From: Bacteroidales bacterium
Lineage (GTDB): Bacteria > Bacteroidota > Bacteroidia > Bacteroidales > Marinilabiliaceae
Direction: 5' to 3'
Assembly (NCBI GenBank): GCA_024401335.1
Contig: JAKSLH010000010.1
Location: 27,000 to 90,999 of the forward strand
DNA length: 64,000 nucleotides
Shown: positions 1 through 64,000 of the stretch, piece after piece
Layout of the letters: every line of letters begins with the position of its first letter
Numbering within the stretch: the stretch's first letter is position 1
Made by a program: the position numbers and the translations under genes
The notes under the pieces: model-generated
What the model saw: the letters and a program-made list of their open reading frames with translations, nothing else
Databases searched by the model: none
Told to the model about the DNA's origin: nothing

Positions 1-576
1 ATATACATCATTGCTGTCAGCGACGCGAGTATTCTCGACGTGGCTCAACAGATGCCTAACGTCAGCGGAGCGGTATATCACACTTCGGGGGCTTCCTCGA
101 TGGATCAACTGACTGGGTTCAAGCACTACGGTGTGTTCTACCCTTGCCAGACTTTCAGCAAAGGCGATATCATAGACTATGCTAAAATGCCTTTTTTCAT
201 AGAGGGTAACGACGAATATGCATCTCACCAAGCTGACTCGCTTGCACGTAGCATTTCATCTAATGTTCAATTCGCCACTGGCATCCAAAGAACACAACTG
301 CACATTGCCGCAGTAATAGCTAGCAACTTCACCAACCATATGCTTCATCTCGCAAAAAAACAGATGGAAAGCAATGGACTTGACTTCAATATGCTGCAGC
401 CGCTTGTCTCACAAACAATGGCTAAAGCTTTCTCCACAACTCCGTTTGATGCTCAAACAGGACCGGCAAGAAGACATGACACAAATACCATCGAGAAACA
501 TAAACTGTTGATCGAAGACATAAACACTAGAAACATATACAACATAATAACAGACAGCATCAAAAAAACATATTGA
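1..576 (+). CDS. DUF2520/Rossmann-like protein, 3' part (5' end outside window)
   Basis: The frame is open from base 1, and reading it upstream of the first in-frame GTG (40) gives YIIAVSDASILDVA, which looks like a Rossmann strand followed by Asp. The gene therefore starts before the window. The visible part has the pattern of the Rossmann-like plus DUF2520 family: an SGA segment (H-TSGASS) early on and a helical C-terminal domain containing N-F-T-NHM, as in dimerising dehydrogenase-like proteins. Its substrate is not known. The next gene starts one base after the stop, so the two are probably co-transcribed; this pairing with a KdsC-type phosphatase is familiar in Bacteroidetes. The family call is fairly firm, the function is open. 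Confidence 0.75.
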   Translation: MYIIAVSDASILDVAQQMPNVSGAVYHTSGASSMDQLTGFKHYGVFYPCQTFSKGDIIDYAKMPFFIEGNDEYASHQADSLARSISSNVQFATGIQRTQLHIAAVIASNFTNHMLHLAKKQMESNGLDFNMLQPLVSQTMAKAFSTTPFDAQTGPARRHDTNTIEKHKLLIEDINTRNIYNIITDSIKKTY

Positions 577-577
577 C

Positions 578-1093
578 ATGAAAAACTTTAAGGAACAACT
601 CACCAATATAAAGGCTTTTGCATTCGACGTTGATGGCGTATTATCGCGCACTGTTGAAACGATGTATCCCGACGGACAGCCTATGCGCACTGCCAATATC
701 AAAGACGGCTATGTGCTTCAACTTGCCATAAAGCTTGGATATAAGATTGCTATCATAACTGGCGGAAAGACTGATGCAATATACAACCGTTTCTCTGCTC
801 TTGGCATCTCCGACATCTTCATGGGCCAATCGTCAAAACTACAGACTTACAAAGATTGGCGCGACAAATACAATTTGACTGACGAAGAGGTCCTTTATAT
901 GGGCGATGACATTCCCGACATTCCTATCCTCCAAACTGTCGGCATCCCTACTTGTCCTAACGACGCTGTGATCGACGTCAAGACTATTGCTAAATATATC
1001 TCTCCTTTCAACGGAGGTGAGTGTTGTGTGCGCGATGTCATGGAACAGGTTTTGAGGGCCCAGAACAAATGGGGATTTGACCATACTTGGTAA
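578..1093 (+). CDS. kdsC: HAD phosphatase, KDO-8-phosphate phosphatase type (KdsC-like)
   Basis: This 171-aa protein has the layout of KdsC, the cytosolic phosphatase that releases KDO from KDO-8-phosphate in lipopolysaccharide core synthesis. HAD motif I is FDVDGV (nucleophile Asp17, acid Asp19), motif II is the ITGGK segment near 60-64, and motif IV is MGDDIPD near 108-114. There is no cap domain, as expected for tetrameric C0-type HAD enzymes, and the length matches the family. The start lies one base after the preceding stop. Other C0 HAD phosphatases cannot be excluded from motifs alone. Confidence 0.85.
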   Translation: MKNFKEQLTNIKAFAFDVDGVLSRTVETMYPDGQPMRTANIKDGYVLQLAIKLGYKIAIITGGKTDAIYNRFSALGISDIFMGQSSKLQTYKDWRDKYNLTDEEVLYMGDDIPDIPILQTVGIPTCPNDAVIDVKTIAKYISPFNGGECCVRDVMEQVLRAQNKWGFDHTW

Positions 1094-1108
1094 TAAAAAC
1101 ACTAAAAC

Positions 1109-2059
1109 ATGAAGAACTTTCTTGCATACCTACAACTTGCCCGTATTGGCAATGTGTTGTTCGTAGGACTATTTCAAGTTCTACTCAGATGGTGCGTCAT
1201 CTTGCCTTTACTTGACAACTGGCAGGTTACTCCTATAATGACTACATCTCAGTTCATTCTTCTTGTTATTGCTACTATGGCCTTGACTGCTTCGGGTAAT
1301 GTGATAAACGACTATTTCGATGTCATACCCGACTCTATAAACCGACCACACACACAAGTTGTCGACCGCATAATAGACAGGAAAACAACTCTGCTTATTC
1401 ATGTTCTCTTGACTCTTATTGGTGTCTTCTGCGGACTATTCCTCTCTTTCCTTTACAAAAAGGAGACTCACGCTCTCTTTTTCATATCAATGCCTATCAT
1501 TCTCTGGTTCTACTCTACACATTTCAAGAAACAGATGCTTATAGGTAACATGACTGTTGCACTCCTCACGGCTTCTGTGGCTTTCCTAACTACCTCATCG
1601 GAAATAAGTTTCATTGAAGCATCGGGCAACGTGTCTTTCCTTGGCACTACCGCTTGCGACTATCTGTGGAAGTTAACCGCACTTATCGCCTTTTTCGCCT
1701 TCATAACGACATTGACCCGCGAGATAATAAAGGACATGGAAGATATACAAGGCGACGCTCAATGCAACTGCCATACCCTGCCTATCGATATGGGAATACG
1801 AAACTCTAAGGTGATTGTCATATTACTGCAGATTTTTACTCTCTTCATTTTATGGATGAGCTATTACTATCTCAGTTTCTTAAACGACAACCAATACATC
1901 TGGCTGTACTTGATTATTGCCATAACAATCCCTACAATCATCAACTGCATTCTTACAATAAGAGCAAAGAATAACAACGATTACCATAAGATAAGTTCAT
2001 ACAGCAAAATCATTATGGGACTAGGCTCTCTAATCATGCTTTATGTTCACCTGTTTTAA
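1109..2059 (+). CDS. UbiA-family prenyltransferase, geranylgeranylglycerol-phosphate type
   Basis: This 316-aa polytopic membrane protein belongs to the UbiA superfamily, which moves prenyl groups onto acceptor molecules. The two Asp-rich motifs that bind magnesium-diphosphate are present: NDYFDVIPD at 67-75 and DMEDIQGD at 209-216. About eight hydrophobic segments separate them. In Bacteroidetes this subgroup is usually named geranylgeranylglycerol-phosphate geranylgeranyltransferase; the bacterial substrate is uncertain. It begins 15 bases after the phosphatase gene and probably shares its transcript. A menaquinone-type MenA is less likely because the neighbours are not quinone genes. Confidence 0.8.
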   Translation: MKNFLAYLQLARIGNVLFVGLFQVLLRWCVILPLLDNWQVTPIMTTSQFILLVIATMALTASGNVINDYFDVIPDSINRPHTQVVDRIIDRKTTLLIHVLLTLIGVFCGLFLSFLYKKETHALFFISMPIILWFYSTHFKKQMLIGNMTVALLTASVAFLTTSSEISFIEASGNVSFLGTTACDYLWKLTALIAFFAFITTLTREIIKDMEDIQGDAQCNCHTLPIDMGIRNSKVIVILLQIFTLFILWMSYYYLSFLNDNQYIWLYLIIAITIPTIINCILTIRAKNNNDYHKISSYSKIIMGLGSLIMLYVHLF

Positions 2060-2086
2060 ACTGCACAATTAATATACAACATCATT

Positions 2087-2827
2087 ATGATTCAAAGTAT
2101 TCTAAAACACGCATCAGTAAGGAAATACAAAACTACTCCTATCCCTGAATCTGTTCTTAACGAAATAATCGAAGCTGGTGTTCGTGCATCAAACACTGGC
2201 AACATGCAGTTATATAGCATTATTGTCACAAAATCTGCTGAGATAAAGGAACAGCTTGCTCCTGCTCATTTCAATCAGCCAATGATAAAAAATGCACCTG
2301 TAGTTTTGACTCTTTGCGCAGATGTCAACCGTTTCACTAAATGGTGTAACCAAAGGAATGCTGACGCTGGGTTCTTCAATTCCGAATCTCTCATCAGCGC
2401 TATCATCGACACTTGTCTTGTAGCTCAGAATATATGCATAGCTGCCGAGTCTCATGGACTTGGAATCTGTTACCTCGGCACTACGACATACAACCCACAG
2501 CAAATAATAGATGCCCTTCAGCTTCCTAAAGGCGTATTCCCTGTAACTACTGTTACAATGGGTTATCCAGATGAGTCACCTGCGCTGTCAGAACGTCTGC
2601 CTCTAAATGCTGTCGTTCATGCAGAGAAATACAACGACTACACCTCAGACGCTATCGACAAAGCATACAACGAAATAGAAAACAACCCTGCCAACCAGAA
2701 GTTCATCACAGAAAACAACAAACAGAACCTGGCCCAGGTCTTCGCCGAAATACGTTATTCAAAGAGCAACAACGAATTCTTTAGCGAACAATTAATGGAG
2801 GCAATCAAATCACAAGGATTACTCTAA
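2087..2827 (+). CDS. nitroreductase-family NAD(P)H:FMN oxidoreductase
   Basis: The 246-aa protein follows the nitroreductase fold: an N-terminal SVRKYK segment (10-15), where Arg and Lys contact FMN phosphate, then an AxxNxGNMQ segment around 35-42, and a central AAESHGLGICYLG helix-strand typical of the NfsA/FRP group. Such enzymes are cytosolic flavoproteins that reduce nitro compounds, quinones or flavins; the natural substrate cannot be read from sequence. The last ~60 residues form a polar extension of the NfsA type. It starts 27 bases after the prenyltransferase and is followed by a hairpin terminator. Confidence 0.85.
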   Translation: MIQSILKHASVRKYKTTPIPESVLNEIIEAGVRASNTGNMQLYSIIVTKSAEIKEQLAPAHFNQPMIKNAPVVLTLCADVNRFTKWCNQRNADAGFFNSESLISAIIDTCLVAQNICIAAESHGLGICYLGTTTYNPQQIIDALQLPKGVFPVTTVTMGYPDESPALSERLPLNAVVHAEKYNDYTSDAIDKAYNEIENNPANQKFITENNKQNLAQVFAEIRYSKSNNEFFSEQLMEAIKSQGLL

Positions 2828-2856
2828 ATCTTTTCCTTGTCACACAGAGAATAACA

Positions 2857-2887
2857 AAGGGATGGTCTTGCATCAAGGCCATCCCTT
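2857..2887. terminator. bidirectional hairpin terminator between convergent genes
   Basis: AAGGGATGG(T)CTT and AAG(G)CCATCCCTT form a 13-bp stem with one T-G wobble and a 5-base loop. It sits between the nitroreductase (+) and the BY-kinase (-) and can serve both directions, although the flanking T tracts are short. Confidence 0.8.
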
Positions 2888-2908
2888 ATTCTATATCACA
2901 TAATCATC

Positions 2909-5314
2909 TTACTTATTTGTCGAATACGACGAATATCCATAGCCATATCCATAATATGACCCATATCTCGAATATTCTCTACGCGAATGTGACGCGCCGT
3001 TGAACAATAGACAGAGGGACTTGACCTCCTCTTCTTTCAACGACTCTATCGTCTCACGCAAATGACCATACTCTGTAACACCTGATCTGACGACAAACAA
3101 GAAGGCATCTGCCTCTTGCTCCAATAGTCGTCCATCTGCTACACATCCTATAGGTGCAGTATCTATTATTACAATGTCATAAGCCTCCTTCATCATATTA
3201 ATCAGCTCCTTGTTCTTTTCCGAAGCTATCAATTCCGATGGATTAGGTGGAATAGCCCCTGAAGGCATAACATCAAAGCCATCTTCCTTGGTATGGACAA
3301 TGATATCATCTACCGAGCAATTACCAACAAGATAATCTGTTATTCCGTTGTTTACATCTACTCCTAGAGCCTTCTCTGCTCGAGGACGACGCAGGTCATA
3401 GTTCATCAGCAGACATCTCTTTCCCGACAATGCGAAATTAGCCGCTATGTTAATTGCACAGAATGTCTTGCCCTCTCCTGCATTGCTACTAGAGATGACA
3501 AATGTCTTCTTCTCTTTATCTGTCGCCACAAAACGTAGCTTTGCCCTGAGCGTTCTGAAACTTTCGCTTATCGGTGCCTGAGGCATATCTACACATGGCA
3601 TATCCCCACAGTTATCTGTCTGTGGCAATACTCCCATAACAGATATTCCTGGAACGGTCTTCTTCAACTCCTTGAGCGAACGAACTTTCTTATTAAGGAA
3701 CTCTATCAAGAAGAATACCGCCGCTGGCAACATCAATCCGATAGCCATTGCTGTCGTTGTGTTCTTGTGCGTATTAGGACCTATCTGGCCCTGTCCACAT
3801 GGGTCTTGCAATATGTCATTATCTGCGGTATTCGAAGCCTTCGCTATAAGGGTCTCACTCTCTTTCTGCAAAAGGAATGTATATACTGCATCTTGAATAT
3901 TGTACTCTCTCTCTATGTTCTGCAGCTCTGTCTCCATATCTGGGAGCTTATCCGACTGAGCCGACATTCTGACTAGATGTTTCTTGAGCTCTGCTATCTG
4001 CTGATCGTATGCCTCTATCGTTTGACCAATAAGTACATTGATATTGTTCTCCAGATACTCTTTCTCCTCTATTGTGGCTTTCTTATAAGGATTGACATCA
4101 TACTCCGACTTCATCGAATTGAGCGTCTTCTGAATTGCAATGAGTTCCATCAACTGCTTCGATATCAAGCCATTCTCATTCAAGGAGGCCATAGGAAAAT
4201 ACTCCTCTATATCTGCCCCACCCTTGTCTAGCTTCTCTTTGATAACCGCCAGGTTGCTTCTCTTTAGCATCAACTCCTGTATCTGATTATCATAGTCCAT
4301 ATAGCGCTCGTCTATCTTGTCTGCATACGACTTACGACCTATATATCCGTTTCTAACCTTAAACGATTTGAGTCTGTTTGATACCGAGGTCAAGGAGTCT
4401 GATGTTTGTCTGAGCTGCTCCTTGATAAAGCTCAATGTCCTTGTGGCTGCCTCGTTCTTCTGCTCAAGACTGTATTTTACAGAGGCATCATTCAATCCCC
4501 ACAAAAACGACACCATCTTCTGCATATTGGTCCCGACAACACTGATATGAGCTACCGTACCTCCCTCGCTGTCTATGCTGAATCCTAATGCACCACTCCA
4601 CATGCCTACTATGCTCTGCGTGGTATTGAAATAGAATCTCACACACCCACTCAACCTGCCTTTATTGAATACTCCGTATGGCACCAATGTGAATGAATAC
4701 ATGTCGTTCTCATATTTCTGACCTAGCTTGACGATCATTGTCGTGTCAACTCCAGAAGCATAATACGATGTATATCCCGATGTCGTATAGTCATATCCAG
4801 AAATACCGCCACCATATACATGCATCTTGACTGCATCATCTGAATAATACTCGACATCAAAAATAGCACCTATAGGCTGCGAATGTAACGTGTCATACTG
4901 CACAAAGAATGGCACCTCTCTGCCATACATCTCAATATCACAGAAACGGCCTACATTGTAGTACGACACTTCAAAATGTCTGTTCTTCACCGCCTGACCA
5001 ATCATCTTGGACGATGAATAGATATGTCTTTGATTTTCGAGATTCTTCTGTTCACTTGACAGGCCAAAACCCTCTGTCAGTTCATACGAGGCGCCTCCTC
5101 TTGAATCCTTAAGCAATACGGTCATGCCTGCACGATAGACAGGAACCAATGTCTTGTTATAGAAATGTGCGGCAACGACAGCTATACCAAATGACAATAC
5201 GAAAACCCACCAGTAACGAAGCATGTTCTTTAACATGCGTTCGTAATCCATATTGTCTAACAAGCCTGTCGAGTCGGCACTGCTTGTCGTTGTCTTACCT
5301 TTTGCTGACTTCAT
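2909..5314 (-). CDS. polysaccharide co-polymerase/BY-kinase (Wzc/GumC type)
   Basis: This 801-aa protein combines a chain-length-determinant (Wzz) region with a bacterial tyrosine kinase. Order: N-terminal transmembrane segment near 35-55, a long extracytoplasmic domain with coiled coil (about 280-480), a second transmembrane segment near 520-540, then a cytosolic ATPase with Walker A SSSNAGEGKT (608-617), Walker A' around LLMNYDLRRPR and Walker B VIIDTAP. The C-terminus has eight tyrosines between 781 and 797, the usual autophosphorylation cluster. Proteins of this kind control export and length of capsule or exopolysaccharide. The gene begins five bases after an amidohydrolase-like gene, but no Wza exporter or glycosyltransferase lies nearby, so it appears to be an orphan. 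Confidence 0.9.
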   Translation of the reverse strand: MKSAKGKTTTSSADSTGLLDNMDYERMLKNMLRYWWVFVLSFGIAVVAAHFYNKTLVPVYRAGMTVLLKDSRGGASYELTEGFGLSSEQKNLENQRHIYSSSKMIGQAVKNRHFEVSYYNVGRFCDIEMYGREVPFFVQYDTLHSQPIGAIFDVEYYSDDAVKMHVYGGGISGYDYTTSGYTSYYASGVDTTMIVKLGQKYENDMYSFTLVPYGVFNKGRLSGCVRFYFNTTQSIVGMWSGALGFSIDSEGGTVAHISVVGTNMQKMVSFLWGLNDASVKYSLEQKNEAATRTLSFIKEQLRQTSDSLTSVSNRLKSFKVRNGYIGRKSYADKIDERYMDYDNQIQELMLKRSNLAVIKEKLDKGGADIEEYFPMASLNENGLISKQLMELIAIQKTLNSMKSEYDVNPYKKATIEEKEYLENNINVLIGQTIEAYDQQIAELKKHLVRMSAQSDKLPDMETELQNIEREYNIQDAVYTFLLQKESETLIAKASNTADNDILQDPCGQGQIGPNTHKNTTTAMAIGLMLPAAVFFLIEFLNKKVRSLKELKKTVPGISVMGVLPQTDNCGDMPCVDMPQAPISESFRTLRAKLRFVATDKEKKTFVISSSNAGEGKTFCAINIAANFALSGKRCLLMNYDLRRPRAEKALGVDVNNGITDYLVGNCSVDDIIVHTKEDGFDVMPSGAIPPNPSELIASEKNKELINMMKEAYDIVIIDTAPIGCVADGRLLEQEADAFLFVVRSGVTEYGHLRETIESLKEEEVKSLCLLFNGASHSRREYSRYGSYYGYGYGYSSYSTNK

Positions 5315-5319
5315 ATCAT

Positions 5320-6504
5320 CTAAATATATCGTCTGAAAACCTGCTTTCCTTGAATATTGTTCAACCTTAATTCTCCCTTGTCATACACTATCCTGCCAGA
5401 CATCAATACATAATCGACGCTATTGTGTAACTCCAATACAACTTTCTCTCCACCACTCTCCAACGATATCATATCATGCTTATTGTCATTCACCAAGCAT
5501 ATGTCGGCATCCGACCCGACCGCTATCTGACCTTTCTCTGGCCATAAACCGAGCAGTCTGCATTTACGCTCAGTCATATACTCTACCATCTCCTCTACTG
5601 TGAGCTTATCTTTCTCACACAATGAACCAAGAACCGCAACTCTATGCTTACGCGAGAATTTCTCTCTTACCCCCGATCCATCATACGATGTCTCACCTTC
5701 TCCTGGCAAATCATCTATGTCGCCCGATATCCATGTATTCTGCCTTAATAGTTCGACAAATACATTATGCTCTATCTCTGTCAGGCCATAGTTGTTTCTT
5801 ATTATTGGAGAATATAGCAGATGAACATATACGTCATTGTTTCCTCTTGCCTTAGAGATGACATCAAACTCTTCTGAATACCTGACATTCACAAACATCA
5901 CTCGACACCCTGTTCCATCTATTCTTTTGCAAAAATGATTGAGTGCCCTGATATGTTCCTCAATATGGCAATGCATATTAATCTCCACCATCAACAACAT
6001 GTTGTTTTTGGCAGCTGTAGCCAGATACAGATCCAATCTGTCATTAAATGCATCCTTAGGTTCATCCATGAGATAATGGAGCGTTGGCATACCATTGATC
6101 TCTGATGTGTTCTTTATCTTGTTCAGATCTCCGTGATGAAAGGCATTGATGTTATAATGTAGGCTGAAATTCAAAGTATGTGGATCCTGAAAAGACAACT
6201 GCGCGAGCCTCTCTACCGCATTCGAAGGCGACACATCACCTATCCACGTCGTAAATCCCGCACTTAGATCCTCATAAACCTTGGCAGCAAGCTTCTCGTT
6301 ATATACAGTGTTAATAAACGAACTGCAGATGTCTACAAAACCAGGTACGGCCATGCGACCTTCGGCATCAATCTCCTCACAATCTATGGTTGGACGAGAG
6401 ATATTCTTACCGATTTCGACAATCTTATTGTTGGCAATAAGGATATCCATATTCTTTTCCATAACGCCAACAATCCTGCATCTCTTTATTAAAACGTATC
6501 TCAT
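5320..6504 (-). CDS. dihydroorotase-like amidohydrolase with degenerate metal site
   Basis: The 394-aa protein has the dihydroorotase/amidohydrolase outline: a small N-terminal beta domain, the entry segment AVPGFVDICSS (52-62), a TIM-barrel, and the closing segment GQIAVGSDADICLVN. The metal-binding His-x-His that normally follows PGxxD is replaced by Cys60 and Ser62, and the later TDHAP-like segment reads SGDIDDLP. It is therefore unlikely to be a working zinc hydrolase; a regulatory or structural role like that of other pseudo-dihydroorotases is an inference. It lies immediately upstream of the BY-kinase with a five-base gap, which implies co-transcription. Confidence 0.7.
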   Translation of the reverse strand: MRYVLIKRCRIVGVMEKNMDILIANNKIVEIGKNISRPTIDCEEIDAEGRMAVPGFVDICSSFINTVYNEKLAAKVYEDLSAGFTTWIGDVSPSNAVERLAQLSFQDPHTLNFSLHYNINAFHHGDLNKIKNTSEINGMPTLHYLMDEPKDAFNDRLDLYLATAAKNNMLLMVEINMHCHIEEHIRALNHFCKRIDGTGCRVMFVNVRYSEEFDVISKARGNNDVYVHLLYSPIIRNNYGLTEIEHNVFVELLRQNTWISGDIDDLPGEGETSYDGSGVREKFSRKHRVAVLGSLCEKDKLTVEEMVEYMTERKCRLLGLWPEKGQIAVGSDADICLVNDNKHDMISLESGGEKVVLELHNSVDYVLMSGRIVYDKGELRLNNIQGKQVFRRYI

Positions 6505-6575
6505 AAAAGATTACTTGCTGAAGATAGTTGCCTCTAAGTTACATCATTTTATATTCAAATCACTAAAACAATGGG

Positions 6576-8525
6576 CTATTTCTTGCCGTCTTCCAGGAAT
6601 TTTATGAATTTATCTACGTTCTCGTCATATCCGTATGGCTTTGCCCTCAGATTGCCATCTGCATCAACAGGTGCATAATAAGGCTGAGAATTCACACCAA
6701 ACTTTGTTCTTTGCAGATAACTCCATCTGTCTCCCACTGTGCGCAAAATCGTCTTGTCATCTATCACTATCTTCTCTGGCAGCGGTGTCTTGTCGTCAAC
6801 ATATAGACTTATGAGGATATAATCTTCCTTAAGTATCTTGGCTACTCTCTGGTCGCTCCATACGCTCTGCTCCATCTTACGGCAATTGACACAGCCATGA
6901 CCAGTAAAGTCAAGCAACACTGGCTTACCCTGTGTCTTAGCAGCCGCCAAACCTGCATCATAGTCAGTAAACTGCGCGTGCGGTGTATTGTCAACTACGA
7001 CAAAATCCTGTGTTGTAATAGGTGGACAGAAAGCTGACACTGCCTTCAGTGGAGCGCCCCACAAGCCTGGAATCAAATATAGACAGAACGCAAACGAACA
7101 TATAGCGCCTACTATTCTCACTGTTCCGACTTCCTCGTCTGTATCGACATGTGCCATCTTTATCTTGCCAAGCAAGAACATACCAAGCACTAAGGCCAAC
7201 GACGCCCATATACAGATAAATACCTCTCTGTCAAGCAAATGCCATCCATACGCAAGGTCGGCTACCGAGAAGAATTTCAATGCAAAGGCTAGCTCTATGA
7301 AGCCCAACACTACCTTAACTGTCGCCATCCATGAGCCCGACTTAGGCAATTTCTGCATCCACGATGGGAACATGGCGAATATGGTAAATGGCAACGCCAA
7401 TGCCAAAGAGAATCCTAGCATACCTATCGCCGGACCGACGATGCTTCCCTGTGTCGATACTTCAACAAGCAAGAAGCCTATTATAGGACCTGTACATGAG
7501 AATGACACAAGCGCCAGAGTGAATGCCATAAGAAATATCGAAACGAAGCCTGTTGTCTGCTCTGCCTTCTGATCTACCGCAGTGCTCCACGACGATGGCA
7601 ACGTTATCTCAAACGCACCAATAAACGACAATCCGAAGACCACAAGCATCGCAGTGAATATCAGGTTAAACACGGCATTTGTCGACATCGCATTCAACGC
7701 ACTCGGTCCTGCAATGATTGTTATAAGCAATCCAAGAATAAGATATATCAACACTATCGATATGCCATAAATCACCGAGTCTCTAATGCCTTTTGCCTTA
7801 TCTTTTGTTCTCTTCAAGAAGAATGACACTGTCATCGGTATTATAGGCCATACACATGGGGTCAAGAGTGCGCCAAAGCCACCGAGGAAGCTGAGCCAGA
7901 ACACCATCCACAACGATGAATCATCTGCGTCTTCAACAGCCGTTGAGATTTCCTCGGCAACAACTGCCTCTTCGCTGCCAGCCTGCGGTGTATTATCAGT
8001 AGCAACAACGGCAGACACCGCATTCTCTTTATCACTTTCTGGCTCTGCCACGGGTGTGGACACTGTCCCGTCATATTTGAAATTGACAGCTGTAGGAGGA
8101 AGGCAACTCATGTCATTGCATGCTCCATATTCAAGATATCCGTCAATATGATAATCACCCGTCAACTTCATCTTCTGACTGAAGACAACCGACTCCTCAT
8201 AAAAACGCAAGTCACTCATGAAAGCGTTGTCATATGTCGATTTCGGCTCTCGATCTGCTGCCAGCTCACCAACAAGCTCAACACCAGTCTTGTTCTCAAT
8301 ATTAAGCGTTGTAGGTATAGGACCTTCGCCCGGATCAGTAGCATACACATGCCACTTGCCATCAATATTCATCGCAAACGACAAAACCGCCGAGCCATCG
8401 CCCGACACTTCAATGTTTGTCTTCACATGCACAGGATCGACACCTCTAGGCATCTGCGCAACAGCCGCAACACAGCTCAGCACACATGCCACAGCCATCA
8501 GCGACCTATAGAGTATAGTCTTCAT
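6576..8525 (-). CDS. dsbD: thiol:disulfide interchange protein DsbD
   Basis: The 649-aa membrane protein carries electrons from cytosolic thioredoxin to periplasmic thiol proteins. All three DsbD modules are visible: a signal peptide and N-terminal immunoglobulin-like domain with a cysteine pair (Cys136, Cys141), a core of about eight transmembrane helices (about 205-480) with LTPCVWPI and FSCTGPI cysteine motifs, and a C-terminal thioredoxin domain with CVNC at 545-548. An Ala/Glu/Ser-rich linker around 155-200 joins the first two. It stands alone between two non-coding stretches. Its periplasmic partners could include the TlpA-like protein at 33.2 kb, but that is only inferred. Confidence 0.93.
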   Translation of the reverse strand: MKTILYRSLMAVACVLSCVAAVAQMPRGVDPVHVKTNIEVSGDGSAVLSFAMNIDGKWHVYATDPGEGPIPTTLNIENKTGVELVGELAADREPKSTYDNAFMSDLRFYEESVVFSQKMKLTGDYHIDGYLEYGACNDMSCLPPTAVNFKYDGTVSTPVAEPESDKENAVSAVVATDNTPQAGSEEAVVAEEISTAVEDADDSSLWMVFWLSFLGGFGALLTPCVWPIIPMTVSFFLKRTKDKAKGIRDSVIYGISIVLIYLILGLLITIIAGPSALNAMSTNAVFNLIFTAMLVVFGLSFIGAFEITLPSSWSTAVDQKAEQTTGFVSIFLMAFTLALVSFSCTGPIIGFLLVEVSTQGSIVGPAIGMLGFSLALALPFTIFAMFPSWMQKLPKSGSWMATVKVVLGFIELAFALKFFSVADLAYGWHLLDREVFICIWASLALVLGMFLLGKIKMAHVDTDEEVGTVRIVGAICSFAFCLYLIPGLWGAPLKAVSAFCPPITTQDFVVVDNTPHAQFTDYDAGLAAAKTQGKPVLLDFTGHGCVNCRKMEQSVWSDQRVAKILKEDYILISLYVDDKTPLPEKIVIDDKTILRTVGDRWSYLQRTKFGVNSQPYYAPVDADGNLRAKPYGYDENVDKFIKFLEDGKK

Positions 8526-8796
8526 TTAAAGAGTATAAGTGTTTATTCACGCAAAACTACTCAGTTTTTTTGACATTCCCAAAGTCACAACAACCACATC
8601 AAAACCAACCAATACAATTCCATCCCTAAGCCCCCAAAAAATCCGCCATTACTCACACCTACCACCCCTCACCGTAGAGACAGAGCGTGCTCCATCTCAA
8701 ATGCAGTTCAGCTAATTGCACATAACAATCAACATTGAATAATAGACATTTGGAGGCATGATGGACATGGGTTGTTTTTTCTTTTGCAGAGAAACA
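8526..8796. other. intergenic stretch upstream of dsbD
   Basis: No open frame with coding character is seen here. The stretch holds a short near-palindrome (8677-8698, listed separately). Promoter elements for dsbD are presumably near 8540-8570, but no convincing -7 box could be assigned. Confidence 0.5.
8677..8698. repeat. near-palindrome, 10-bp arms
   Basis: GAGACAGAGC and GCTCCATCTC are inverted copies with two mismatches, separated by GT. There is no T tract, so it does not look like a terminator. It may be a protein-binding site or a relic of a dispersed palindromic element. Confidence 0.4.
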
Positions 8797-8830
8797 CAAG
8801 CGCCGCACCCTCGTTGGGGTGCGGCGCTTG
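8797..8830 (-). terminator. strong hairpin terminator of the etf/acyl-CoA dehydrogenase operon
   Basis: A perfect 14-bp GC-rich stem (CAAGCGCCGCACCC with GGGTGCGGCGCTTG) and a 6-base loop stand 34 bases past the acyl-CoA dehydrogenase stop. On the minus strand it is followed by TGTTTCTCT, a moderate T-rich tail. Confidence 0.8.
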
Positions 8831-8864
8831 ATATTTATAATCGTATTAGGATTACTCTTTCCGA

Positions 8865-10592
8865 TTATGCCTGACGGTAATCAGCAATGTTCTCAGCCTG
8901 GAACTTGCGGATAAATGTCATGTGCTTCTCTACTTCAGCCTCTGCATAACGAACGTATACATTAGCCGACTTAGCGAACATCTCAGGAGCCTTCAATGCG
9001 TCAATAACAAGAAGGTTACCCATGATTGTATGAGCACACATCTCAACAAGACGGCGAGCCATAAGATCAAGGAGTTCCTGATCCTTAGCCTCTGTAATCT
9101 GGTTGATAGCCATACGAGTCTTGTCAGCCATATCCTTCAACTTGTCACGGAGAATGTCAAATGGTGTTGACTGACCTGCAGCAAGCATTGAAATCTGCTG
9201 TTCGTAATCTTCGATCTGTGTAAGATATGCACCTGTTGTAACATAGCGGATAGCTGCAACAACCTGCAACTGTGTTGTACCCTCGTAGATAGAAGTGATA
9301 CGTGCATCGCGATAGATACGTTCGCACTTATACTCCTTCATGAAGCCCGAACCACCATGTACCTGGATACAGTCGTATGTATTCTGGTTAGCGAACTCTG
9401 AACCCATAGCCTTTGACAACGGAGTAAATGAGTCAGCGAGCTTAGAATACTTCTTCTGCTCTGCACGCTCTTCTGGAGTAAGCTTACGTTCCTTAGAGAT
9501 ATCGTCGAGTGCCTTGTACATATCAACGAAACGAGCTGTCTCATACAAGATAGCACGTGTTGCATCTGTCTTAGCCTTCATTGTAGAAAGCAAATCTGCT
9601 ACAGCAGGGAACTCAATGATTGCCTTACCGAACTGCTTACGATCCTTTGCGTATGCAAGTGCCTCGTTATATGCAGCCTGTGAAAGACCAACACCCTGAG
9701 CAGCGATACCAAGACGAGCACCGTTCATCAATGCCATGACGTACTTGATAAGACCGAGCTTACGGTCGCCGCAGAGTTCAGCCTTAGCATTCTTATATAC
9801 AAGCTCACATGTTGGTGAACCCTTGATACCCATCTTGTTCTCGATACGACGTACATCAACGCCACCCTGACGCTTGTCATAAATGAACATTGAAAGACCA
9901 CGGCCGTCATGAGTACCTTCCTCAGAACGAGCAAGTACCAAGTGGATGTCTGCGTCACCGTTAGTGATGAAACGCTTTACACCATTAAGTCTCCAGCAGT
10001 TCTCCTTCTCATCGTATGTAGCCTTGAGCATAACACTCTGAAGGTCCGAACCTGCATCTGGCTCAGTCAAGTCCATAGACATTGTCTCACCTGCACACAC
10101 ACGAGTCAAGAAACGCATCTTCTGATCTTCGTTACCAAACTCATAGAGTGTCTCAGCGCAGTCCTGCAAACCCCAGAGGTTTTCGAAACCAGCATCAGCA
10201 GAAGATACCATATCTGCTGCCATGATATAAGGAACGATTGGGAAGTTCAAGCCACCGAAACGGCGTGGCATAGCCATACCCATCAATCCTGCCTTACGTG
10301 TAGCGTCGATATTTACATCTGTGCCTGGAGCATACTGTACACGACCGTTCTCACACTTTGGACCGTCGTGGTCAACGCCTTCAGCATTTGGACCGATAAC
10401 TTCACCACAGATCTCGCCAACGATGTCGAGTACTCTGTCGAAGTTGTCCATTGCATCCTCAAAGTTCTGAGGAGCATAGTCATACTTGTCTTTATCAGCA
10501 TAGTCGCGCTCCTTGAGCTCAACGATGCGCTTCATCAACGGATGGTTAAGGTGATACTTAAGCTCCGGTGTTTCTGTATAATAATTTGCCAT
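8865..10592 (-). CDS. acyl-CoA dehydrogenase family flavoprotein
   Basis: The 575-aa protein oxidises acyl-CoA to enoyl-CoA with FAD, passing electrons to the EtfAB pair encoded just upstream. The family signatures MDLTEPDAGSD (FAD/substrate loop) and IYEGTTQLQ (435-443, with the likely catalytic Glu437) are present, as is the KDRKQFGKAI segment. It is about 190 residues longer than short-chain enzymes such as Bcd because of a helical C-terminal domain, as in the larger FadE-like group. Order in the operon is etfB-etfA-acd. The chain length of the substrate, and whether the complex bifurcates electrons, cannot be decided from sequence alone. Confidence 0.92.
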   Translation of the reverse strand: MANYYTETPELKYHLNHPLMKRIVELKERDYADKDKYDYAPQNFEDAMDNFDRVLDIVGEICGEVIGPNAEGVDHDGPKCENGRVQYAPGTDVNIDATRKAGLMGMAMPRRFGGLNFPIVPYIMAADMVSSADAGFENLWGLQDCAETLYEFGNEDQKMRFLTRVCAGETMSMDLTEPDAGSDLQSVMLKATYDEKENCWRLNGVKRFITNGDADIHLVLARSEEGTHDGRGLSMFIYDKRQGGVDVRRIENKMGIKGSPTCELVYKNAKAELCGDRKLGLIKYVMALMNGARLGIAAQGVGLSQAAYNEALAYAKDRKQFGKAIIEFPAVADLLSTMKAKTDATRAILYETARFVDMYKALDDISKERKLTPEERAEQKKYSKLADSFTPLSKAMGSEFANQNTYDCIQVHGGSGFMKEYKCERIYRDARITSIYEGTTQLQVVAAIRYVTTGAYLTQIEDYEQQISMLAAGQSTPFDILRDKLKDMADKTRMAINQITEAKDQELLDLMARRLVEMCAHTIMGNLLVIDALKAPEMFAKSANVYVRYAEAEVEKHMTFIRKFQAENIADYRQA

Positions 10593-10612
10593 TGTATTTT
10601 ACTCTTGTAGGG

Positions 10613-11650
10613 TTACTTGCTGTTCTTCTTGTAATACTTGATCATCTTAGGGATAACCTCCTCTACTGTACCATTGATAACATAGTCTGCTATCTGGTTG
10701 ATTGGAGCATCAGGATCCGAGTTGATTGAGATAATCATTGAAGAATCCTGCATACCTGCGATGTGCTGAATCTGACCAGAGATACCACATGCGATATAGA
10801 GCTTCGGACGAACAGTCACACCTGTCTGACCAATCTGACGATCATGGTCAACCCATCCTGCATCTACAGCAGCACGGCTGGCACCAACCTCAGCATGAAG
10901 TTCCTTTGCAAGTTCAAAGAGCTTATCGAAGCCTTCCTTAGAACCAACACCATAACCACCAGCAACAACGATAGGAGCGCCTTTGAGATTATTCTTAGCA
11001 GCCTCTACATGACGGTCAATAACCTTCACAACATAATCGGTTGTTGGAACATACTTAGCTACGTCATGCTTAACAACTTCACCCTTGTAGTTTGCATCAA
11101 CAATCTCCTTCTTCATCACACCGTCACGTACTGTTGCCATCTGTGGGCGATGCTCTGGATTTACGATTGTAGCGATGATAGAACCGCCAAACGCTGGACG
11201 GATCTGATAGAGCTGGTTCTCATAGTGCTTATCTACCATCTGGTCACCTTCCTTCACCTTCATGTCGAAAGAGCCGATTTCAAGCTGAGTACAGTCTGCT
11301 GTCAAACCAGAATGCAAAGCTGACGATACGCGTGGACCGAGGTCACGACCGATAACTGTTGCACCGAGAAGACAAATCTGTGGCTGTTCCTCCTTGAAGA
11401 GGTTTACTACAGCTGAAGTATGAGGAAGTGATGTATATGGGAACAAACCCTCTGCATCAAAAATATGCACCTTATCTGCACCGTATGGCAATATCTGAGA
11501 CTCTACGCCGTCAAGCTTATAACCAACACAAAGTGCCTCGAGCTTCACACCAAGTTCGTTGGCCAACTTGCGGCCCTTGGTCAAAAGCTCCAAACTTACA
11601 TCGGCAACCTTATTGCCTTCAAGTTCGCAATATACAAATACGTTGTTCAT
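10613..11650 (-). CDS. etfA: electron transfer flavoprotein subunit alpha
   Basis: This 345-aa subunit binds the FAD of the electron transfer flavoprotein. The C-terminal FAD domain is clear: GGYGVGSKEGF, then VGASRAAVDAGW, GQTGVTVRPKLYIACGISG and NSDPDAPI, the classical EtfA signature. The N-terminal half is the usual alpha/beta domain that packs against EtfB. It lies 20 bases upstream of the acyl-CoA dehydrogenase and 68 bases downstream of etfB; the second gap contains a hairpin-forming repeat. Confidence 0.95.
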   Translation of the reverse strand: MNNVFVYCELEGNKVADVSLELLTKGRKLANELGVKLEALCVGYKLDGVESQILPYGADKVHIFDAEGLFPYTSLPHTSAVVNLFKEEQPQICLLGATVIGRDLGPRVSSALHSGLTADCTQLEIGSFDMKVKEGDQMVDKHYENQLYQIRPAFGGSIIATIVNPEHRPQMATVRDGVMKKEIVDANYKGEVVKHDVAKYVPTTDYVVKVIDRHVEAAKNNLKGAPIVVAGGYGVGSKEGFDKLFELAKELHAEVGASRAAVDAGWVDHDRQIGQTGVTVRPKLYIACGISGQIQHIAGMQDSSMIISINSDPDAPINQIADYVINGTVEEVIPKMIKYYKKNSK

Positions 11651-11672
11651 TTTTTATTCTGAGTTACTAGCT

Positions 11673-11709
11673 ACTAGTGACGAGCGTGTTCTCGTCGTTA
11701 GTCACTAGT
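11673..11709 (-). repeat. intercistronic hairpin between etfB and etfA
   Basis: ACTAGT and GACGAG (11673-11684) pair with CTCGTC (11691-11696) and ACTAGT (11704-11709), giving a 6+6 bp stem interrupted by a 7-base bulge. Nearby copies of TTAGT and ACTAG make the segment repetitive. No T tract follows, so mRNA processing or differential expression is more likely than termination. Confidence 0.5.
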
Positions 11710-11718
11710 CGTTAGTAA

Positions 11719-12594
11719 TTAACCAATTGTATTGCTCTGAATGAGTTCTGCCATGAGGTTGTCAATATCATTGTCACTAGCAGTGAATGTCTTGCTTTCC
11801 TTTGCTGTGAACACGATGTTCTTGACTGCCTTCACATTTGTTGGAGAACCGGCCTTACCTATCTGTGCAGGATCTGCATCAATGTCAGCTGCACCCCACT
11901 GCTGGATTGCAAGATATGGGCGTGTTGCATAGTAAGCCTTCTCAGCCTCATCTGTAAGTGCTGCGATCTCTGGCGCTGGCTTTGCATTCTTGTACTTCAT
12001 CACAAGCTTAGCGTTGCGTGTACGACATGGAGCTGCAGAACCGTTTACTGTGATAACAATTGGAAGTGGACCTTCAACTGTCTCCACACCACCATCGATA
12101 TGACGCTTCGCTGTAATCTTCTTGCCTGCTACTGAAAGAACTTCCTCAGTGTAAGTGATCTGTGTCAAGCCAAGCTTCTCTGCTACCTGTGGACCAACCT
12201 GAGCTGTATCACCGTCGATTGCCTGACGACCACATACTATGATGTCATAGTCACCTATCTTCTTGATGCCCTGTGCCAATGTGTAGCTGGTTGCAAGTGT
12301 ATCTGCACCACCAAGAGCACGGTCTGTCAAAAGAACGCCTGCATCTGCACCTCTGTAAAGGCCTTCACGAAGCACTTCTGTTGCCTTTGGCAAGCCCATT
12401 GTAAGCATTGTGATTGTTGAACCAGGATTTGCATCCTTGATGCGGAGAGCCTGCTCAAGTGCATTGAGATCCTCTGGATTGAATACGGCTGGCAGAGCTG
12501 CACGATTGACTGTTCCCTCAGGAGTCATCGCATCAGGACCCACGTTGCGTGTGTCTGGCACCTGCTTAGCAAGTACAATGATTTTGTATCCCAT
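11719..12594 (-). CDS. etfB: electron transfer flavoprotein subunit beta
   Basis: The 291-aa protein starts with YKIIVLAKQVPDT, the typical EtfB opening, and carries the GRQAIDGDTAQVGPQVAE nucleotide-binding segment. EtfB holds AMP or, in bifurcating forms, a second FAD. It is first in the etfB-etfA-acyl-CoA dehydrogenase operon. An oddity is the C-terminal tail after IGKAGSPTNVKAV, which is common in anaerobe EtfBs. The function as an electron carrier is secure; the final acceptor is not encoded here. Confidence 0.95.
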   Translation of the reverse strand: MGYKIIVLAKQVPDTRNVGPDAMTPEGTVNRAALPAVFNPEDLNALEQALRIKDANPGSTITMLTMGLPKATEVLREGLYRGADAGVLLTDRALGGADTLATSYTLAQGIKKIGDYDIIVCGRQAIDGDTAQVGPQVAEKLGLTQITYTEEVLSVAGKKITAKRHIDGGVETVEGPLPIVITVNGSAAPCRTRNAKLVMKYKNAKPAPEIAALTDEAEKAYYATRPYLAIQQWGAADIDADPAQIGKAGSPTNVKAVKNIVFTAKESKTFTASDNDIDNLMAELIQSNTIG

Positions 12595-12689
12595 TTTTTA
12601 TTTCTTAGTTATATATTTTCTGTTTAATTCAGTAGCGCAAAAACATTACGCCAAAAAATTGTTTCAAAATTATAAAATTATAGAATAAC

Positions 12690-12720
12690 GGCAAGCAATT
12701 TCAGACGAAAATCACTTGCC
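12690..12720 (-). terminator. probable terminator of the helicase gene
   Basis: GGCAAG and CTTGCC (with an inner ATTT/AAAT pairing) form a hairpin 51 bases past the helicase stop, followed on the minus strand by an AT-rich tail. The T tract is interrupted. Confidence 0.5.
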
Positions 12721-12770
12721 ATTGGAACAAATAGACGATTTTGTGGTCTTTTTTTATTTTTTATTATACT

Positions 12771-15131
12771 TTATTCGGGTCTAAGTCTGGCAAATTTCAC
12801 CAGTAACTGCTTTACCCCTAAATTATCAAACTGTATCTTCAATTTGGTATTAGGCATTGTGCCCTCTATCGCCAATATCGTTCCTCTGCCGAATGTCTCA
12901 TGCACCACTCTTTGGCCTACACTGTAGGTACCACTTGGCACATCTACCGAACTGACTTTAGTGGCTGGCTTAAACGATGACGGAGGTCTCTGAATGCCTC
13001 CTCCCGACCTGAATCCAGACGTCTGTCTCATCGAACTATATGGAGATGACGCTCCTGTATGATTTCTCGCGTATGGATTCTGCACAGGCTGTGTCCTCTG
13101 ACCATAGCTGAACGATGAACGAGGCGACTGCTCCATTCTGAACGCCGACCTTGGTCTATCTACATTCATACTGTCCGGACGGTCGATATACTCACTGTCG
13201 ATATCTGCTATGAATCGGCTTGGATGACAATCTTTTCTCTGGCCATACTGGAAACGACTCAAACAATAGCTTATTGTAGCCGTATCCTTGGCTCTCGTCA
13301 AGGCCACATACATCAAGCGCCTCTCTTCCTCCAGTTCCTTCGGATTATATCCGCTCTGCTGACCTGGGAAAGTCTCGTCCTCTACGCCTACAATATATAC
13401 ACTATTGAACTCCAATCCCTTCGACGAGTGTATAGTCATCAGCTTCACCTGGTCCATATCGCCCCTATCCTGATCCATGTCTGATATCAAGGCCACCTCT
13501 TCCAGATAGCTGCGTATATGGTTGTCATCACCGCTCTCTACCCTCTCCTGGGAATAATCCTGCAGTGAATTCATAAGTTCATTCACGTTGTCATACCTGT
13601 CCTTGCCCTCAGCATCGTTCTTCCCCTCTGTCAACTCCTTCATGATACCGCTCTGCGAAAGCACTTCCGCAGCGAACTCGTACGCTGTGAGATTCTCTGC
13701 CTGCATCGAAAACATCTCTATCATGCTGACAAACTTCCCAATCTTGTTCTGAGTCGAGCCATTCAGCCCCGTCTTCTCTATCATACCCGGCTGCATGACC
13801 TGCCACAACGACACATCAACACTTGTCGCCGCTGAAACAAGCTTCTCTATCGTCGTCATGCCAATAGCTCGCGCCGGATAGTTTATTATTCTCTTAAGCG
13901 ACTCCGAATCATTATGGTTAACCGCCACTCTGAAATACGCTAGCAAGTCCTTTATCTCCTTTCTCTGGTAAAAGGCCAAACCACCGTATATTCTATATGG
14001 GATTCTCCCCTGCCTCAGCCCGTCCTCGAACGCGCGGCTCTGAGCATTTGTCCTATAGAGCACAGCGAAATCCTGAGGCCTCAACCCCTCATTTCGCATT
14101 CTCATGGCAATGTCTCTAACTATCATGCCCGCCTCTTCAGTGTCTGAATGCGCCGAACAAATCCTTATCTTGTCACCCTCGTCATTTTGTGAGAACACAG
14201 TCTTCTTGAGCCTACCCTGATTCTTCTCTATGAGGCTGTTGGCCGCATTTACAATATTCTGGGTGGACCTATAGTTCTGCTCTAGCTTAAATATCTTCAA
14301 GTCAGGATAGTCCCTCTCCAAACCCAAGATATTCTCAATTCTGGCACCACGGAACGAATAGATGCTCTGTGCATCATCGCCCACTACACAGATATTGTGA
14401 TGAGCTTCTACAAGCTTCTTTATAATGACATACTGGGCTTTATTCGTGTCCTGATACTCATCGACAAGCACATATTTAAACTTCTGCTGATACTTAGCCA
14501 GTATATCCTGATGATCTCTAAACAATATATGTGTATAGAACAGCAAGTCATCGAAATCCACAGAGTTCGACTTCTTCAGCCTTATTGCATACTGGTTATA
14601 GATATCCGTTGTCCTTGGTCGGCGTGCGCTCTTGTCTCTCTCTATGAAATTGACATCCTGGGCATACATCGACGGACTGACAAGGTCATTCTTAGCCTGC
14701 GAAATAGCCCCCATAACATTGCTGAGCTTATACTCCTTCTCGTCAAGCCCCATGTCCTTGATAATGCTCTTGAGCAGATTCTTCGAGTCCTGCGTATCAT
14801 AGATAGTGAAGTCCCTATTCAACCCCACCGCATCAGCCTCAATCCTCAATATCTTTGCAAAAATCGAGTGGAATGTACCCATCCATAGCTGCTGGCTCTC
14901 TTCCGGACCGACAATCTGCGCTATTCGCTCCTTCATCTCCTTAGCCGCCTTATTAGTAAAAGTCAGCGCCAAGATATTATATGGTTTCACGCCCTGCTGC
15001 AACAGATATGCTATTCGCATGGTGAGCACACGCGTCTTGCCAGAACCCGCACCCGCAATCACAAGCACAGGTCCGTCAGTCGTCATCACAGCTTGTCTCT
15101 GTGGCTCATTTAAAGAATCAAGATAATTCAT
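12771..15131 (-). CDS. pcrA: UvrD/PcrA-type 3'-5' DNA helicase
   Basis: This 786-aa superfamily 1A helicase unwinds DNA in repair and replication-restart. Motifs in order: Walker A GAGSGKT (27-33), Walker B VLVDEYQDT, motif III GDDAQSIYSFRGA, motif IV NYRSTQNIV, motif V TIHSSKGLEF and motif VI MYVALTRAK. The C-terminus has a Ser/Arg/Pro-rich linker followed by a small beta domain (VGQRVVHETFGRGTI), the Tudor-like RNA polymerase-binding module typical of PcrA. It is a single gene with its own -7 box just upstream (15154-15161). Confidence 0.94.
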   Translation of the reverse strand: MNYLDSLNEPQRQAVMTTDGPVLVIAGAGSGKTRVLTMRIAYLLQQGVKPYNILALTFTNKAAKEMKERIAQIVGPEESQQLWMGTFHSIFAKILRIEADAVGLNRDFTIYDTQDSKNLLKSIIKDMGLDEKEYKLSNVMGAISQAKNDLVSPSMYAQDVNFIERDKSARRPRTTDIYNQYAIRLKKSNSVDFDDLLFYTHILFRDHQDILAKYQQKFKYVLVDEYQDTNKAQYVIIKKLVEAHHNICVVGDDAQSIYSFRGARIENILGLERDYPDLKIFKLEQNYRSTQNIVNAANSLIEKNQGRLKKTVFSQNDEGDKIRICSAHSDTEEAGMIVRDIAMRMRNEGLRPQDFAVLYRTNAQSRAFEDGLRQGRIPYRIYGGLAFYQRKEIKDLLAYFRVAVNHNDSESLKRIINYPARAIGMTTIEKLVSAATSVDVSLWQVMQPGMIEKTGLNGSTQNKIGKFVSMIEMFSMQAENLTAYEFAAEVLSQSGIMKELTEGKNDAEGKDRYDNVNELMNSLQDYSQERVESGDDNHIRSYLEEVALISDMDQDRGDMDQVKLMTIHSSKGLEFNSVYIVGVEDETFPGQQSGYNPKELEEERRLMYVALTRAKDTATISYCLSRFQYGQRKDCHPSRFIADIDSEYIDRPDSMNVDRPRSAFRMEQSPRSSFSYGQRTQPVQNPYARNHTGASSPYSSMRQTSGFRSGGGIQRPPSSFKPATKVSSVDVPSGTYSVGQRVVHETFGRGTILAIEGTMPNTKLKIQFDNLGVKQLLVKFARLRPE

Positions 15132-15153
15132 TTCATTCCTCTCTTAAGTGGCG

Positions 15154-15161
15154 CAAAGGTA
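15154..15161 (-). promoter_or_regulatory. -7 box (TACCTTTG) for the helicase gene
   Basis: On the minus strand TACCTTTG matches the Bacteroidetes primary-sigma -7 consensus TAnnTTTG and lies 23 bases before the ATG. A clear -33 TTTG was not found. Confidence 0.6.
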
Positions 15162-15246
15162 GAAATATTTTTGCGTTTATCACATTTTTCTTTCCCGTAG
15201 GCTCTCTTGATCGATTACACGATAGCAGAAGAGAAGACTACAAATA

Positions 15247-15306
15247 GTCAATAAAACACGAAAAACACCGTTTTGTCGATAAAACATGCCTGTTCGTCGA
15301 CAAACA
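15247..15306 (+). promoter_or_regulatory. three upstream repeats, candidate enhancer (UAS) for a sigma-54 activator
   Basis: Three copies share GTCRAYAAAACA-like sequence: GTCAATAAAACA (15247), GTCGATAAAACA (15275) and GTCGACAAACA (15296). The latter two extend to near-palindromes GTTTTGTCGATAAAAC and TGTTCGTCGACAAACA. Spacings of 28 and 21 bases keep the last two on the same DNA face. They lie 30-90 bases above the sigma-54 core. Confidence 0.55.
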
Positions 15307-15335
15307 CGCCTTCATCACCTTCATGCCATGTTTTT

Positions 15336-15352
15336 TTGGCACGCACTTTGCA
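15336..15352 (+). promoter_or_regulatory. sigma-54 (-24/-12) promoter
   Basis: TTGGCACGCACTTTGCA fits the sigma-54 consensus TTGGCACG-N4-TTGCA at every conserved base, with GG (15338-15339) and GC (15350-15351) ten bases apart as required. Transcription would start near 15363, about 60 bases ahead of the histidine-rich protein's ATG. Confidence 0.75.
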
Positions 15353-15424
15353 ATGACAATTAATACCAGCGACAACATAAACGTCCTGGAAGCAATATTA
15401 CAAACGCTTAAAACATTTACAACT

Positions 15425-15904
15425 ATGAGAACACTCAGAATCATGGTAGCAGTGATGGCGATAGCCTTCAGCACCGCAGCTTTCAATTCTGTATCAGCTC
15501 AGAATATACGTCGTGACAATGGTGCCCGTCACAACTCACATCAGCCAGCTCATGCAGGTGGTCACAACAGCGCTCCTGCTCATCACTCTGGCAACAAGGC
15601 ATACAACTATGGTCACCACAACAATGGTCCTGTTCATCATAATGATGCTCATCACAACCATTATGTAGTCAACCACCACGACGCCCACTTCCATGGTCAT
15701 TCATATGCTCACTATGATCATATGCACCATGCGACCATCCATCACATGCATCACGGATATGTACCTGTTGTCGGCCATATCGTAGATTATCTTCCTAGCG
15801 ACTACGTAGTGATCAATGTTGATGGCATCCGCCTCTACAGAGCACTAGGACACATCTTCCGTCCTATCAGCATCGGCGGAGTAATACACTTTGTAATTGA
15901 ATAA
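15425..15904 (+). CDS. small secreted histidine-rich protein
   Basis: The product has 159 aa. The chosen start (15425) gives a clean signal peptide, MRTLRIMVAVMAIAFS followed by an AxA-type site near SAQN; an earlier in-frame ATG (15323) would place the start upstream of the predicted transcription start. Residues about 30-110 contain some 26 histidines in HH and HxxH clusters with Asn, Gly and Ala, resembling nickel/zinc/copper-binding stretches. The C-terminal 45 residues (VVGHIVDYLPSDYV to IHFVIE) look folded and beta-rich. Metal buffering outside the cytosol is inferred from composition only. A sigma-54 promoter with upstream repeats precedes it. No homologue is recognised. Confidence 0.7.
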   Translation: MRTLRIMVAVMAIAFSTAAFNSVSAQNIRRDNGARHNSHQPAHAGGHNSAPAHHSGNKAYNYGHHNNGPVHHNDAHHNHYVVNHHDAHFHGHSYAHYDHMHHATIHHMHHGYVPVVGHIVDYLPSDYVVINVDGIRLYRALGHIFRPISIGGVIHFVIE

Positions 15905-15968
15905 AACCCGATTTGTTAGTGTTTCTATATGCCTTGGGCAACGTCAACGGACCGCGCTCAAGGCTTCT

Positions 15969-16559
15969 TTATTTCCTCATCGAAAACTCACATCCACAAT
16001 ACAGCTGATTATAGAAGCCACCCTCTTTAAGCAGCTGGTTCCTTCGCTCTTGCAATCCACCCTTTCTCCAGTTCTGTGTCCAAAACTCCACACCGTCCAC
16101 CATACCTTCGGCATACTTACCCGCCGCCTCTATCTGCTCAAGGCTCTTCCATCTCGATGACGCCAAAGTTGTAGTAAACAACCGTATCCCCTCCTTCCTG
16201 GCCATCATTGCCGTGGCCTTCATACGCATCTTAAAGCACAGCAGACATCTCCCGCCACGCTCCGGTTCCTCTTCCATTCCCCTTATATGCTCAAGCCATT
16301 CTTCATGGTCATAGTCCCCATCAATCCATTTCAGTCCCAACGCACTAACCTGGCGTTTGCTCTCTTGTTTTCTGATCTCATACTCCTCAACCGGGAATAT
16401 ATTAGGATTGAAATAGAACACCGTCGGTTCCAATCCGTTGGCCAACATACATTCCAATATAGCCGACGAACATGGAGCACAGCAAGCATGAAGCATTATC
16501 CTCTTCTCATTTCCAGGCACAACAACCTGAGGCGCCTTATATGTCTTTTCCTTATCCAT
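15969..16559 (-). CDS. queH: epoxyqueuosine reductase QueH
   Basis: This 196-aa protein matches QueH, the non-B12 enzyme that reduces epoxyqueuosine to queuosine in tRNA. Signature cysteines are HACCAPC (24-30), GGRCLLC (C105, C108) and a C-terminal YCGCEFS; known QueH enzymes hold an iron-sulfur cluster and a mononuclear iron with such residues. Length is as expected. It is downstream of dnaN but separated from it by a terminator, so it may have its own promoter. Confidence 0.9.
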   Translation of the reverse strand: MDKEKTYKAPQVVVPGNEKRIMLHACCAPCSSAILECMLANGLEPTVFYFNPNIFPVEEYEIRKQESKRQVSALGLKWIDGDYDHEEWLEHIRGMEEEPERGGRCLLCFKMRMKATAMMARKEGIRLFTTTLASSRWKSLEQIEAAGKYAEGMVDGVEFWTQNWRKGGLQERRNQLLKEGGFYNQLYCGCEFSMRK

Positions 16560-16566
16560 TCCAATG

Positions 16567-16600
16567 AAAAAAAACAGGCCGCACCTTTAGGCACAGCCTG
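16567..16600 (-). terminator. Rho-independent terminator after dnaN
   Basis: On the minus strand CAGGCTGTGCC-TAAA-GGTGCGGCCTG forms an 11-bp stem with three wobble pairs, followed at once by eight T residues. Confidence 0.85.
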
Positions 16601-16629
16601 CGTTATTATCTTTTTATAGCATCTACTTA

Positions 16630-17742
16630 TTACACCTTCATAGGCATAATAAGCATCAGCTCGTCCTCATTCTCCTTCTTATCTACAGGCAATACAATCA
16701 CCGCACGCGACGCGTCACTGAGCTGCATCTCTATATCCGAAGAATTCATGTTCGACATTATATTCGAGAAATATGACGACTTTATACCTATCACCATCTG
16801 CTCGCCTTCATATTGGCATGCAACAACCTCATTGGCAGAGCAAGAAAAGTCGAGGTCCTGTGCCATAACATTCACGCTGTTAGACGACAACTCAAGACGG
16901 ATAAGTTCAGTACCGTCAGAGAACAAAGCCGATCTAGATATCGCATTAGACAAATCCTGCCTGTTGACCATCACACGGAACGGATTGTTAGTAGGGATGA
17001 CACTACGATACTGTGGATAGTTTCCGTCTGTCAAGCGACATGTCATCTTGAACTTGTCAGCCTCGAATATCGCACTCTTCGAATCATAAGTGACCTTAAC
17101 ATCAACACCAGCCGACATGATATTCTTCAGCAGCGCTGCAGGCTTCTTGCCCAAGACAAATGACGACTTGAAGCCGCACTTCACGTCGGTTCTTGTGTAA
17201 CGAGCCAAGATATGAGAGTCAGTAGCAACAAATGTGATGCCATCAGGCTCTATATCGAAGAACACACCATTCATTATCGGACGCAACTCATCGTTGCCAG
17301 TAGCAAACAATGTATGTGATATACCAGCCAACAAGACATCAGAAGACAAGCTGAATGACTGAGACTCACCGCCAAGTGACTGGAGCTGTGGATAATCATT
17401 TGCATTAAGACCAACCTGGTTGTTCTTACCCGACACTGTAGCGATCTCTATCGCGAATGTCTCATCATTTATATTGAATGTCACAGGCTGCTCAGGCAAC
17501 TTCTTGAGATATTCTACAAGCTTGCCACCTGGTATTGCAACCTTACCATCTTTGTCAGACTCATTGACTTCCATTGTTGTTACAACAATAACCTCAGAAT
17601 CCGAACCAGTAATCGACAAAGTCTTGCCTGTTATTGAAAAAAGGAAATTATCCAGGATCGGAACCGGGCTCTTACTTGCTATTGCTCGTCCTGCTACCTG
17701 AAGGCGACCAAGTAAATCGCTACTTGAAACTACAAATCTCAT
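16630..17742 (-). CDS. dnaN: DNA polymerase III beta sliding clamp
   Basis: The 370-aa protein is the ring-shaped processivity factor of the replicative polymerase. The three clamp domains are seen as repeated blocks, with the opening MRFVVSSSDLLGRLQVAGRAI, the middle SGISHTLFATGNDELRPIMNGV-type segment and the ending ELMLIMPMKV, where the C-terminal residues line the partner-binding pocket. Length is normal. It is not next to dnaA, which is common in Bacteroidetes. It lies 36 bases downstream of the peptide deformylase gene and probably shares that transcript. Confidence 0.95.
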   Translation of the reverse strand: MRFVVSSSDLLGRLQVAGRAIASKSPVPILDNFLFSITGKTLSITGSDSEVIVVTTMEVNESDKDGKVAIPGGKLVEYLKKLPEQPVTFNINDETFAIEIATVSGKNNQVGLNANDYPQLQSLGGESQSFSLSSDVLLAGISHTLFATGNDELRPIMNGVFFDIEPDGITFVATDSHILARYTRTDVKCGFKSSFVLGKKPAALLKNIMSAGVDVKVTYDSKSAIFEADKFKMTCRLTDGNYPQYRSVIPTNNPFRVMVNRQDLSNAISRSALFSDGTELIRLELSSNSVNVMAQDLDFSCSANEVVACQYEGEQMVIGIKSSYFSNIMSNMNSSDIEMQLSDASRAVIVLPVDKKENEDELMLIMPMKV

Positions 17743-17778
17743 ATCCTCTGTTTTTTATTTCTTACTTCACTGAAAAAA

Positions 17779-18330
17779 CTATGGCAACACAGTGCGGAAA
17801 TGCACCGGAGCCTTACCACTGCTGATAGCATTAAGCTTGCCCTTGAGCAATCTCTTCTTCAACATACCTATATGGTCGATGAACACCTTGCCGTCGAGAT
17901 GGTCGTATTCGTGCTGCACAACAACTGCACAATAGCCCTTAATCTCTTCAACGTGCTCTTCGAAATTCTCATCAAGATACTGAATCTTTATCGTTGTACT
18001 ACGACGCACATCCTCACTGATACCAGGCAAGCTCAAGCAGCCCTCTGTAGTCTGCATTGTCTCATTGCTCATCTCGAGTATATGCGCATTGATAAACACA
18101 CGCTTGAAATCCTTCACCTCAGGATAATCCTCTGCACATGGAGTAGCATCTATTACAAAAAGACGGATATTCTTGCCTATCTGAGGAGCCGCAATACCTA
18201 TACCTTCTGCCTTATACATGGTATCATACATGTCCTTGATCAACTTGTCAAGTCCTTCATAGTCTTTCGTAATATCCTCCGACATCTTTCTGAGTATAGG
18301 ATGTCCAAACTGTACAATCGGTAATATCAT
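17779..18330 (-). CDS. def: peptide deformylase
   Basis: The 183-aa metalloenzyme removes the formyl group from nascent proteins. All three motifs are intact: GIGIAAPQIG (43-52), EGCLSLPG (96-103, with metal ligand Cys98) and QHEYDHLDG (139-147, ligands His140 and His144, catalytic Glu141). The gene follows ruvX by 22 bases, in the order trkA-ruvX-def-dnaN, which suggests one transcript. Confidence 0.95.
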   Translation of the reverse strand: MILPIVQFGHPILRKMSEDITKDYEGLDKLIKDMYDTMYKAEGIGIAAPQIGKNIRLFVIDATPCAEDYPEVKDFKRVFINAHILEMSNETMQTTEGCLSLPGISEDVRRSTTIKIQYLDENFEEHVEEIKGYCAVVVQHEYDHLDGKVFIDHIGMLKKRLLKGKLNAISSGKAPVHFRTVLP

Positions 18331-18352
18331 ATCTTTTCTTTTTCTTTCTGTC

Positions 18353-18769
18353 CTACATATTGCTCTCCATGTATGTCTGGAGTATTATTGTTGCACTTAC
18401 CATGTCGACAGTGCCGTTCTTATTGTTTCTGTCACTCTTCTTCACGCCGCCGTCTATCATTGCCCTGAAGGCCAACTTAGTAGTAAAACGTTCATCCACC
18501 ATTTTTATTGGCAATGTCGGATAGTTTTTTTTCATCCTATTGACAAATGGCGTGATATATTGCATAGTCTCCGAATCTTCACCGGTGACCTTACGTGGCA
18601 AACCGATGACTATAGTCTCCACGTCCTCCTTCTCAATGTATCCCTTGATAAAATCAAAGAGTTCATGAGTAGCAACTGTAGTCAATCCATTAGCTATTAT
18701 CTTCAAAGGATCTGTTACAGCTATACCAGTACGCTTCTTACCATAATCTATCGCCAGTATTCTCCCCAT
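18353..18769 (-). CDS. ruvX: RuvX/YqgF putative Holliday junction resolvase/pre-16S rRNA nuclease
   Basis: This 138-aa RNase H-fold protein opens with ILAIDYGKKRTGIA, holding the first catalytic Asp, and has VIGLPRKVTGEDS and VDERFTTK as later conserved segments. YqgF is known for 5' processing of pre-16S rRNA in some bacteria and was proposed as a resolvase; which role applies here is not visible. It sits 18 bases after trkA and 22 before def. Confidence 0.92.
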   Translation of the reverse strand: MGRILAIDYGKKRTGIAVTDPLKIIANGLTTVATHELFDFIKGYIEKEDVETIVIGLPRKVTGEDSETMQYITPFVNRMKKNYPTLPIKMVDERFTTKLAFRAMIDGGVKKSDRNNKNGTVDMVSATIILQTYMESNM

Positions 18770-18787
18770 CGCAAATCACACCTCTCT

Positions 18788-20131
18788 CTACACAAACATT
18801 TTCTCCACTTTATGTATGCAATCCTGCATTGCAAACATCACAACCTTATCATAAGGAAGTATCTGCGTCAGTCCAGATGCTATTATCACCTCATCATTTC
18901 TCACTATCGCACCCACATTCATATCCTTAGGCAGATTAAGATCCTTAATAGGACTCTTAGTCACCTTAGAACCCGGTTGTGCGACGAGTTCAAGCATCTC
19001 AGAATTATTAGCAGTCAAGCACTTGACATACGCCACATGTGCATGCAAAGTATATCTATAAATGTGGCTGGCAGCGATAAGCTTCTTATTGAGCATAGTA
19101 CCGATACCGATACCTTCGGCCAACGGCATATAGTCGAGGTTTTCAACCTCAGCTATAGTCTTCTTTATACCCAGCTTCTTCGCCAACTGACATGAAAGAA
19201 TGTTAACCTCAGCATTATCAGTAACCGCCACGAACGCCTGCATCTTACTGATACCTTCATCCTTGAGCAGTTCAAGGTTTCGTCCGTCACCATTGATAAT
19301 CAACGTATTTTCCAACTTGTTAGTCAACTTTATCGACTTCTCTCTGTCGGCCTCAATCAGCTTCACATTGTAACGTCCCTTTGACTCCAATATTCTAGCC
19401 ACAAGACGTCCTATTCGGCTTCCGCCGATAATCATCACGTTGTTTATCTCGTACTGTTCCTTGCCCGCATCATCCAACACAAGAGGCATATTCTCACGTG
19501 TAGAGACGAAATAAGCAAGGTCACCATGCATAAGCATATCACCACCATGAGGGATGATGATATCGCCCTGCCTGTATATGGCAACTATATTATACTTCTT
19601 CTTTTTCTCCGGATCAATCTCAGAAAACAGCTTATTCAATATCGGAGCCCCTTCGCGGACCTTGATGACCGACAACACCACCTTGCCGTCGGACGACTCA
19701 TACCATTGACGTATGCCAACTCTCTGAATCGACTCTACGGCCTCCTGTGCGGCAAGTTGTTCAGGATAGATAATCTCATCAACACCCAGTCGTCTGAAGA
19801 AATCACAGTTTTCGGCCGTAAGATATTCCGAAGTATTTACACGAGCCACAGTTGTCTTTGCCCCCAGCTGCTTAGCCAGGATACAAGCCAGAATACTCAT
19901 GTCACGATACGGTGGAACGGCTATGAAAAGGTCAGCAGAACTTACATCTGCATCTTTAAGGTCTTCAAGAGATGTCATACTGCCACGGCGCGTCATCAGG
20001 TCGAGATGTGTCTCAACCTGCTGCAACTTATCATCGTCTTCGTCCATGAGTATCACCTCATGATCCGAATCGACAAACAGCTTTGCCAAATGTGTACCTA
20101 CAGCGCCAGCACCAGCGATAAATATTCTCAT
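18788..20131 (-). CDS. trkA: Trk potassium uptake regulatory subunit TrkA
   Basis: The 447-aa cytosolic protein has two tandem RCK units, each a Rossmann NAD-binding part (MRIFIAGAGAVGTHLA at the start; VMIIGGSRIGRLVARIL near 230) followed by a TrkA-C ligand domain. It gates the TrkH/TrkG potassium channel in response to nucleotide. The partner trkH is not in the window, which is mildly unusual because the two are often adjacent. It heads the trkA-ruvX-def-dnaN series and follows dapA by 38 bases. Confidence 0.94.
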   Translation of the reverse strand: MRIFIAGAGAVGTHLAKLFVDSDHEVILMDEDDDKLQQVETHLDLMTRRGSMTSLEDLKDADVSSADLFIAVPPYRDMSILACILAKQLGAKTTVARVNTSEYLTAENCDFFRRLGVDEIIYPEQLAAQEAVESIQRVGIRQWYESSDGKVVLSVIKVREGAPILNKLFSEIDPEKKKKYNIVAIYRQGDIIIPHGGDMLMHGDLAYFVSTRENMPLVLDDAGKEQYEINNVMIIGGSRIGRLVARILESKGRYNVKLIEADREKSIKLTNKLENTLIINGDGRNLELLKDEGISKMQAFVAVTDNAEVNILSCQLAKKLGIKKTIAEVENLDYMPLAEGIGIGTMLNKKLIAASHIYRYTLHAHVAYVKCLTANNSEMLELVAQPGSKVTKSPIKDLNLPKDMNVGAIVRNDEVIIASGLTQILPYDKVVMFAMQDCIHKVEKMFV

Positions 20132-20169
20132 CTCTTAAAATATGCTTAGCCCGATGGGGACAGACTATA

Positions 20170-21060
20170 TTAGATTAGCTTAAGCTTCTTCATCTCGTCG
20201 AGAAGGAGCTTCTTGTTAGCAGCTTCCATCTCACATAGTGGAGCTCTATAAACCTCTTCCATCATACCCATTGCAGCCAAAGCAGCCTTTACAGGTATCG
20301 GATTCGATTCAACAAACAACAAATCCATCAATTTGTTATATCTATAATGGATTTCGCGTGCCTCCTTGGCGTCACCAGCGATCGACAAAGCCATCATTCT
20401 GCTGAAATCCTTTGGGAATACGTTCGCTGCTACAGAGACACATCCGTCAGCGCCCAAAAGATTACAAAGCATAGAGATGCCGTCGTCACCCGAATAAACA
20501 TGGAAACCTGCTGGACGGTTCTGGAGCAGATACTCAACATTGTGGAGATTACCGCTCGCTTCCTTGACACCAACGATATTACCAAAGTCCTTCGCCAACT
20601 GAATAGCTACCTCAGGCTTGATAGACGAACCTGTTCTACCAGGTACATTATATAATATAATAGGAACATCCAAGTTCTTTGCCAATTCAGAGAAATGGAG
20701 ATACATTCCCTTTGAAGTTGGCTTATTATAATAAGGACCGACAACCAAAACCGCATCCACGCCTGCGTCAACAGCATTCTGTGTATATTTGATACAGCTC
20801 TGTGTCGAGTTACTTCCTGTTCCTGCAATAACAGTCATTCTGCCATTTACACGCTCCACTGCGTGACGGAACATCTCCGCATCTTCACTTTCACTCAATG
20901 TTGGTGTCTCACCTGTTGTACCACAGACAACAACACCCGATGTACCATTCTCTGCATGAAAATCAAGCAAACGGTCAAAAGCCTTGAAATCAATGCTTCC
21001 ATCTGCCTTGAATGGTGTAACCAATGCTGCAATTGATCCCTGAAGCGAAAATTTCGTCAT
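20170..21060 (-). CDS. dapA: 4-hydroxy-tetrahydrodipicolinate synthase
   Basis: The 296-aa TIM-barrel enzyme joins pyruvate and aspartate semialdehyde in lysine and meso-diaminopimelate synthesis. Visible residues: GTTGE (47-51), the catalytic Tyr137 in YNVPGRTG and the Schiff-base Lys166 in VGVKEASG. Length is standard. It has its own -7 box upstream and is divergent from the ACT-like gene, which may also belong to aspartate-family metabolism. Confidence 0.96.
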   Translation of the reverse strand: MTKFSLQGSIAALVTPFKADGSIDFKAFDRLLDFHAENGTSGVVVCGTTGETPTLSESEDAEMFRHAVERVNGRMTVIAGTGSNSTQSCIKYTQNAVDAGVDAVLVVGPYYNKPTSKGMYLHFSELAKNLDVPIILYNVPGRTGSSIKPEVAIQLAKDFGNIVGVKEASGNLHNVEYLLQNRPAGFHVYSGDDGISMLCNLLGADGCVSVAANVFPKDFSRMMALSIAGDAKEAREIHYRYNKLMDLLFVESNPIPVKAALAAMGMMEEVYRAPLCEMEAANKKLLLDEMKKLKLI

Positions 21061-21092
21061 ATATTTATTCCTCTATTTCAATTTCTACCACG

Positions 21093-21100
21093 CAAATTTA
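21093..21100 (-). promoter_or_regulatory. -7 box (TAAATTTG) for dapA
   Basis: TAAATTTG on the minus strand matches TAnnTTTG, 32 bases before the dapA ATG. No convincing -33 element was found. Confidence 0.6.
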
Positions 21101-21149
21101 TAAAATCTTTTGGTGAAACATTAAAGATATTAAAAATATTATTTAAACG

Positions 21150-21180
21150 CTTGTTAATTGATTAACAAATAGTACATTTG
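21150..21180 (+). promoter_or_regulatory. promoter of the ACT-like gene (-33 TTG, -7 TACATTTG)
   Basis: TACATTTG (21173-21180) fits the -7 consensus, with TTG at 21151 about 19 bases upstream. Transcription would begin near 21187, which favours the ATG at 21206 over 21194. Confidence 0.65.
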
Positions 21181-21205
21181 CAGTCGAATATAAATGATAT
21201 GTGAT

Positions 21206-21871
21206 ATGACTATTAGTCAAGCAGTAGAAAAAGTTGTAAAGGTAAAGCCTTTCATCATCGAAGCTCTGTCAGAAGGTCTTCTTAACATCTCATCTTTGGC
21301 TCGACAGATTCATCCTACAGTCGAGAAGATGGTACAGAAGCCTGTTAAACAGGGTGCTATAGTTATGGCGCTCAATCGTCTAGTTCCTAGCCTTGAAGAC
21401 AGCGGATTCGGTTCTTTCAAAGATGTCCTCAGCCAACTTGGTGACATCATAGTCCGTTCAAACCTTACAGACTACACATTCCGCAACAGCAACACCATAT
21501 TCGAAAGTCTCAACCGCACACTCAATGAGTTCAGCGGCAACCATGATGCTTTTTACACTATGGTTCGTGGCGTGTTCGAATCAAACCTCATCGTAGGTTC
21601 AGATTTCGTTAGTGTAGTTGAGAAGAACTTCGCTACAGAGGAGTGCACATACCGCAACGACAATCTATCTGCTATCACACTCAAGCTTCCAGCCAACAAC
21701 GTACAGGCATGCGGTTTCTATTACCAGATAATGAAATTCATCGCTTGGGAAGGCATCAACGTGAAGGAAGTTGTCTCTACAACAAATGAGTTCTCTATCA
21801 TCGTTGCAGAAGAAGATGTCGACAGAGCATTTACCATCCTCAAAAACCTCAAGACTTCAAATCGTATCTAA
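21206..21871 (+). CDS. ACT-domain-like protein, possible aspartokinase-type regulator
   Basis: With the start at 21206 (MTISQAVEKVV) the protein has 221 aa; an ATG at 21194 would add four residues but leave only ~7 bases of leader. The N-terminal 80 residues look like an all-helical segment with repeated VEKMVQKPVKQGAI motifs. The last ~70 (NLSAITLKLPANNVQACGFYYQIMKFIAWEGINVKEV-type) follow the beta-alpha-beta pattern of ACT domains, as in the C-terminus of aspartokinase. No kinase domain is present. An amino-acid sensing role is inferred, and divergence from dapA fits it weakly. Confidence 0.6.
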   Translation: MTISQAVEKVVKVKPFIIEALSEGLLNISSLARQIHPTVEKMVQKPVKQGAIVMALNRLVPSLEDSGFGSFKDVLSQLGDIIVRSNLTDYTFRNSNTIFESLNRTLNEFSGNHDAFYTMVRGVFESNLIVGSDFVSVVEKNFATEECTYRNDNLSAITLKLPANNVQACGFYYQIMKFIAWEGINVKEVVSTTNEFSIIVAEEDVDRAFTILKNLKTSNRI

Positions 21872-21888
21872 TACGAAAACAAGCATAC

Positions 21889-21920
21889 AAAAAAAGGAGA
21901 CCGTCAAGGCCTCCTTTTTT
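21889..21920. terminator. bidirectional Rho-independent terminator
   Basis: A-run plus GGAG pairs with CTCC plus T-run around a short loop, so both strands end in a T tract. It separates the convergent ACT-like gene and batE. Confidence 0.88.
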
Positions 21921-21942
21921 ATTATACATATATCGATCTACA

Positions 21943-22689
21943 CTAGATAACTTCTACATCAGTCTTCTTCATCCAGCCCACGTTACCATCTTTCAGCTTA
22001 ACCTCTATCCACTCTCCGAGTTCGCTCAAAATCTCCACATGTGTTCCTTCATGAAGGACAGCCATTTCAGAGCCATTCTTATCCGGTGATGTTGTCATAG
22101 TAACCGATGCACTCATTATAATAGCATCCTGGCCATCGATTATCTCACCTCTTTTATCTATTGATATAGTAATAGCGATGACAGCTAACACGACCGACAC
22201 AATAGCCGAGAAAAAGCCCAGCTTTCGGATAGCCACCGTATCAGTGAACAAGAATCCGCTAGCACCCAACAGCACGAGGACAAACAACACAACGAAAGTC
22301 CATGCCCAACCGTCAGAACTCATGATATTGGTAAACGAACGCCACCAGCGAACCAAGAACACAGGCTCGAGGGTCTGCATCTGATCAGTCATCGAATAAG
22401 CCTGTTCAAGATTAGCCTCCACATCAGGGTCATTAGGGTTCAGTCGTCGTGAACGCTCCATATTGAGAATAGCCTTTCCCAGTTTGCCTGACTTATAATA
22501 AGCGTAGCCAAGATTGTAATACAACGTTGCGCTCTCACGGCCTTCACTTAGAATAGTCTCATATGTCTCAATCGCCTCAGAATACTTACCTTCCTGACAA
22601 TCAGACAAAGCCTGTTGCATACGATATTCTGTCTCAGCATGTGACAACGAACATACGAAAACCAACAATATCAAAACTAAACTCTTCAT
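21943..22689 (-). CDS. batE: BatE: TPR, transmembrane and SH3-like protein
   Basis: The 248-aa protein is the last gene of the Bat (Bacteroides aerotolerance) operon. It has a signal peptide (MKSLVLILLVFVCSLSHA), two tetratricopeptide repeats (about 25-95, with TLYYNLGYAYYKSGKLGKA), two transmembrane helices (about 130-185) and a C-terminal bacterial SH3-like domain ending GNVGWMKKTDVEVI. This is the usual BatE build. It starts 19 bases after batD. Bat proteins are thought to form an envelope complex that helps survival in oxygen; the exact task of BatE is unknown. Confidence 0.88.
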   Translation of the reverse strand: MKSLVLILLVFVCSLSHAETEYRMQQALSDCQEGKYSEAIETYETILSEGRESATLYYNLGYAYYKSGKLGKAILNMERSRRLNPNDPDVEANLEQAYSMTDQMQTLEPVFLVRWWRSFTNIMSSDGWAWTFVVLFVLVLLGASGFLFTDTVAIRKLGFFSAIVSVVLAVIAITISIDKRGEIIDGQDAIIMSASVTMTTSPDKNGSEMAVLHEGTHVEILSELGEWIEVKLKDGNVGWMKKTDVEVI

Positions 22690-22708
22690 TTACTCCTTGT
22701 TTAACGTT

Positions 22709-24532
22709 CTACATCTGATCTTCTATCTGTCCTATGACATTCTCAGCCTCCTCATACACCTTCTCCATTGGTTCAGCAACCTCAACAGGTGCATAACGGG
22801 CAAACTCACAAGCATCCAACAAATTCATGAATGCATCAGCTGCCTCAGAACTTATATTATGCTTCTCCATCTCCTCCTTAGCATTATCTTTAGTCAAAAC
22901 GCTCAGAGGCAGAGTCAACTTGTCACTCAAATATCCCCACAACGCTCTCATAACCTCATCATAGAACGACTCACGCTGCTGTTCTTTCATATACTGCGCA
23001 GCCTTCTTCAATCTCTTCATAGCAGCCTTGTTTGCCCTACGACGCTTAACACCGCTTACATTCATGCTGTCTGCGACCTTCTTTCTGTAGAACATGAACA
23101 TAGCAACAAACAACACTGCAGGAATCAATAAGCAGACAAAGAACAAAGGAGAGAACAAGAAGAACTTATTCTTTATGTTGACCTCAGTATTGGAATGAAC
23201 ATATCGAATATCCTTACCGATATACTGAACCTGCTCTCTCGAATTGCCGGAGAACGTAACCTGGCCACCGCCTTGAGATGCAGCTCCATCACCCTTTTCT
23301 ACGTGAATCTTGAATGGGCCCTGCACCTTTGTCACATATTTGCCCTGTGATGGATCGAAATATGTGAAACTGATTTCTGGGATCTCAAAGTCGCCCTCTC
23401 GACGAGGTATTATCAGGTATTCTGCACTCTTAGTTCCCTTATAGCCCTTAACTGTAGCATCAACGTTGACATTCTCACTAGGATCGAACTCATCGAAATC
23501 CGAATGAATCTGTGGCTTAGGCAAGCTCAACAACTTAAGATTGCCCTCACCTGTAACGCTCAACTTAAGCTGAACGCTATTGTCAACCTTCACCTCTGTA
23601 GGACTTACTGTTGCCGTAAACTTAAAATCGCCGACGCCACCACTCGTCTTTGTTGATGACTGTGGCAAAGGCTTTACCTCAAGAGTAAGGCTATTACTTA
23701 CAGCACTGCGACGGACCATCTGGACATCATCAAAGAAACCTCCGAAGAATCCGCCTCCCGTATTGGTGCGCTGCTTTACAACAAACTCATATTCGGTAGG
23801 ATTGATAGTTATCTTTCCGCTCTTCTGTGGGATAAGAAGCTGTTTCTCTGACACAGCAGACTGATAAAGGACGCCATCCCTAACCTCTTGTTCAAACTGC
23901 AACTGGCTGCCAGTTGTCATATCCGACGCGACAAACTGAGTCAAGTCAGGACGTTTAATATCTGATATCTGCTGAAGATTAGCTCGAGTATATATTTTAG
24001 TTGTCAAAACGACTGCCTCACCTTCATACACCGAACTCCTGTTCAACGACTGAACAACAATGATATCCTTGGCATTGCCAGCCGACTGCTGTGACTGGTT
24101 TCTATTACCGATTTGTGAAGAGCCACTATTCTGAGGCACATTAGCCGACGCAGCCACCACATTAATGGTAACAGCATTAGAATTATACTGCTTGCCATCG
24201 GAAGTCACCCTAGCTGCTGGGATAGTAAACTTACCTTCCTTAAGCGCCTTAAGAACGAAAGTATATGTTGTTGTATTAGACTGAGTAACATTACCATTGA
24301 TAATTTGAACACTTCGAGAAGTCGATTGCGAAGGGCCCATAAGGACATCAAAATCACTAGTCTCACCCATACGCATATCGGTACCCGACGCATTGAGAGT
24401 GTACGACAGTTGAAACTTCTCACCAACTCTGACTGTAGAGGGAGCATTCCCCTCAAATGTTGTATTGTCACACCATGCCGACAACGGTATCATCATGACA
24501 ATAAAACACAATATACTTTTCAATATATTCAT
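22709..24532 (-). CDS. batD: BatD, oxygen-tolerance protein
   Basis: The chosen ATG (24532) gives a signal peptide MNILKSILCFIVMMIPLSA; an ATG 18 bases earlier is also possible. The 607-aa product has repeated immunoglobulin-like beta domains in the periplasm (TFEGNAPSTVRVGEKFQLSYT opens the first), one transmembrane segment near 460-485 and a basic helical cytosolic tail. This is the BatD family architecture. It lies between batC and batE. Confidence 0.88.
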   Translation of the reverse strand: MNILKSILCFIVMMIPLSAWCDNTTFEGNAPSTVRVGEKFQLSYTLNASGTDMRMGETSDFDVLMGPSQSTSRSVQIINGNVTQSNTTTYTFVLKALKEGKFTIPAARVTSDGKQYNSNAVTINVVAASANVPQNSGSSQIGNRNQSQQSAGNAKDIIVVQSLNRSSVYEGEAVVLTTKIYTRANLQQISDIKRPDLTQFVASDMTTGSQLQFEQEVRDGVLYQSAVSEKQLLIPQKSGKITINPTEYEFVVKQRTNTGGGFFGGFFDDVQMVRRSAVSNSLTLEVKPLPQSSTKTSGGVGDFKFTATVSPTEVKVDNSVQLKLSVTGEGNLKLLSLPKPQIHSDFDEFDPSENVNVDATVKGYKGTKSAEYLIIPRREGDFEIPEISFTYFDPSQGKYVTKVQGPFKIHVEKGDGAASQGGGQVTFSGNSREQVQYIGKDIRYVHSNTEVNIKNKFFLFSPLFFVCLLIPAVLFVAMFMFYRKKVADSMNVSGVKRRRANKAAMKRLKKAAQYMKEQQRESFYDEVMRALWGYLSDKLTLPLSVLTKDNAKEEMEKHNISSEAADAFMNLLDACEFARYAPVEVAEPMEKVYEEAENVIGQIEDQM

Positions 24533-24615
24533 ATGAGATGTCCTCATCAATAATAGTTATACAAAATCAAACCGCAAGTGTCATTAGCACGCAAAATTAT
24601 GAATAATTGGATATA

Positions 24616-25302
24616 TTACCAATTCTTTTCAATCTTGCGTTTTTGGCCCTCCTGCATTTTCTTCCTCTCTTCTTGCAACTTATTCTCATCGTTCTGAATA
24701 GCATTCAGCAAACGCTCTGCCTCCTCCTTATCCATCTGCTGTTGCTGATCCTGCTGCTGTTGCTGTTGTTGATCTTGCTGATCCTGCTGTTGTTGTTCTT
24801 GTTGCTGCTGCTGTTGTTGATCTTGATTCTGCTGGTTCTGATCTTGATTCTGCTGCTGTTGTTGCTTATCATCCAGTAACTTCTTGGTTGCCACAAGATT
24901 ATATCGAGTCTGGTCGTCAAGAGGATTGCTCTTAAGCGACTTCTTAAACGCCTCGATAGCCGGTTCGAGTTCTTGCTTTGCAAAGTGACAATCACCTATG
25001 TTGTGATACAGCTCACCAAGCTTATTCTTGTCAGTTTCCTTACTTGCTAACTGGTTGAATTTCTCAAGAGCCTCATCATACTTCTGCTGCTTGAAAAGCG
25101 AATTAGCATAGTTATAGTTAGCCTCATACGAATCAGGAGTCAAAGCCATTGCTTTAACGGCAGCCTCTTGAGCCTGGTCGAACAAGCTATCATGATAGAG
25201 CGTATAGCTATCACGAATATATTTGCGTTCTTGCTGTCCAAACGATATCATTGGTAACGCAAGAAATATCATAAACAATAAATGCTTCATAACTGTCTTC
25301 AT
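24616..25302 (-). CDS. batC: BatC: TPR protein with polyglutamine stretch
   Basis: The 228-aa exported protein has a signal peptide (residues 1-22), TPR repeats (about 45-135, for example SYEANYNYANSLFKQQKYDEA) and then about 55 residues made almost only of Gln, Asn and Asp before a charged C-terminus. The Gln block corresponds to 24730-24870 and is encoded by mixed CAG/CAA codons, so it is a compositional rather than pure triplet repeat. BatC has lost or never had the second TPR group of longer homologues. It starts six bases after batB. Confidence 0.85.
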   Translation of the reverse strand: MKTVMKHLLFMIFLALPMISFGQQERKYIRDSYTLYHDSLFDQAQEAAVKAMALTPDSYEANYNYANSLFKQQKYDEALEKFNQLASKETDKNKLGELYHNIGDCHFAKQELEPAIEAFKKSLKSNPLDDQTRYNLVATKKLLDDKQQQQQNQDQNQQNQDQQQQQQQEQQQQDQQDQQQQQQQDQQQQMDKEEAERLLNAIQNDENKLQEERKKMQEGQKRKIEKNW

Positions 25303-25308
25303 TTTAGC

Positions 25309-26388
25309 TTATTCCTTTATTGACGGTTCAATAAACAAATCTCTATTAGCATTCTTCCTCGTAAAGATATCAAAGCCCGACAACTTAGGATTCTTTCTTC
25401 CAAGAATCAACAAGTCGATGAGTAGCAGGATAAGAACCACCAGTTCAAAATACATAAACTGCTCATTATACGAAGTAAAGACCTTAGCCTCAAACTCCGA
25501 CTTCTCTATTGAGTTCAACTCTTCAATTAAGGCGTTAATACCCGAACGAATGTTATTAGCAGGCACATAAGCGCCATTACCGGCAGCGGCCACCTGCATA
25601 AGTGATTGTTCATCTATACGCGTAATCACCACCTGGCCATCCTTATCCTTAATGAAGTTGCGAAGATCTCCCGGAACAACAGGCACAGGTGCGCCCTTCG
25701 TCGTTCCCATTCCCACAGTGTACACCCTAACGCCCATCTGAGCAGCACGTTGAGCCGCCTCGATCGCATCATCTTCGTGATTTTCACCATCTGTGATGAC
25801 AACGATAGCACGATTTATATCCTGCTGCGAGCTGAACGAGTTAAGGCTAAGATTTATCGCTGCACCGATAGCGGTACCCTGAGTAGGAACCATATCTGTA
25901 GATATCGACTGCAGGAACATCTTTGCCGAAGGGTAATCAGTGGTAATAGGCAACTGAACATACGCCTGTCCGGCAAACACAACGATACCCAATCTATCAT
26001 CACCCAATTTATCGACCAATCGAGATACAGCCATCTTTGCCATATCCAATCTGGATGGAGAGATATCTTGAGCGTTCATACTGTTAGACACGTCCAAAGC
26101 GATCATCAGTTCTATACCCTTACGCTTTGACGTCTCCAGCTTAGCGCCGAACTGTGGTCCGGCAAGAACCAAGATCTGTATTGCAAACGCAACAATCAAT
26201 ATCCAGCTCTTCAAACGGAATCTACGATCGCTCATTGCAGGCATCAAGTGCGAGAGAAGCCTCATGTCACCAAAAGTCTCAAAAGCCTTCTTCCTCTTGC
26301 GTCCGAAATAGAGCATCATCAATGCAAAAACGGGTACAAGAATGAGCAGATATAGAAAATATGGATGTGCAAATCTAAATGAGTCCAT
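25309..26388 (-). CDS. batB: BatB, von Willebrand factor A domain membrane protein
   Basis: The 359-aa protein has two N-terminal transmembrane helices, a VWA domain with the metal-ion-dependent adhesion motif DVSNSM near 95-100 plus later TxT and D residues (VITDGENHEDD), and a C-terminal transmembrane helix (FELVVLILLLIDLLIL). This is the BatA/BatB architecture. It lies 12 bases after batA, its paralogue. The VWA domain probably faces the periplasm and binds a partner through Mg2+. Confidence 0.92.
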   Translation of the reverse strand: MDSFRFAHPYFLYLLILVPVFALMMLYFGRKRKKAFETFGDMRLLSHLMPAMSDRRFRLKSWILIVAFAIQILVLAGPQFGAKLETSKRKGIELMIALDVSNSMNAQDISPSRLDMAKMAVSRLVDKLGDDRLGIVVFAGQAYVQLPITTDYPSAKMFLQSISTDMVPTQGTAIGAAINLSLNSFSSQQDINRAIVVITDGENHEDDAIEAAQRAAQMGVRVYTVGMGTTKGAPVPVVPGDLRNFIKDKDGQVVITRIDEQSLMQVAAAGNGAYVPANNIRSGINALIEELNSIEKSEFEAKVFTSYNEQFMYFELVVLILLLIDLLILGRKNPKLSGFDIFTRKNANRDLFIEPSIKE

Positions 26389-26400
26389 AACAAAAAATAC

Positions 26401-27420
26401 TTATGGTAATGTTCTTAAAATCGTATTGCGCAATACTACCTCTAGGAGCAACAGAAGCAATGCAACGATCGCAAATGGCAGATACTCCTCCGTCTTCTTA
26501 GTGTATTCACGCACATCAAGTATCGTCTTCTCCATCTCGTCAATCTCCTCATAGATGGCCTGAAGGCTCTTCTTGTTTGTAGCACGGAAATATTTACCAC
26601 CTGTCATGTCGGCAATTTTAGTCATCAGTTCTTCATCGATGTTGACCTCCTGATCGACATATTGAGTCTGAACCTGCTGACCATTTATGCCATACGGAGT
26701 GACCACCTGCACAGGCACCTGGGCTGTTCCCCTTGTTCCCACGCCGATAGTATAGACTCTAATGCCAAACGTCTGAGCTATTTCAGCCGCTTTCTGCGGA
26801 GTGATATCGCCTCTATTGTTACAGCCATCCGTCAAGAGAATGATAACCTTGCTTTTTGCCTTGCTATCTTTAATTCTACTTATAGACGTTGCCAGTCCCA
26901 TACCGATAGCCGTTCCATCTTCCAACATACCATTGGTCACGTCGTTAAAAAGGTTTGTCAAGGCAGTATGGTCGGTAGTCAGAGGGCATTGCGTAAAGCT
27001 CTCTCCAGCAAAAATCACAAGACCGATATTGTCGTTTGGACGGCTTGATATAAACTGAATACCAACATCTTTAGCAGCTTCCAGACGATTAGGCTTGAAG
27101 TCAATCGCCTGCATACTACCTGAGATATCTATAGCCATCACAATATCAATACCCTCGGTCTTCTCGTCCCTGAAGCTATTGCTTGACTGTGGTCGAGCTA
27201 TAACTGCGACAACAGCAACAAGCGCCAACATACGCAACACCATAGGCACATGTCTCAGATAGCTCTTCCACGAGCGTTTCTGACCGGCAAATGGCTTTAT
27301 AGTAGAGAGTTGTATAGTGGCATTCAGCGTCTTACGCTTATATATATACCATGCCACATAAAAAGGTATCACCAACAGAACCCAAAAGACTCCCGGATGT
27401 AAAAAAGTTATGCCTTCCAT
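26401..27420 (-). CDS. batA: BatA, von Willebrand factor A domain membrane protein
   Basis: The 339-aa protein has transmembrane helices at about 8-25 and 60-75, a VWA domain with the MIDAS motif DISGSM near 97 and LLTDGCNNRGD, and a C-terminal helix (YLPFAIVALLLLLLEVVL). It is the first of two VWA genes. It lies 13 bases after the uncharacterised gene at 27.4-28.4 kb. Confidence 0.92.
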   Translation of the reverse strand: MEGITFLHPGVFWVLLVIPFYVAWYIYKRKTLNATIQLSTIKPFAGQKRSWKSYLRHVPMVLRMLALVAVVAVIARPQSSNSFRDEKTEGIDIVMAIDISGSMQAIDFKPNRLEAAKDVGIQFISSRPNDNIGLVIFAGESFTQCPLTTDHTALTNLFNDVTNGMLEDGTAIGMGLATSISRIKDSKAKSKVIILLTDGCNNRGDITPQKAAEIAQTFGIRVYTIGVGTRGTAQVPVQVVTPYGINGQQVQTQYVDQEVNIDEELMTKIADMTGGKYFRATNKKSLQAIYEEIDEMEKTILDVREYTKKTEEYLPFAIVALLLLLLEVVLRNTILRTLP

Positions 27421-27433
27421 AGTTATCCTCTGA

Positions 27434-28432
27434 TTATTCGTTGTTAGTCACTGTCTTTTCGCCCGATTCGGAACCTGCATTTGACGCACGTTCTTCACGA
27501 GTCTTAGACACAAAATCTATAGCATACTTAATTGCCATATCATTTTCATCCGGGAGTGGTTCATGCTTTGCAAACTTCACAAAATCGGCCTCTTCCAATA
27601 TATTCTTCAAACGGTCGCGGCTTTGAGTATCATCACTCAACGCACCTCTGAGGTCAGCCATGATTTCATCTGTCGTACTCTCCATAGCGCTTATGCCATA
27701 TCGCTCAGAGACGTACTTACGCAGAGTATCTGTTATGCTTGAATAATACTCCTTGAACTGATTCTTTTGCCATATCTTCTCAACTCTGATCTGCTCTAGT
27801 TCACGCAAAGCGACAACATCACATGGCTCTATATTCTTGACCTCAGCAGGCTCTTCACCACTCTTACGTGCGAGATACTTGCGATAATACCAAATACCAG
27901 CCACCACAGCAGCGATCAGCAGGAGCCCAATAATAATCCATGGAAGGTATTGCAGCAGCTCTCCAAAACTAAACGGAGTATTCTTCACATCCTTCACATC
28001 AAATATCTCTACGGTATGCGTCTCTTCATCTACAACAATATTCTGGAATGGGTTAACCACATTAAGAGCCATATCAGATGTTGTCACCTTATGACCATCC
28101 TCAAACTCCAATATCTCAATCGGCGGAATATAATGCAAACCAGAATCGAAAGATGTTACGATATAACGCTGTACAAGCTGAACAATTCCATTCTGAACCG
28201 TAGTGTCTATAGGCAATGCAGTAACAATCTCCACATCCTTTGTAAGAGAATCTGACAGTTGCTTATAGGCAACAGGCATATTTTCTGGATATGATGCACT
28301 CACATTGAATCCGACCTGACCTCCAATCACAATTGTCATGGAATCGAGTTGAGCCTCAACCCTACCCTGTGCAAAGCACAAAGTATTCAAAGCCAACAAA
28401 AAAAGTGATAATATGTATTTCGTTCTAACCAT
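27434..28432 (-). CDS. uncharacterised Bat-operon membrane protein
   Basis: The start at 28432 yields a signal peptide MVRTKYILSLFLLALNTLCFA; an ATG 12 bases earlier is possible. The 332-aa product has an exported beta-rich N-terminal half resembling the immunoglobulin-like domains of BatD, a transmembrane helix near 170-190 (YLPWIIIGLLLIAAVVAGIWYY) and a helical cytosolic tail with YYSSITDTLRKYVSERYG. Genes of this form, often labelled DUF4381-like, sit between the DUF58 and batA genes in many Bacteroidetes. The role is not known. Confidence 0.75.
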   Translation of the reverse strand: MVRTKYILSLFLLALNTLCFAQGRVEAQLDSMTIVIGGQVGFNVSASYPENMPVAYKQLSDSLTKDVEIVTALPIDTTVQNGIVQLVQRYIVTSFDSGLHYIPPIEILEFEDGHKVTTSDMALNVVNPFQNIVVDEETHTVEIFDVKDVKNTPFSFGELLQYLPWIIIGLLLIAAVVAGIWYYRKYLARKSGEEPAEVKNIEPCDVVALRELEQIRVEKIWQKNQFKEYYSSITDTLRKYVSERYGISAMESTTDEIMADLRGALSDDTQSRDRLKNILEEADFVKFAKHEPLPDENDMAIKYAIDFVSKTREERASNAGSESGEKTVTNNE

Positions 28433-28479
28433 ATTAATTATCATTTGTCACAACAGACCGGTCATAAAACCTGGCACAA

Positions 28480-29346
28480 TCACGCTCTCTGCTTAAAAAG
28501 CTTCAGCAACTGCTTGACGTAATCTTCATCAGTTCTGACCATAACATTATCCACCCCGGCCTTTGAGAACATTGTCTGAAGATCATCAACACGCTTCTGC
28601 CAAGCAGCAGCATATTGCTTACGCAATGTAACGTCGCTAGTATCTATCCACTGCTGCTCGTCGGTTTCTGCATCAACAGCCAGCATCATACCAACATCAG
28701 GCAACACAGCTTCGCGCCAGTCATATATATGCAAAGCCACAAGGTCGTGCTTATGGTTTGCAATCCTCAGCGACTTCTCGAAGTCCGCATCCATGAAGTC
28801 AGAGATCAAGAACGCCGTACAATGCTTCTTGATTGCACTAGTGAGATAACGCAGCGCCTCATTCAGATTTGTCCCCCTGTTTTCAGGTTCAAACGTCAGC
28901 AACTCACGGATGATATGAAGCACATGTTTCTTACCCTTCTGCGGTGGTATGAAATTCTCCACCTTGTCGGAAAAGAAAATCACACCTATCTTGTCATTGT
29001 TCTGTATCGTAGAGAAAGCAAGTGTCGCAGCGATCTCGGTCACAAGGTTTTTCTTGAAACGATCCTTTGTACCGAATTCACGCGAGCCCGACACATCAAC
29101 CAGCAACATCACAGTGTTCTCACGTTCTTCCTCAAAAACCTTGATGAAAGGACGATTCATTCGAGCAGTGACATTCCAGTCGATATTACGCACATCGTCA
29201 CCATACTGGTACTCTCGCACCTCGCTGAATGTCATACCCCTGCCCTTGAATGCAGAATGATACTCACCAGCGAATATATGGTTCGACAATCCGCGAGTCT
29301 TTATCTCTATCTGACGAACTTTCTTTATTAATTCGGTAGTTTCCAT
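28480..29346 (-). CDS. DUF58 family protein (VWA-like), Bat operon
   Basis: The ATG at 29346 (METTELIKK) is chosen because it lies one base after the moxR stop; an ATG 15 bases earlier would overlap moxR. The 288-aa protein shows the DUF58 signature: GEYHSAFKGRGMTFSEVREY, then DVRNIDWNVTARMNRPFIK and a VWA-like core with LLVDVSGS. DUF58 proteins regularly pair with MoxR ATPases and are thought to be chaperone-related. Cytosolic, no transmembrane helix. Confidence 0.9.
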   Translation of the reverse strand: METTELIKKVRQIEIKTRGLSNHIFAGEYHSAFKGRGMTFSEVREYQYGDDVRNIDWNVTARMNRPFIKVFEEERENTVMLLVDVSGSREFGTKDRFKKNLVTEIAATLAFSTIQNNDKIGVIFFSDKVENFIPPQKGKKHVLHIIRELLTFEPENRGTNLNEALRYLTSAIKKHCTAFLISDFMDADFEKSLRIANHKHDLVALHIYDWREAVLPDVGMMLAVDAETDEQQWIDTSDVTLRKQYAAAWQKRVDDLQTMFSKAGVDNVMVRTDEDYVKQLLKLFKQRA

Positions 29347-29347
29347 A

Positions 29348-30340
29348 CTAAGGCACCTCAACCTGATTGAGTATTTCGCTTATTATCTCGTCGCTAGTCA
29401 CATTGTTTGCTTCAGCTTCGTAAGTCAATCCGATACGGTGACGGAGCACGTCGTGACAAACAGCACGAACATCTTCTGGTATCACATATCCTCTTCTCTT
29501 GATGAAAGCGTAAGCCTTAGCCGCCATAGAGAGACTGATTGACGCACGAGGTGACGCACCGCATGATATCATCTCTACGAAACGATCGAGCTTATACTGC
29601 TCTGGATAACGAGTAGCGAAGACTATATCTACAATATACTTCTCAATCTTCTCGTCCATATAGACATCCTTCACAACATCTCGTGCTCTTACGATATCTT
29701 CTGGCTTCAACAGCTTGCTTGGCTGTGGGAACTGCTTGAGAAGGTTGTTTCTGATAATGAGCTGCTCCTCTTCCTTCTTAGGGTAGTCAATGATAACCTT
29801 AAGCATAAAACGGTCAACCTGAGCCTCTGGCAGAGGATAAGTACCCTCCTGCTCAATAGGGTTCTGTGTAGCCATAACCAAGAAAGGCTTTGCCATCTTA
29901 TAAGTCTGGTCACCGATTGTCACCTGACGCTCCTGCATAGCTTCGAGCAATGCGCTCTGCACCTTAGCTGGAGCACGGTTGATCTCATCCGCCAAAATAA
30001 AGTTAGAGAAGATAGGGCCCTTCTTTACGACAAACTCTTCAGTCTTCTGGCTGTATATGAGCGTACCAAGGATATCTGCTGGGAGAAGGTCTGGCGTAAA
30101 CTGAATACGTGCAAAATCTGCATCAACAATCTTGGCAAGTGTATTAATAGCAAGTGTCTTGGCCAAACCCGGAACGCCTTCCAACAATATGTGTCCATCT
30201 GAAAGAAGACCGATAAGCAAACTCTCTACAAGATGCTTCTGACCAACAATAACCTTATTCATCTCCATAGAGATAAGGTCAACAAACGAACTCTCCTGCT
30301 TTATGCGTTCATTGAGTTCTTTAATTTCATTTGCGTCCAT
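29348..30340 (-). CDS. moxR: MoxR-family AAA+ ATPase
   Basis: The 330-aa ATPase opens the Bat operon. Walker A is GVPGLAKT, Walker B ILADEINRA, sensor 1 ATQNPIEQEGTYPLPEAQ, and the arginine finger lies in AQVDRF. MoxR proteins work as chaperones for VWA-containing partners, here most likely BatA, BatB and the DUF58 protein. The mRNA leader carries a stable hairpin (30362-30381) and a -7 box lies at 30419-30426. Confidence 0.95.
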   Translation of the reverse strand: MDANEIKELNERIKQESSFVDLISMEMNKVIVGQKHLVESLLIGLLSDGHILLEGVPGLAKTLAINTLAKIVDADFARIQFTPDLLPADILGTLIYSQKTEEFVVKKGPIFSNFILADEINRAPAKVQSALLEAMQERQVTIGDQTYKMAKPFLVMATQNPIEQEGTYPLPEAQVDRFMLKVIIDYPKKEEEQLIIRNNLLKQFPQPSKLLKPEDIVRARDVVKDVYMDEKIEKYIVDIVFATRYPEQYKLDRFVEMISCGASPRASISLSMAAKAYAFIKRRGYVIPEDVRAVCHDVLRHRIGLTYEAEANNVTSDEIISEILNQVEVP

Positions 30341-30356
30341 TTATTCTTAATATTGT

Positions 30357-30386
30357 AATTGGCAACTGCGTATGCAGTTGCAATTG
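30357..30386 (-). promoter_or_regulatory. hairpin in the leader of the moxR-bat operon
   Basis: GCAACTGC and GCAGTTGC form a perfect 8-bp stem with a GTAT loop (30362-30381), extended by AATT/AATT with one bulge. It lies about 20 bases before the moxR ATG, inside the predicted 5' leader, with no T tract, so translational or stability control is more likely than termination. Confidence 0.5.
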
Positions 30387-30418
30387 TGTTTTACATTACT
30401 TATGCTTTATCAGCACTA

Positions 30419-30426
30419 CAAAGTTA
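30419..30426 (-). promoter_or_regulatory. -7 box (TAACTTTG) for the moxR-bat operon
   Basis: TAACTTTG on the minus strand matches TAnnTTTG; transcription would start near 30412, giving a ~70-base leader. Confidence 0.6.
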
Positions 30427-30483
30427 ATATATGTTTTTGAATTACATACGCGTCAAAAATGGCTAATCTACCAACGTACGGGT

Positions 30484-30538
30484 TTCTGCTACGAAATGCA
30501 CAAATTCTGCTACGAAATGCACGAAATTTGCAACAAAA
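30484..30538 (+). repeat. dispersed intergenic repeat, copy 1 (two 21-bp units plus tail)
   Basis: TTCTGCTACGAAATGCACAAA (30484-30504) is directly repeated with two changes at 30505-30525 and followed by ATTTGCAACAAAA. The same unit and tail recur near 43.1-43.26 kb. The repeat lies between the moxR promoter and the SPOR gene terminator. Confidence 0.7.
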
Positions 30539-30548
30539 GGAAAAGGAA

Positions 30549-30584
30549 AAAAGCCCGGAAAGCTTTCGCTTTCATGGGCTTTTG
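30549..30584 (-). terminator. Rho-independent terminator of the SPOR lipoprotein gene
   Basis: AAAAGCCC and GGGCTTTT form the base, GAAAGC and GCTTTC an inner stem with a GAAA-type loop; on the minus strand it ends in TTTTTT. It lies 23 bases past the stop. Confidence 0.85.
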
Positions 30585-30606
30585 TCTTGTTTTTATACAT
30601 CTGTAC

Positions 30607-31218
30607 TTATTTTTCAATAAGCAACCATGCGTCATCGTATTGTGGATATTTGATTTTCACCTGTGCCAGCTTTTTCCTGGCAGTGTCTTCTGCCGCTTCA
30701 TTGAAGACCGTCACTCTATACATGCCGTCTTCATTCTCAACTATGTTAGGTGTATACCCCTGTTCCACCAACGTCTCACAAGCAGTGCGAGCATTGGCTA
30801 GTGACTTGAAGGAACCTACGACAACATGATATTTGCCATCCGTCTTTATCGACGACTCTATCACCTTCACCTTCTCGACCTTTGCCTTAGCAGCCGCCGC
30901 TATAGCAGCCTCCTCTGCCGCAGCCTTAGCCTTAGCTTCAGCCATAGCCTTTCGAGCGGCCTCTTCAGCCTCCCTTGCCTTAGCTTCGGCCTCCGCACGA
31001 GCCTGTTGTTCTGCAGCCTGCGCAGCTCTTCGGGCCTTCTCTGCAGCCTCTTCTGCCGCCGCCTTCTCCATAGCAAGCTGTGCATCATTCTTTACCTTTG
31101 GTGATGCCGATGCCGTGGTTCTCTTTGTCGTGCCCAACGACGACGACCCCTTATGCGACGCACACGACACAAGCATAAGTCCCGCTAGCGCTATTGCAAT
31201 AACTCTACAAACTCTCAT
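30607..31218 (-). CDS. SPOR-domain lipoprotein
   Basis: The start at 31218 (MRVCRVIAIALAGLMLVSC) gives a lipoprotein signal with lipobox LVSC, so lipidation at Cys19 is expected; an upstream ATG would add nine residues and spoil it. Between residues 50 and 125 is an Ala/Glu/Lys-rich helix likely to form a coiled coil. The C-terminal 75 residues (YHVVVGSFKSLANARTACETL onwards) are a SPOR domain, which binds denuded peptidoglycan at division sites. It is probably a septal envelope protein. It follows dnaJ by 50 bases. Confidence 0.85.
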   Translation of the reverse strand: MRVCRVIAIALAGLMLVSCASHKGSSSLGTTKRTTASASPKVKNDAQLAMEKAAAEEAAEKARRAAQAAEQQARAEAEAKAREAEEAARKAMAEAKAKAAAEEAAIAAAAKAKVEKVKVIESSIKTDGKYHVVVGSFKSLANARTACETLVEQGYTPNIVENEDGMYRVTVFNEAAEDTARKKLAQVKIKYPQYDDAWLLIEK

Positions 31219-31268
31219 GGTTCCGACATTGATTATTATGGACATCTGCCGATGGTCCTGTGTTCATA

Positions 31269-32408
31269 TTAATTAAACATCGACTTCATTCTTGAGAAGA
31301 ATCCAGCCTTATCGGTAGCCGACGGATTGAATGATGATGCATTCTTGAGCTGCTCAACAATCTTGATTTCATCCTTCGAGAGCGACTTTGGCACAAATAT
31401 ATCTACGCGAACCAGCAAGTCGCCCTTTCGTCCTCCATTGACCGATGGCAAGCCCTTGCCTTGCAGACGCAACACCTTGCCAGGCTGTGTTCCGGCATCT
31501 ATCTTGAGACGCACCTTGCCATCTACTGTTGGCACCTCCACCTGTGTTCCCAACAACACATCAGGGATGCTCAAATAGAGATGATATATGAGGTTGCTAC
31601 CGTCTCTTACGAGCTCATCATGTGGCTCCTCGTCAATCACCACTATAAGGTCGCCATTTATGCCACCATTCCTAGCCGCATTTCCCTTACCTGTGACATT
31701 GAGCTGCATGCCAGCCTCAACACCGGCAGGTATCTTAACGCTTACTACTTCCTCTTCCTCTACAAGACCTGTTCCATGACAACATGTACACTTGTCGGTG
31801 ATAGTCTTACCCTCTCCATGACAATATGGACAGGTTGACTGGCTTTGCATAGGACCAAGGAACGACTGGACAACCTGTGTGATGACACCTGTTCCATGAC
31901 AATGCGAGCAAGTCTTCACGCTCGACGCATCCTTGGCTCCACTACCTCCACACTGCTTACACTGTACCTGTTTCTTGACCTTGAACTTTTTCTCTACGCC
32001 ATTGGCTATCTCACTAAGATTAAGCTTAACCTTTACGCGCAAGCTAGAACCCTTCTGCACCCTCTGTCCACGACTTCTTCCGCCGCCGAAACCAAAACTG
32101 CCAAAGATGTCGCCAAACTGGCTGAAGATATCATCCATCGACATGCCGCCGCCATAGAAGCCGCCGCCACCACCGCCGCCGTTTTCAAACGCAGCGTGAC
32201 CAAACTGGTCGTACTTGGCTTTCTTATCAGCATTAGACAACACATCGTATGCCTCTGCAGCCTCCTTGAACTTCTCCTCAGCTTCCTTGTCGCCAGGATT
32301 CTTGTCAGGATGGTATTTGATGGCCAACTTTCTATAGGCCTTCTTTATTTCATCAGCCGAAGCACCCTTTGAGACGCCCAGCACTTCATAATAATCTCTT
32401 TTTGCCAT
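31269..32408 (-). CDS. dnaJ: chaperone DnaJ
   Basis: The 379-aa Hsp40 has a J domain with the HPD motif (YHPDKNPG), a Gly/Phe-rich segment, four zinc-binding CxxCxGxG repeats ([32 protein letters not shown]) and the C-terminal substrate domains. It stimulates DnaK ATP hydrolysis. It is 29 bases after grpE, giving the grpE-dnaJ pair; dnaK is elsewhere. Confidence 0.97.
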
Positions 32409-32437
32409 ATATCTTAACTAAATAGCCTGCATATAAA

Positions 32438-33034
32438 TTACTGGCAAACGACAACCTTTGCGAATCTTATCACCTTGTCGCCCATCTTGTAGCCCTTCTC
32501 TACGCAATCAAACACCTTGCCCTTGAGGTCTTCTGATGGAGCAGGTATAGTAGTGATAGCTTCGTGCACATCTGCATCAAAAGCCTCTCCCTTTGCAGGT
32601 ATCTCTGTCACTCCCTTCTTTGTAAGGAACTCAGAGAACTTCTTGTAGATGATATCCACTCCTTCCTTGAGCGAAGCGACATCTGCCGCATCTGTCATAT
32701 GCTGTAATCCTCTTTCAAAGTCATCCATCACAGGAAGCAGACCAACCAATATGTCAGAGCCGGCACCCTTTATGAGATCGGCCTTCTCCTTTATCGTACG
32801 CTTACGATAGTTGTCATATTCTGCTGCCAAACGCACATACTTGTCATTCATCTCGGCTAGCTTCGCCTTAAGCTGATCCTCTTCACTCATAGGTTCAGCA
32901 TTCGACTCGCCTTCCTTCACTTCCTCTGAAGCCTCTGCATTCTCTACCTTAGCTTCTACATTCTCTTCTGCGTTCTGAGCTGTCTCTTTCACTTCCTGCT
33001 CATCTGCCGCATTTTTCTGCTCTTCTGTCGACAT
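32438..33034 (-). CDS. grpE: nucleotide exchange factor GrpE
   Basis: The 198-aa protein releases ADP from DnaK. It has an acidic, Glu-rich N-terminal tail (to about residue 50), a long coiled coil containing the conserved YDNYRKRT, and the C-terminal beta domain with VDIIYKKFSEFL and the ending KVIRFAKVVVC. It precedes dnaJ. No CIRCE element was found upstream. Confidence 0.95.
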   Translation of the reverse strand: MSTEEQKNAADEQEVKETAQNAEENVEAKVENAEASEEVKEGESNAEPMSEEDQLKAKLAEMNDKYVRLAAEYDNYRKRTIKEKADLIKGAGSDILVGLLPVMDDFERGLQHMTDAADVASLKEGVDIIYKKFSEFLTKKGVTEIPAKGEAFDADVHEAITTIPAPSEDLKGKVFDCVEKGYKMGDKVIRFAKVVVCQ

Positions 33035-33128
33035 ATATCTGCTGTATTTATTATTCTATTATTATCTAGTAAGTATCTTCAAATGCCTTGCCATGCAACG
33101 CTTTTCTGACACATTGTCAGTCACTCAC

Positions 33129-33154
33129 AAAAAAGGCAGCCTCTGGGGACTGCC
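33129..33154 (-). terminator. Rho-independent terminator of the TlpA-like gene
   Basis: GGCAG and CTGCC pair around a 10-base loop, followed on the minus strand by TTTTTT. It separates the thioredoxin-like gene from grpE. Confidence 0.8.
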
Positions 33155-33180
33155 ATGTCATACATTGTATGCCAATATTT

Positions 33181-33702
33181 CTATTTCAAGAGATTCTTCA
33201 GCGTCGCTTTCAATGCCGGACCACGAAGATTCTTTGCTACTATAATGCCATCTGCATCAATCAAGAAACTTGAAGGGATGCTATGGATATTATAGCGCTG
33301 AGCAGCTTTACTGCCCCATCCGCCGAAATCGCACACATGTGAATTCCACTCAAGGCTATCCTTAGCAATCGCTGTCTTCCATCTGTCGATGTTGTTGTCC
33401 AACGAGACACTATAGACTGTAAAACCGTTACCGTTCTTGAACTGCTTATCCTTGAACTCACGATATACCTTTACCACATTAGGGTTTTCGTAGCGGCAAG
33501 GGCCACACCATGACGCCCAGAAATCGACAAGGACCATCTTACCCTTCAACGAACTCAACGCTACAGCTCGTCCGTCGGGATTGTTAAACAACAGTTCTGG
33601 AGCCTTGTCGCCTACCTCAAGACCTACCTTCTGCGCATTTGCAGTCAATGATGAAGCTACCATCACAACAACTGCAAGAAGAATCTTTACTATCTTTTTC
33701 AT
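33181..33702 (-). CDS. TlpA-like periplasmic thioredoxin
   Basis: The 173-aa protein has a signal peptide (MKKIVKILLAVVVMVASSLTANA) and an AhpC/TSA-like thioredoxin fold with FWASWCGPCR; the redox pair is Cys66 and Cys69. It probably reduces disulfides or cytochrome c precursors outside the cytosol, and DsbD (6.6 kb) could supply electrons. A second, cysteine-less copy lies immediately upstream. Confidence 0.88.
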   Translation of the reverse strand: MKKIVKILLAVVVMVASSLTANAQKVGLEVGDKAPELLFNNPDGRAVALSSLKGKMVLVDFWASWCGPCRYENPNVVKVYREFKDKQFKNGNGFTVYSVSLDNNIDRWKTAIAKDSLEWNSHVCDFGGWGSKAAQRYNIHSIPSSFLIDADGIIVAKNLRGPALKATLKNLLK

Positions 33703-33763
33703 ATATCAATCATTACATCTGAGAATATACACTTTACGTGCCAAATACTTCTCAAAAGTATAT

Positions 33764-33803
33764 AACAAAAGCCACATTTCCAATTTAATGTCGAAAATGT
33801 GGC
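33764..33803 (-). terminator. terminator between the two TlpA-like genes
   Basis: GCCACATTT (33771-33779) pairs with AAATGTGGC (33795-33803), followed on the minus strand by TTTTGTT. It lies directly past the upstream gene's stop. Confidence 0.75.
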
Positions 33804-33811
33804 TCTATACA

Positions 33812-34348
33812 TTACTGAATTGCTAGCATTTCTAGTGTAGACTTGATTGTCTCTACATTAAAATCTCGCGCTATAACTGTTCCGTCGGCGTCGATAAGCA
33901 TGTTTACTGGCTTATAGACTTCAAAGAGTTTTGCAAGATCAGAATCAGCACCCTTGTAGTCACAGATGTGATGGAAAGAACTTGTGCCGTCAGTCTGGAT
34001 AGCTTTCTTCAGAGGTGACTTAAACTTGTCGAGCGATATGCTCAGCACGTCAATGCCCTCTCCATTGTGGAACGAAGCATCCTTATATGCCTCCAACGTC
34101 TGAATAAGCTGATAGCTGTTCATGCGCGACTGCGCGTCATAAGATGCCCAGAAATTGATGATCAGCATCTTATTTTTCAGGTCCTCAACATGAAGTGTGT
34201 CACCGCAAATCTCCTGAATGCCATCCATCTTGGCTATTTCATCTGCGTAAATCTGGCTGCCTACTTCACGTTTGTTTGATGACAACAACACCATTGCTGT
34301 CATACATGCCAAAGAAAATGTCTTTGTCTTTAGATTTCTTATTACCAT
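33812..34348 (-). CDS. TlpA-like protein lacking the redox cysteines
   Basis: The 178-aa product has an N-terminal hydrophobic segment (FSLACMTAMVLL) and the same fold as its downstream neighbour, but the active site that would read WASWCGPC is WASYDAQS (67-74): both cysteines are gone, replaced by Asp71 and Ser74. It also keeps a late VIARDFNVETIKSTL segment matching IVAKNLRGPALKATL. It cannot do thiol exchange in the usual way; a scaffold or substrate-binding role is possible. It probably arose by duplication. Confidence 0.75.
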   Translation of the reverse strand: MVIRNLKTKTFSLACMTAMVLLSSNKREVGSQIYADEIAKMDGIQEICGDTLHVEDLKNKMLIINFWASYDAQSRMNSYQLIQTLEAYKDASFHNGEGIDVLSISLDKFKSPLKKAIQTDGTSSFHHICDYKGADSDLAKLFEVYKPVNMLIDADGTVIARDFNVETIKSTLEMLAIQ

Positions 34349-34700
34349 TCTATCGTATTTCTTAGACTGCCTTAAGAAACACCAGCTCTAAGCCTTCCAT
34401 CTCATAAGTTCAGATACTCTTCTTATTCACATGGAAATCAAAGAAATATCCTAACCAGTCTAAAATCAACAATGCAAAGTTAAACCGATTATTACGCACC
34501 GCACCACTATTACATCATAAAAATGCTTTACGCTCTATTTTAAGCACATATTTTTAGATATAACAATCTATATATCAACTATATAACAAGTAGTTAAATA
34601 TAGTTAAGCCAAATAAGTCTTGCATACATATTGACCAAAGATTATTACTTTTTCACAATGATATTAACTGTAAATAATTACATTATCAATGATTATTTTT
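34349..34700. other. AT-rich intergenic region between divergent genes
   Basis: About 350 bases with no coding-like frame. It is AT-rich (many TATA and TTA runs) and must hold the promoter of the cysteine-less TlpA-like gene, but no clear minus-strand -7 box was found. Confidence 0.5.
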
Positions 34701-34708
34701 TATATTTG
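34701..34708 (+). promoter_or_regulatory. -7 box (TATATTTG) for the alpha/beta hydrolase gene
   Basis: TATATTTG matches TAnnTTTG and lies 20 bases before the ATG; an apparent short leader of about 13 bases follows. Confidence 0.65.
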
Positions 34709-34728
34709 CATAACTAAACTGAACAGCT

Positions 34729-35652
34729 ATGAATCCTATAACCCTCATTATAATTGTTCTTGCATTGATTGTGATGTTGTTTGTCGCAACATTCATCATG
34801 TACAAGACATACTTCCACAACCCACTAGGACAGGACGAAGACAAGTTTCTCGACACCGTAACCAACATCCAATATCCTGGCACTAAGGAGTGGGTAAAGG
34901 ACAACATTGCCAACGGCACTTTCACAGATGTATTTATTGACAGCAAGATAGAACATGGACAGCACGCCTACGTAGCTAGTCACAACGGAGCGACACGCAC
35001 CGTAATTCTTGTACACGGCTATTCCGGCTGCGCCTTCCAAATGATGCCATACGCCCGTCCCTGGTTCGAACAGATGGGATATAACATCGTCGTAATCGAC
35101 TTGCCTAACCACGGACGCAGCGAGGGCAACGTAACTCACATGGGATGGAAGGAACGTCTGATACTCATAGAATGGATAAAAAAGTCGCAAGAGCTGTTTC
35201 CCGACACCAGCATTTATCTTCATGGCTTATCTATGGGTGCGGCGACGATTCTCATGGCTGCGGGCGACGGTTTGCCTACCTACGTCAAAGGTATCGTTTC
35301 AGACTGCTCATTCAGTAGCGTTTGGGACGAGATAAAACATGTCTCTAAAGACAAGCACATACCAATCTTCCCATTCCTTTATTTGTCGAATATCATAGCC
35401 AAACTATATTTCGGATGGTCATATACCGAAGCCTCGGTTATCAAGCAGACCGCCAAGATATCTATACCAGTGCTTTTCATCCATGGCGACGCCGATCTAC
35501 GTGTCCCTGTAGATCAGGCCTACAACTTGTTCAAGGCTAAGGCTACAGGTAAAAAAGAGCTATGGATCACCAAGGATGCCGGTCATGCATGTTCTCTGAT
35601 TCTCTACCAGGACAGATACATTCGCAACATAAAGGCATTCTTCGAAGAGTAG
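34729..35652 (+). CDS. membrane-anchored alpha/beta hydrolase
   Basis: The 307-aa protein has an N-terminal transmembrane helix (about 4-25) and an alpha/beta-hydrolase domain: oxyanion-hole HGYSG (96-100), nucleophile elbow HGLSMGA (Ser168), acid Asp in GDADLRVPVD, and final His in AGHACS. This is the family of YfhR/BEM46-like lipases and esterases. The substrate is unknown. It stands alone, ends at a terminator, and is divergent from the TlpA-like pair. Confidence 0.88.
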   Translation: MNPITLIIIVLALIVMLFVATFIMYKTYFHNPLGQDEDKFLDTVTNIQYPGTKEWVKDNIANGTFTDVFIDSKIEHGQHAYVASHNGATRTVILVHGYSGCAFQMMPYARPWFEQMGYNIVVIDLPNHGRSEGNVTHMGWKERLILIEWIKKSQELFPDTSIYLHGLSMGAATILMAAGDGLPTYVKGIVSDCSFSSVWDEIKHVSKDKHIPIFPFLYLSNIIAKLYFGWSYTEASVIKQTAKISIPVLFIHGDADLRVPVDQAYNLFKAKATGKKELWITKDAGHACSLILYQDRYIRNIKAFFEE

Positions 35653-35709
35653 CAGTCTTCACCCATCCACTACTACAACCGATCAGCCCTAATCATCATT
35701 TATCCACAT

Positions 35710-35744
35710 AAAAAAAAGGAGACTGTCTTATTCAGACAATCTCC
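35710..35744. terminator. bidirectional terminator, strongest for the transketolase gene
   Basis: GGAGACTGTCT and AGACAATCTCC form an 11-bp stem with one mismatch and a 5-base loop. Eight T residues follow on the minus strand; ATTATTGTTTT follows on the plus strand. Confidence 0.85.
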
Positions 35745-35784
35745 ATTATTGTTTTGAGGCTATGCCTCTATTAATCTGCTTCTA

Positions 35785-37806
35785 TTAGAAAAGCTTCATA
35801 ACCTGATCGTAAACATTCTGAGCTGTATAGCCGAGCTTCTCGTCAAGTACCTTGTAAGGAGCAGAGAAACCGAATGTCTCAAGACCCCAAACTGTTGACT
35901 TAGGATCAGCACCGATAAGGAAGCCCTGGAGGTTAACTGGAAGACCTGCTGTCATACCAAATACCTTTGCACCTGCAGGAACTACGCTCTGCTGATATTC
36001 AGCGCTCTGAGTACGGAAGAGGCCTTCAGATGGAACGCTAACGATACGAACCTTCTTGCCAGCCTTACGGAGCAATTCAGCACCAGAAACGAGTGTAGAA
36101 ACTTCAGAACCAGTAGCTACACAAACAACGTCTGGATTAGCATCTGAACCAGCAACAACATAAGCACCCTTGCGAGCGAGTTCATAGTCGTTACCCTCTG
36201 GAAGGTTGTTGATATTCTGACGAGAAAGGATGAGTGCTGTAGGACTCTCCATGTTCTCCATAGCCATAGCCCAAGCCACTGTAGTCTCCTTAGCATCAGC
36301 TGGACGAAGTACGAGGCATGAGTTCTTGCCGTCATGACGCTTCAACTTCTCCATCAAACGGATCTGTGCCTCGTGCTCTACAGGCTCGTGAGTAGGTCCA
36401 TCCTCACCTACGCGGAATGCGTCGTGTGTCCAGATGAACTTAACTGGGAGCTGCATGAGAGCTGCCATACGAACAACAGGAAGCATATACTGGCTGAATA
36501 CGAAGAATGTACCACATGCTGGAATAACACCACCATGAAGTGCCATACCTACGCAGCAGCATGCCATAGTGAACTCAGCAACACCTGCCTGGAAGAATGC
36601 GCCAGAGAAGTCATTTGCTGTAAGAGCCTTAGTCTTCTTCAAGAAGCCATCAGTCTTATCAGAGTTAGAAAGGTCGGCAGAAGCACAGATCATGTTAGGA
36701 ACCTGCTCAGCGAGAACACTGAGACAAGCAGCTGATGCGTTACGTGTAGCATCGTTATCCTTCTGTGCACACTTGCTCCAGTCGATCTTTGGAGCCTTAC
36801 CACTGAACCAATCGTTCTGAGCAGCAGCCTTTTCAGGATTAGCCTTAGCCCAAGCAGCTTCCTCAGCATAACGCTCTGCTACGATCTTCTTTAGTTCCTC
36901 AGCACGCTTTGCATAGAGTTCCTTAACCTCTGGGAAGATCTGGAATGGATTCTCAGGATCACCGCCGAGGTTCTTAATTGTATTCTTGTATGCGTCGCCA
37001 CCAAGTGGAGCACCGTGAGTCTTGCAGTTACGCTCGTAAGAAGAACCATCTTCCTTGAGAGCACCCTTACCCATGATACACTTACCGATGATGAGTGTTG
37101 GCTTGCCCTTTACGGCCTTTGCCTTATTGATAGCAGAACGGATCTGATCGGCATCATTACCGTTGATCTCGATAACTTCCCAGTTCTGAGCGCGGTACTT
37201 AGCTGCTGTATCCTCGTTCATAACCTCCTTAGTCTCTGTAGAGAGCTGGATGTCGTTGCAGTCGTAGAACATGATAAGGTTATCCAAGCCAAGGTTACCT
37301 GCGATACGTGCAGCACCCTGAGAAACCTCCTCCTGAATACCACCGTCAGAGATATATGCATAGATAGTCTCCTTTGCGAATGTAGGGTTGCCAGTGTGAG
37401 CTGCGAGGAACTTAGCTGCAATAGCTGCACCGATAGCGTATGCATGACCCTGTCCGAGAGGACCAGATGTATTCTCAATACCACGAGCTACCTCATACTC
37501 TGGGTGACCAGTTGTTGGAGAACCCCACTGACGAAGCTGAGCACACTCATCGAGAGTAAACTTGCCAGCAAGAGCAAGCTGTGCATAGAGCATAGGTGCC
37601 ATGTGACCTGGATCGAGGAAGAAACGGTCGCGACCAACCCATTCTGGTTTAGCTGGGTCATACTGAAGATATTCTGAATAGAGAACATTGATGAAGTCTG
37701 CACCACCCATAGCGCCACCTGGGTGACCGCTCTTTGCCTTCTCTACCATAGAAGCTGCAAGAATACGAATGTTATCTGCAGCCAACTGTGTTGCGTTTTT
37801 AGCCAT
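35785..37806 (-). CDS. tkt: transketolase
   Basis: The 673-aa thiamine-diphosphate enzyme moves two-carbon ketol units in the pentose phosphate pathway. Conserved segments include SGHPGGAMGGAD near the start, GPLGQGHAYAIGAA, the thiamine-diphosphate site SDGGIQEEVSQG, and the pyrimidine-domain VGEDGPTHEPVEH. Length is typical. It follows rpiB by 37 bases, so the two work in the same pathway and likely share a transcript. Confidence 0.97.
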   Translation of the reverse strand: MAKNATQLAADNIRILAASMVEKAKSGHPGGAMGGADFINVLYSEYLQYDPAKPEWVGRDRFFLDPGHMAPMLYAQLALAGKFTLDECAQLRQWGSPTTGHPEYEVARGIENTSGPLGQGHAYAIGAAIAAKFLAAHTGNPTFAKETIYAYISDGGIQEEVSQGAARIAGNLGLDNLIMFYDCNDIQLSTETKEVMNEDTAAKYRAQNWEVIEINGNDADQIRSAINKAKAVKGKPTLIIGKCIMGKGALKEDGSSYERNCKTHGAPLGGDAYKNTIKNLGGDPENPFQIFPEVKELYAKRAEELKKIVAERYAEEAAWAKANPEKAAAQNDWFSGKAPKIDWSKCAQKDNDATRNASAACLSVLAEQVPNMICASADLSNSDKTDGFLKKTKALTANDFSGAFFQAGVAEFTMACCCVGMALHGGVIPACGTFFVFSQYMLPVVRMAALMQLPVKFIWTHDAFRVGEDGPTHEPVEHEAQIRLMEKLKRHDGKNSCLVLRPADAKETTVAWAMAMENMESPTALILSRQNINNLPEGNDYELARKGAYVVAGSDANPDVVCVATGSEVSTLVSGAELLRKAGKKVRIVSVPSEGLFRTQSAEYQQSVVPAGAKVFGMTAGLPVNLQGFLIGADPKSTVWGLETFGFSAPYKVLDEKLGYTAQNVYDQVMKLF

Positions 37807-37843
37807 GTTTGCTTAGTATTATTAAGTTATTTGTTTTCCAAAA

Positions 37844-38284
37844 TTAGAACTGCATCATCTTTTCGACTCTGCGCTGATGACGACCACCTTCAAAAGCTGT
37901 TGCAAGGAACACCTGCGACAGTGTCCAGCACAACTCCTCTTCCAAGAATCTTGCAGGCATAACACAGATGTTGGCATCATTATGCTGACGTGCAAGACGT
38001 GTAATCTCTTCATTCCAGCAATATGCAGAACGCACACCATTGTGCTTGTTCAATGTCATATTGATTCCGTTGCCACTGCCACAGAATGCTATAGCTCTAA
38101 CAAGTTCGCCCTTGCTGATAGCAGAAGCTAGCGGATGAGCATAGTCAGCATAATCGCAACTGTCCTCTGAGTGTGTTCCAAAATCTACAATCTCATACCC
38201 CGCATCCTGAAGGCGCTTCTTGATAGCCTCCTTCATTACGAATCCAGCATGATCGCTGGCCATTCCGATAACTTTGTTTTCCAT
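37844..38284 (-). CDS. rpiB: ribose-5-phosphate isomerase B
   Basis: The 146-aa enzyme interconverts ribose 5-phosphate and ribulose 5-phosphate. The signature ASDHAGFVMK opens the protein, and the catalytic-Cys segment CGSGNGINM is present with HNDANICVMPARF later. Length matches. It precedes transketolase. Confidence 0.96.
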   Translation of the reverse strand: MENKVIGMASDHAGFVMKEAIKKRLQDAGYEIVDFGTHSEDSCDYADYAHPLASAISKGELVRAIAFCGSGNGINMTLNKHNGVRSAYCWNEEITRLARQHNDANICVMPARFLEEELCWTLSQVFLATAFEGGRHQRRVEKMMQF

Positions 38285-38389
38285 TTCTACGAAAAATACA
38301 GTTTTTGACTTTTTCAGAAATATACTTTATTGTTTTCGACCACTAAATTAGCTTTATTTTTCCATATTTAGGTGGATTTTTATATATAA

Positions 38390-38440
38390 AAAGGTGCAAA
38401 TTAACCCATATCGCATTTATATGGAATAATCTACACCTTT
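38390..38440 (-). terminator. nested imperfect palindrome, probable murA terminator
   Basis: AAAGGTG/CACCTTT form the outer arms and CCATAT/ATATGG the inner arms of a nested structure past the murA stop, followed on the minus strand by TTATATAT. The gaps between arms are large, so a regulatory site for rpiB is an alternative. Confidence 0.45.
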
Positions 38441-38503
38441 ATATCTCAACCACTTACAACATTATGTTATAATATGGCGATGTAACGTACACAAAAGTAT
38501 TGG

Positions 38504-39808
38504 CTACTGACGTGTGATACGCGCGCCAAGAGCATTAAGTCGCTGGTCAATATACTGATAGCCTCTGTCTATCTGCTCTATATTGTGAATTGTGCTCGTG
38601 CCCTTTGCCGACAAAGCCGCTATAAGCAAAGCCACGCCTGCTCGTATATCGGGCGATGTCATTGTCGTTCCTCTCAACTGAGCCATCCTGTCTAAGCCTA
38701 TGACTGTTGCACGGTGTGGGTCGCACAAAATGATCTGGGCTCCCATATCTATCAGCTTATCGACGAAGAACAGACGGCTCTCGAACATCTTCTGATGTAT
38801 AAGCACACTGCCCTTAGCCTGTGTAGCGACAACGAGGAATACGCTCAACAAGTCAGGTGTCAGTCCTGGCCATGGTGCATCGGCTATCGTCATAATGGAA
38901 CCGTCGATGAACGAATCGATCTTGTAGTGCTGCTGCGATGGTATATGAATATCATCTCCGACCTTCTCCATCTGAATGCCCATTCTCTCAAACGCCAAAG
39001 GTATGATGCCGAGATGCTCTATACCCGCATCTTTGATTGTTATATCGCCAGCAGTCATCGCTGCCATGCCAATAAACGAACCCACTTCAATCATATCAGG
39101 CAATATGCGATGTCGGCAACCGCCAAGCTGCTCAACGCCTGTTATGTTCAGAAGGTTTGAACCTATACCCTCTATCTTCGCACCCATAGACACGAGCATA
39201 CGGCACAGCTGCTGCACGTAGGGCTCACACGCCGCATTATAGATCGTCGTCTTGCCAGGTGTCATAACGGCAGCCATCAAAGTGTTTGCCGTACCTGTAA
39301 CCGAGGCCTCGTCGAGCAACATATATGTGCCCTTCATATTCTCTGCTTCTACAGTGTAGAACACATCGTCGGAATCGAAGTTGAACTTAGCGCCCAACTT
39401 CTGGAAACCATAGAAATGAGTGTCGAGTCTTCGACGTCCTATCTTGTCACCACCCGGCTTTGGGAAATAGGCCTTGCCAAACCTGCCCAAGAGCGGACCC
39501 ATGATCATTATCGAACCTCTAAGCGAAGATGCTCTACGCTTGAAGTCGTCAGTCTGCATATATGTCAGATCGACTCTGTCGGCCTTGAACTTACATGTGT
39601 GACGGTCAACGCGGTCAACACTCACACCCATGTGGGCCAAAAGGTCTATAAGGTTGTTTACATCCAAGATATCTGGTATGTTCTCTACCACCACCTCCTC
39701 AGAAGTCATCAATGTGGCGCAGAGAATCTGCAAAGCCTCATTCTTGGCTCCCTGTGGCGTGATATCACCCTTAAGTGGCTGTCCGCCGTCAATGATGAAT
39801 GTGCTCAT
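38504..39808 (-). CDS. murA: UDP-GlcNAc enolpyruvyl transferase MurA with Asp in place of catalytic Cys
   Basis: The 434-aa enzyme makes the first committed step of peptidoglycan synthesis. Landmarks: GAKNEALQIL (20-29), LRGSIMIMGPLLGRFG (96-111), PKPGGDKIGRRRLD (116-129) and the C-terminal SAKGTSTIHNIEQIDRGYQYID. In the loop that in Escherichia coli reads PGGCAIG, Cys115 is replaced here by Asp121 (codon at 39446-39448). Such C-to-D enzymes in Mycobacterium, Chlamydia and Borrelia are active but insensitive to fosfomycin. It precedes a DUF4290 gene in reverse order of transcription (DUF4290 first). Confidence 0.95.
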   Translation of the reverse strand: MSTFIIDGGQPLKGDITPQGAKNEALQILCATLMTSEEVVVENIPDILDVNNLIDLLAHMGVSVDRVDRHTCKFKADRVDLTYMQTDDFKRRASSLRGSIMIMGPLLGRFGKAYFPKPGGDKIGRRRLDTHFYGFQKLGAKFNFDSDDVFYTVEAENMKGTYMLLDEASVTGTANTLMAAVMTPGKTTIYNAACEPYVQQLCRMLVSMGAKIEGIGSNLLNITGVEQLGGCRHRILPDMIEVGSFIGMAAMTAGDITIKDAGIEHLGIIPLAFERMGIQMEKVGDDIHIPSQQHYKIDSFIDGSIMTIADAPWPGLTPDLLSVFLVVATQAKGSVLIHQKMFESRLFFVDKLIDMGAQIILCDPHRATVIGLDRMAQLRGTTMTSPDIRAGVALLIAALSAKGTSTIHNIEQIDRGYQYIDQRLNALGARITRQ

Positions 39809-39824
39809 GCTAATAGGATTTTAG

Positions 39825-40517
39825 TTAATAGCTTCCTCGGCGATTGTTGTTACGACGGTTGTTCTTGTTGTTCTGCTTTCCGTTCTGCTTGTTGTTCTTC
39901 CTACCGTTGTTACGCTTGTAGTTACGGTTAGGCTGAGCATGCATAAGGTTGTCGCGATGATATGCCGCTGTCTTGATGCCGTCCCCTTCATTGATCTCAA
40001 GTCGTCCGCCGCTAAGCATGCGGATATCGTTGAAGAGTCGCTCATCAGTAGCAAAATCCTTATTCCATGCGAGGAGCGAATTTTTCATATAGTTGGCTAT
40101 CGCCTCAACCAACTTACGCTTATATACAGGATCTTCAGCCTCAACAGCCTTCTCTATCATATCTTCTATGATATGGCCGTAATGCTTAAGTCTGATTCTG
40201 TGATTGTCATAAGGTACAACATCGGGATGCCTCTCAAGTCGCTCCCTTTCTGGCATCGGGTATGGAGAATCGACATCGAGCTTAAACTCCGATATTATTG
40301 CCAGATGATCCCATATCTTATGCTTATAGTCCGCAACATCTTTCTGCTGCGGGAACATGTTTGACATGATATTCACTATCGTCTTGGCGCATCTGGTTCT
40401 CTCGCTGCGGTCCTCTATTGTCAGAGCATAGCGCACCATATCCTGTATAGTGCGGCCATACTCTGGCATTATCAATTTCTCACGTGTGGAGTTGTAGTCC
40501 AAATTGTTATTCATCAA
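39825..40517 (-). CDS. DUF4290 family protein
   Basis: The 230-aa protein has an N-terminal helical domain starting LDYNSTREKLIMPEYGR, the typical DUF4290 opening, and a C-terminal tail of about 35 residues made of Asn, Lys and Arg. The tail is low complexity and strongly basic, suggesting RNA or membrane contact, though this is inference. It is 16 bases upstream of murA and thus in the same transcript; this pairing is found widely in Bacteroidetes. The function is not known. Confidence 0.85.
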   Translation of the reverse strand: MMNNNLDYNSTREKLIMPEYGRTIQDMVRYALTIEDRSERTRCAKTIVNIMSNMFPQQKDVADYKHKIWDHLAIISEFKLDVDSPYPMPERERLERHPDVVPYDNHRIRLKHYGHIIEDMIEKAVEAEDPVYKRKLVEAIANYMKNSLLAWNKDFATDERLFNDIRMLSGGRLEINEGDGIKTAAYHRDNLMHAQPNRNYKRNNGRKNNKQNGKQNNKNNRRNNNRRGSY

Positions 40518-40555
40518 ATTGTGTCTGGTATATACGCTTTGTTCGTGGGCGTGAC

Positions 40556-41416
40556 CTATCCGAGATATGCCTTAAGCAACTTGCTTCTGGTGCCAAGACG
40601 CAACTTGCGAATGGCCTTCTCCTTGATCTGACGAACGCGCTCTCTTGTCAGACCAAAACGCTCACCTATCTCTTCAAGAGTAAGTTCCTGGCAACCGATG
40701 CCGAAGAAATACTTCAATATATCACTTTCACGTGGTGTCAATGTCGCCAATGTGCGCTCAACCTCCAAAGCGAGCGACTCATTGATGAGGCTCTTGTCTG
40801 CATTAGGAGAATCGTTGTTGACAAGCACATCAAGGAGATTGTTCTCCTCGCCTTCGGCAAATGGAGCATCAACAGATACATGACGACCCGAAACGCGCAA
40901 GGTATCAGCGATCTTGTCTGCTGGCAAATCGAGCTCCTCAGCAAGTTCTTCCGACGAAGGGCGGCGTTCGTGCTCCTGCTCAAACTTAGAGAAAGCCTTG
41001 TTTATCTTGTTGAGCGAACCCACCTGGTTGAGTGGCAGACGTACGATACGTGACTGCTCAGCAAGAGCCTGAAGGATAGACTGGCGGATCCACCATACAG
41101 CATAAGAGATGAACTTGAAACCTCGTGTCTCATCAAACTTCTCAGCTGCCTTGATAAGTCCAAGATTACCCTCATTGATAAGGTCTGGCAACGACAAGCC
41201 CTGATTCTGATATTGTTTAGCAACAGAGACAACAAAGCGCAAATTGGCTTTTGTCAATCTTTCTAGAGCCGCCTGGTCTCCCTGACGGATTCGCTGCGCA
41301 AGTTCTACTTCCTCTTCAACACTGACGAGCTCCTCATGACCTATTTCCTGAAGATACTTGTCAAGAGACGCACTCTCTCGGTTGGTGATAGACTTTGTAA
41401 TCTTTAACTGCCTCAT
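40556..41416 (-). CDS. rpoD: primary-type sigma factor, RpoD copy 1
   Basis: The 286-aa sigma factor has regions 1.2, 2, 3 and 4 but no region 1.1. Region 2 contains [29 protein letters not shown] (shortened here to its core YAVWWIRQ), and region 4 ends with [29 protein letters not shown]-type helix-turn-helix (core [13 protein letters not shown]). Bacteroidetes primary sigma factors of this size recognise TAnnTTTG. A closely related copy lies at 49.8 kb. It ends 38 bases before the DUF4290 gene. Confidence 0.94.
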
Positions 41417-41538
41417 GTTGTTTATATGTTTTTATGGCATTAGCCACCCCACTTCCGTAGGGCGGCTTTTGCCAAGTCGCGAATTTACAATTTTTTATTT
41501 AATATACAATATTCTCACACAAATTAACCCAGCGGGCT

Positions 41539-43044
41539 TCATTCTTCGAGATCTATTGCATAATAAGCTGTCTTACCGTTAGGATATATTCCCGAGAGGA
41601 ACAGGCCTTCGCTAGCTGTTGCAACAATCTGCTCAAAGTCCTTTGCCGATGACACTGGCATTCTGTTAGCCTTCACAATGATGAAGCCTTCCCTTACGCC
41701 ACTCTCCTTGAGCTTGCCTGCATCAAGCTTGGTAACCTTGATGCCGTTGCGGATTCGTAGTCGCTGCATATCTTTCTGATCTACCGCATCAAACGATGCA
41801 CCGAGCAACTTGTCGTTGTTAGCCAGGTTGACCACTCCTGTGGTTCCTCTGACGTTACGCAATGTCACTACAAAATGTTTCGACTCACCATCTCTTATAA
41901 CATCAAGTTTAACACTTTCACCTGGACGCTTGCAGCCTACCTTCTCCTGGAGTGCTGGCACAGTGTTCACCTCCTCACCATCTATCGACATGATGACATC
42001 GCCCTCTTCAAGACCGGCTTCCTTGGCTGCACCGCCATCGCTCACCGAGGCTACCAATACGCCCTTAGTGCTCTTAAGGTTATACTTTTTCTGTATTTCT
42101 GGTGTCACATTAGCGATCTGCACTCCAAGAAGGGCTCTCTGCACCTCACCGTACTGCTTGAGGTCCTGAACTACCTTCTGCGCAATGTTTGATGGCACAG
42201 CGAACGAATAGCCGCTATACGAACCTGTTGTCGAAGCGATAGCTGTATTGATGCCTATGAGTTCTCCGCGTGTGCTCACCAATGCTCCACCGCTGTTGCC
42301 AGGGTTGACAGCAGCATCGGTCTGTATGAACGACTCGATGCCCATATTCTGCGAGGCGCTCATGCCTATGCTACGGCTCTTGGCACTGATAATGCCGGCA
42401 GTGACGGTACTTGTGAGGTTAAATGGATTGCCTACGGCCAACACCCATTCACCAACCTTCATCGCGTCTGAATTGCCAAACGTGAGATAGCTCAATCCTG
42501 TAGCGTCGAGCTTAAGCAATGCGATATCTGTTGTCGGGTCAGTGCCCACGAGAGTCGCATCATAGGTTGTCCTATCGTTGAGCACCACCTCTATCTTGTC
42601 GGCGCTCTCTATCACATGGTTGTTGGTTACAATATATCCGTCCTCACTGATTATGACGCCCGAACCTGAACCCACAACGGCCATGTTGTCTTCATCAATG
42701 TTTGGAGTCTGCATTCTCTGCTGCTGACGTGGACCGAAGAAGAACTGCATCAGAGGATCGTCATAACCGTAATTATACGAGTGACTCCTCTGCTGTTTCT
42801 TGATCATCACGTGCACAACAGCATTCACACTCTGCTCTGCTGCTTCAGTGAAGTCAGTTGGTGCGTATGTGGCAGCAGCGAAATGTCCATAGCTAGGTCC
42901 CTGCTCAAAAGGTGCCACGACATTTGTCGACTGGTTCTGCGACGATGTGGTAGCCACATAACGAGAATAAAGATAAGCTCCGAAGGCTGTGCATCCCATA
43001 GATGCAACTACTGCCAATGCATATTTTCTAATTTCCATAATCAT
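41539..43044 (-). CDS. degQ: HtrA/DegQ-type periplasmic serine protease
   Basis: The 501-aa protein has an N-terminal membrane anchor or signal (about 5-28), a trypsin-like protease with the triad His143 (TNNHVIES), Asp173 (TTDIALLK) and Ser251 (NPGNSGGAL), and two PDZ domains (about 300-390 and 410-495). It degrades misfolded envelope proteins. An internal ATG at 43038 is equally possible as start. Upstream lies a sigma-54-like -24 element and a dispersed repeat. Confidence 0.94.
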   Translation of the reverse strand: MIMEIRKYALAVVASMGCTAFGAYLYSRYVATTSSQNQSTNVVAPFEQGPSYGHFAAATYAPTDFTEAAEQSVNAVVHVMIKKQQRSHSYNYGYDDPLMQFFFGPRQQQRMQTPNIDEDNMAVVGSGSGVIISEDGYIVTNNHVIESADKIEVVLNDRTTYDATLVGTDPTTDIALLKLDATGLSYLTFGNSDAMKVGEWVLAVGNPFNLTSTVTAGIISAKSRSIGMSASQNMGIESFIQTDAAVNPGNSGGALVSTRGELIGINTAIASTTGSYSGYSFAVPSNIAQKVVQDLKQYGEVQRALLGVQIANVTPEIQKKYNLKSTKGVLVASVSDGGAAKEAGLEEGDVIMSIDGEEVNTVPALQEKVGCKRPGESVKLDVIRDGESKHFVVTLRNVRGTTGVVNLANNDKLLGASFDAVDQKDMQRLRIRNGIKVTKLDAGKLKESGVREGFIIVKANRMPVSSAKDFEQIVATASEGLFLSGIYPNGKTAYYAIDLEE

Positions 43045-43081
43045 AATTCCGTTTAAGATTTACGATGCAAATATGCAAACG

Positions 43082-43097
43082 ACAAATTACGTGCCAA
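43082..43097 (-). promoter_or_regulatory. sigma-54-like element with imperfect -12 upstream of degQ
   Basis: On the minus strand TTGGCACG-TAAT-TTGT matches the -24 box fully, but the -12 box has GT instead of GC. It lies 38 bases before the degQ ATG. A CATATTTG (one mismatch to the -7 consensus) overlaps further downstream, so use of either is undecided. Confidence 0.3.
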
Positions 43098-43100
43098 AAC

Positions 43101-43136
43101 TTTTGCTACCAAATGCCGGATAATTGCAACAAACGG
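43101..43136 (+). repeat. dispersed intergenic repeat, copy 2
   Basis: TTTTGCTACCAAATGC followed after seven bases by TTGCAACAAACGG: one unit and the tail of the repeat seen at 30.5 kb, in the same orientation. Confidence 0.55.
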
Positions 43137-43179
43137 TATTAAAAGGGCACAAAACCGTATTTCAACGCTAAATCATACG

Positions 43180-43258
43180 TTTGTTGCAGAAAAATGCACT
43201 TTCGTAGCGGAAACCAGCACTTTCATAGCACTTTTTCGCACTTTCGTAGCAGGAAGCC
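43180..43258 (-). repeat. dispersed intergenic repeat, copy 3 (inverted)
   Basis: Read on the minus strand: CTGCTACGAAAGTGC, GTGCTATGAAAGTGC, CCGCTACGAAAGTGC, then TTTCTGCAACAAA. Three degenerate units plus tail face copy 2 across 43 bases. Confidence 0.65.
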
Positions 43259-43278
43259 CTCCTTAGGAAGACTTTATG

Positions 43279-43662
43279 TCATACTGACATTTTGACAACC
43301 TTTGTACCCGACCACTGGTCGGCAAGTCGATCTCCTGTGAGCAGGAAAAGATATACGTCGTATATGTTGACAAAAGGGATGAACGATATAACGTTTCTTA
43401 CCAGCACCTTGCGCCATGGGGCCTTAGAACCGTCATCGGCCATAACGACACGAAGGCCATACACCGACTTGCCGAGGCTTGAGCGATGTCCTACCGGTAT
43501 TGAATCTCGCAAAAGGAAATAGACCACCGACACAACGAAGCCAATCTTCGGCATTACCGTAATGGCAATGCACACCAACATATCGACCACAAACGAGATC
43601 TCTCGTTCCAGCCATTGTGGTGCTGCGGCATTGCGCATCATCTGTAGCACAGTCTCACGCAT
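43279..43662 (-). CDS. RDD-family membrane protein
   Basis: The 127-aa protein has three hydrophobic segments and the RDD hallmarks: an Arg-containing first helix (LEREISFVVDMLVCIAI), a middle segment SLGKSVYGLRVV and the ending GDRLADQWSGTKVV. RDD proteins are small polytopic membrane proteins of unclear function, some linked to transport. It follows der by 18 bases and overlaps nothing. Confidence 0.8.
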   Translation of the reverse strand: MRETVLQMMRNAAAPQWLEREISFVVDMLVCIAITVMPKIGFVVSVVYFLLRDSIPVGHRSSLGKSVYGLRVVMADDGSKAPWRKVLVRNVISFIPFVNIYDVYLFLLTGDRLADQWSGTKVVKMSV

Positions 43663-43680
43663 GGCAAAACGACTTTGCTA

Positions 43681-44988
43681 TTATTTCTTACGGAACACCA
43701 CGTTGATTGGCACTCCTGTGAAGTCCCAGTTCTCACGTATCTTCTTCTCAAGGAATCGCTTGTATGGATCCTTGATATACTGTGGAAGGTTGCAGAAGAA
43801 TGCAAATGTAGGTGTTGCACTAGGCAGCTGTGTGATATACTTGATCTTCACCATCTTACCCTTGTACATAGGTGGTGGGTAGTTCTCAATAGGTGGAAGG
43901 AGCACTTCGTTGAGCATAGAAGTTGGCACCTTGCGCTTCATGTTCTGATATACATGATTTGCCTCCTCTATAGCCTGGTGTATGCGCTGCTTATTTGGCA
44001 CACTGGTGAAGATGATAGGGAAATCAGAATATGTTGCAAGTTCCTTATGGATGAAGTTCTCCCAGAGCTTTGTTGTCTTCGAGTCCTTCTGGATAAGGTC
44101 CCACTTGTTGACAAGCACCACAATGCCCTTGTTGTTCTTCTCTATGAGGTTGAATATCTTCTTGTCCTGTGCCTCGAAGCCTCGTGTAGAGTCGATCATG
44201 AGGATGCAGACATCAGAGCTCTCTATTGAACGAATGGCACGCATTGTAGAATAAAACTCTACGTCGTCCTTCACGCGAGTCTTCTTGCGGAGTCCTGCCG
44301 TATCTACAAGGTAGAAGTCATAGCCGAACTTATTGTATCGTGTATATATCGAGTCGCGGGTAGTACCTGCAACGTCTGTCACAATGTTTCTCTCCTCGCC
44401 GAGCAATGCGTTGGTAAGCGACGACTTACCTGCGTTTGGTCGACCCACAATAGTAAACTTAGGAAGAGTATCGTCGATGTCGCTCTTCACGTCTTCTGGG
44501 AGAAGCTCAAGCACACGGTCGAGCAGGTCGCCTGTACCGCTACCGCTGACCGCCGACACAGGATATATGTCGTGAAGGCCAAACTTATGGAACTGTGCCA
44601 CATCGTAGAGGTCGTCACCATTATCTGCCTTGTTAGCGATAACAATAACCGGCTTCTTGCTACGGCGAAGCATATCTGCAACCACCTCATCGTAACCTGT
44701 CACACCAACCGATACGTCAACGACAAAAAGGATAACAGCAGCCTCTTCAACAGCGAGTACAACCTGCTTGCGTATCTCAGCCTCAAATGCGTCTTCATCG
44801 CTATCAGCATATCCGCCGGTGTCTATGATAGAGAACTCCTTTCCGTTCCAGTCCACCTTGCCATACTGACGGTCGCGTGTCACGCCCTCTGCCTCATCAA
44901 CAATAGCCTGACGAGTTTGTGTGAGTCGGTTGAATAGAGTAGACTTACCTACGTTTGGTCGTCCTACAATTGCTACAATATTTCCCAT
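43681..44988 (-). CDS. der: ribosome biogenesis GTPase Der
   Basis: The 435-aa protein has two tandem GTPase domains, with P-loops GRPNVGKST (near 8-16) and GRPNAGKSS (near 180), switch DTGGY and DTAGL, and NKADN and NKWDL recognition motifs, followed by a KH-like domain. It is needed for 50S subunit assembly. The -7 box TATCTTTG lies 44-51 bases upstream. Confidence 0.97.
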
Positions 44989-45031
44989 GTCGTAATGATT
45001 TAAATCTATTTGCTTTACAGTTTTTCGGCTA

Positions 45032-45039
45032 CAAAGATA
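45032..45039 (-). promoter_or_regulatory. -7 box (TATCTTTG) for der
   Basis: TATCTTTG on the minus strand matches TAnnTTTG, 44 bases before the der ATG. Confidence 0.6.
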
Positions 45040-45173
45040 GATAGATTTTTCTCATTAGATACCAAGTATGTGATATTTCACAATTTATGACATTATTTGG
45101 CATCTTATACTTTTTCATACACTTCAACCAACCTTTTGTAATTTCGGACTATAACAACGACTGTTTTTATTTG

Positions 45174-45181
45174 TAACTTTG
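45174..45181 (+). promoter_or_regulatory. -7 box (TAACTTTG) for the SpoIIE-type phosphatase gene
   Basis: TAACTTTG matches TAnnTTTG and ends 21 bases before the chosen ATG at 45203, supporting that start over upstream alternatives. Confidence 0.65.
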
Positions 45182-45202
45182 CCGCGCAAAACTAAATTCT
45201 TT

Positions 45203-47365
45203 ATGAAGAACATACTGGCTATAATAATATCCCTATTCGCCACCATCTGCATATATGCCCAAACCGGCAACGCCGAAGTTGACTCGCTAACCGACCTGGC
45301 CCTGCAGCATTACTCTACTCCTCAGGGCATATACTATGCCGAACGGCTATCCGAAGCTGCTAAGCGCAACGGTGTGACCAACCGCATCTATTCCGGCTAC
45401 AACCTCAAGTGCGGCTCATATATCAATATGGGACTGAACGACCTCGCCATCGAATACGTGGATAGCATCATTCACAACACCGATATCTACAAGGATAATT
45501 TCAAGTGCTACACTAACCTGACTAGCTATGTGTCAAAGGCTTACTGCAATTTAAAGAAATACCGACTCGCCGTACAGATCGCCATGCAGATGTACGACGA
45601 AAGCCGCGACTATATCAACGAAAAGCCTATCGACAACGGTGACGGCACCTATACCATACCCGACAACCTCAACGAACGCATAATAGCCCTCCAATGTATG
45701 GCTCATGCCTATAACGAGATGGAGAACGCTGACGAGGGGACAAAGGTCGAATACGAAATCCTGGAACTCACCAAGGACTATCCATTGGCTTTCTTCAACG
45801 ACCGCCTCGACGCCTGCACCGGCATCATAGTCCTTAGTTCAAACCAAGAGGATAAGGGCATAGCCCTCAACAACATAAAAAATGCCCACGAGTCTCTCAA
45901 TTTGTTGAAGAACTTATCTGAAGACAACACAATAGACATCAATGAGTTCACCATATACGACATGATGGTTTACTTTGGCTATTTTGATGCTTATGCTAAA
46001 ATGAAGGACCTCAACAACGCCACTCAATATTTCGCACTCATAAAGGCGACTTACGAGAAGACGGACGACGAATATGCTTCATATATTTTCTACAACGCCT
46101 GTGCCACCTACTACTACTTGATAGGCGACAACGAACTGGCCATTACATACGCCGACAGCATGTTAATGCGCTCTTCTCAAGAGGTGACACCGAGGAAGAC
46201 TATGCTCCTGCTCAAGCTCAACGCTAACCATAAGGCTAAACTCTACGACTTCGACTACGACATCGCTATGCAGCTTCTCAACGAGAGCGACAGGCTTGCC
46301 AACGAGAAGATGGCGTCGGCTGCCGACGAGATGACTACGATGCTTGGCATGGACCGCCTGAAACTCGAGAAGCAGCAGCTCGAAAACCGACAGACGAAGA
46401 TGATCCTGATCACTATCTTCATCATCATCAGCTCTCTGTTCGCCATAGCTCTTCTGAGCCTCAGAATGAAGCACAAGAAGGCTAAGGAGAAACAGCGCAT
46501 ATTGGCAGAGCAGAAGGAACTCCTCGAAAAAGAGGTGGCCCGACAGACTTCGGAGCTGCGCTACAAGAATGCGCTTATCGAGAAGAAGAACCGCGACATA
46601 ACCGACAGCATCAACTATGCCCAGCAGATACAGAACTCTATACTTACCGATTTCAGCCAGTTCAAGGGCCATGGCATAGAAGACGCTTTCGTTCTCTTCA
46701 GACCTTGCAACATCGTATCGGGCGACTTCTACTGGGCCAAGAGCAACGGCGACAATATCATCTTCGCCTGCGCCGACTGCACTGGTCATGGCGTGCCGGG
46801 TGCCTTCATGTCGATGATTGGTGCTACTCTGCTCAACGAGATATGCTGCCAGCCTACCCTGCCTTCTGCATCACATATCCTCGAACAGCTCGACGACAAG
46901 GTCATAACGACGCTCAACAATAATGGCTCTGAACTGCAAGACGGCATGGATATCTCTCTCGTTGTCTTCAACAGGGTCACTCGCAACGCTTCTATCGCTG
47001 CTGCACGACGACCGGTCTGCCTCTACCACAACAACGAACAGACTTTCTTCAAGGGCGCTAAGCGTAGCATAGGCGACCGCGACGACAAGATACGCAAGAC
47101 AACATTCGAGGAGTATAACGTCACTATAGAACAGGGTGATATTATCTATATGTATTCCGACGGTATATGCGACCAGTTCGGAGGTCAGACCACCTACGGC
47201 AAGGCCGGCAAGCGACTGATGAATACGGGCCTCTCATCGATGATTGGCAAGGTTGCTAAGCTCGACTTCCAGCTGCAGAACGACATGTTCGAATCGCTCT
47301 ACAACGAATGGCGCGGCACTTGCGAACAGCTCGACGACATATCGCTCATTGGCATAAAATTCTGA
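45203..47365 (+). CDS. membrane TPR-containing SpoIIE-type protein phosphatase
   Basis: From the ATG at 45203 (MKNILAIIISLFATICIYAQ, a signal peptide) the protein has 720 aa. Residues about 25-380 are an extracytoplasmic helical TPR-like array; a transmembrane helix follows near 395-420, then a coiled coil, and the C-terminal ~240 residues are a PPM/SpoIIE phosphatase with SGDFYWAK, ACADCTGHGVPGAFMS and DDISLIGIKF. Such receptors dephosphorylate Ser/Thr on anti-anti-sigma proteins or similar partners. No cognate kinase or antagonist is nearby. The ligand is unknown. Confidence 0.85.
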   Translation: MKNILAIIISLFATICIYAQTGNAEVDSLTDLALQHYSTPQGIYYAERLSEAAKRNGVTNRIYSGYNLKCGSYINMGLNDLAIEYVDSIIHNTDIYKDNFKCYTNLTSYVSKAYCNLKKYRLAVQIAMQMYDESRDYINEKPIDNGDGTYTIPDNLNERIIALQCMAHAYNEMENADEGTKVEYEILELTKDYPLAFFNDRLDACTGIIVLSSNQEDKGIALNNIKNAHESLNLLKNLSEDNTIDINEFTIYDMMVYFGYFDAYAKMKDLNNATQYFALIKATYEKTDDEYASYIFYNACATYYYLIGDNELAITYADSMLMRSSQEVTPRKTMLLLKLNANHKAKLYDFDYDIAMQLLNESDRLANEKMASAADEMTTMLGMDRLKLEKQQLENRQTKMILITIFIIISSLFAIALLSLRMKHKKAKEKQRILAEQKELLEKEVARQTSELRYKNALIEKKNRDITDSINYAQQIQNSILTDFSQFKGHGIEDAFVLFRPCNIVSGDFYWAKSNGDNIIFACADCTGHGVPGAFMSMIGATLLNEICCQPTLPSASHILEQLDDKVITTLNNNGSELQDGMDISLVVFNRVTRNASIAAARRPVCLYHNNEQTFFKGAKRSIGDRDDKIRKTTFEEYNVTIEQGDIIYMYSDGICDQFGGQTTYGKAGKRLMNTGLSSMIGKVAKLDFQLQNDMFESLYNEWRGTCEQLDDISLIGIKF

Positions 47366-47468
47366 ACCTAGACCAACAGAAAGAAAGCAAAACCACGCTT
47401 TTATAACAAAAACTTATAGCAAAGCGCTTAATAATACGAAATTATCGATTGTTTTTCGATTATTTCAA

Positions 47469-47476
47469 TATATTTG
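47469..47476 (+). promoter_or_regulatory. -7 box (TATATTTG) for the 129-aa gene
   Basis: TATATTTG fits TAnnTTTG, with TTG at 47449 about 18 bases upstream as a possible -33 element. The ATG is 19 bases downstream. Confidence 0.65.
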
Positions 47477-47494
47477 CATCTGTAACCCTAAATA

Positions 47495-47884
47495 ATGAAC
47501 ACTATGGACATACTCAATGCAGCGTGGCTCGCGGAAATCCATCGTTTGTGCAAAGGACGCATCTCGTCGTTGAAAACAGGACTTGAAACAGCACGTAACG
47601 AGCCAGAAAGAGAGCTCACAGAAATAGCTGACGGATATACTTGGAAAAACCACATGGGAACTACTAAGTATTATTCGGCGTCAGGAATGAAAGCGCTTGA
47701 GGATTTTGTAGAACTCTACGACAACGGCTTGTTCAAGAATTCTGACTGGGAAAAGCAGATCACTCATGACATGTGGTGCGAATTTGCTCTTTCACTTTAC
47801 TACGGAAATGTCAAGACCGTATATGCCGGTATATCATTCCCTGATGTACGCGACTATATCTTCATGAAGATGCTAGAGAAATAA
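47495..47884 (+). CDS. small protein of unknown function
   Basis: A 129-aa soluble protein not recognised. It is helical by composition, with a central SLKTGLETARNEPERELTEIADGY segment and no signal peptide, membrane helix or metal motif. Its own promoter and terminator make it a single-gene unit, so it is likely real. An ATG nine bases later (MDILNAAW) may be the true start. It stands between the SpoIIE-type phosphatase and a convergent transporter gene. Confidence 0.65.
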   Translation: MNTMDILNAAWLAEIHRLCKGRISSLKTGLETARNEPERELTEIADGYTWKNHMGTTKYYSASGMKALEDFVELYDNGLFKNSDWEKQITHDMWCEFALSLYYGNVKTVYAGISFPDVRDYIFMKMLEK

Positions 47885-47933
47885 AGACATACTTTAGGAC
47901 TAGGATTCAGATTCCATTCCTTCCTAAAAAAAC

Positions 47934-47967
47934 AAATGCCATCCGCTGCAAGCAACGGATGGCATTT
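47934..47967. terminator. bidirectional Rho-independent terminator
   Basis: AAATGCCATCCG and CGGATGGCATTT form a 12-bp stem with a 10-base loop, followed by TTTATTT on the plus strand and by TTTGTTTTTTT on the minus strand. Confidence 0.9.
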
Positions 47968-47990
47968 TATTTAGATATAACCTCTGATCT

Positions 47991-49475
47991 CTAGACCATG
48001 AATTTCTCAAATACTCCCATAGAGCCAAGAGTTATAAGCATCACATAGCCGAGTATGAGTGATATAACACCTACTATAACACCCAACGTAGCCATTTGCT
48101 TGGTAGTCACAAGACCTGTAGAGTAAGCGATGGCATTTGGTGGTGTCGATATAGGCAGAGCCATAGCAAACGAAGCCGAGAGAGCGATGCCGATGAGCAA
48201 AGTAGCGACGCCACCGATAGGAGCAAGCTGCTCTGTCATGCCCTTGGCCACAGCCGAGAGGATAGGCACCATGAGAGCGGCCGAAGCCGAGTTGCTGATA
48301 AATGTCGACAAGAGCCAGCAGATAAGACCGCTACCGATAAGCACGAGCATCACATTCCATGTGCTGAATGGAATAGACTCAACGAGTGTCTTTGCCAATC
48401 CAGAATCTTTCATACCTACGCCAAGCGCGAAACCACCGGCAACCATCCATAACACTGACCATTCTATCTGCTTCAAGTCTTCTGACCTTACAATACCCAA
48501 TGCGCAGAATGCTCCTACAGGGAAGAGAGCTACAACGTATGAGTTGATACCAACAATCTTCTCGAGCATCCACAATGCGATTGTCATGGCAAGCACAATG
48601 TAAGTAGCTGTTGTCTGCCAGCCTGGCTTTGCACCTCCTTCAATCTTGAACTCGATGGTAGGAGAGCTGAACTTAAACATTCTGAGAAGCAGTGCCCATG
48701 CGATAAAGAGGATAACGAGCATGAGAGGCACCATCAGATACATCCATTCGTCGAAACCGATGTTGATACCGATCTCCTTCAAGCCACCGAGCACGATGCC
48801 GTTAGGTGGTGTACCGATAGGTGTTGCAATACCACCGACGTTACATCCGATAGGAATAGCCAACGCAAGACCTACTCGTCCTCTCTCACTCTCTGGCATC
48901 GACTTGAGCACCGGAGCAAGGAATGTGAGCATCATGGCTGCTGTAGCTGTGTTCGACACAAACATCGAGAAGACTGCTGTCACGAGGATAAAGCCGAGCA
49001 ACACTGTCTTCGAATTAGTACCGAAAGGCTTGAGCATCACACGCGCCATAGATATATCTACACCGCTCTTCGAAGCAACAAGAGCTAGCACGAAGCCACC
49101 GAGGAAGAGCATCACCGTCTGATCGGCGAAGCAGGCGATAATCGACTTATAGCTTATCAGGCCCACAGGAACCAGGCTACCATCTTTACCGGTTGTCAGC
49201 TGGTCTGCAGGGAAGACGTCCGGACTGATAAGCTGCACAATAGCACTATCCGACACCGTGAACAGCATGATACAAATAATCAAAACCGAGGTCACCCATG
49301 CATGTACGCCTTCAAAGACCCACATCAGGGCTGCGAAGACAAATATAGCAATCATGCGTTGCTGTATAATCGTAAGACCGTCGATACCGAAAGCCGACGT
49401 TGGCAATAACCAGAGAATCATCGTTACGATGACCACAAAGCCTATCTTCAGGCCCTTAACCATCACTTCGCTCAT
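47991..49475 (-). CDS. DASS/SLC13-type sodium:anion symporter
   Basis: The 494-aa protein has about 11-12 transmembrane helices and the divalent anion:sodium symporter signature SNTATAAMM with a second SNSASAALM, the paired SNT motifs that bind Na+ and carboxylate, plus GTPPNGI and STPPNAIA. It probably imports dicarboxylates such as succinate or related anions, though sulfate or phosphate cannot be excluded. Single gene with a -7 box upstream. Confidence 0.9.
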   Translation of the reverse strand: MSEVMVKGLKIGFVVIVTMILWLLPTSAFGIDGLTIIQQRMIAIFVFAALMWVFEGVHAWVTSVLIICIMLFTVSDSAIVQLISPDVFPADQLTTGKDGSLVPVGLISYKSIIACFADQTVMLFLGGFVLALVASKSGVDISMARVMLKPFGTNSKTVLLGFILVTAVFSMFVSNTATAAMMLTFLAPVLKSMPESERGRVGLALAIPIGCNVGGIATPIGTPPNGIVLGGLKEIGINIGFDEWMYLMVPLMLVILFIAWALLLRMFKFSSPTIEFKIEGGAKPGWQTTATYIVLAMTIALWMLEKIVGINSYVVALFPVGAFCALGIVRSEDLKQIEWSVLWMVAGGFALGVGMKDSGLAKTLVESIPFSTWNVMLVLIGSGLICWLLSTFISNSASAALMVPILSAVAKGMTEQLAPIGGVATLLIGIALSASFAMALPISTPPNAIAYSTGLVTTKQMATLGVIVGVISLILGYVMLITLGSMGVFEKFMV

Positions 49476-49523
49476 TTCTTTTTTTAGCTTATTTGTTTTT
49501 TGTTGTATCGTTTTTTGTTATAG

Positions 49524-49531
49524 CAAATATA
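49524..49531 (-). promoter_or_regulatory. -7 box (TATATTTG) for the DASS transporter gene
   Basis: TATATTTG on the minus strand matches TAnnTTTG, 49 bases before the ATG. Confidence 0.65.
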
Positions 49532-49776
49532 CGCTTTATTTCGAAAAAAGATGTAAATCTGTTAAAAAGTTATTCGTGCGCTAATATCTACGCCTATTAT
49601 TGACCATATATTTCGGTGTCTTCGAGGTTGCTGTGTTTTCTCGATGTCAAAAATGTATGATATAATGCACTATATGCAGAAGCTCTTCGTTATTGACATA
49701 AAAAAAGTTAAACCGCATGTCATTAAAGTAGCGGATAGTCCTATAATCACTAATTTAGCGTGCTTTTTCAAAGAAT
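49532..49776. other. intergenic region between transporter and second rpoD
   Basis: About 245 bases without a coding-like frame. It must contain the promoter of the second rpoD gene, but no TAnnTTTG box was found near its ATG; TAATTTAGC at about 49751 is the closest match. Confidence 0.45.
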
Positions 49777-50634
49777 ATGAGACAACTTAAGATAACACAG
49801 ACCATCACTGTCCGCAATGACACGCTGGACAAGTACTTGCAAGAAATTAGTCGCGAACCCCTAGTAAATGTCGATGAAGAAGTAGAACTGGCTCAACGTA
49901 TTCGTCAAGGCGACCGCGCCGCATTGGAACGCCTGGTAAAGGCTAACCTTCGCTTCGTCGTTTCTGTTGCCAAGCAGTATCAGAACCAGGGTCTCTCACT
50001 CCCTGACATCATCAACGAAGGCAACCTTGGCCTCATCAAGGCTGCAGAGAAATTCGACGAGACACGAGGCTTCAAATTCATATCCTACGCTGTATGGTGG
50101 ATTCGCCAGTCTATTCTCCAGGCTCTCGCTGAGCAGTCGCGTATCGTGCGTCTGCCACTCAACCAGGTGGGCTCACTCAACAAGATCAACAAGGCTTTCT
50201 CTAAGTTCGAACAGGAGAACGAACGACGTCCTTCGCCTGAGGAACTGGCTGAGGAACTCGACATACAGCCTGAGAAGATCGCCGACACTCTGCGCGTCTC
50301 TGGTCGCCACGTGTCTATGGACGCTCCATTTGCCGATGGTGAGGAGAACAGCCTTCTCGATGTGCTGGTCAACACCGACTCGCCTAACGCCGACCGCAGC
50401 CTCATCAACGAGTCTCTCTCTACTGAGGTTGAACGTGTGCTCTCTACCCTTACCGAACGCGAACGCGACATTTTGCGTTACTTCTTCGGCATCGGTTGCC
50501 AGGAACTCACTCTCGAGGAGATTGGCGAGCAGTTCGGTCTCACACGCGAACGTGTTCGTCAGATAAAGGAAAAAGCCATACGACGTCTCCGCTCTAGCGA
50601 ACAGACTGCTCTTCTCAAGGCTTTCTTGGGATAA
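49777..50634 (+). CDS. primary-type sigma factor, RpoD copy 2
   Basis: The 285-aa protein is nearly the same length as the copy at 40.6 kb and, by eye, about four fifths identical, with the core helices of region 2 ([10 protein letters not shown]) and the region 4 helix-turn-helix ([13 protein letters not shown]) unchanged. Differences concentrate in the N-terminal ~30 residues, region 3 and the last ten residues. It is a single gene with its own terminator. It may be the housekeeping factor, or a growth-phase variant; sequence alone does not say. Confidence 0.92.
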
Positions 50635-50661
50635 GAGATTGACATATAAAACATTCATAAG

Positions 50662-50700
50662 AGGCCATGTCAAACATTTAACATGCGACATGGCCTTTTA
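50662..50700 (+). terminator. Rho-independent terminator of the second rpoD
   Basis: AGGCCATGTC and GACATGGCCT form a 10-bp stem with a 15-base loop, followed by TTTTATATTT, 28 bases past the stop. Confidence 0.8.
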
Positions 50701-50725
50701 TATTTAATCGTAGAGATTTTTTTCT

Positions 50726-50733
50726 TAATTTTG
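50726..50733 (+). promoter_or_regulatory. -7 box (TAATTTTG) for plsC
   Basis: TAATTTTG fits TAnnTTTG; the ATG at 50753 lies 20 bases on. Confidence 0.6.
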
Positions 50734-50752
50734 CAGCGCAAAAAAACCATAC

Positions 50753-51475
50753 ATGGTGGAACGTAACTGGAAATATTGGCTTTATCAGCCCTACAAATGG
50801 CTTATCGTTATTCCTGTCTTTGCCGTCGATACGGTTGTCGGAGCTCTCTATATAGCCATCGCCGCCTACATCTCACGCCGTCTCTCTTTCTATGGAGGTG
50901 TCGCATGGGCCAAGGTGATGCAATGGGTAACACCTATGCCTGTGACTGTCATCGGACGTGAGAATATCGACAAGAAGCAGTCGTATGTCATAGCTGCCAA
51001 CCACCAGAGCGCCTACGACATATTCGCCATCTTCGGCAGTCTGGGCATCAGCTTCCGCTGGATACTCAAGAAGGAGCTGCGCAAGGCGCCTGTCCTGGGA
51101 TATGCTTGTGAACGCATGGGGCATATATTCATCGACCGATCTTCTAAAATGGCTGCCTACCGTAGCATGCAAAACGCTAAGCAAATCCTCTCTGGAGGTA
51201 CATCGGTCGTGATATTCCCCGAAGGCACACGCAGCGGCTCTAGCGAACTGGGCACATTCAAGCATGGAGCTTTCAAGCTCGCCTATTCACTTGAATTACC
51301 TATATTGCCGGTAACAATCAAGGATACACATAAGGTGATGAGCAAGGGTCTTTCGACGCTTATGCCTCATCGAGCTGAACTCATCATACACAAGCCTATC
51401 GACACTATGCAGTATATCGACAGGCAAGACGACCTTATCAGAGTCACACGCGAAGCCATTGCTTCAGGATTATAA
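50753..51475 (+). CDS. plsC: 1-acyl-sn-glycerol-3-phosphate acyltransferase (PlsC family)
   Basis: The 240-aa membrane enzyme acylates lysophosphatidic acid in phospholipid synthesis. The acyltransferase motif I NHQSAYD (83-89, HxxxxD) and motif III FPEGTRSGS are intact, with an N-terminal hydrophobic segment. Length is normal. It starts the plsC-prfC-era series, but 40 bases separate it from prfC. Confidence 0.92.
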   Translation: MVERNWKYWLYQPYKWLIVIPVFAVDTVVGALYIAIAAYISRRLSFYGGVAWAKVMQWVTPMPVTVIGRENIDKKQSYVIAANHQSAYDIFAIFGSLGISFRWILKKELRKAPVLGYACERMGHIFIDRSSKMAAYRSMQNAKQILSGGTSVVIFPEGTRSGSSELGTFKHGAFKLAYSLELPILPVTIKDTHKVMSKGLSTLMPHRAELIIHKPIDTMQYIDRQDDLIRVTREAIASGL

Positions 51476-51515
51476 TAAGGTCTATCATAAAACATAAAAC
51501 TCGTCATTATTAGAT

Positions 51516-53090
51516 ATGGGATTCATAGAAGAAATCAAGCGCAGACGCACTTTCGCAATCATAAGCCACCCAGATGCCGGTAAGACAACTCTCACCGAGA
51601 AACTCCTTCTCTTCGGTGGTGCCATCCACGTAGCAGGAGCTGTCAAGTCCAACAAGATAAAGAAGACTGCCACTTCCGACTTCATGGAGATCGAAAAGCA
51701 ACGTGGTATCTCTGTCGCTACTTCTGTTATGGGTTTCGAATACGACGGCTACAAGGTCAACATCCTCGACACACCAGGTCACCAGGACTTCGCTGAAGAT
51801 ACTTTCCGCACTCTTACTGCTGTCGATTCGGTTATCATCGTTATCGACGCCGCTAAGGGTGTCGAGACTCAGACTCGTAAACTTATGGAGGTATGCCGCA
51901 TGCGCAACACTCCTGTGATGGTCTTTGTCAACAAGATGGACCGCCCTTGTAACGACCCATTCGACATTCTCGACGAGGTGGAGAAGGAACTGCACATCAA
52001 GGTGCGCCCTCTCTCATGGCCAATAGGCAATGGCGAGCTCTTCAAGGGTGTATATAACCTGTATGAGAAGAACCTCTATCTGTTCCAGGCCTCTAAGCAG
52101 ACCGTTGAAGAGGGTCAGGACATCGACATCAATAGCGACGAACTCGACAAGCAGATCGGCGAACGTGCTGCTACTCAGCTGCGCGAAGAACTTGAGCTCT
52201 GCGACGGAGTATATCCTGAATTCAATGTAGATGACTATCTGAAGGGCGAAGTGGCTCCTGTATTCTTCGGTTCGGCTCTCAACAACTTCGGTGTGCGCGA
52301 GTTGCTCCATTGCTTCCTCCGCATAGCACCACAGCCACAGCCTTCAAAGAGCGAGGCTCGCATCGTCAACCCTGAGGAGGAGAAGTTCAGCGGCTTCATT
52401 TTCAAGATACATGCCAACATGGACCCTAACCACCGCAACCGCATCGCTTTCTGCAAGGTTTGTAGCGGTAAGTTCGAACGTAATAAGGCCTACAAACATG
52501 TGCAGCTTGGCAAGGAGCTTAAGTTCTCTAGCCCTACTGCCTTCATGGCCGATAAGAAGTCTATCATCGACGAGGCATATCCTGGCGATATCGTTGGTCT
52601 GCCTGACTCGGGTAACTTCAAGATTGGCGACTCTATATCTGAGGGCGAGAACATACAGTTCAAGGGCCTCCCATCATTCTCTCCTGAGCTCTTCCGCTAC
52701 ATCGACAACGATGACCCTATGAAGGCTAAGCAGCTTGCCAAGGGCATCGACCAGCTTATGGACGAGGGTGTGGCTCAGCTCTTTGTCAACCAGTTCAACA
52801 ACCGCAAGATCATCGGTACTGTGGGCGCTCTCCAGTTCGAGGTTATCCAGTACCGTCTGCTCCACGAATATGGTGCATCATGCCGCTACGAGGCCATATC
52901 TCTCTACAAGGCTTGCTGGATCGACTCCGACGACGAGGCTGAACTCGAGGAGTTCAAGAAGCGTAAGGTGCAGTATATGGCAAAGGACAAGTGGGGCCGC
53001 GATGTGTTCCTGGCTGAGTCGGGCTACATGCTGCAGATGGCACAGGAGGGATTCAAGAAGGTTCGTTTCCACTTTACATCTGAGTTTTAA
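51516..53090 (+). CDS. prfC: peptide chain release factor 3
   Basis: The 524-aa GTPase removes RF1 and RF2 from the ribosome after termination. The GTP domain shows [29 protein letters not shown] and [10 protein letters not shown], then domain II and a C-terminal beta-barrel domain. It matches RF3 rather than elongation factor G by length and by the LLLFGGAI segment after the P-loop. The next gene starts 45 bases on. Confidence 0.97.
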
Positions 53091-53135
53091 TCATCAGTAG
53101 CTCAAAACACACTACTCTAACAGCAACAGACCACT

Positions 53136-54050
53136 ATGCATAAAGCAGGATTCGTCAATATAGTAGGCAACCCTAACGTCGGTAAGTCTACTCTCTCCAA
53201 TCTTCTCATTGGCGAGCGTTTGTCTATCATCACTGCCAAGGCTCAGACTACTCGCCACCGTATCTTCGGTATCGTCAACGGCACAATAGAGAGCAAGGAA
53301 GAGGGTGCTGAAAACACAGATTATCAGATTGTGTTCTCCGACACACCTGGTGTGCTGAAGCCTAACTACCGTCTTCAGGAGTCAATGCTCAACTACTCTA
53401 AGGAGGCTCTTCAGGATGCCGACGTGTTGCTCTATGTTACCGACACTGTCGAGACACCAGACAAGCATAGCGACTTCCTCCACGACGTAGAGAAGCTCAA
53501 GTGCCCTGTCATCGTCATAATCAACAAGATCGACCTCATCGACCAAAGTCAGCTCGAAGAGAAGGTCAACTACTGGCACGAACAGATACCTAACGCTGAG
53601 ATAGTGCCTGTGAGCGCCATGCACTCGTTCAACACTCAGAGCATAATCCACCATATAGTGGAACTCCTTCCTGAAGCTGACCCTTACTACGACAAGGAAC
53701 AGCTCACCGATAAGCCTACTCGTTTCTTCATCAACGAGATAATCCGCGAGAAGATTCTCCTCTACTACAAGAAGGAAATCCCTTACTCTGTCGAAGTTGA
53801 AGTTGAAGAGTTCATCGAAGAGGGTGACCAGGTTAACATACGTGCTGTGATTCATGTCGCTCGCGACTCGCAGAAGGGCATCATCATTGGCCATCAGGGC
53901 GTTGCCATCAAGAAACTTGGTACTCTGGCCCGACGCGACATCGAGCGATTCCTCGATAAGAAAGTGTTCCTCCAGCTTTATGTGAAAGTGACTAAAGACT
54001 GGCGCGACAGAGACGCTATGCTCAAGCAGTTCGGCTACGAGGTGAAATAG
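53136..54050 (+). CDS. era: GTPase Era
   Basis: The 304-aa GTPase assists 16S rRNA maturation. The P-loop [12 protein letters not shown], switch DTPGV and NKID motifs are present in the N-terminal domain, and a C-terminal KH domain contains GHQGVAIKKLG. In many Bacteroidetes era and der are adjacent; here they lie 8 kb apart on opposite strands. It ends at a terminator. Confidence 0.97.
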   Translation: MHKAGFVNIVGNPNVGKSTLSNLLIGERLSIITAKAQTTRHRIFGIVNGTIESKEEGAENTDYQIVFSDTPGVLKPNYRLQESMLNYSKEALQDADVLLYVTDTVETPDKHSDFLHDVEKLKCPVIVIINKIDLIDQSQLEEKVNYWHEQIPNAEIVPVSAMHSFNTQSIIHHIVELLPEADPYYDKEQLTDKPTRFFINEIIREKILLYYKKEIPYSVEVEVEEFIEEGDQVNIRAVIHVARDSQKGIIIGHQGVAIKKLGTLARRDIERFLDKKVFLQLYVKVTKDWRDRDAMLKQFGYEVK

Positions 54051-54081
54051 TCTCCGAACAATAACTCTAAATACTCTAAAG

Positions 54082-54115
54082 GCATGACCCGCAATATCAG
54101 CTGGTCATGCTTTTT
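54082..54115 (+). terminator. Rho-independent terminator after era
   Basis: GCATGACC and GGTCATGC pair around a 13-base loop, followed by TTTTT. Confidence 0.8.
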
Positions 54116-54157
54116 GTCATTTAGAGGTCCTACTTTTTTTGCCAAGACATCAAAACA

Positions 54158-54186
54158 AATCCCTGACTCGGTGAGAATCAGGGATT
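54158..54186 (-). terminator. terminator of the TonB-dependent receptor gene
   Basis: AATCCCTGA and TCAGGGATT form a 9-bp stem, followed on the minus strand by TTGTTTTGATG. Confidence 0.75.
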
Positions 54187-54238
54187 GTCAATAGAGGTAT
54201 AATGGAGATCAGATCTCCAAGATAGTAATGTGAATTAT

Positions 54239-57004
54239 CTAGAAATTGAAGTTCACGCCAAAAGAATAGAGACCGCCGATCTTGTCCATGTATACATACT
54301 CTTGCTGTTCGCTATTGAACAAGTTATGTGCATTGAAGAAGATCTCGAAATTATCAATAGGCTTATATCCGACCTTGAGATTGACAGTATATCTAGCTTT
54401 CAACTTCTCTGAGCCATAAGCAGTAAAGTAGGTACGACGACCGATTACATTACCGAAAGCAGAGATATTGATCTGGCTAACAGGCTTGTAAATCAATCCC
54501 AACATACCATAGATACTTGGAGTAGCCTTATTGAGGTGTCCATTTTTCATCTCAGGAGCAATATACTGAGCGTTACCGAGGTAGAAGCTATTAGTGCTAG
54601 GATCAGGGTGAACGCCAGCTGCCTGCATATACTCAGGAGTAGACATAAGAGCTCTTACCTGTACGCCTGCCTCAAGAGGAGAGATACCGGCCTCATTTGC
54701 CAAAGCTATAACGCGATTGTCATGATCTGCAAGTACTTGAGCTACATTCATGTATGACATTACGACCATATTCATCAAAGCATCTTCCTGATTATAGAGG
54801 TAATAGTTATCGAATATTGTACGTTGGAAGTTGACATTAAACTTTGCTATCAACTTTGATGATACAATCCAGTCGAGGTTGACACTAGCACCGATCTGAG
54901 TTGCTTCGAGAGGTAAGTTTGTAGTCTGGATAGTGGTTGCTGTATTAAACACATCCTCGAGAAGATACTTCATACCATTCAGTGGGTGCATGAAAGAGAG
55001 ACCCTGAACCTGAGACATGTCGTTGCCTGCTTGGACATACATATCATTCAAAGCTGACTCACGGTCGATAAGATACTGAGACAAACGGCTCTGAGTGAGA
55101 GTGAAGTTGGCCTCGCTAGCTGTATGAGCGCTATAATCAGACGACTTAGAATAGAAGAACTCGGCATCAACCAGCAAACGCTCAGTAGGGCGTGAACGCC
55201 AACCGAATTCAATGCCATCTAAGCTAACCAAGTCATATTCAGATCCCTTCATCATCATGAAGCGAGGAGCATTCATACCATATCGGTCATAGGTAAAGTC
55301 GGCATCCGAGTTCATCAGGTTAGCCGAGCGTGTAGAGCGGCCATATGAGACACGGAGGAAATTACGCAATCCGACCTCCTTACTGATAGCTGCCTGCCAA
55401 GAATGGTTTGCCTTATCTGGGTTATCAGTCTTATCGAGACGGTAAGCGCCGATGAAACGCCAGCCATCCACCTTATAATCGAGACGGAGAGATGGAGAGA
55501 AAGAGCTAAATGAAGCGTCATCCTTCAAAAGATTAGTGACTGCCACTTTTGCACCATCAGGAGCCACGACGCCGTAGCTGTCATAACCCATATCGAAATG
55601 AACGATACCAGATGGTGCGTAATTCTCAGTCAAGTATTTATTATAAGCGACTGCTGGTCGTATCGACAAATCGCCTATATTGATGTCATAGTCTACACCT
55701 GCGCGGAAATTCTTTGTTTTCACCTTATAGCCAGGCACACCCTTTGCCAGTTCAACTGGCCCCTGGTTGTAGCTCGCATTGAGATGTAAATCCTTGATAC
55801 CTGCGCTCAAATTGACATAAGAAGACTTTGATGCGCGACCACCTGTTGACCAAACCTGCTGTTCTGCGTCGGTTGTAATGACGTTTGAATTCTGATAACC
55901 TGCAGTAAGATCCAATCGAACCGCCTCGGCAGGAGTCAATGCGAGATAGAGGTTAGTGCCGTATGTCTCGCGCGACATATTAGGGTTAGAAAACATCTTC
56001 TCAGTATCATACTGATATGGAGATGCGTTATAATATGGATTTGGTATTCCCTGATTAGCCATATCCTGATTCAATCGCTTAATATTTCGCAACTCAGACA
56101 CAGACACCCAGTGGCCGATTTTAGACATAGGAGAATATGTATTATCAACTGAGTTGTACATATACAAGAGGTCGCTGGTATATAAGTGCTCTTCTGAATC
56201 ATTGTCAACTTTCTTATTTACACTGAAAGGAACAAAGATTTTATCAGTATTACGTTGGCGAGTCTGCATATTAAAAGTGAGGCCGAAAGCGAACTTATCG
56301 TTAAGAGCCTTACGCAAAGCGATATCAGCCATAGTCGAATTCTGGTTACCAGTCTGAATACTACCCTGAACCAAAGGAGACGAAGAAGTAGGCTTATCTG
56401 TGATGATATTGATAACACCCTGTACGGCATTCTGGCCATACAAAGCAGAAGATGCGCCACGCACCACCTCGATACGATCTACATCCTCAATAGAAACAGG
56501 GAGAGTCTCGAAGAATACGGCTCCTTGTACATAGTTTGTCACGTCACGGCCGTCGACCATCAGAAGCGTATTCTGGTTTTCTGCGTAAGAGAGACGCTGG
56601 CCATCAGGGACATTATTCAGGCCACGAATATATACATCGTATACGCCATTTGTCTTTTCCTGAACAACGACGCCAGGGATAAGACGGAAAGCCTCCTCGA
56701 TTGTAGAGACACCCCACGAGCGCATCTCGTCGCGAGTAATAACTGTAGTAGACAATGGAGACGTGAATGCGTTTTCCTCCTTCTTAGATGCGGAAGCAAC
56801 ATTCTTGTTCATGATCATAGCGAAGAGTTCGTCCACACTAGACACTCCGAGAGTCTCAACTGCTGCCATGAGGTCTTCCAAAGGAAGTTCTGAGAGCTGC
56901 TCAATTGACATGCTAAGGATCTGCTCCTTTGAGTATTTACCCTGTGCAGCTGCCTCGCTGAGCATAAATACGCAGGTCAGCACTAAAAGCATTAATTTTT
57001 TCAT
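54239..57004 (-). CDS. TonB-dependent outer-membrane receptor (not SusC type)
   Basis: The 921-aa protein has a signal peptide (MKKLMLLVLTCVFMLSEA), an N-terminal helical segment with repeated SIEQLSELPLEDL pattern and NVASASKKEE, a plug domain (about 85-205, with IRGLNNVPDG and GASSALYGQNAVQGVINI) and a beta-barrel ending in the aromatic FGVNFNF, typical of outer-membrane insertion. No carboxypeptidase-like domain precedes the plug and no SusD gene is adjacent, so a siderophore, cobalamin or metal-ion substrate is more likely than a glycan. Regulation is not visible. Confidence 0.9.
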   Translation of the reverse strand: MKKLMLLVLTCVFMLSEAAAQGKYSKEQILSMSIEQLSELPLEDLMAAVETLGVSSVDELFAMIMNKNVASASKKEENAFTSPLSTTVITRDEMRSWGVSTIEEAFRLIPGVVVQEKTNGVYDVYIRGLNNVPDGQRLSYAENQNTLLMVDGRDVTNYVQGAVFFETLPVSIEDVDRIEVVRGASSALYGQNAVQGVINIITDKPTSSSPLVQGSIQTGNQNSTMADIALRKALNDKFAFGLTFNMQTRQRNTDKIFVPFSVNKKVDNDSEEHLYTSDLLYMYNSVDNTYSPMSKIGHWVSVSELRNIKRLNQDMANQGIPNPYYNASPYQYDTEKMFSNPNMSRETYGTNLYLALTPAEAVRLDLTAGYQNSNVITTDAEQQVWSTGGRASKSSYVNLSAGIKDLHLNASYNQGPVELAKGVPGYKVKTKNFRAGVDYDINIGDLSIRPAVAYNKYLTENYAPSGIVHFDMGYDSYGVVAPDGAKVAVTNLLKDDASFSSFSPSLRLDYKVDGWRFIGAYRLDKTDNPDKANHSWQAAISKEVGLRNFLRVSYGRSTRSANLMNSDADFTYDRYGMNAPRFMMMKGSEYDLVSLDGIEFGWRSRPTERLLVDAEFFYSKSSDYSAHTASEANFTLTQSRLSQYLIDRESALNDMYVQAGNDMSQVQGLSFMHPLNGMKYLLEDVFNTATTIQTTNLPLEATQIGASVNLDWIVSSKLIAKFNVNFQRTIFDNYYLYNQEDALMNMVVMSYMNVAQVLADHDNRVIALANEAGISPLEAGVQVRALMSTPEYMQAAGVHPDPSTNSFYLGNAQYIAPEMKNGHLNKATPSIYGMLGLIYKPVSQINISAFGNVIGRRTYFTAYGSEKLKARYTVNLKVGYKPIDNFEIFFNAHNLFNSEQQEYVYMDKIGGLYSFGVNFNF

Positions 57005-57042
57005 GTGATAGAGTTTTGAAGATTAGTAGTTGATTATTGGCG

Positions 57043-57050
57043 CAAATATC
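57043..57050 (-). promoter_or_regulatory. possible -7 box (GATATTTG) for the TonB-dependent receptor
   Basis: GATATTTG on the minus strand differs at one position from TAnnTTTG, 39 bases before the ATG. Confidence 0.4.
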
Positions 57051-57420
57051 TGCAATGGTTTTGTAGACAAGAAGAAGCTTATCGCCCTTCTGCTCTATTT
57101 CTACACATAAACGAACAAAAAAGTTTCAAATTTAAGAATCATAAAATCAGGAATAAATACTAATTAATGCATGGATGATTTATGAAGGATCTTTTGAACG
57201 CTGCCGTAATAGCACGAATCAATGTGAATAGGACGAATCTGACGAATGACGTTTTTTTGTTTTGGGATATTTTGAACAGATTGCTAAGTTGATGAGGGGG
57301 ACAGAAGATCGTAGATATTGATATATAGAAATTTAGGAACGAGTATAGCCATAATTTCTAAATGGGAAATGGACACAAATCAATCCATTCAGTTCCTTTT
57401 TTTTGAACATTTACTAAAAA
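57051..57420. other. intergenic region without genes
   Basis: No coding-like frame is seen. The part near 57360-57400 contains short repeats of GGAA/GGAC and their inverse (GTTCC), related to the conserved element at 57421. Confidence 0.5.
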
Positions 57421-57438
57421 GGAATAAAATGGAACAAA
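57417..57438 (+). promoter_or_regulatory. conserved element copy A upstream of the OmpA/TerB cluster
   Basis: AAAA followed by GGAATAAAATGGAACAAA, which recurs as AAAA-GGAATGAAATGGAACAAA at 63726-63747. In both places it lies 37-38 bases upstream of the -7 box, over the -33 region, so an operator or activator site is likely. Confidence 0.6.
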
Positions 57439-57458
57439 ATGTCTAAAAAATTTGTTAA

Positions 57459-57466
57459 TATATTTG
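57459..57466 (+). promoter_or_regulatory. -7 box (TATATTTG) of the OmpA/TerB cluster
   Basis: TATATTTG matches TAnnTTTG; transcription from about 57473 would give a 100-base leader ahead of the ATG at 57574. Confidence 0.65.
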
Positions 57467-57573
57467 TATCAGCAACACAGGAGAAGAAGAGGCTGTGAAA
57501 ACGATTACGCGAGTAGCAAGCTGAAACTTACATATTAGTAGAGATATAAATTATTTAACACTAACTAAAAGAG

Positions 57574-58554
57574 ATGGCAGAGGTTATTGGGAAAGTCCGC
57601 GTACACGGCAAGGCACAGAACCGAACAGTACTAGGCATAGTAAATGCGTATCTTGTGATGTATCCTCAGACGACAGCAGAGGATATCACGAAGGCATTTC
57701 CGCTTCAGTTGGCTAAGAAATATTCAAAGCTCGCAGAGAAGCAGCAGGCTGGTGATTCATACTGGAAATATGGTCTTTTTCATGAAATAATAAATAAGGG
57801 AGGCAAGCGTGTCTGGGCTCACAATGACGAAGAGGTAACAGCAAACTCATTCCTCTTTGAGCAGGAAGATGAGACCATACACACGGCAGATGGCAAGGAA
57901 CTTGCGATGGAATCGGCATGGCCAGAGGATGCATTCAATGAGATGATAGCCTGGGCAAAGCAGTATGGCATAGAGGTAGCCAGCTTTGAAAAGGCAGAAG
58001 GCGGTGCAGTGAAAGGCGGATTCCGCTTGGAATATCTCAATGGATATGTGCCACCTGTAGCAGAGAAGAAGTCGAACAAAGGATTGATAATAGCAATCGT
58101 AGCACTTCTTTTGTTGGGCATAGGACTCTTGCTATGGTCGCTCTTGGGCAGCAAGAAAGAGGTTGTAGTAGAGAAGGAAGTTGTGGTGCACGACACAGTA
58201 GTTGTTGAGGTCATCAAAGAGATAAAGAACATAGAGAAGAACTTCAACGCAGCAAAGTTTGTGCAGGGCAAGGCAGACTTGACCGAAGAGACCAAGTTTG
58301 TGCTCCACGACCTTGAGACATTGCTGAAGCAGAATCCACAGTTGAAGCTCAAGCTCGTTGGCCACACATCGTCAGAGGGAGATGCTAAGTTTAATCAGAA
58401 GCTCTCTGAGTCACGTGCAAAGGCCGCAGTAGATTTCCTTATTTCGCGAGGAGTGGAAGCAGACCGCTTGCAGTATGAAGGCAAGGGAAGCTCGGAGCAG
58501 ATAAGCGACAATCAGGAAGAGAACCGAAGAACAGAGTTCGTTGTAATCGAATAA
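57574..58554 (+). CDS. inner-membrane protein: unknown cytosolic domain fused to OmpA domain
   Basis: The 326-aa protein has an N-terminal domain (about 1-155) without signal peptide, starting with a helical VLGIVNAYLVMYPQTTAEDITKAFP segment and ending with FEQEDETIHTADGKELAME and AWAKQYGIEVASF; this pattern looks like a small sensory or winged-helix-like domain seen in several Bacteroidetes proteins, but I cannot name it. A transmembrane helix lies at 170-191, then a Val-rich spacer, and an OmpA peptidoglycan-binding domain at 225-326. In the latter GHTD is GHTSSEG, so the usual Asp is Ser266, while Arg281 in SESRAKAA is kept. It leads the six-gene cluster. Confidence 0.75.
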   Translation: MAEVIGKVRVHGKAQNRTVLGIVNAYLVMYPQTTAEDITKAFPLQLAKKYSKLAEKQQAGDSYWKYGLFHEIINKGGKRVWAHNDEEVTANSFLFEQEDETIHTADGKELAMESAWPEDAFNEMIAWAKQYGIEVASFEKAEGGAVKGGFRLEYLNGYVPPVAEKKSNKGLIIAIVALLLLGIGLLLWSLLGSKKEVVVEKEVVVHDTVVVEVIKEIKNIEKNFNAAKFVQGKADLTEETKFVLHDLETLLKQNPQLKLKLVGHTSSEGDAKFNQKLSESRAKAAVDFLISRGVEADRLQYEGKGSSEQISDNQEENRRTEFVVIE

Positions 58555-58590
58555 TCAATCAGAAAAAAGTATTCGCAAGTAGGATAGAGA

Positions 58591-58606
58591 ATGCCTGAAA
58601 AGGCAT
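58591..58606 (+). promoter_or_regulatory. intercistronic hairpin
   Basis: ATGCCT and AGGCAT form a perfect 6-bp stem around a GAAA tetraloop, between the OmpA-fusion gene and the small basic gene. There is no T tract, so RNA processing or stability is more likely than termination. Confidence 0.45.
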
Positions 58607-58646
58607 CCTCGGACCTGCCGCATGTTAAATCAAAATAAAAAGAAAT

Positions 58647-58781
58647 ATGGCAGTTAAAAAGACAGCATCGGGCAAGGTGGACAAGCGCACCAAGGAAGGC
58701 AAGGAGATTGCAGCACGCATGGCAAAGGCACGTGCAGAGAAGAACAGCCTAAAGAACCGCTTGAAGAGATTATTTTCATAA
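58647..58781 (+). CDS. 44-aa strongly basic peptide
   Basis: A short frame with ATG at 58647 and TAA at 58779-58781: opens MAVKKTASGKVDKRTKEG and ends LKNRLKRLFS. About 15 of 44 residues are Lys or Arg and the middle is likely an amphipathic helix. It has no signal peptide. It resembles short histone-H1-like or ribosome-associated peptides by composition. It fits tightly between two cluster genes (15 bases to the next), which is the main reason to believe it is translated. No homologue is recognised. Confidence 0.55.
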   Translation: MAVKKTASGKVDKRTKEGKEIAARMAKARAEKNSLKNRLKRLFS

Positions 58782-58796
58782 CCATTAAATCGAAGA

Positions 58797-59210
58797 ATGA
58801 TGAAGACAAACGTAAAAGATATAGCTGCAATATTAGCTACAGCCATTTATGCAGACGGCGTATTTGACGAGGCGGAAGAGATAGCGCTCGGCGAGATTCA
58901 GGAAGCTCTCGAACTCAATAAGGATGAGTTTGAGGCAGCGATGAACGAAGCCATTGAAAACGTGGACAAGCTAGATGAAGAGGCAGCAACGGAATTCCTG
59001 CAGAATGCGGCCGCAGCAGTGGCTGACGACGAAATAGGTCCGATGTTTGAGGCAGCACTTCAGCTTGTGCTTGCAGACGGAATAATCAAGAGAGATGAAG
59101 TAGCGACCCTGCTCGTTATCTCAGACGCTCTTGGAATTGAGGATGCAGACGCAGTGTTGCTTATAGCAGACTTCGTAAAGGAAGAGGCAGACGTGACAGT
59201 TGAAATCTAA
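58797..59210 (+). CDS. TerB-like protein with two copies of the motif
   Basis: The 137-aa acidic helical protein shows the TerB pattern twice: YADGVFDEAEEIALGEIQ (residues 18-35) and LADGIIKRDEVATLLVIS (near 90-107), each an (A)DG-x(5)-E turn that binds divalent metal in known TerB. Two ATGs lie three bases apart at the start. TerB domains occur in tellurite and phage-resistance-like stress systems at the membrane. Here it follows the basic peptide by 15 bases and precedes the paralogue series. Confidence 0.72.
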   Translation: MMKTNVKDIAAILATAIYADGVFDEAEEIALGEIQEALELNKDEFEAAMNEAIENVDKLDEEAATEFLQNAAAAVADDEIGPMFEAALQLVLADGIIKRDEVATLLVISDALGIEDADAVLLIADFVKEEADVTVEI

Positions 59211-59226
59211 CAAACACTCTACGACT

Positions 59227-59805
59227 ATGGCAGCAAGAGTTATTAAGAAATCCACATCAAAAACGACCACGAGCTCAAAACTCAAGCTCACTCGTAAGCC
59301 TGCTACTATGGCACGTGTGGTATCGAAGGCAAAAGCAGCGCCAGCCGCAAAGCCTGCACACAAGATAGTAAGAGTCGAAAATCCTAATGGCATAACAGTC
59401 AACGGAAACAAGATAATGAAGACACTTCAGAGAGAGTTTTCGAAGAAGTTTAATTATCTGACATTATGCTTCATTGTTGACGCAGATCGTGAGAAATGCG
59501 TTAACGTAAGAGGCATAGACACAAACAAGCGATTGTCGGAAGTAAGAAAGAAAATGTCAACAGCAGAGATTTCTATTCATGGCAGAGTCAAGGTATCAAA
59601 CATCGAAAATTACTTCTGGAAAGAGCTTGGCATTGCCTGTCAGATAGGAATATGTAACTACAACGGACATTCACACTATTTCCCTATAGGTAGTTCGTTT
59701 AACGGCATGACACTGAGCCAGGCAAATGAGCAGGCAAAATCATGGGGATGCAAAACTGTTGGAGCAACAGAACTGGACCAAATATGTAAAGGAAATATAT
59801 TCTAA
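59227..59805 (+). CDS. unknown protein, paralogue 1 of a three-member family with basic tail
   Basis: The ATG at 59227 is chosen; an upstream TTG at 59200 would overlap the TerB gene. The 192-aa product has a Lys/Thr/Ala-rich basic N-terminus (about 50 residues) and then the shared domain: NGNKIMKTLQREFSKKF, then LSEVRKKMSTAEISIHGRVKVSN and KELGIACQIGI. The same layout (GNK-x-LQxEF ... V-NFE-x-EFGIKVQVA) occurs in the next two genes. It ends with a 25-residue extension not found in the others. No fold or function is recognised. Confidence 0.65.
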   Translation: MAARVIKKSTSKTTTSSKLKLTRKPATMARVVSKAKAAPAAKPAHKIVRVENPNGITVNGNKIMKTLQREFSKKFNYLTLCFIVDADREKCVNVRGIDTNKRLSEVRKKMSTAEISIHGRVKVSNIENYFWKELGIACQIGICNYNGHSHYFPIGSSFNGMTLSQANEQAKSWGCKTVGATELDQICKGNIF

Positions 59806-59819
59806 AAAAAATAAAGATT

Positions 59820-60131
59820 ATGGCAGAATTAAGCATTTCTCCAGCAATGCAGGTAGCAAAGCTGCAGAAGGATTTCAAAAGAGCATACGGTGCTTCACTA
59901 AGAGTGTACAAGGGCCAGCATTTTGCAGACAAGACAATGAGACTTTGCGAACTCTCGGAGTCGGCAAAGGGCACTATGATCTGCAAGCGAGGCCTGACAG
60001 TTGAGGCATTCGAGAAGGCATTTGTAGAGAAGTTTGGCGTAAAGGTGCAAGTGGCTACACCAGACAACTCGGCTCTCTCAAAGAACACCGATTCGCTCGT
60101 GGCTGCTGGCAAGGTGGCTCAGAAAGCATAA
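59820..60131 (+). CDS. unknown small protein, paralogue 2
   Basis: The 103-aa protein contains KLQKDFKRAYGASLRVYKG, FADKTMRLCELSESAKG and VEAFEKAFVEKFGVKVQVATPD, aligned with paralogues 1 and 3. It is cytosolic by appearance (no signal peptide). It begins 15 bases after paralogue 1. Confidence 0.65.
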   Translation: MAELSISPAMQVAKLQKDFKRAYGASLRVYKGQHFADKTMRLCELSESAKGTMICKRGLTVEAFEKAFVEKFGVKVQVATPDNSALSKNTDSLVAAGKVAQKA

Positions 60132-60134
60132 CGC

Positions 60135-60217
60135 AATAACGCAATAACACAATAACAAACAAAAATATTAACCAGAACGAGTCGGAAAAAAAGACGAGTT
60201 CACAAAACATTACAACT
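60135..60217 (+). repeat. short direct repeats between paralogues 2 and 3
   Basis: Several copies of an 8-9 base unit (CGCAATAA / ACAATAAC) and a direct ACGAGT repeat fill the gap between the two genes. No coding frame. Confidence 0.4.
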
Positions 60218-60526
60218 ATGGCAGATATTTCATTCACAGGCAACAAGAAGGTAAAGAGCATCCAGAAGGAATTTAAGGAGGCTTACGGCGCAACACTCCG
60301 CATCTACAACGGTGCCCGCTTTGCAGATCCAGACGCAACACTTGCATCACTTCGTGCAGAAGGCAAGAAGGGCGGTGAAGTGAAGATCAACGGCAACAAG
60401 AAGGTTGGTAACTTCGAGAAGGAAGTACTTGACGAGTTCGGCATCAAGGTACAGGTAGCTAAGCCAGACGACAGCGGCTTGTCAAGCAACGACATCACAA
60501 TCTCTGCTGCTGGCAAGGAGAAGTAA
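60218..60526 (+). CDS. unknown small protein, paralogue 3
   Basis: The 102-aa protein carries the family pattern most clearly: GNKKVKSIQKEFKEAYGATL, FADPDATLASLRAEGKKGG, KKVGNFEKEVLDEFGIKVQ and the ending SSNDITISAAGK. It is the last gene before the terminator. By eye it is closest to paralogue 2. Confidence 0.65.
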   Translation: MADISFTGNKKVKSIQKEFKEAYGATLRIYNGARFADPDATLASLRAEGKKGGEVKINGNKKVGNFEKEVLDEFGIKVQVAKPDDSGLSSNDITISAAGKEK

Positions 60527-60552
60527 GAGAAAGAAACAACTCATTAGCATGA

Positions 60553-60592
60553 TGAGGGTATAACATGAGGTTATGTCCTCACCGTTTTTTAT
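60553..60592 (+). terminator. strong Rho-independent terminator of the six-gene cluster
   Basis: TGAGGGTATAAC and GTTATGTCCTCA pair over 12 bp with two wobbles and a 5-base loop, followed by CCG and TTTTTT. It separates the cluster from the TerB-like fragment. Confidence 0.88.
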
Positions 60593-60606
60593 TACAGAAT
60601 TGGAAT

Positions 60607-60898
60607 ATGGAGCACATAACGGAAGAAGAAAAGGATTTGGCTTTTTGGGGTAGTTTCCGAATAGTATTTGCTGATGGCAAAGTAACCCCCAAAAGAGCTT
60701 CAGCGTCTTCATGCTTATTGTGACTTGTTCGGATGGGAGGCTGCTTATGCGACATTGAAGTTCCTTCAATTGTCGAAGAAAGTTGACAATCTCAAGATTG
60801 AAGGACTTGATTTTAGCTATAAACAAGAGTGGTTTTTGTGTCACTCTTTTTTTGATTTTATTATAAAATGGTTAGTAAGGAAAATAGAGTTTTCGTAG
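60607..60898 (+). pseudogene. frame-disrupted TerB-like gene
   Basis: From ATG 60607 the frame reads MEHITEEEKDLAFWGSFRIV and FADGKVTPK, then leaves TerB-like sequence at the run CCCCC-AAAA (60686-60694). Skipping one base there restores ELQRLHAYCDLFGWE and a further 60 residues to TAG at 60896-60898, giving a ~96-aa TerB-like protein. The ADGKVTPKEL core is a typical TerB turn. A one-base insertion, a base-call error in the homopolymer, or +1 ribosomal slippage are all possible. Its end overlaps the nuclease start by 31 bases. Confidence 0.65.
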
Positions 60899-61818
60899 AT
60901 TTTAAACTCGACTATATGGCACGATTCTTTCAGAAGATATGCCATAAGAAGTTTGAGTCGTATGTAATTCAGCGTATTTGGCACAGGTTAAACGATGACC
61001 GTGTGCAGTTTGTTTTTCAACAGGAAGTAGTCCGAGATAATGGCATCGCATTGCTTGATCTATATTTGCCACAGGTGCAAATGTCGATTGAAGTGAATGA
61101 GGCATATCACGAAGATTATGAACAGACACTACGTGACGAAGCGCGCAATACTGAGGTAATGCAAAAGATTGGTGTCAAGCCCATGGTGGTAAGATGCGCG
61201 CAGAAGATAGAGGATGTGCATGCACAGATAGAAACTGTTGTCGAAGAGATAAAGCATAGAGTTTGTCAACTTGAAAAAGAACATTCATTTATAGCTTGGA
61301 CAGGCGACGAAGAAATGAAACCTAAACACTATCAAGATGTTGGATACTTAGAAGCAAGACCTTACAATGGTTATGTAAAGACCATCGACGATGCCTTTGC
61401 GATTTTTGAAGCCAAGGCTAAGCATAAGGGTTTCCTGCGTGTGGGTGGGGCCGATATACCAAATCGAAAAGGATGGATAGTTTGGTGTCCAAATTCTGAC
61501 AATGGTAAATGGCATAATGTGATGTCAGAAGACGGAAGTGTGATACTTGAGTATCCAAAGGCTGAACGTGGAACGAAAAGTTCCGATGGCGATATGCCGC
61601 AGGTTGATCATCAAGCGGCTATCGATCATCTAAAAGATCATAAGACAAAACAACAGACAAGAGTGACATTCTTCAAGGAAAAGGACGCACTTGGTTTTAA
61701 CTTTTATCGTTTTGTTGGAGTATTTAAACTTGACGAGAAAAAGAGTGATGCTGCAGGGCATTGTATTTGGACCAAAATAAGCGATAGATATGATTTGAAG
61801 AAGGGTGAGATAAAATAA
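60868..61818 (+). CDS. probable modification-dependent restriction nuclease (AbaSI/PvuRts1I-like)
   Basis: The 316-aa protein has two parts. The N-terminal ~130 residues carry FESYVIQRIWHRLND, VFQQEVV and LLDLYLPQVQMSIEVNEAYH: Asp64, Glu75 and Asn77/Glu78 fit a PD-(D/E)xK-type active site, and the whole stretch resembles the nuclease domain of AbaSI and PvuRts1I. The C-terminal ~150 residues (TRVTFFKEKDALGFNFYRFVGVFKLD) look like their SRA-like reader of modified cytosine. Known members cut DNA with 5-hydroxymethyl- or glucosylated cytosine, as in T-even phages. The assignment rests on remembered family pattern, not a search. No methylase is adjacent, as expected for a type IV enzyme. Confidence 0.6.
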   Translation: MVSKENRVFVDFKLDYMARFFQKICHKKFESYVIQRIWHRLNDDRVQFVFQQEVVRDNGIALLDLYLPQVQMSIEVNEAYHEDYEQTLRDEARNTEVMQKIGVKPMVVRCAQKIEDVHAQIETVVEEIKHRVCQLEKEHSFIAWTGDEEMKPKHYQDVGYLEARPYNGYVKTIDDAFAIFEAKAKHKGFLRVGGADIPNRKGWIVWCPNSDNGKWHNVMSEDGSVILEYPKAERGTKSSDGDMPQVDHQAAIDHLKDHKTKQQTRVTFFKEKDALGFNFYRFVGVFKLDEKKSDAAGHCIWTKISDRYDLKKGEIK

Positions 61819-61897
61819 CATCTGTACAAGATAATAGTCTATTAAATAATTCGATGTAGGACAAGTCTATAAATTCTGATATAATTATATAACATAG

Positions 61898-61929
61898 TAG
61901 GCTGATACTCCGAGAGAAGTGTCAGCCTA
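61898..61929. terminator. hairpin between convergent nuclease and ATPase genes
   Basis: TAGGCTGATACT and AGTGTCAGCCTA form a 12-bp stem with one wobble and an 8-base loop. T tracts are missing, so it may be a weak terminator or a boundary structure. Confidence 0.5.
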
Positions 61930-61969
61930 TTACTATGAATGAAGCAATTAATTGTTATTTCGGCCTTTA

Positions 61970-63421
61970 TTAGCAGAACAGGTCATCTAATGTCAGTTCT
62001 TTTTGAATACACGATGAGTATTCGTTCTTTTCTATACCCTTTGTGGTAATCATAGTAACTATTACACTTTTGTCAGTTCCCGTAACTTCTATAAGAGTGT
62101 TGACTTTGCGTTCAATATCTTCTTCGTCCTTGGCAGTCAGTGCGTATGGCTTGTTGTAATACTTCATCTCACACACGTTGATAGTCTTGTCTGCACGGTC
62201 AATCAGCATGTCTATCTGAGCTTTACGGTTTTCTCCCTTTCCGAACCAGGAGAAGATGTTTGTTGCAATTCCAGAAATGCCTAGTGCTTTTTTTATTTGC
62301 TCGATGTGGTTGAGGCAGAGCATTTCGAAAGAGAGACCACACCATATATTGTGTGATGGGGAGTTCTGGTTGTTTGTCCAATAATTGGCATCATGAGCCG
62401 AAGCCTTACGCATTACCTGGAAATAGAATAGTGTAAATGGATCGACGAGTTGATATAATGAATCTGAGCTTTGTCGATCGTTTGACCTTGTTCTATTAAG
62501 ATTGGTCGAGAATGGTTCGTAGCAACGAATAAAACCACAACTATTCAGTTCTTCCAATAGCGTTGAAAACTTGCCATTGTCTGCAATCTTAGTTTTAGCG
62601 ATAATTTCCTGTCTTGTAAGCCCCATTCCTTTGCTGGCCAATGCTGTAACAACCTTGATGTGGTTCGAGGCACTCTTGTAGAGTGAATTGTACAGACTTT
62701 GAAATTCATCATGCAGTTCTCCATCGTCAGCAAAAAGTAATCGGTCAATGTTTTGCGCCACACTTTCACTCTTCACCATCTTCGACATGTAATACGGCAC
62801 TCCTCCCAATACCATATAACATTCTGCAATCTGCATGGCAGAGTATCGGAATCCAAGAGCAGAGAAATATGCCTGACATTCGCCTAACGAGAAAGGCTTC
62901 AGAGGTATCTTGTGAGTTACTCGGTTGTGCAATCCGCCCCGGTTTTTAATCAGATTGTTGATGATCCAGGAGGTTGCACTGCCGCAAACAATCAGTTTGA
63001 TATCATTACGCCATGAAGCCCATGAGTTCCAGAAATGTTCGAGACCACTGATAAAGTTCGAACGTGGAGTGTCCATCCAAGGCATTTCATCAATAAAGAT
63101 AATCTTTCGGCCTTCAGGGAGTGACTCAAGATAGTTTTCAAGTGCAAAGAATGCCTCAAGCCAAGTATTTACAGTCGAAACGTTGCCTCCTTGGCGGCGA
63201 ATGCCTTCCATAAAGTTGGACAACTGCATGCGCATAGTTACCTTGTTCATGCCAGCTACGTAGAAAGCATAATCGTCACCGACGACCTGCTGTATCAAGT
63301 AAGTTTTACCTACACGTCGTCTGCCATAAATAGCGATGAACTCAGATTGTTCAGAATTCAGGTAGTCATTTAACAACTTTTGTTCTTTCTCTCGGCCTAT
63401 AAAAAACTTTTTGTTTGCCAT
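61970..63421 (-). CDS. AAA ATPase with DUF234-type C-terminal domain
   Basis: The start at 63421 (MANKKFFIGREKEQ) is chosen because upstream codons do not belong to the family. The 483-aa protein has an N-terminal STAND-like ATPase: Walker A GRRRVGKT (33-40), Walker B KIIFIDEMPW, and a winged-helix-like middle domain (MGLTRQEIIAKTKIADNGKFS). The C-terminal part matches the DUF234 nuclease-like domain, with EMKYYNKPYALTAKDEE resembling an E-x-K core. Members are common in Bacteroidetes, often several per genome; their role is unclear, possibly defence or toxin-like. It converges on the nuclease gene. Confidence 0.8.
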   Translation of the reverse strand: MANKKFFIGREKEQKLLNDYLNSEQSEFIAIYGRRRVGKTYLIQQVVGDDYAFYVAGMNKVTMRMQLSNFMEGIRRQGGNVSTVNTWLEAFFALENYLESLPEGRKIIFIDEMPWMDTPRSNFISGLEHFWNSWASWRNDIKLIVCGSATSWIINNLIKNRGGLHNRVTHKIPLKPFSLGECQAYFSALGFRYSAMQIAECYMVLGGVPYYMSKMVKSESVAQNIDRLLFADDGELHDEFQSLYNSLYKSASNHIKVVTALASKGMGLTRQEIIAKTKIADNGKFSTLLEELNSCGFIRCYEPFSTNLNRTRSNDRQSSDSLYQLVDPFTLFYFQVMRKASAHDANYWTNNQNSPSHNIWCGLSFEMLCLNHIEQIKKALGISGIATNIFSWFGKGENRKAQIDMLIDRADKTINVCEMKYYNKPYALTAKDEEDIERKVNTLIEVTGTDKSVIVTMITTKGIEKNEYSSCIQKELTLDDLFC

Positions 63422-63572
63422 TATTGAACTATAATTGATGGCGCAAAGATATGTTTTTGGACTAGAAAAACAATATATATTGCACGAAAACGGTCGCAAA
63501 GGGGGTGATTTTAATACATTAGCGACCTGTTTCGTGCATTGTGCGATAGAAACAGCGCACTAACAAGCCGTT

Positions 63573-63603
63573 GTCGGACAATGGTCGGACAACAGTCGGA
63601 CGA
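63573..63603. repeat. three tandem GTCGGACRA units at 11-base spacing
   Basis: GTCGGACAA (63573), GTCGGACAA (63584) and GTCGGACGA (63595) lie exactly 11 bases apart, so all would be on one face of the helix. Candidate regulator-binding array between two divergent genes. Confidence 0.5.
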
Positions 63604-63725
63604 CCTTCGGGCTGCATCTTTTGCATCGATGTGACTGGTTACTCGGACATTGCCATAGAGGCAAACAACATATGCCAGAACAAAAAAGACGACACAGAAT
63701 CGAGACTGTTCGACATTCCGTAGCC

Positions 63726-63747
63726 AAAAGGAATGAAATGGAACAAA
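63726..63747 (+). promoter_or_regulatory. conserved element copy B
   Basis: AAAA followed by GGAATGAAATGGAACAAA, differing at one base from copy A at 57417-57438, and at the same distance from its -7 box. Confidence 0.6.
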
Positions 63748-63766
63748 TGACATGATTGTTTTATGA

Positions 63767-63774
63767 TATTTTTG
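63767..63774 (+). promoter_or_regulatory. -7 box (TATTTTTG) for the last gene
   Basis: TATTTTTG matches TAnnTTTG; the ATG lies 43 bases downstream. Confidence 0.55.
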
Positions 63775-63816
63775 CATTGATTAATAAAACTGAACAATCG
63801 GAATAAGACAAACACT

Positions 63817-64000
63817 ATGAGGAATCTCGCAATAGCACTATTATGCGCAATGATGTCGTCATATAATGCGACAGCGCAAGAGGCAGAGATATCGGCAGGA
63901 CGTCCGGGAATGTCGACAGGAGTAGACGTAATGCCTGTAGGGAAGATACAATGGGAGACAGGCTTTGGATGTGAAAGAGACAACACAAGTCAAGTCGACA
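63817..64000 (+). CDS. exported transporter-like protein, 5' part (cut by window end)
   Basis: The open frame starts at ATG 63817 and runs off the window. It has a signal peptide (MRNLAIALLCAMMSSYNA with a following TAQ) and then SAGRPGMSTGVDVMPVGKIQ and WETGFGCERDN, a pattern like the start of MetA-pathway (phenol degradation) outer-membrane proteins, which form beta-barrels. Only 61 residues are visible, so the family is tentative. It shares a promoter-region element with the OmpA/TerB cluster. Confidence 0.55.
   Translation, partial: MRNLAIALLCAMMSSYNATAQEAEISAGRPGMSTGVDVMPVGKIQWETGFGCERDNTSQVD

Follow-up and report, generated by a model that had tools for sequence, protein, structure and literature searches.

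Do six closely packed genes in a Bacteroidales genome form a system of their own, and what might such a system do? This question was raised by a locus within a window of 64,000 nucleotides (the whole stretch of DNA that was analysed). We found that the six genes belong to a recurring, reshuffling gene cluster, of which the window holds a small form. The gene system is apparently undescribed so far, and a search of open-licence literature with a few word combinations returned no description of this gene set.

Gene layout and protein architecture

The original prediction placed six tightly spaced genes between one promoter and one strong terminator. The genes were borne out as six closely packed ORFs on the + strand, spanning 57574–60526 (g1–g6, with g4 checked in-frame), and the locus is laid out as follows:

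57459..57466, + strand: candidate promoter element, a weak TAnnTTTG box (motif search of the window)
57574..58554, + strand: g1, anchor protein of 326 aa with an N-terminal conserved domain, one transmembrane (TM) segment and a C-terminal OmpA domain
58647..58781, + strand: g2, basic peptide of 44 aa, pI 11.2
58797..59210, + strand: g3, TerB-family protein of 137 aa, pI 4.1
59227..59805, + strand: g4, 192 aa, basic tail (1–52) and g6-type domain (54–169)
59820..60131, + strand: g5, g6-type protein of 103 aa
60218..60526, + strand: g6, 102 aa, two ~50-aa repeats
60553..60590, + strand: intrinsic-terminator-like stem of 12 pairs (stem itself 60553–60581) and T run

A promoter box is indeed present at 57459; however, since the window's + strand carries 20 copies of the TAnnTTTG motif, which we take to be the Bacteroidales -7 box, this box is weak and not significant alone. 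Similarly, the 60553–60581 stem has the most pairs among eight terminator-like sites in a 6-kb stretch (both strands), but shuffles of this stretch also give 4.5 ± 2.2 sites, and thus the terminator is suggestive rather than strong. The g4 start is most likely ATG 59227, not TTG 59200. Purifying selection acts on g1, g2, g3 and g6, with dN/dS values of 0.009–0.137 against the nearest relative (g4 is saturated and g5 is missing from the relative); the value of 0.009 for g2, against its nearest relative L059, comes from only 44 codons with dS >1.5.

The architecture predicted for g1 holds. A conserved N-terminal domain (about residues 1–161) is followed by a single strong hydrophobic segment (about residues 166–194) and by an OmpA domain (PF00691, residues 229–319, E 5e-17), whose overall match places it within that family. 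The N-terminal domain had no match in Pfam, and its best match among PDB sequences was no better than E 0.24. In A. baumannii OmpA, D271 and R286 contact diaminopimelate (PMC6572160). The g1 counterparts, as read from pairwise alignments, are Ser 266 and Arg 281. Like OmpA/Pal domains, g1 thus has the family match, the conserved Arg (40/40 family members) and an NxxLSxxRA stretch, whereas the Asp of the GHTD motif is replaced by Ser in 40/40 members. Because this is the peptidoglycan-contacting Asp, wall binding is not assured, and of the proposed link from cytosol to wall it is the membrane association, via the TM segment and OmpA domain, that is supported.

The match of g3 to PF05099 (E 1.3e-8, 35.6 bits vs a cut-off of 24.4) places it in the TerB family as one stretch (residues 9–119, model positions 4–113 of 118), and it therefore has a single TerB-family domain and not the double TerB first proposed. 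The three last genes had been described as copies of one fold. By sequence they are indeed paralogues of one family: a g6 query retrieved g5 (E 2.6e-19; 47% identity) and g4 (E 0.024) in the window genome, and window g6 matched a sister-species g4-type protein at 1e-10. However, g4 is no plain copy, since it has an extra tail of ~52 aa rich in Lys, Ala and Thr (14 K/R and 1 D/E in residues 1–52), presumably histone-H1-like. The g6 domain is internally duplicated (half-vs-half profile comparison, P 1.2e-7, probability 91%) and gave no convincing match to Pfam or PDB sequences in profile comparisons. As to a ubiquitin-like fold, 1/61 members touched the ubiquitin model (E 0.041), and this reading was set aside.

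Distribution, fusions and surroundings of related loci

A search with the N-terminal half of g1 yielded 140 relatives, of which 80 were kept (Bacteroidota titles, nearly all Bacteroidales); together with the window these give 81 loci, in which contig ends affect presence calls. The g4/g5/g6 family was found in 72/81 loci, g4-type proteins in 22 (window counted) and the TerB family in 47; the family of the 44-aa basic peptide, which was called correctly from the outset, is likewise present in 47. On the tree of 82 g1 rows, 18 changes are required for TerB and 18 for the basic peptide; a fixed six-gene order is not conserved, and the conservation that was anticipated extends to the gene set and to the sub-order g1–basic–TerB–g6 (19/81 loci). 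The TerB protein and basic peptide are gained or lost jointly, changing the same way in about 11.7 of 14 independent pairs on the g1 tree (0 opposite, 2.3 undecided, median p 5e-4), and they have opposite charges (pI 4.05–4.17 in 47 TerB ORFs vs 10.7–12.0 in 53 basic-peptide ORFs).

At the genome level the distribution is patchy, with g6 in 2/71 genomes of the family and 21/393 of the order (window genome counted). Assuming, as we infer, that both searches covered the same 393 genomes, the g1 N-domain occurs in 19, and 12 genomes are in common vs about 1 expected; at the cut-offs used, the N-domain is missing from 9/21 g6 genomes and g6 from 7/19 N-domain genomes. Distant g6 relatives outside the order came from seven genomes (L152–L158), with neighbours that by eye are mostly universal stress, CBS, metal-ATPase or oxidase-like genes (none at L156). 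A genome outside the class encodes an N-domain-TM protein without OmpA one gene away from a g6 gene, and five stand-alone g1-like anchors (L187–L191) lie among genes of housekeeping look (by eye). Further N-domain relatives occur on an HSDR_N/DUF4357-type protein (HSDR_N match below cut-off), on a small protein adjoining methylase- and DUF262-like genes and, weakly, on 1/8 KAP NTPases.

Some g6 domains stand by themselves, and others are joined to a histone-like basic tail, to LRR proteins, to a PD-(D/E)XK protein or to the anchor. Fusions to g1 number 8 ORFs for g6 (7 N-terminal, 1 C-terminal) and 12 for r126, a second module without a convincing Pfam match, and several LRR proteins in related loci carry one module or the other. 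Either is also found on 2/15 PD-(D/E)XK ORFs (L108, L090) and 4/15 ORFs of an HhH-like family, leaving 13 and 11 without it (24/30 combined); the HhH-like and HTH-like labels were given by eye, the HhH-like family having no Pfam match. Copies within a locus had a mean rank fraction of kinship of 0.27 over 7 cases for g6 (best in only 1/7; p 0.001 in a test that counts related loci as independent) and 0.51 over 3 cases for r126.

Larger versions of the cluster add a kinase, ion channels, pyroglutamyl peptidase, KAP NTPase (8/81 loci) or nucleases, and other cargo includes GIY-YIG, outer-membrane, lipoprotein and peptidase proteins. Neighbour-cluster labels agreed with Pfam-named representatives for kinase (46/46), channel (43/43), pyroglutamyl peptidase (25/25), KAP (8/8) and DUF4230a (12/13), while neighbour cluster 8 was re-sorted by iterated sequence search because clustering had mixed architectures. 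In the window cluster, kinase, channel and nuclease fusion are all missing, and no module is fused to g1. In the window genome (84.6% complete), the kinase match was limited to 86 aa (33%), and the sister-species ion channel had no match at E 1e-10; across 15 genomes this channel was fully matched only in G065 itself, with partial matches of 26–29% in four others.

Flanking families (90/264 scanned) have a mostly ordinary chromosome look, with 5 AAA_14, 3 DUF4143, 2 Fic and 1 RhuM matches among the 90. The gene after the cluster encodes a PvuRts1I-like modification-dependent nuclease (mREase_II E 3.5e-74). In none of three relatives does the neighbouring TonB-receptor-like gene keep the surroundings it has here, and DNA similarity ends at 57008–57169, so a simple insertion site for the window cluster is not demonstrable. 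Elsewhere, a MoxR-like gene (by eye) lies at 29348–30340, 27 kb from the cluster. Neither g6 nor the g1 N-domain turned up in searches of phages, plasmids and viral contigs, which is neutral to the model below.

A proposed docking model and its rivals

We tentatively read the six genes as the minimal version of a Bacteroidales system for stress or conflict, tethered to the envelope and coupled through adaptors, with confidence a little short of even. Here g1 would sit in the inner membrane, its OmpA domain periplasmic and its conserved N-domain cytosolic, and would sense the envelope. The g6-type domain would be a non-enzymatic docking module, with g5 and g6 as free copies and g4 as a docking copy whose histone-like tail could hold it on DNA. 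The g6 or r126 modules would bind each other, effectors would be recruited by docking, and the acidic TerB protein and basic peptide may work together, plausibly as a switch responding to metal or stress; the outcome would be that the cell is protected or shut down when stressed or invaded. In favour of this docking model we count the presence of the g6 family in most g1 loci and the excess of genomes with both; the fusions of g6 or r126 to g1, PD-(D/E)XK, HhH-like and LRR proteins; the joint changes, opposite charges and low dN/dS values; the N-domain relatives on an HSDR_N/DUF4357-type protein, next to methylase- and DUF262-like genes and, weakly, on a KAP NTPase; and the outside-class N-domain-TM protein near g6. 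Against it we count the absence of an adaptor from most nuclease-type ORFs, the genomes with only g6 or only the N-domain, the solitary anchors, the lack of kinase, channel or nuclease fusion in the window, the ordinary flanks, and adaptor copies that are not clearly closest kin within a locus.

Judged by gene content, a stress or defence role would be compatible with the nucleases, KAP NTPases and ion channels of larger versions. A purely anti-phage or anti-plasmid system, in which g1 would detect phage attacking the envelope and nucleases and ion channels, brought in by adaptors, would then kill either invader or cell, seems to us possible but unlikely. The patchy presence of g6, the high gene turnover on the g1 tree and the adjoining nuclease would fit, as would the PADLOC matches of a KAP NTPase representative to the PifA model (7.7e-32) and candidate defence families, and of a PD-(D/E)XK protein to PDC-S26 (3.8e-11). 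However, core proteins match PADLOC models only weakly (g1 ZorB 6.4e-5, TerB PDC-S48 4.1e-6, g5 CARF 0.015), the flanks are unlike defence islands despite the matches listed above, defence systems do not usually carry outer-membrane, lipoprotein or peptidase cargo, and the nuclease sits past the terminator-like site and in no recurrent neighbour family. We give similarly low credence to a general envelope or metal stress response with no anti-invader role, in which TerB would be a metal sensor, g1 a wall sensor and the g6-type proteins scaffold or nucleoid proteins induced by stress: the TerB membership of g3 and the stress-type genes near most of L152–L158 point that way, while cargo of nuclease, GIY-YIG and KAP types, and gene content that turns over strongly, would be unusual in a housekeeping stress regulon. 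A chance neighbourhood of unrelated small genes is disfavoured and very improbable; flexible order and some solitary homologues speak for it, and the 72/81 co-occurrence and linked gain or loss of TerB and basic peptide speak against it.

The docking model could also be taken further, albeit doubtfully, to an undescribed signalling platform in which a wall-tethered g1 hub, g6/r126 adaptors in higher-order complexes docking interchangeable effectors, and a TerB–basic peptide gate would form a Gram-negative parallel to adaptor signalling of the death-domain type, running from envelope to DNA. The locus makes a modular system found in gut and rumen Bacteroidales open to testing, and searches of Pfam gave no convincing match for its core domains (g1 N-terminal, g6, r126). 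Were the docking model right, adaptor-coupled conflict systems would extend to an envelope-anchored hub without known ATPase cores, and the TerB protein would be one half of a pair with the basic peptide.

Comparison with known systems

Like Zorya, the cluster has a membrane protein with an OmpA/MotB-like domain, although the ZorB match is limited to g1 residues 261–321 (the OmpA part), g1 has a large conserved N-terminal domain, and no ZorA partner was matched among the seven proteins scanned. With Ter systems it shares a TerB-family protein, here paired, unlike there, with a basic peptide; no TerC/TerD-type gene was matched among the six genes, the next gene or scanned neighbour representatives. 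Compared with PifA/KAP exclusion proteins, the KAP NTPase is an accessory and not core, and is missing from the window cluster.

The closest parallel may lie with effector-associated domains (EADs). Kaur et al. 2020 (PMC7159879) describe such coupling for the conflict systems built on MoxR-vWA/VMAP, iSTAND or GAP1, and report TM-OmpA effectors in iSTAND systems. MoxR, vWA, VMAP, iSTAND and GAP1 were not found among the six genes or scanned neighbour representatives, the kinase of larger versions touches TCAD9 below cut-off (1.5e-4), and g6 and r126 differ from EADs at the level of Pfam matching, where neither had a convincing hit. In related loci g6 or r126 is carried, as EADs would be, both by g1 and by PD-(D/E)XK, HhH-like and LRR proteins. 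By analogy, then, and with other core proteins, the cluster would resemble the EAD principle as set out there: a small non-enzymatic module on a core protein, together with diverse neighbouring effectors.

Architecture of the cluster

The six ORFs studied here, g1 to g6, and the next gene are arranged in the window as follows:

57574-60526, + strand: six-gene cluster (g1-g6)
g1: 326 aa, conserved N-terminal domain (g1N), hydrophobic segment near 166-194 and OmpA domain at 229-319
g2: 44-aa basic peptide
g3: one TerB-family domain (PF05099; one match spans the model)
60868-61818: PvuRts1I-like, SRA-carrying modification-dependent nuclease (restriction type), nuclease part N-terminal, 3' of a terminator-like stem

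The original prediction of an OmpA anchor with one membrane helix for g1 agrees with this layout, and sequence searches upheld g4, g5 and g6 as paralogues; the "double TerB" assigned to g3 proved to be one domain. Of the two signals said to bracket the genes, the case for the promoter is weak, whereas a stem at 60553 makes a plausible terminator-like site, and we treated the nuclease beyond it as a neighbour of the cluster, not a member. By composition, g4 carries an extra tail rich in Lys/Ala/Thr, which we take to resemble histone H1. Synonymous divergence from the sister species is 0.41 (dS) for g6 (60218-60526) and far higher, about 1.6, for g1-g3, which suggests recombination or strong codon constraint. 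An ATPase_2-type protein is encoded further downstream (61970-63499, − strand); a homologue in the sister species (L036) also adjoins a g6-type gene, and the surroundings of the two share almost the same sequence over 42 and 58 bases.

Within the OmpA domain, Arg 281 and an NxxLSxxRA stretch are each conserved in 40/40 family members, and alignment to solved OmpA-family domains placed Ser at the Asp of the GHTD motif, again in 40/40. Since work on Acinetobacter baumannii OmpA reports both Asp and Arg as critical for diaminopimelate binding (PMC6572160), wall binding by g1 may be altered.

Distribution and turnover of gene content

With each GTDB species represented by a single genome, the g1N search yielded 195 candidate stretches and 140 relatives, of which 80 were kept (81 loci with the window). 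All 80 carry titles that point to Bacteroidales, to a group inside it, or to Bacteroidia/Bacteroidetes. Metagenome assemblies predominate, with animal guts as the source of many, and two of the records are from Porphyromonas uenonis. Only 37 of the 81 loci reach at least 17 kb, with many truncated at the end of a contig. The g1N, g6, TerB and basic peptide families are all present in 37/81 loci and g1N with g6 only in 30, followed by basic-g1N-TerB (7), g1N-g6-TerB (3), basic-g1N-g6 (2), g1N alone (1) and basic-g1N (1), so that g6-family genes occur in 72/81. The predicted conservation of gene order held in part, as the sub-order g1-basic-TerB-g6, in 19/81 loci (skipping minus-strand ORFs and unassigned ORFs <100 aa, with repeated copies collapsed). 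In the nearest relative (L059, g1 82% identical) the layout is kinase-g1-basic-TerB-g4-g6, and g5 is absent. Distribution is patchy: with the window genome included in all counts, g6 was found in 2/71 family and 21/393 order genomes, its profile matched 9/395 phylum genomes, and g1N was found in 19/393 order genomes. Absences in the window genome are provisional, because it is 84.6% complete.

Neighbour families were obtained by clustering and their labels checked afterwards, the names resting on representatives, several judged by eye. Encoded on the same strand as g1 are an 80-aa protein, coiled-coil in appearance (45 loci), a voltage-gated-type ion channel (PF00520, 42), a pyroglutamyl peptidase (PF01470, 25), DUF4230 proteins (13 and 12), a KAP NTPase (8), and recurrent lipoprotein-like and other proteins. 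A Ser/Thr kinase (PF00069, 45 loci) and a 195-aa protein, HTH-like by eye and mostly on the opposite strand (43 loci), usually co-occur, with both in 21/37 long loci and only one in 4. One of the larger clusters includes a neighbour (L040:12819-14354) that has an SH3_3 domain and a weak, below-cut-off PARP-type match. A quick tree of 82 g1 rows required 18 changes each for the presence of TerB and of the basic peptide, 23 for that of the kinase and 7 for fusion type. Joint changes of TerB and the peptide accounted for about 11.7 of 14 independent pairs, and opposite changes for none; the 47 ORFs of the TerB cluster all encode acidic proteins, and the 53 peptide ORFs all encode basic ones.

Shared modules and relatives of the g1 N-terminal domain

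The domain common to g4, g5 and g6 (g6 domain) consists of two ~50-aa repeats (half vs half P 1.2e-7), and no match fell below E 0.003 in Pfam (61 members) or E 0.7 among PDB sequences. Borne by 177 ORFs in the 81 loci, it is fused to g1 N-terminally in 7 and C-terminally in 1, while fusions of g1 with a second module (r126) number 12. In a sorted set, either module occurs on 2/15 PD-(D/E)XK-type and 4/15 HhH-like ORFs; other carriers are BspA-type LRR proteins and proteins with long Ala/Lys/Glu-rich stretches, probably coiled-coil by eye. These fusions mean that the membrane anchor has modules in common with other proteins, although most nuclease-type ORFs are without them. Ranked by relatedness, module copies within a locus are not clearly one another's nearest relatives: for g6 the mean rank fraction was 0.27 over 7 cases, with the top rank in only 1 (p 0.001 by a test that counts related loci as independent), and for r126 it was 0.51 over 3.

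For g1N there was no Pfam match, and among PDB sequences none matched below E 0.24. Five stand-alone g1N anchors (L187-L191) lie next to genes housekeeping-looking by eye, with the OmpA domain confirmed by Pfam in L187 and L190. The window genome itself holds one such second anchor (G000:C1:55465-55938, L187:7824-8954; 376 aa, OmpA domain); TerB, the basic peptide and g6 are all missing from its neighbourhood. In L192, a short form lacking OmpA adjoins an HTH-like protein homologue. Further relatives sit on an HSDR_N/DUF4357-type protein (L193, HSDR_N below cut-off) and on a small protein (L194) whose neighbours look methylase- and DUF262-like by eye. One of the eight KAP NTPases matches g1N at its C-terminus (E 6e-7, database of eight), a pair given only 16% probability by alignment comparison. 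Together, these relatives are a thin hint of ties to restriction-type proteins.

Defence, stress and likeness to known systems

Whether the cluster serves defence, as one branch of the original prediction had it, was weighed from its surroundings. Flanking matches include AAA_14 (5), DUF4143 (3), Fic (2), LEM-3 GIY-YIG (2) and RhuM (1); against a defence role, the flanking genes match mostly ordinary families (90/264 scanned), no integrase or transposase is among the 25 of 83 families listed, and the six proteins match PADLOC models only weakly. Neither g6 nor g1N had a match in the viral contigs, phages and plasmids searched. Distant g6 relatives outside the order (seven genomes, E 4e-7 to 6e-14; L152-L158, with two in L153) lie mostly, L156 excepted, near universal stress-, CBS-, metal-ATPase- or oxidase-like genes by eye, and this context favours a putative stress origin.

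We tentatively favour a model that is possible, if somewhat short of probable, in which a hub tethered at the envelope and used in stress or conflict would carry docking modules, these would couple interchangeable effectors, and TerB and the basic peptide would act as a switch. Since the known core proteins of effector-associated domain (EAD) systems were not found among the proteins scanned, and the relatedness of module copies within loci gave no clear signal, the cluster is not filed as a member of these. Kaur et al. 2020 (PMC7159879) also describe TM-OmpA effectors, and the proposed mechanism would work like the EAD-coupling principle outlined there.
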